Of a DNA stretch of 13,142 nucleotides, positions 1 to 13,142 are shown in pieces. A program made the position numbers and the translations under genes. Each line of letters opens with the position of its first letter. The first letter of the stretch is position 1. The stretch is from Methylacidiphilaceae bacterium (GTDB lineage: Bacteria; Verrucomicrobiota; Verrucomicrobiia; Methylacidiphilales; Methylacidiphilaceae), in assembly GCA_028687155.1 (NCBI GenBank), contig JAQUAR010000016.1:1-13142 (forward strand), written 5' to 3'. The notes under the pieces were generated by a model. The model saw only the letters and a list, made by a program, of their open reading frames with translations, ran no database searches and had not been told where the DNA came from.

Positions 1-97
1 GCGACCCAGCGAGATACCGCTTCATCCGAGGATGCCACTTGTCGGTTCGATGTCCGAAGTGCACTCCGGCCTCAACCAATGCCTTTACGTCCACCAT
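1..97 (-). CDS. rpsB: 30S ribosomal protein S2, N-terminal part (cut by window edge)
   Basis: The reverse strand from an ATG at 97 reads 32 codons without a stop to the window edge. The peptide begins MVDVKALVEAGVHFGHRTDK and continues KWHPRMKRYLAGS. This matches the N-terminus of ribosomal protein S2, whose family start has the pattern (L)xAGVHFGHxTxxWxPKMKxY. S2 binds the head-body junction of the 30S subunit and is needed for mRNA binding. A good ribosome binding site, AAGGATAGGAG, sits directly upstream, with AGGA 6 nt from the ATG. The rest of the gene, and probably tsf (elongation factor Ts, its usual partner), lies outside the window to the left. The ORF is too short to be found by length alone; the call rests on the AGVHFGHRT motif. 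Confidence 0.88.
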   Translation of the reverse strand, partial: MVDVKALVEAGVHFGHRTDKWHPRMKRYLAGS

Positions 98-190
98 CTC
101 CTATCCTTGCTTTGCTGTGCGGGCTTGTTCCGTTAAATTCCACTTAGCGCGCGGGTATCTCGGCAGCTGCTGATTCAACCGTTCGCTAAA

Positions 191-206
191 TCACAGAGTC
201 ACAGAG
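191..206. repeat. Tandem 8-mer direct repeat
   Basis: TCACAGAG occurs twice in perfect tandem, in the rpsB leader side of the intergenic gap. Two copies only; function unknown and possibly chance. Confidence 0.5.
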
Positions 207-419
207 GGCAGGCTCCCCTTTTTTTCGCCCGGGCCAAAACACCCACCACCCCATACCGCTCGTCTTTCTCCTGCGCCCCTATCTTGCGGCTCTCTGCTGG
301 TTTCCGTGCGAAGTATCAACACTACGCGCTCGTCCCGGTTGCCGCCAAGCCAAATCGCAACATTGCACGCTTTCCCCGGAAGAAACCGGCGAACGCTCTT
401 CTGGTTGCGCGGAATGAAA

Positions 420-448
420 TTGACAGAACCCAATGGGAAGGCTAGCAG
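420..448 (+). promoter_or_regulatory. Candidate sigma-70-type promoter for the secreted-protein gene
   Basis: A perfect -35 hexamer TTGACA (420-425) is followed after 17 bp by TAGCAG (443-448). The -10 box is only a 3/6 match. The predicted transcript start is near 455, about 8 nt before the ATG at 463. The ATG at 433 lies inside the promoter spacer, which argues for the 463 start. Confidence 0.4.
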
Positions 449-462
449 GAACTGAACATCCG

Positions 463-1227
463 ATGAAGAAAGCGACCCTGCACGCTTCGAGGCCCACGGT
501 CGCCCTTGTCGCTTCCCTGGCCGCCAGTCTGCTCTTGACGTTCTGCCCAGGCTCCCCCGTGGAAGCCGCTTCGGAAAAGACATCATACCCTTGGCACAAG
601 AGCATCGTCACGACCGTGTTCTGGATTGGACAGGGAAGGACTCCCATTAGTGCGGCCACGAATATCGCAAGCGCTTGGGACGTCCACTGGACTCGCAATT
701 ATGGCGGACTCGATGATCCAAGCCGCCGGGTCGGTTTCCTTCCACGCCGCTTCGCCGTCACCCTGAATCCCTTCTACGTCGCATTGCCTTTCAACGATGT
801 GGCCTATCCGGATCTCGCCCGGCGATGGGTCCCCTGGTACCGTGAACCCTCCCGCGGCAACCGCTATGTCTCTCAGTGCAAGGGTCATTGGGTGCAAATC
901 CGACACAAAGGGAAAGTCGCCTATGCACAGTGGGAAGATGTTGGGCCGTTGCGCGCCGACTTTCCCTCCTACATCTTCGGTTCCGACCGACCGCAGCTCT
1001 ACAATGGAGCAGGACTCGATGTCTCGCCTGCGGTGCGGGATCTTCTCGGCTTGCATGGTTTAGATCTTACCGATTGGCGATTTGTCTCCGAGGAGGAGGT
1101 TCCGACCGGCCCGTGGATGAAATATGGTGAGCAAGCCATTCTCCTCCGCGCAATCTTGAACGAGGAGCGAAGGGCGGCACAATCTTCCGGGTTGTTCGCA
1201 CCGGCGCTCTTCCCTGCGAAGCGGTGA
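463..1227 (+). CDS. Secreted protein with probable double-psi beta-barrel (RlpA-like) domain
   Basis: The 254-aa protein starts with a clear Sec signal peptide: MKK, a hydrophobic stretch at residues 13-28, and a likely cleavage after VEA at residue 35. A Cys at residue 28 follows LTF, which does not fit a lipobox. The mature protein has SAWDVHW (70-76), NPFYVALPFND (102-112), a single Cys at 139, then VQIRHKGK, AQWEDVGP (155-162), GLDVSPAVRD (184-193), LGL and DWRFV (204-208). The order 'basic strand, DxGP, GxDxSxAxxxxLGL' resembles the double-psi beta-barrel of RlpA-like and 3D-domain proteins, in which the Asp residues form the active groove for cell-wall glycan cleavage. I infer a role in the envelope; no enzymatic activity is proven. 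The 463 ATG is preferred over the in-frame 433 ATG because the signal peptide begins there. It stands alone, with non-coding flanks on both sides. Confidence 0.6.
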   Translation: MKKATLHASRPTVALVASLAASLLLTFCPGSPVEAASEKTSYPWHKSIVTTVFWIGQGRTPISAATNIASAWDVHWTRNYGGLDDPSRRVGFLPRRFAVTLNPFYVALPFNDVAYPDLARRWVPWYREPSRGNRYVSQCKGHWVQIRHKGKVAYAQWEDVGPLRADFPSYIFGSDRPQLYNGAGLDVSPAVRDLLGLHGLDLTDWRFVSEEEVPTGPWMKYGEQAILLRAILNEERRAAQSSGLFAPALFPAKR

Positions 1228-1269
1228 TCCGGCCTTTGCCTACCCCGCGCGTCTGTCGCGGGTTCGCGA

Positions 1270-1298
1270 TTGGACTCCGGATCAAACCGTGCTAGGGT
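1270..1298 (+). promoter_or_regulatory. Candidate extended -10 promoter for the exonuclease-Fur operon
   Basis: TTGGAC (1270-1275), a 17-bp spacer and TAGGGT (1293-1298), with TGC immediately before the -10 box (TG at 1290-1291, an extended -10). The predicted start is near 1305, leaving a leader of about 90 nt before the exonuclease start. Confidence 0.4.
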
Positions 1299-1393
1299 GA
1301 ACACCTTTCTTTTTTGGGACGGCCAAGGGGAACGGGCGGCAAGAGAGCCTGCAAGCCCTGATGTGGCCCACACCAAGCCTGATTGCACGAGCG

Positions 1394-1939
1394 ATGATGA
1401 ATCTCGTCTATTTTGACCTCGAGACTCAGAAGGGGGCAAACGAAGTCGGAGGATGGCGCAACAAGAGCGCCATGCGCATGTCTCTGGGCGTGACCTACGG
1501 AACCGCTCGGCAGGGTTATCGGATTTATTTGGAAGGGGAAGTCGAAGCTCTTCTCCAGGAACTGCGAAGCGCAGACCTGATTGTCGGCTTTAACATCCTT
1601 GGTTTCGATTTTCCTGTTTTGGAGGCCTATACGGTATTCGATCTCCGAGACTTGCCCGCGTTGGATCTTCTCCGGGACGTAGAAGCCCAGATCGGGAGAC
1701 GCATGAGCCTGGAGAGTCTCGCCCGCGCTACCCTAGGCATCGGCAAGACGGCGGAAGGAGTGCAGGCGCTTCGCTGGTGGAAAGAGGGCAAGCTCGTCCA
1801 GATCGCTGAATATTGTTGCTATGATGTCAAGGTCACGCGCTTGCTCCACGAGCACGGGGTCCGTCACGGAGAAATCCACTATTTCAACGAACAAACTCAG
1901 CGAAAGGAATCCCTTCCCGTCCCCTGGAAGCCTTCCTGA
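1394..1939 (+). CDS. DEDDy-family 3'-5' exonuclease (RNase H-like fold)
   Basis: This is a 181-aa soluble protein consisting almost entirely of one RNase H-like exonuclease domain. The three Exo motifs are all present. Exo I is YFDLET, with D8 and E10. Exo II is VGFNILGFD, with N67 and D72. Exo III is YCCYD, with Y140 and D144, which is the Y-x3-D spacing of the DEDDy class. The four acidic residues would bind two metal ions and hydrolyse nucleotides from a 3' end. It belongs to the YprB/predicted-exonuclease type rather than to DNA polymerase proofreading domains. The substrate, DNA or RNA, cannot be told from sequence. An in-frame ATG at 1361 exists, but the domain begins at MMNLVYFD, so 1394 (or 1397) is preferred; no clear ribosome binding site supports either. 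It probably shares a transcript with the Fur-family gene 17 bp downstream. Confidence 0.8.
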   Translation: MMNLVYFDLETQKGANEVGGWRNKSAMRMSLGVTYGTARQGYRIYLEGEVEALLQELRSADLIVGFNILGFDFPVLEAYTVFDLRDLPALDLLRDVEAQIGRRMSLESLARATLGIGKTAEGVQALRWWKEGKLVQIAEYCCYDVKVTRLLHEHGVRHGEIHYFNEQTQRKESLPVPWKPS

Positions 1940-1956
1940 GACGACAACGACTCCGC

Positions 1957-2352
1957 ATGGAAAGGATCACGCAGCAGAAACTTGCGATCGCCGCCGTACT
2001 CGAGGCAGCCGATAGCCCTCTCACCCCGCCGGAAATTCTCTCCCGGGCAGCAAAGGCGGTACCGCGCCTCGGTGTAGCGACCGTCTACCGGGCTTTGCGG
2101 GCTCTGCGTAAGGAGAGAAAGATCGTCATCGTCGAAATTCCCGGTGAGCCCCCCAGGTACGAAACAGCAGCCCGAGGCCACCACCATCATTTTTTCTGCA
2201 ACGGCTGCCGCAAGGTCTTCGAGGTTCCGGACTGTCCTGCCAAATTAGCCGAGCTCACCCCGCCAAACTTTCAAGTCCTGGATCACGAGATCATCCTGTA
2301 TGGAAAGTGCCCCAAGTGCCAAGCGGAGCGGCAATTTCCCTCGCCGCAATGA
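1957..2352 (+). CDS. Fur-family metal-dependent transcriptional regulator
   Basis: The 131-aa protein has the Fur layout. An N-terminal winged helix includes the recognition helix LGVATVYRALRAL (38-50). A dimerisation domain follows with a His cluster HHHH (75-78), CNGC (C81, C84) and a C-terminal CPKC (C118, C121). The two CxxC pairs form the structural zinc site of the family; the His cluster, with H110, would contribute to the regulatory metal site. An extra Cys at 93 is present. The family represses uptake or stress genes when bound to Fe, Zn, Mn or peroxide-sensitive metal. Sequence alone does not decide between Fur, Zur and PerR, so no symbol is given. It lies 17 bp after the exonuclease stop with no obvious Shine-Dalgarno, consistent with operonic, coupled translation. 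No target genes for metal uptake are in the window. Confidence 0.88.
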   Translation: MERITQQKLAIAAVLEAADSPLTPPEILSRAAKAVPRLGVATVYRALRALRKERKIVIVEIPGEPPRYETAARGHHHHFFCNGCRKVFEVPDCPAKLAELTPPNFQVLDHEIILYGKCPKCQAERQFPSPQ

Positions 2353-2361
2353 GGTTAAGCT

Positions 2362-3795
2362 CTACTCCCGGGGTGTTTGCGGCGTGGCGAGCTTCCGCAA
2401 ATCCGCCAATCGCAAGCCGAGCGCTTCGGCGGCCTGCCGCTCATCGCCCCCCTGCTTGCTCTTGATCCTCTGGACAAGACGGCCCACTAGCTTTTGGATT
2501 AAATCGGTCGCGCCGTTTTGCAACACGAGGTCGCCCAAAATCTGCACCGTCTCCTCAAGCGCACGGTCTTCCGCCGAGAGCCGCCCCTTGGAATGTGTGG
2601 AGAGTTCCTCCTGCATTTCCTCCGGGAGGGTGCCCATCTCAATGGTGCTGCTGGCCGCCAAGACCATGGCGCGCTGAATGACGTTTTCGAGCTCCCGGAT
2701 ATTGCCTGGCCAAGAGTAGGCCTGCAGCAGCTGCATTGCATCTGGCGCAATTCGCACCGCGGCTTGGGGTAGATAGCGCCGATGCTTCTGGAGGAAATGC
2801 GCGGTAAGATCAGGAATATCCTCAGCCCGGTCCCGCAACGGGGGCAAGGAAACCCGAACGACGTTAAGTCGATAAAAGAGGTCGGCGCGAAACTCCCGAC
2901 GCTGCACCGCCGCAGACAGATCTTTGTTGGTTGCCGCGATGACGCGGACATCCGTTCGGATCGACTCGTTGCTCCCCAACCGAGAAACCTCGCCTTCCTG
3001 GAGAACGCGCAAGATCTTGCTCTGGGTCGCCATGGGCATCTCACCGATCTCGTCTAGAAAAATCGTCCCGCCGTCTCCCTGTTCAAACTTTCCAATGCGT
3101 TGCGCCATGGCCCCGGTAAAGGAGCCCCGCTCATGTCCGAACAACTCGCTTTCCAGGAGATTCTCCGGAATGGCGGCGCAGTTGATCGCAATGAAGGGCT
3201 TATTGGCTCGCATGCTATGCTGGTAGATCGCGCGGGCGATCAACTCCTTCCCGGTTCCGCTCTCCCCGGTGATCAGCACGGTCGCATTGGTCTTGGCCAC
3301 CTGTCCGACCAGCTTGTAGACCTTCTGCATCCGGACGCAGTCTCCGACGAGCGCCAAACCCTGCCGATCGGCCGCACCCATCACCGTCTGGCCCTCTTCC
3401 TGAGCAAGACGAGCAGCCTCCAGCAAGCGCTCGATTAGGTGCCGGAGTTCAGGAATGTCGAACGGCTTCAGGATATAGTCGTAGGCACCGAGCTTCATCG
3501 CCTCGATGGCGGTATGGGATGTGCCGTAGGCGGTCATCATCAGGACGATGAGCTTCGGCGCAATACGCTTCATCTCGCGGAGCGTCTCCAAGCCGTTCTT
3601 GCCGCCCATCCGAATATCCATGATGACGACTTCGGCAGGTTGCTTCCGGAGCAGTTCAATGGCCTCCTCGCCCGATTGAGCAGCCCACACATCGATCGGC
3701 AGATCTTCCAGCAACCTCTGGAATGAGTAGTGGACGTCCTGCTCATCATCTACGACGAGAATGGAACGCCGGAGGCCGGGCTTTTGCTCCTCCAT
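2362..3795 (-). CDS. NtrC-type sigma-54-dependent response regulator
   Basis: A protein of 477 aa with three parts. The receiver domain (about 11-125) has the acidic pair D16/D17, phospho-acceptor D60, T88 and K110. The AAA+ sigma-54 activator domain (about 148-380) has Walker A GESGTGKE (177-184), Walker B IFLDEIGEM, sensor ATN (288-290) and the arginine-finger region REFRADLFYRL. The sigma-54 contact loop reads GSFTGA (224-229) rather than GAFTGA. The C-terminal part should be a Fis-type helix-turn-helix, but only AAEALGL resembles it; the recognition helix is divergent. On phosphorylation by a partner kinase it should remodel sigma-54 RNA polymerase at -24/-12 promoters. No histidine kinase is in the window, so it is an orphan here. 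The frame is open to a GTG at 3828, but ATG 3795 puts the usual short lead before ILVVDDE. Neither start has a strong Shine-Dalgarno. It ends 9 bp from the convergent Fur gene. Confidence 0.92.
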   Translation of the reverse strand: MEEQKPGLRRSILVVDDEQDVHYSFQRLLEDLPIDVWAAQSGEEAIELLRKQPAEVVIMDIRMGGKNGLETLREMKRIAPKLIVLMMTAYGTSHTAIEAMKLGAYDYILKPFDIPELRHLIERLLEAARLAQEEGQTVMGAADRQGLALVGDCVRMQKVYKLVGQVAKTNATVLITGESGTGKELIARAIYQHSMRANKPFIAINCAAIPENLLESELFGHERGSFTGAMAQRIGKFEQGDGGTIFLDEIGEMPMATQSKILRVLQEGEVSRLGSNESIRTDVRVIAATNKDLSAAVQRREFRADLFYRLNVVRVSLPPLRDRAEDIPDLTAHFLQKHRRYLPQAAVRIAPDAMQLLQAYSWPGNIRELENVIQRAMVLAASSTIEMGTLPEEMQEELSTHSKGRLSAEDRALEETVQILGDLVLQNGATDLIQKLVGRLVQRIKSKQGGDERQAAEALGLRLADLRKLATPQTPRE

Positions 3796-3924
3796 CGCGG
3801 ATGGATCCGTCTGTTTGGCTATGGTCACGCATTAGAAAAATGGAGCCCTTTGCCGCCGGAGCCAAGAGCAAAATCCGCTTTTGGCCGCTCCACCTCGGGC
3901 TCTCTTCGAGAATCACCTGCGCAT

Positions 3925-3953
3925 TTGCCAAAGATCGAGGCCCTCTGTATTGT
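3925..3953 (+). promoter_or_regulatory. Candidate sigma-70-type promoter for the thioredoxin-fold gene
   Basis: TTGCCA (3925-3930), an exact 17-bp spacer and TATTGT (3948-3953). A start 7-8 nt after the -10 box falls on 3960-3961, which is the ATG itself. This suggests a leaderless mRNA and explains the absence of a Shine-Dalgarno. Confidence 0.5.
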
Positions 3954-3960
3954 CAGCGTC

Positions 3961-4455
3961 ATGGACTTTGCACGCGCCGCCCGGCGGCTTCAGAGTGGAC
4001 GGTTGGCCCTTGTCCTTGGTTGGATGCTTCCCCTGCTTTTTTCCGCAGTGGCCTTCGCCGGATCTGCCAATTGGATAACGGATTATCCCAAGGCTCTGAA
4101 GGAAGCCAAAGCCCAAAAGAAGCTGGTGCTGGCAAACTTTACCGGTTCCGACTGGTGCCCGTGGTGCCAAAAGCTCCAGCGCGAAGTGTTTTCGACTCCG
4201 GAATTTCAGCAGTACGCCAAGGAACATCTCGTGCTGCTCGAGCTCGATTTCCCTCAACGCAAACCGCAAACGGAGGCTTTGAAGCAACAAAACAAAGAGC
4301 TCGCGGACCGATACCACGTCGACGCCTTCCCGACCATCCTGCTGCTGGATCCCGAAGGACAAGAGGTCGCCTCCATGGGTTACCTGCCAGGCGGAGCCAA
4401 GCCGTTCTTGGACAAAGTCGAGCAGTTTCGTCAGAAAGCGACTTCCGGAGGTTGA
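3961..4455 (+). CDS. Exported thioredoxin-fold protein (CPWC active site)
   Basis: The 164-aa protein has an N-terminal Sec signal: basic MDFARAARRLQSGR, a hydrophobic core at residues 15-32 and a likely cleavage near AFAGS. The mature part is a thioredoxin fold with VLANFTGSDWCPWCQKL, where the redox pair is C66 and C69 (CPWC). The cis-proline is in AFPT (P124), followed by the strand ILLLDPEG. It resembles periplasmic thioredoxin-like proteins (thioredoxin_7 type) that reduce or isomerise disulfides, or supply reductant for cytochrome or copper-centre maturation. The specific partner is unknown. No DsbD or cytochrome c maturation gene is adjacent. The frame is open upstream to 3730, but that part runs antisense to the response regulator gene, and the signal peptide fixes the start at 3961. 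It is followed by two more exported proteins, each separated by more than 150 bp. Confidence 0.82.
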   Translation: MDFARAARRLQSGRLALVLGWMLPLLFSAVAFAGSANWITDYPKALKEAKAQKKLVLANFTGSDWCPWCQKLQREVFSTPEFQQYAKEHLVLLELDFPQRKPQTEALKQQNKELADRYHVDAFPTILLLDPEGQEVASMGYLPGGAKPFLDKVEQFRQKATSGG

Positions 4456-4615
4456 CAGCCTCTCTCACCAAGTTCATAGCCGAGGCGCGGCAAAAGGGCT
4501 TCCCGCACTCTCGGAGGGGAATTGCGCCCTTACCCGGAACCGAAAGAAAGTCCTTTCCTGAAATCGCTTCCGAGTCTAGCATGCGCACACAACTGCTTCC
4601 TCACACCCAACGAAT

Positions 4616-4999
4616 ATGAAACGAACATGGTCCGCAGGCGCGAAGGCGCTATCGGTGAGTGCTCTGGCTCTCTTCCTCTCCTCTCCATTGCATGCCCAGG
4701 ATTCTTCGAGCTCCTCCCAGGGAGCCGAGTCTGGGGCCGCCACGCAGGAGAACCATCTCCATCACCACCGGTTGCACCGGCAGGTGCATGAAAATCATGA
4801 GAAGACGCGACGTCTCATGGACCGCCAAGACGCCGAATTGCGACGTCTGACGGAGGAGATGAACCAGGCACCTGCCGACAAGAAGCTCGATCGTGCCTGC
4901 GCCGTGATCAACAAGCTCGTCGAGCAGCGGAAGGAAATGCATGACGCAATGGAAGGCATGCATCAAAAGTGGATCCATCAGATGGGCGAAGGGAAATAG
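4616..4999 (+). CDS. Small His-rich periplasmic helical protein, paralogue of next gene
   Basis: The 127-aa protein has a signal peptide ending PLHA/QD (cleavage after residue 27), a Ser/Gly-rich linker, and a His cluster at 47-61 containing seven His. A charged, predicted all-helical core (62-123) follows, with QDAELRRL, DKKLD and LVEQRKEMH. Three further His lie near the end. The core aligns without gaps to residues 76-128 of the next gene's product. I do not recognise a named family. The size, helicity and periplasmic location recall Spy/CpxP/ZraP-like envelope-stress or metal-binding proteins, but the LTxxQ repeats are absent, so this is only an analogy. The His cluster could bind Cu, Ni or Zn. 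No Shine-Dalgarno is visible. A weak -10-like TAGCAT lies at 4577-4582, and a GGAAC element near 4540 could belong to an ECF-type promoter. Confidence 0.7.
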   Translation: MKRTWSAGAKALSVSALALFLSSPLHAQDSSSSSQGAESGAATQENHLHHHRLHRQVHENHEKTRRLMDRQDAELRRLTEEMNQAPADKKLDRACAVINKLVEQRKEMHDAMEGMHQKWIHQMGEGK

Positions 5000-5056
5000 C
5001 GGTTCCGTCCCGTTACCCGGCTTCAGAGACGACGCCTAGCCTGCAAAGGGTCGCAT

Positions 5057-5086
5057 TTGAGTGACGGATGGAGCAACGTCTATTAC
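5057..5086 (+). promoter_or_regulatory. Candidate promoter upstream of the Pro-tailed paralogue
   Basis: TTGAGT (5057-5062), an 18-bp spacer and TATTAC (5081-5086), each a 4/6 match to consensus. A start near 5093 would place the hairpin at 5112-5132 in the leader of the downstream gene. Confidence 0.3.
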
Positions 5087-5111
5087 GCATTCGAGTTCTC
5101 TGCGAGGTCTT

Positions 5112-5132
5112 GTCACCCGCAGTTCGGGTGAC
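5112..5132 (+). repeat. Perfect 8-bp inverted repeat (hairpin) in a leader
   Basis: GTCACCCG (5112-5119), a 5-nt loop and CGGGTGAC (5125-5132) form a perfect 8-bp stem. It lies between the two paralogous genes. No U-run follows on either strand, so a classical terminator is unlikely. A leader structure or an operator palindrome are the alternatives. Confidence 0.55.
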
Positions 5133-5186
5133 CGGCGGCCTGCGATCGCCTTGTTTCGAATGTCGTCCTCTTCCCTATCCCTTCGC

Positions 5187-5708
5187 ATGAGTTGTTTCAT
5201 CTCCCGACGGGCCTTCCGCATCTCTTCTTCTGCCTGGGGGCGAATCGCCGTGCGGCTTGGCCTAGCCGGAGCCTTCTTCGGCACCATGTTTGCCGAATTA
5301 CGGCCGGCAGCGGGGCAACCCGTTGCCTCGCCAGTCCTCGCTCGGCCTACACCCGCACAACAGCGCCAGATTCAACAGATGCAAGAACGCTTGCGGAAGA
5401 TCACCCGCGAGCAGGACGACGAGTTGGAGCGCCTCCTAGGCGAATTGCACGGGGCTTCCCGCGACAAGAAGATTGATCTTTTGTCCCGCATCGTGACCCG
5501 CCTGATCGAACAGAGGAAGGCCTTTCACGAGGAGACTGAAGCCGTCCGCCTGAGGATTCTCGACATGCAAAATCCTCCCGCCCCTCTGCCTCGAGCCACG
5601 GCTCCCCTTCCCCCTCCTGCACGCGCGGTCGAGAAGCCGGCCTCCTCGGAACCCGCGGAAACTCCACCAGCCTCTTCCGAACAAGGCTACCTGCCCCAGC
5701 AGCAGTAG
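5187..5708 (+). CDS. Exported helical protein with Pro-rich tail, paralogue of previous gene
   Basis: From ATG 5187 the product is 173 aa. A basic N-terminus (SRRAFR) and hydrophobic segment (about 23-37, LGLAGAFFGTMFAEL) form a signal peptide or anchor with probable cleavage near AAG/QPV. A helical core (56-128) contains QDDELERLLGE, DKKID and RLIEQRKAFHEE. A Pro/Ala/Ser-rich tail (129-173) ends in QQQ. The core shares QDxEL-RL-E, DKK-D and EQRK--H with the preceding gene in an ungapped alignment, so the two are tandem duplicates that diverged. The His cluster of the first protein is missing here and a Pro-rich extension has been gained, perhaps a peptidoglycan-spanning or protein-binding linker. 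The start is uncertain: ATG 5160, ATG 5187 and GTG 5250 (preceded by GGGGG) are all in frame, and none has a strong Shine-Dalgarno. Function unknown. Confidence 0.65.
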   Translation: MSCFISRRAFRISSSAWGRIAVRLGLAGAFFGTMFAELRPAAGQPVASPVLARPTPAQQRQIQQMQERLRKITREQDDELERLLGELHGASRDKKIDLLSRIVTRLIEQRKAFHEETEAVRLRILDMQNPPAPLPRATAPLPPPARAVEKPASSEPAETPPASSEQGYLPQQQ

Positions 5709-5741
5709 CGCCCGAGCCCGTGCGCAAGGTCGGGTCGCCGC

Positions 5742-5972
5742 TCAGCGCCCGCCAGCGTCGACTTCCTCGACGACATCCTGGTTGAGAAACTCCGCGTAGG
5801 CCGGCGGGGGAGTTCTCTCCCGCTTCAGCAGGCGGTAGCCCGCCCAGACGAAGGCTCCCACCACGCCGAGCACGAGGACCAGCAGGAACAATCCGGCAAC
5901 CAGCCCTGCCCGTTCCGCTTGGGTTCCGACCGACGCGGACATCGCTTCGGGAGTTAGGAGCGTGTTCAGCAC
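5742..5972 (-). CDS. Small single-TM protein downstream of oxidase subunit I
   Basis: A 76-aa protein from a GTG start at 5972. It has a short N-terminus, one strong transmembrane segment (about 22-47, LVAGLFLLVLVLGVVGAFVWAG cut short here as LVAGLFLLVLVLG onward), a basic stop-transfer YRLLKRER and an acidic tail with NQDVVEEVD. Topology is likely N-out/C-in by the positive-inside rule. It follows the oxidase subunit I gene on the same strand after 91 bp. Small one-helix proteins in this position often act as oxidase accessory subunits (compare CcoQ or subunit IV types), but there is no sequence match I can name. A second possible start is the ATG at 5942. It ends 33 bp from the convergent paralogue gene. 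Confidence 0.55.
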   Translation of the reverse strand: MLNTLLTPEAMSASVGTQAERAGLVAGLFLLVLVLGVVGAFVWAGYRLLKRERTPPPAYAEFLNQDVVEEVDAGGR

Positions 5973-6013
5973 AACCTGCTCTCGCTTTCCAATACCTCGT
6001 TCTCTCCCGCTCC

Positions 6014-6033
6014 GCCCGCTCTCTTCGGCGGGC
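6014..6033 (-). repeat. Intercistronic GC hairpin between oxidase and small TM gene
   Basis: GCCCGC (6014-6019) and GCGGGC (6028-6033) form a 6-bp all-GC stem with an 8-nt loop in the 91-bp gap. No T-run follows on the reverse strand. It could be a partial attenuator or an mRNA stability element. Confidence 0.4.
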
Positions 6034-6063
6034 TCGCTCCCCGCTGAACGCGTCGCCGCTCAG

Positions 6064-7905
6064 CTAGACCTGCACCCGCGCGGCGGGCGCCTTTGCCTCC
6101 GCAGGCGGCTCCCACTGGGGGAGGAAATCCCGCTCAGCCCCGGGAACGCTATATTCGTAGGGACCGCGATAGACAGTGGGAGCCACCGGAAAGTTCCCAT
6201 GTCCAAGCGGGGGAGTGGGAGTCGCCCACTCAAGGGTGGTTGCTTGCCACGGATTATCGGATTTCACCTTCTCTCCGTATTTCGCACTCCAGAAGAAATT
6301 GATGATAAATGGAATTTGTGCGAGCGCCAGCAACCAGGCTGAGATCGACATCACATGGTTGAGCCAAAGGACGTGCTGCGCGAACTGCCAGCCTGCCCCC
6401 CCGTCGTACCAACGCCGGTGCATCCCGTTCATGCCCTGGATCAGCATCGGGAAGAAGACGCCGTTGAAAAAGAGGAGAGTCGGCCAGAAATGGAGCTTCC
6501 CGAGGAAGTCGTTCATCATGCGGCCCGTCACCTTCGGATACCAGTAGTAGATCCCGGCAAAGAGAGCCATGAGCGAGGTCGGTGCCATCATGTAGTGGAA
6601 GTGGCCCACCACATAGTAGGTGTCGTGAAGGACGAGGTCCGAGGAACTCCACCCGTTCGGGAGCCCGGTCAAGCCGCCGATGGCGAAGAGGGGAAGCCAG
6701 GACAGGGCGAAGAGCATCGGCAGGTTGACGCGGATCGACGCCCCCCACAGGGAAAGGAGAAACACCGTTCCAATGAGTACCGAGGGAATCGAGATCAGCG
6801 TGGTGAAGATCTGGAAAAAGGTCGTCACGCCTTGGCCCATGCCCGTCATGTACATGTGATGCGCCCAGACGATCATCCCAACCAATCCGATGGCGATTTC
6901 GGAGTAGACGATCGCCCGGTAGCTCCAGAGTGGTCTGCGGGTATTGTTCGTCCAAATCTCCGCAATGATGCCCATGGTGGGGAGGATCTGGACGTAGACC
7001 TCGGGATGCCCGAGAAACCAGAAGAGGTGTTGCCAAAGGAGCGGAGCACCGCCTCCGCTGACCGCCACCCGCTGTCCTCCAACGATCAGGCCGTCGGGGG
7101 AAAAGAAGCTCGTTCCGGCGAGCCGATCCATGAGCTGCATGACGGCGGCGGCCTCGAGCGGCGGAAAGGCCAGGAGCATGAGGAAGGCGGTGACAAGTTC
7201 AGACCAGACGAAGATCGGGAGCCGCATCCAGCCCAGCCCCGGCGCCCGGAGCTGGAAGATGGTCGTGATCATATTGATGGTTCCCAGCAGCGAACCGGTG
7301 ATGTTGAAAGCCATCCCGAGCAGCCAGACGGTCTGGCCATTGAGAACCGGGTGAAATCCCGGTCCAGAGTCGGCAAGATCCGCCAGCGGAGGATAGGAGG
7401 TCCATCCCGACTTTGCCGCACCACCCGGCACAAAAAAGCTCGCGACCATAATGACGACACCCACGAAGAAGCACCAGAAGCTCGCCATGTTGAGCCGAGG
7501 GAAGGCCATGTCGGGAGCGCCCAGCTTGAGAGGAACGATGTAGTTGCCGAACCCCGCAAAAAGCGCGGGCACGAGCGCCATGAAGATCATAATGGTCCCG
7601 TGAATCGCCCCGAATGAGTTATACAGCTGGGGCGTCATGACTCCCCCCGGAGCCATGTTCGATCCGAAGACCTGCTGCATCAGGTGCGCAAAAATGGGCA
7701 CGGGCTTCCCTGGATAGGAGAGCTGCCAGCGCATGAAAATCATGAGGACGAACCCGAAGAGACCCATCAGCAGCGAGGTCACCATGTACTGGATGCCGAT
7801 CACCTTGTGATCGACGGAGAAGACCCACCGTTTCCACCAGGGCAAAGGCTCCCCGTGCCCATGTTGCCCCGGTTGCACGGGATTTTCCGTCATGTGGCTG
7901 TCCAT
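6064..7905 (-). CDS. ctaD: Heme-copper terminal oxidase subunit I (A-type), K-channel Lys absent
   Basis: This 613-aa polytopic membrane protein is the catalytic subunit of an aa3-type oxidase, reducing O2 to water while pumping protons across the inner membrane. The key residues are present. Heme a ligands are H102 (GAIHGTIM) and H437. The high-spin heme ligand is H435 (VVGHFHYM). CuB ligands are H300, H349 and H350, and Y304 in GHPEVY is the Tyr cross-linked to H300. The D-channel has N121, D132 and E302. Propionate arginines R497/R498 (GMHRRWY) are also there. Unusually, the K-channel Lys position is I378 (SIPSVLIG instead of VPTGIK) and the K-channel Ser is A315. A short extra stretch precedes GGGAPLLWQH. 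The N-terminus (MTEN..GQHGHGEP) and C-terminal tail are hydrophilic. The ATG at 7905 has a strong Shine-Dalgarno, GGAGGAGG at 7 nt. No subunit II, subunit III or assembly gene is adjacent; the only downstream partner is the 76-aa TM protein. Electron donor unknown. Confidence 0.95.
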   Translation of the reverse strand: MDSHMTENPVQPGQHGHGEPLPWWKRWVFSVDHKVIGIQYMVTSLLMGLFGFVLMIFMRWQLSYPGKPVPIFAHLMQQVFGSNMAPGGVMTPQLYNSFGAIHGTIMIFMALVPALFAGFGNYIVPLKLGAPDMAFPRLNMASFWCFFVGVVIMVASFFVPGGAAKSGWTSYPPLADLADSGPGFHPVLNGQTVWLLGMAFNITGSLLGTINMITTIFQLRAPGLGWMRLPIFVWSELVTAFLMLLAFPPLEAAAVMQLMDRLAGTSFFSPDGLIVGGQRVAVSGGGAPLLWQHLFWFLGHPEVYVQILPTMGIIAEIWTNNTRRPLWSYRAIVYSEIAIGLVGMIVWAHHMYMTGMGQGVTTFFQIFTTLISIPSVLIGTVFLLSLWGASIRVNLPMLFALSWLPLFAIGGLTGLPNGWSSSDLVLHDTYYVVGHFHYMMAPTSLMALFAGIYYWYPKVTGRMMNDFLGKLHFWPTLLFFNGVFFPMLIQGMNGMHRRWYDGGAGWQFAQHVLWLNHVMSISAWLLALAQIPFIINFFWSAKYGEKVKSDNPWQATTLEWATPTPPLGHGNFPVAPTVYRGPYEYSVPGAERDFLPQWEPPAEAKAPAARVQV

Positions 7906-7912
7906 CCCTCTT

Positions 7913-7920
7913 CCTCCTCC
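7913..7920 (-). promoter_or_regulatory. Strong Shine-Dalgarno of oxidase subunit I
   Basis: GGAGGAGG ends 7 nt before the ATG at 7905 and fixes that start over the ATG four codons later. It is the strongest ribosome binding site in the window. Confidence 0.8.
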
Positions 7921-8174
7921 GCTCCTTAAAGCTTCGTTGCGCCGACTCGAGGCGCAGCCCGCGGCCGCACGGCGGACTGCTCCCTCTTTTCCTGTATCAG
8001 GCTAATCCCAAGCCGCTCGCGGGACTATCCTGGTGCTCTCCTCGCCGTTCAACCCGAAGAGGCCCGGGCGGATGACCCGGGGAAGACCGGGATGGATCCC
8101 CGCTTCTCGCTCATGAGGCGACCCACAAAAAGGAAAGCCGGGAGGGAACTGCCGCAAGCCACTACCGACGGCTT
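7921..8174. other. Non-coding gap upstream of oxidase subunit I
   Basis: This 254-bp stretch lies between the stop of the glycosyltransferase gene and the oxidase start. Reading frames here show no protein features. Two copies of the palindrome CCCGGG (8063-8068 and 8076-8081) could pair as a hairpin, possibly ending the glycan operon, but no T-run follows. I found no convincing -35/-10 pair for the oxidase gene. Confidence 0.5.
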
Positions 8175-8999
8175 CTATCCGCGGGCGAGAGACGTGGGAG
8201 AGGTTTCGGTGCCGGTCGGCGGCTGCTTGCCGAACTCGCACTCGTAGAGCTTGGCATAACGAACGAAAGTCGCCAGAGCCGTGACCGTGGCGATGTAGAG
8301 ACCGGGAAATCCATCCAAAAAGCCTAAGCGGAAGACATACCCGCGCAAGAAGCGCCACAGAGGTCGAAGGAGAAGGTCCTTCCATTGAAAGCCAAGACCC
8401 TCGCCCTGCCGCTCTTCGGCAAACGCCGCCGCGAAAGCAGGAATCTTTCGCACATTGTCTTCGACCGTAGGGAAGGAATAGTGGAGCAGCTCTGCGCGAA
8501 TTCTTTTCACCCGACCGTCCAGGATGAGCTTGTCATGCTCACGATTGCCTCCCCAATGCCCACGCTCACGCCGAAAGAGCCGAAGATTATAGTCGGGATA
8601 CCAATCTCCGTGAGTGATCCAGCGGTTGAGAAACCAGGTCTTCCGGCGGAAGGACGCGCCCTCGAACTTGCTCTCGGCTCCGGAAAAGAACTCTTCAACC
8701 GCCTTTCGCATCTCCAAGGAGACTTCCTCATCTGCATCCAGCCCCAGGACCCATGGCTGAGTGGCGAGCCCGAGCGCCACGTTCTTCTGATCCCGACGAC
8801 AGGTCCAGGCGCGCTCCTCCACGCGGGCTCCGAACTCCCGCGCAATCTGCGGCGTCCGATCGGTGCAGTCGTTGACCACAACGATGATCTCTTCCACCCA
8901 TCCGGCAATGCTTCCGAGGCTTCTTGGCAGGTTCCGCGCCTCATTGCAGGCGATCATCGCCACGGAGATCGGCAACTTCCGCGTCCGCTCTGTTTGCAT
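8175..8999 (-). CDS. GT2 glycosyltransferase, WaaE/KdtX-like (LPS core type)
   Basis: The 274-aa protein has a GT-A fold of family GT2. The nucleotide-sugar site begins ISVAMIACNEARNL (11-24) with VNDCTDRT (42-49). The metal-binding DxD is in LDADEEV (87-93). Past it come RRKTWFLNRWITHGDW, YPDYNLRLFRR and HWGGNREHDKL (148-158), the pattern of the WaaE/KdtX beta-1,4-glucosyltransferase group that modifies the inner core of lipopolysaccharide. Donor and acceptor are inferred from that group only. The C-terminal third holds hydrophobic and amphipathic stretches (LLLRPLWRFLRGYVFRLGF) typical of membrane association at the inner face of the cytoplasmic membrane. It follows the deacetylase gene after 21 bp on the same strand and is probably co-transcribed with it. 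Confidence 0.85.
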   Translation of the reverse strand: MQTERTRKLPISVAMIACNEARNLPRSLGSIAGWVEEIIVVVNDCTDRTPQIAREFGARVEERAWTCRRDQKNVALGLATQPWVLGLDADEEVSLEMRKAVEEFFSGAESKFEGASFRRKTWFLNRWITHGDWYPDYNLRLFRRERGHWGGNREHDKLILDGRVKRIRAELLHYSFPTVEDNVRKIPAFAAAFAEERQGEGLGFQWKDLLLRPLWRFLRGYVFRLGFLDGFPGLYIATVTALATFVRYAKLYECEFGKQPPTGTETSPTSLARG

Positions 9000-9020
9000 G
9001 CGTTCGCTCGTGCTTCCGAT

Positions 9021-9794
9021 CTAGCCCGGCATGAGGCCAAAGAGGGTTCTTAGCGTGCGGGGAGGGCGGCAGGCCATGATCCGTCGAAGGAGGAACGGGT
9101 CATCCCCTACCCGGTTGATGCCGCGCTCCACCGTGCACGCAGTCCGATAGCCCGCCTCAGCCACCAGATCTCGAATCTGCGGATTCCAATCTCCATACGG
9201 GTAGGAAAAGTGGTCTACGGAACGTCCGAAGAGATCCTCCAGCTTCTTCTTGCCGTCGACGATTTCCCGACGCGCTTCGGGAAGGGTCAACCGCACGAGC
9301 GACGGATGGCTCAGGGTATGACCGCCGATTTCCTGACCGGCTTGCATCCATTCTTGGATCTGTGTCCGATCCATCAAGGCCGCCGGCTTTTCCCCGATTG
9401 CGGCATCCCAGTCGTTCGAGCCGCCGATTCGATCGGCGACCAAGAAGACAATTCCTTGAAAACCCATCTCGCGCAAGAGGGGGAGCGCTTCCTGATGAAG
9501 ACTGGCGTACCCATCGTCGAACGTCAGGCCGACCCGACGCCGCATCGGCACGGCAGGCTCGATAAATTCCTCGAGCCTCACGGACGTCCAGCGCTCCGAT
9601 TTCCATTCGCACAATTGCCTCGCCAAAAGCCAAGTGGGAAGGTAGAGACCGCGGAAGCGCGTCCCAAGCGGGGGAGAGCCAATCTTGTGATACATCAGGA
9701 TCGGGGCTGCCTCGGCAAACCGTTTCCGGTAGGCCCAGAGATTCGTATAAGGAGGAAGCGCGTCCGGCGATGGAAGGGGGCGAGATGGGGCCAT
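9021..9794 (-). CDS. Polysaccharide deacetylase family protein (NodB domain, CE4)
   Basis: From ATG 9794 the product is 257 aa. The NodB/CE4 domain begins with PILMYHKIG (31-39). Motif 1 is LTFDDGYAS (90-98), where the two Asp are the catalytic base and a metal ligand. Motif 2 is GGHTLSHPS, with H159 and H163 as the metal ligands. Motif 3 is SYPYGDW. Such enzymes remove N- or O-acetyl groups from sugars such as GlcNAc units of polysaccharides or lipid-linked glycans. There is no signal peptide or N-terminal TM segment from this start, so a cytoplasmic or membrane-face substrate, such as a lipid-linked intermediate, is likelier than mature cell wall. The frame is open to 10004, but that extension overlaps the divergent gene and lacks domain features. 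No clear Shine-Dalgarno is present; a promoter at 9805-9834 lies almost on the ATG. First gene of a two-gene operon with the WaaE-like transferase. Confidence 0.85.
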   Translation of the reverse strand: MAPSRPLPSPDALPPYTNLWAYRKRFAEAAPILMYHKIGSPPLGTRFRGLYLPTWLLARQLCEWKSERWTSVRLEEFIEPAVPMRRRVGLTFDDGYASLHQEALPLLREMGFQGIVFLVADRIGGSNDWDAAIGEKPAALMDRTQIQEWMQAGQEIGGHTLSHPSLVRLTLPEARREIVDGKKKLEDLFGRSVDHFSYPYGDWNPQIRDLVAEAGYRTACTVERGINRVGDDPFLLRRIMACRPPRTLRTLFGLMPG

Positions 9795-9804
9795 GTCCGG
9801 ATCT

Positions 9805-9834
9805 ACTCTAGATGAAGAAGGTTTCGAATCGCAA
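9805..9834 (-). promoter_or_regulatory. Candidate promoter for the deacetylase-GT2 operon
   Basis: On the reverse strand, TTGCGA (9834-9829), an 18-bp spacer and TAGAGT (9810-9805). The predicted start near 9798 leaves only about 4 nt before the ATG at 9794, suggesting a leaderless or nearly leaderless transcript. Confidence 0.4.
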
Positions 9835-9853
9835 ATCCCCGCTCTGTTTTGCC

Positions 9854-9857
9854 AGGA
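9854..9857 (+). promoter_or_regulatory. Shine-Dalgarno that selects GTG 9865
   Basis: AGGA lies 7 nt before the in-frame GTG at 9865. The more upstream ATG (9793) has no such site and overlaps the divergent start, so GTG is favoured. Confidence 0.5.
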
Positions 9858-9864
9858 TTTCTCC

Positions 9865-10884
9865 GTGAAGGACAGCGCGGCCGGAGGCGAAGCACCCGGC
9901 CCGATCCCGCCGACTGATGGCCCGCAGGGTGGGGCGGAGAGGAACCCTCTGGTGTCGATCATCATTGTCACCAGGAATACTCGCGATCTTCTCCGCGAAG
10001 CCATCCGTTCGGTCGAAGCCAGCCGGATCTCTTTTCAAACGGAGTTGGTCCTTGTAGACAACGGATCCACGGACGGCACAGCCGAGGAGATCCCTCTCGC
10101 CTTCCCGAAGGCGGTCTACTTGCGCTCTTCCCGCAACCTCGGTTTCGCCGCCGCCGTCGACCGAGCAGCGGAAAGGAGCCGGGGGAAGTATCTGTTGCTC
10201 TTGAACAGTGACGCGCGCCTCGAGCCGGACGCGCTCGAACGCGCCGTCCGATGGATGGAAGGAACTCCCCGATGCGGCGTCGCCGGAGCTCAACTCCGAA
10301 ACGAGGATGGCAGCCTGCAGAACTCGATCGCCAACTTTCCGAGCCTCTGGACCGAGCTCGCCAATCGGTCGCTCCTCCGCCGTTTCTTTCCTGCTCGATT
10401 CCCCGGGAAGGAACGCCCCGCAGATCATCCGACGGTCGTCGATTCGGTGATCGGGGCCTGCTTCCTCACGCGCGCCGACCTTTGGCAACGACTGCACGGA
10501 ATGGACGAAGGTTTCTTTTTCTTCCTGGAAGAAACGGACTTCTGCTATCGGGCGCGGCAAGCCGGTTTTCTCGTCTATCACCTCCCCGATGTTTACGTCT
10601 GGCACGGCAAGGGCAGAAGCGCCGCCGCCTCTCCGGCAGCGGCGCGAATCGAATACTGGCGATCCCGCTATCGCTACTTTGCCCTCCATGCTCCGCGATC
10701 GCACCAGATTTTCCTTCGCATCGCCCTGCCGGTCCGCCTCGTCGCCGAGCTGGCCGGCGACCTTGTGATCTTTCCCTTCCAGCGTGCTCGACCCCGCTTC
10801 CGGGAGCGGCTCGGTGTCCGCTGGTCTCTGCTGCTCTGGCATTTGGCAGGCATGCCGGAACGAATGGGGCTGCCTCGTGAGTAG
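9865..10884 (+). CDS. GT2 glycosyltransferase, rhamnosyltransferase (WbbL)-like
   Basis: From the GTG start the product is 339 aa. After a Pro/Gly-rich lead of about 28 residues, the GT-A domain begins PLVSIIIVTRN, followed by LVLVDNGSTDGT (about 61-72), RNLGFAAAVDRA, LLLLNSDARLEPDAL (the DxD-like metal site) and SVIGACFLTRADLW. Next come MDEGFFFFLEETDFCYRARQ, holding the catalytic-base ED region, and the late element VYVWHGKG. This set typifies the WbbL-like branch of GT2, many of which transfer rhamnose or related deoxysugars in O-antigen, capsule or cell-wall glycan synthesis; the sugar here is not known. The C-terminus has hydrophobic, membrane-associating segments. An ATG at 9793 is in frame but overlaps the divergent gene's ATG. 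Its stop overlaps the start of the GT4 gene by 8 nt, so the two are translationally coupled. Confidence 0.85.
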   Translation: MKDSAAGGEAPGPIPPTDGPQGGAERNPLVSIIIVTRNTRDLLREAIRSVEASRISFQTELVLVDNGSTDGTAEEIPLAFPKAVYLRSSRNLGFAAAVDRAAERSRGKYLLLLNSDARLEPDALERAVRWMEGTPRCGVAGAQLRNEDGSLQNSIANFPSLWTELANRSLLRRFFPARFPGKERPADHPTVVDSVIGACFLTRADLWQRLHGMDEGFFFFLEETDFCYRARQAGFLVYHLPDVYVWHGKGRSAAASPAAARIEYWRSRYRYFALHAPRSHQIFLRIALPVRLVAELAGDLVIFPFQRARPRFRERLGVRWSLLLWHLAGMPERMGLPRE

Positions 10885-12019
10885 CGCCATCCTCCAAGTC
10901 GATTCTCTGCTCAGCGGAGGAGGAACAGACGTGCAAGCGATTCTCCTGGCCGCCGGGCTTGAGCGGCTGGGATGCTCGGTCGCCTTGGCCGGGCCGCCCG
11001 GAGGGGCGCTATCGCGCGAGGTTGAAAAGCGAGGGATCAAGATTCTTCCCCTCCCACGCGACAAGACGGGCCTCGTGCTCTCTCTTGCGAGATGGATCCG
11101 TCGCGGAGGCTTCTCGGTCATCCACGCGCATCATGGCCGGGACTATTGGCCCACCATCCTGGCTACGCGTCTGGCCGGAGGCCGGGCTTCCGCTCTCCTC
11201 ACGCGCCATATGGCAAAAAGCCCAAGCTCCTGGCCGAGCCGAAGATTTCTCCTGAATGCCTCTAGCGGGATGATTGCGGTATCGCAATTTGTCTATCGCG
11301 TATTGACGGAGGGCGACTATGAGCCGGAGTCGACCGATCCGGAGCGCCGCGCCCGCCCTCCGATGCAAGGAGATCTCTCCAAGATCCAGATGATCCCTCC
11401 TGGGATCGAGGTCGAGCGGTTCGTGCCGAGGGAAGAGACCAGGGAAAGGCTTGCCTGGGGGTTTGGCCCCGAGCATCGGATCTTTGCCCTCGTCGGTGGC
11501 TGCTCTTTTCCCTATGGCAAAGGGCAAGAGGTCTTTCTGCAAGCAGCCGCCCTCGTGCATGCGCGTCTGCCAAAGACTCGCTTCCTCCTCTTGGGCAGCG
11601 GCACCATGCAGGGCTATCTCGCGGAGAAGGCGCGGAGCCTGGGACTGGAGGGGAAAGCTCTTCTCCTCCCCCATTGCGCCCGAATGCCGGAATTCCTGAA
11701 TTCGATCGACTGCCTGGTGCGGCCCGGCGTGGGAACCGAGGCCCTAGGACTGGCGATCCTGGAGGCCATGGCGTGCGGCAAGCCCGTGATCGCCGGGGCG
11801 ATCGACGGGATCCCCGAAGCCTTTGTTTCCGAAGCCTGCGGCAAGCTCTTGGCCCACTCTACGCCCGAAACGCTTGCCTCGGCCATGGAGGAGATCGCCC
11901 AGCGGGAGGTCCTTACCTTCTCCGAGCGCCTGGCGCTTCACGAGCAGGTCGCCCAACAGTTTTCGTCCGAAATCCTGGCGGAACGGACCCTCGCGCTCTA
12001 TCGCCGCCTTGCCTCTTGA
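10877..12019 (+). CDS. GT4-type (GT-B fold) glycosyltransferase
   Basis: From GTG 10877 the product is 380 aa with two Rossmann-like halves. The N-terminal half starts AILQVDSLLSGGGTDVQ, with the glycine loop that contacts the acceptor and donor, followed by FSVIHAHHGRDYWP (79-92) and LTRHMAKSP. After the linker IPPGIEVERF (173-182), the donor-binding half has ALVGGCSFPYGKGQEVF, RFLLLGSGTMQGYL, LPHCARMPEFLNSID and the retaining-transferase E-x7-E signature at E288/E296 (EALGLAILEAMACGKPVIA). Such enzymes (GT4/WaaG-like) move a sugar from a nucleotide donor onto LPS, exopolysaccharide or lipid acceptors at the cytoplasmic face. The frame is open to 10784, but the GTG start matches the domain edge and overlaps the upstream stop by 8 nt, fitting coupled translation. 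Last gene of the rightward glycan operon; 36 bp separate it from the convergent FIST gene, with no clear terminator. Confidence 0.88.
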   Translation: MSSAILQVDSLLSGGGTDVQAILLAAGLERLGCSVALAGPPGGALSREVEKRGIKILPLPRDKTGLVLSLARWIRRGGFSVIHAHHGRDYWPTILATRLAGGRASALLTRHMAKSPSSWPSRRFLLNASSGMIAVSQFVYRVLTEGDYEPESTDPERRARPPMQGDLSKIQMIPPGIEVERFVPREETRERLAWGFGPEHRIFALVGGCSFPYGKGQEVFLQAAALVHARLPKTRFLLLGSGTMQGYLAEKARSLGLEGKALLLPHCARMPEFLNSIDCLVRPGVGTEALGLAILEAMACGKPVIAGAIDGIPEAFVSEACGKLLAHSTPETLASAMEEIAQREVLTFSERLALHEQVAQQFSSEILAERTLALYRRLAS

Positions 12020-12055
12020 ACGATTCGACGGGACGGCTTTCCAAAAACAGACCGT

Positions 12056-13142
12056 TTACTGGGTAATGGCCTCGTCGGCCCAGAGCCAGAGGGTAATCGT
12101 CTGATTGTGATGGCCGATCGTTCCCGCAACCGTCGTGCCGGTTTCCCCGTATGTGGATGCCCCAACGACCGCGACATGTTCCCCGAGCTCGTCGCGAATC
12201 GCCCGCACCTCGTCCGTCCCGGAGCCCAAGCGGAGCGCCTGCTGATGGCAAAGGATGCAATTAAAGACGACGACCGCCGCGACTCTTTTCGGGCTTCCCG
12301 CGTCGGCCAGCGCCCGCCGGACTGCCAAGCGAACCGATTCGACACGGCTCGGCGCATCCGCCTCCAACAGGGTCAATCCACTGCCCTTGGGAATCGCGGA
12401 AAAGAAGACAATGGAGCCGTCCTCCTGAATGAGGGCCGGGCTGCGGACCTGCCAATACCCTGCCGTAACCTCAATGATCCCCATCGGATTGCTGCTGAAG
12501 CGCTGCTGCGCCTCCCTCCAACTGGAGGCGCCGACCAGCTCTGCATAAACGTCGGCCGCCGGACGGTGGTTCAGGGTTTTGACCACCCTGCCCTCACTTT
12601 CCGTAACGAAGGCCCCTTTGGCGTCCACCGGCCGAAAGGCGTTGGCCATGCCGACTCCGTTCTTCAGCGTCGTGGCGATGCCCAGGAGAGAGAGCGCTCC
12701 CTTGTCGATCCCCCCGTCCCCGTGGGCATAGGTTTCCGTGATCCGATCTAGGTAGAGCCGGTCGGCTGCCGTCCCTCCCACGACACGGGCCCCTCGACCC
12801 ACCGCCCGAGAGATGCCCCGCAGGACGGCTTCCTCCGTTCCGACACTCGAATGACCGACGAGCAGAGTAAACGGATTGGCTCGCAGCATCTGCGAAGCGC
12901 GCTTGCCGGTAAAGCCGATATAGAGCAACTCGGGACTGAAATCAGCCCCGTCGAAAGCCTGTCGCGTCAGCTCCTGCGCCCTCTCTTCCTCTTGCCCGTC
13001 GATCTTCCCCATCACCACGCACGGAGCGAGCACGTCCCCGCGCTGCTCGATCGTCAGAAGGAGAATCCCCTCTGTAGAAAGGTTCCCCTGCTCACCATTG
13101 AAATGGCCCGCACAGGACAACCTCCAGGAATGACCGCCCAAG
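12056..13142 (-). CDS. FIST-domain sensory protein, N-terminus cut by window edge
   Basis: At least 361 residues are visible; the frame runs off the right edge and no true start is seen (the TTG at 13141 is probably internal). The pattern is FIST_N followed by FIST_C. The N-terminal part has GFTGKRASQ, TLLVGHSSVGTEEAV and GARVVGGTAADR. The C-terminal part has GVGMANAFRPVD, GRVVKTLNHRPAADVYAEL, FNCILCHQQALRLG, ELGEHVAVVGASTYGETG and HHNQTITLWLW, the conserved end of FIST_C. FIST proteins are thought to bind small ligands, perhaps amino acids, and to sit upstream of signalling proteins such as GGDEF or kinase modules. Here no output domain is fused at the C-terminus and no signalling gene is next to it in the window. 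The CILCH segment happens to read CxxCH. The neighbouring glycan genes are convergent and need not be functionally linked. Confidence 0.82.
   Translation of the reverse strand, partial: LGGHSWRLSCAGHFNGEQGNLSTEGILLLTIEQRGDVLAPCVVMGKIDGQEEERAQELTRQAFDGADFSPELLYIGFTGKRASQMLRANPFTLLVGHSSVGTEEAVLRGISRAVGRGARVVGGTAADRLYLDRITETYAHGDGGIDKGALSLLGIATTLKNGVGMANAFRPVDAKGAFVTESEGRVVKTLNHRPAADVYAELVGASSWREAQQRFSSNPMGIIEVTAGYWQVRSPALIQEDGSIVFFSAIPKGSGLTLLEADAPSRVESVRLAVRRALADAGSPKRVAAVVVFNCILCHQQALRLGSGTDEVRAIRDELGEHVAVVGASTYGETGTTVAGTIGHHNQTITLWLWADEAITQ

Follow-up and report, generated by a model that had tools for sequence, protein, structure and literature searches.

K362 of Rhodobacter is a textbook residue of the K-channel of heme-copper oxidases. 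The A1-type K-channel of Paracoccus denitrificans comprises Lys354, Ser291, Thr351, and Tyr280, and the B- and C-type oxidases, which lack a D-channel, have "alternative K-channels" that use Ser, Thr, and Tyr and contain no lysine (available text of PMC3084760). By distance to the CA of Y288, the levels of the K-channel lie at 23.4 Å (H96-E101), 19.1 Å (E101-S365), 15.5 Å (S365-K362), 12.8 Å (just below K362), 10.4 Å (K362-T359), and 7.3 Å (T359-Y288) (available text of PMC9687966). Transmembrane helix 2 (TM2) of subunit II borders the entrance cavity together with helices VII and VIII, and a missing Glu101 seems to be replaced by a bound bile acid (available text of PMC10095113). Within family A, K-channel variants have been mapped in archaea, with seven losses under one hypothesis, which the main text of that study disfavors (PMC8239418).

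Here, we analyze a subunit I gene (COX1) in a 13,142-nucleotide stretch of DNA from a Methylacidiphilaceae bacterium (the window), together with the clade to which it belongs, which is called K-less below. The clade shares with the aa3 oxidase of Rhodobacter sphaeroides (PDB 1m56) the fold, the heme and CuB ligands, the GHPEVY motif with its Glu and Tyr, the D-channel residues, and a CuA subunit II. It differs from that enzyme in lacking K362 and S299, in carrying Glu or Asp at the Pro108 position of subunit II (COX2), and in a CuA loop that reads CxQxC and not CxExC. A K pathway without lysine would be common to the clade and the B and C types as described in the available text of PMC3084760; unlike these, the clade keeps the D-channel and adds an acid in subunit II. 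With the archaeal variants it has in common a family-A enzyme without a canonical K-channel, but the main text of PMC8239418 names no compensating residue, whereas the clade has the subunit II acid; overlap with Supplementary Figure 7 of that study is possible. K-channels without lysine are already known. No description of a subunit II acid in place of the K-channel lysine was found in the literature within reach, which left out most subscription journals and all supplements.

The window gene encodes a family-A subunit I without the K-channel lysine

The COX1 gene (7905..6064, minus strand, start codon ATG) encodes a family-A heme-copper oxidase subunit I of 613 amino acids. It lies on contig C16 of a 1.89-Mb, 83.6% complete assembly of a Methylacidimicrobium-like genome. 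A Pfam profile scan matches the fold to PF00115 at 434 bits, and the closest solved relatives, by HMMER against structures, are the aa3 oxidases of Rhodobacter and Paracoccus. Among the best 120 of 8000 COX1 homologues, the closest named protein is that of Methylacidimicrobium sp. AP8 (89% identity). The NCBIfam CtaD_CoxA equivalog model TIGR02891 scores 550 bits on this protein, below its curated cutoff of 670.75. The dN/dS values against three orthologues (0.045, 0.067, and 0.054) indicate that purifying selection acts on the gene.

No gaps are needed when HMMER aligns the protein with Rhodobacter subunit I (1m56_A) from WAHHMY to LWGASI, across helices VI to VIII, which bears out both the alignment of the original prediction and the two replacements read from it. 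PSVLI pairs with PTGIK and places Lys362 (Rhodobacter numbering) on Ile378 (codon ATT, 6772..6774, minus strand), and Ser299 falls on Ala315 (codon GCG, 6961..6963, minus strand). The replacement is conserved in relatives: position 378 is I in 105, L in 15, and K in none of the best 120 of 8000 homologues, which were picked by score alone. This conservation excludes chance and the base-call error that had been considered for codon 378. ATT is two changes away from a Lys codon. Position 315 in the same 120 homologues is A in 97, G in 16, T in 3, S in 2, and C in 2.

Across 26 aligned clade members, no variation is seen at the six metal-ligand histidines (H102, H300, H349, H350, H435, and H437), which we take to serve heme a, heme a3, and CuB, or at Y304, N121, D132, N139, and E302; the retention of the ligands, Y304, D132, N121, and E302 had been anticipated from the window alone. 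The E-V-Y at codons 302 to 304 (6994..7002, minus strand) holds the equivalents of Glu286 and Tyr288, and Asp132 (7510..7512, minus strand) marks the entrance of the D-channel. The protein thus has the COX1 fold, the six His ligands, and the D-channel residues of a family-A subunit I, namely N121, D132, N139, and the Glu286 equivalent in GHPEVY. The B type is marked by the absence of D-channel residues (available text of PMC3084760), which are present here. Of the canonical A1 K-channel set of Lys, Ser, Thr, and Tyr, only Tyr304 is kept, the other positions being occupied by Ile378, Ala315, and Ser375.

Subunit I sequences without the lysine form a large clade

Among 82 rows from fetched loci, the Lys362 position is K in 30, I, L, V, or M in 51, and a gap in 1. 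For the residue counts that follow, K-less rows were defined by the absence of Lys (168 with the window, L001, and 167 without it), so that "no Lys" holds by construction; that grouping plays no part in the tree described below or in the set of 120 homologues, which were selected by score. Four rows were set apart, namely, the fragment L003 and L064, L078, and L084, which have no Lys and fall outside the 53-row clade of the tree.

The S299 position is A in 125, G in 23, T in 8, S in 6, C in 3, I in 1, and V in 1 of the 167 K-less rows besides the window, and S in all 30 Lys-bearing rows. At the S365 position, the 167 rows carry A (117), C (20), V (16), S (11), or T (3), and N stands in 30/30 Lys-bearing rows. 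Ser372 (6790..6792, minus strand), at the Ala356 position, is Ser in 167/167 other clade rows and Ala or Gly in 30/30 Lys-bearing rows, and T380, at the F364 position, is Thr or Ser in the former (167/167) and Phe in the latter (30/30). Ser375 (6781..6783, minus strand), at the Thr359 position of the upper K-channel, is no special change, since 29/30 Lys-bearing rows carry Ser there too. Glu251 in TM5 (7153..7155, minus strand) is found in 160/167 other clade rows, the seven exceptions being Q (4), M (2), and A (1), and in 0/30 Lys-bearing rows. Gln365 is nearly strict (162/167 clade rows), and the cutoffs used yield 32 clade-specific positions in subunit I.

These counts bear on the chain of polar residues suggested by the original prediction, which ran through T380, T370, and T362. 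Its first member holds up as a conserved Thr or Ser; residue 370 is Leu, and position 362 is variable. Because it lies two residues past the lysine site on the helix, T380 should point away from that site, and Ser372 is a better candidate than any of the three.

A tree of 86 COX1 rows, built by a quick method with SH-aLRT as the only support and with the Lys column kept in, places 53 K-less rows on one branch (SH-aLRT 100). The 30 Lys-bearing rows and L084 lie on the other side, L064 and L078 fall beside the clade (89), and the presence or absence of Lys requires two changes. Record titles, which in the case of metagenome-assembled genomes may err, assign clade members to eight phyla: Verrucomicrobiota, Acidobacteriota, Planctomycetota, Omnitrophota, Marinimicrobia (Fidelibacterota), Bacteroidota, Myxococcota, and Hydrogenedentota. 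Some records are titled groundwater (e.g., L014, L033, and L046). Because the clade spans eight phyla, an acidophilic lifestyle, first offered as a possible cause of the lysine loss, is not supported.

The loci sampled for COX1 number 80 of at least 594. A survey of the class gave COX1 matches at 1e-100 in 218/286 genomes, a figure that was not used as a K-less count because Lys-bearing oxidases match as well. The 18 best newly named survey loci (L131 to L148), a biased choice, were all K-less when read. Taken by sequence, the loss of the lysine is a property of a large clade and not of one odd gene.

The window gene is an orphan copy of subunit I

No COX2 or COX3 adjoins the window COX1, which is an orphan paralogue. 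It is followed by an open reading frame for a small protein with one TM segment, 76 amino acids as listed (5742..5972, minus strand), which resembles a small TM protein encoded two genes upstream of COX2 on contig C135; PPPAYAEFL is common to both. On the plus strand, 4616-4999 and 5061-5708 encode two adjoining small proteins without a Pfam match. They look alike by eye in a helical segment that includes DKKxD and EQRK and might be paralogous.

A second COX1 of the K-less family, cut by the contig end, is located on contig C98 and is preceded by ACIII genes and by genes for a CcoN-like protein and a cytochrome c. The genome yielded one clade-type COX2, on contig C135, and the search of this 83.6% complete assembly for COX3 found none. 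Two relatives have COX3 in the stretch from COX1 to COX2, which in the source genome falls between contigs C98 and C135. A closed genome of the same genus has cytochrome c and ACIII genes followed by COX1, COX3, a small TM gene, and COX2. A second closed genome, from a different genus in the family, has the order ActC, ActD, and ActF (labels assigned by similarity), CcoN-like protein, cytochrome c, COX1, COX3, COX4, small TM, small CC, and COX2. A natural fusion of COX1 and COX3 (925 amino acids, L149:2394-5171, minus strand) occurs within a K-less operon, and no natural COX2-COX1 fusion was present in the four loci examined.

The CcoN-like protein encoded between the ACIII genes and cytochrome c on contig C98 (L088:5896-7377) has relatives in L007, L023, L024, L027, L028, L035, L036, and L043. 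The L024 protein keeps the oxidase His motifs HLN, AHN, HH, and HAH, presumably those of CcoN. The protein of the source genome and the relatives other than L024 no longer have the His motifs of CuB and the high-spin heme and, for this reason, look like an oxidase subunit decayed to a noncatalytic one. According to the available text of a review, the ACIII of these bacteria adjoins a cbb3 oxidase (PMC8498564), and the CcoN-like gene may be the oxidase meant there. The position of the operon COX1 of the source genome downstream of ACIII genes is shared with the ACIII-linked aa3 oxidase of Flavobacterium johnsoniae (available text of PMC8361435).

Six single-contig genomes of the family (G004, G005, G007, G010, G011, and G012) contain two COX1 genes each, all 12 K-less, and one full-length clade-type COX2 each. 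By the coordinates, about 3 kb or less separates COX2 from one COX1, and the second COX1 is at a distance of 150 kb or more. An additional weak COX2 match in G010 is short and has an internal stop. Across 13 family genomes, including the source, at least two COX1 matches were found in 12 and one in G008. The layout of two COX1 genes and one COX2 in relatives indicates that the window gene is a retained isoform of subunit I. Its partner would be the COX2 on contig C135, shared with the operon COX1, as this is the only COX2 of the clade type found in the 83.6% complete assembly. Paracoccus likewise has two subunit I genes with shared partner subunits.

Subunit II of the clade carries an acid in TM2

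TM2 of canonical COX2 starts with LE(V/I)xWTxxP, the Glu of which is Glu101 at the K-channel entrance. The corresponding start in the K-less clade is LE(I/V)xV(A/V)xxExxLL, with a second Glu seven residues past the first. MAFFT, hhalign with two profiles, and HMMER against Rhodobacter 2gsm_B agree that this second Glu coincides with the conserved Pro (E101+7). Glu or Asp occupies the position in all 40 clade loci with a readable TM2, i.e., 39 in the COX2 alignment (38 in the column and L052 one column off) and L016, and in 120/120 of the best 120 of 1472 COX2 homologues (E 108, D 12). Among 29 Lys-bearing loci, none has an acid there (P 19, T 9, V 1), 26 of them being in the alignment (P 16, T 9, V 1) and the others L075, L081, and L085 (all P). 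These last three are ACIII-linked Bacteroidota loci, which, unlike the clade, keep both the Lys and the Pro. Not in the alignment are L004, the second of the L034 hits, and those loci in which no CuA pattern was matched (L010, L012, L014, L016, L031, L041, L043, and L049 in the clade; L070, L075, L081, and L085 among the Lys-bearing loci). L016, L075, L081, and L085 were read separately for TM2, and L049 is cut before TM2.

Apart from this acid, no position between +1 and +19 is acidic in the best 120 of 1472 COX2 homologues; polar residues occur at +2 and +15 in roughly one quarter of these sequences, and at no other position in this range more often. The Glu101 equivalent is present in most clade loci and absent in L015, L039, L042, and L047, where the TM2 acid is kept. 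In the COX2 on contig C135 of the source genome, the acid is E80. Counted to the P-side Trp, TM2 of the clade is shorter by three residues.

The same pattern is seen within the order. Pro stands at E101+7 in each of the six distinct COX2 genes of the genomes with the lysine (G014, G015, G016, G018, and G019); the TM2 motif of these genes was read by eye, as pairwise BLAST misaligned that column. The 13 K-less genomes have E (G000, G001, G003 to G007, G009 to G012, and G017) or D (G008); G002, with a partial COX2, was left out of the comparison. The COX2 of G013 has E at this position, and no COX1 was found in that genome.

The CuA loop reads CxQxC in 39/39 clade loci and in 120/120 of the best 120 of 1472 COX2 homologues (e.g., L086:1390-2181, minus strand). 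Lys-bearing loci have CxExC in 24/26 and CxQxC in 2/26, and L075, L081, and L085 have Lys at that place. The Glu of the canonical CxExC loop also binds Mg.

A second family without the lysine has a new acid in subunit I

The L064/L078 family resembles the clade in the loss of Lys362 and S299, in Ser at the A356 position, and in its D-channel residues, which are kept. It differs in the place of the new acid, which in this family is a Glu of subunit I, at the 361 position (Leu377 in the window COX1), and in the clade belongs to subunit II. The best 120 of 7999 homologues (P0241 to P0360) have Glu at 361 in 120/120, M (102), I (11), L (6), or T (1) at the Lys362 position, Ser at A356 in 120/120, and Ala at S299 in 119/120; all are at least 72% identical to the query, and this invariance weighs less because the homologues are close to one another. 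One homologue of this type bears the name "Alternative cytochrome c oxidase subunit 1." In subunit II, which was read at both L064 and L078, the Pro is retained and the Glu101 equivalent is absent. A new buried acid near the lysine site thus seems to be a feature of both K-less families that were examined in number.

L084 has Val at the Lys position, lacks the TM2 acid as well, and has Gln for a CuB His (GQPEIY for GHPEVY). It may not be an oxidase, because a CuB ligand is changed.

DISCUSSION

We propose, with a rough probability of 60%, that the K pathway of the clade has been rebuilt around the TM2 carboxylate of subunit II, a position derived from helix register and published distances. 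Seven residues correspond to two helical turns, a rise of about 10.5 Å on nearly the same face, which would put the acid about level with the missing K362. It could instead sit one turn higher, near the Thr359 level, because TM2 is shorter to the P-side Trp. Under this proposal, the K pathway would still feed Tyr304 in the reductive half of the cycle. The TM2 carboxylate would replace Lys362 of helix VIII as the internal proton carrier, protons would pass from it through water and Ser375/Ser372 to Tyr304, and the D-channel would operate as usual. The orphan subunit I would act as an isoform that draws on the same single COX2 as the operon-encoded one. The original prediction had left the choice between a different proton path and an altered mode; these data favor the former and give it a specific form, an invariant subunit II acid roughly level with the missing lysine. 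Since lysine loss and acid gain lie on one branch, their correlation within the clade amounts to one event, and an intramembrane Glu can be structural. L084, where the lysine is lost and TM2 has gained no acid, also speaks against the proposal, although a CuB His is changed there too.

A structural or assembly role for the acid would fit a true loss of the K pathway, in which chemical and pumped protons all enter via the D-channel. In its favor, the clade has lost K362 and S299 and in most rows has A, C, or V at S365, with the D-channel residues intact; K-channel losses in family A are discussed for archaeal lineages in the main text of PMC8239418. However, a true loss predicts the decay of both the Glu101 equivalent and the TM2 acid, and the first is kept in most clade loci and the second strictly, which leaves this explanation unlikely.

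Less likely again is a K pathway made of water and a Ser/Thr chain, roughly like that of the B type, with no internal protonatable group. S372, S375, and T/S380 are all present in 167/167 other clade rows, and the B-type alternative channel has Thr, Ser, and Tyr for the A-type residues (available text of PMC3084760), but such a chain would leave both the TM2 acid of subunit II and Glu361 of the second K-less family unexplained. The distribution of Glu251, common in the clade and absent from Lys-bearing rows, could suggest that this residue of TM5 takes over the function of the lysine. Seven clade rows do without it, however, and TM5 is on the D-channel side of subunit I and not on the K side, so that we consider this very improbable. 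A misalignment, base error, or pseudogene, in which the Lys is really present or the gene dead, might be suspected in an orphan gene with no COX2 or COX3 neighbor but is rejected on the gap-free alignment, the absence of K from the best 120 of 8000 homologues, a dN/dS of about 0.05, and orthologues in closed genomes.

Two points reach beyond this gene. For annotation, both scanned members of the clade fall below the cutoff of the NCBI CoxA model. As to mechanism, we lean toward the generalization that what the K pathway requires is a titratable group buried at the height of K362, which need not be a lysine and need not come from a particular subunit, the group being the TM2 carboxylate in a multiphylum clade and a Glu one residue away in the second family. 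A K-less clade with an acid in the partner subunit would then be evolution's own comparison on the role of the lysine, whether as carrier, charge, or valve.
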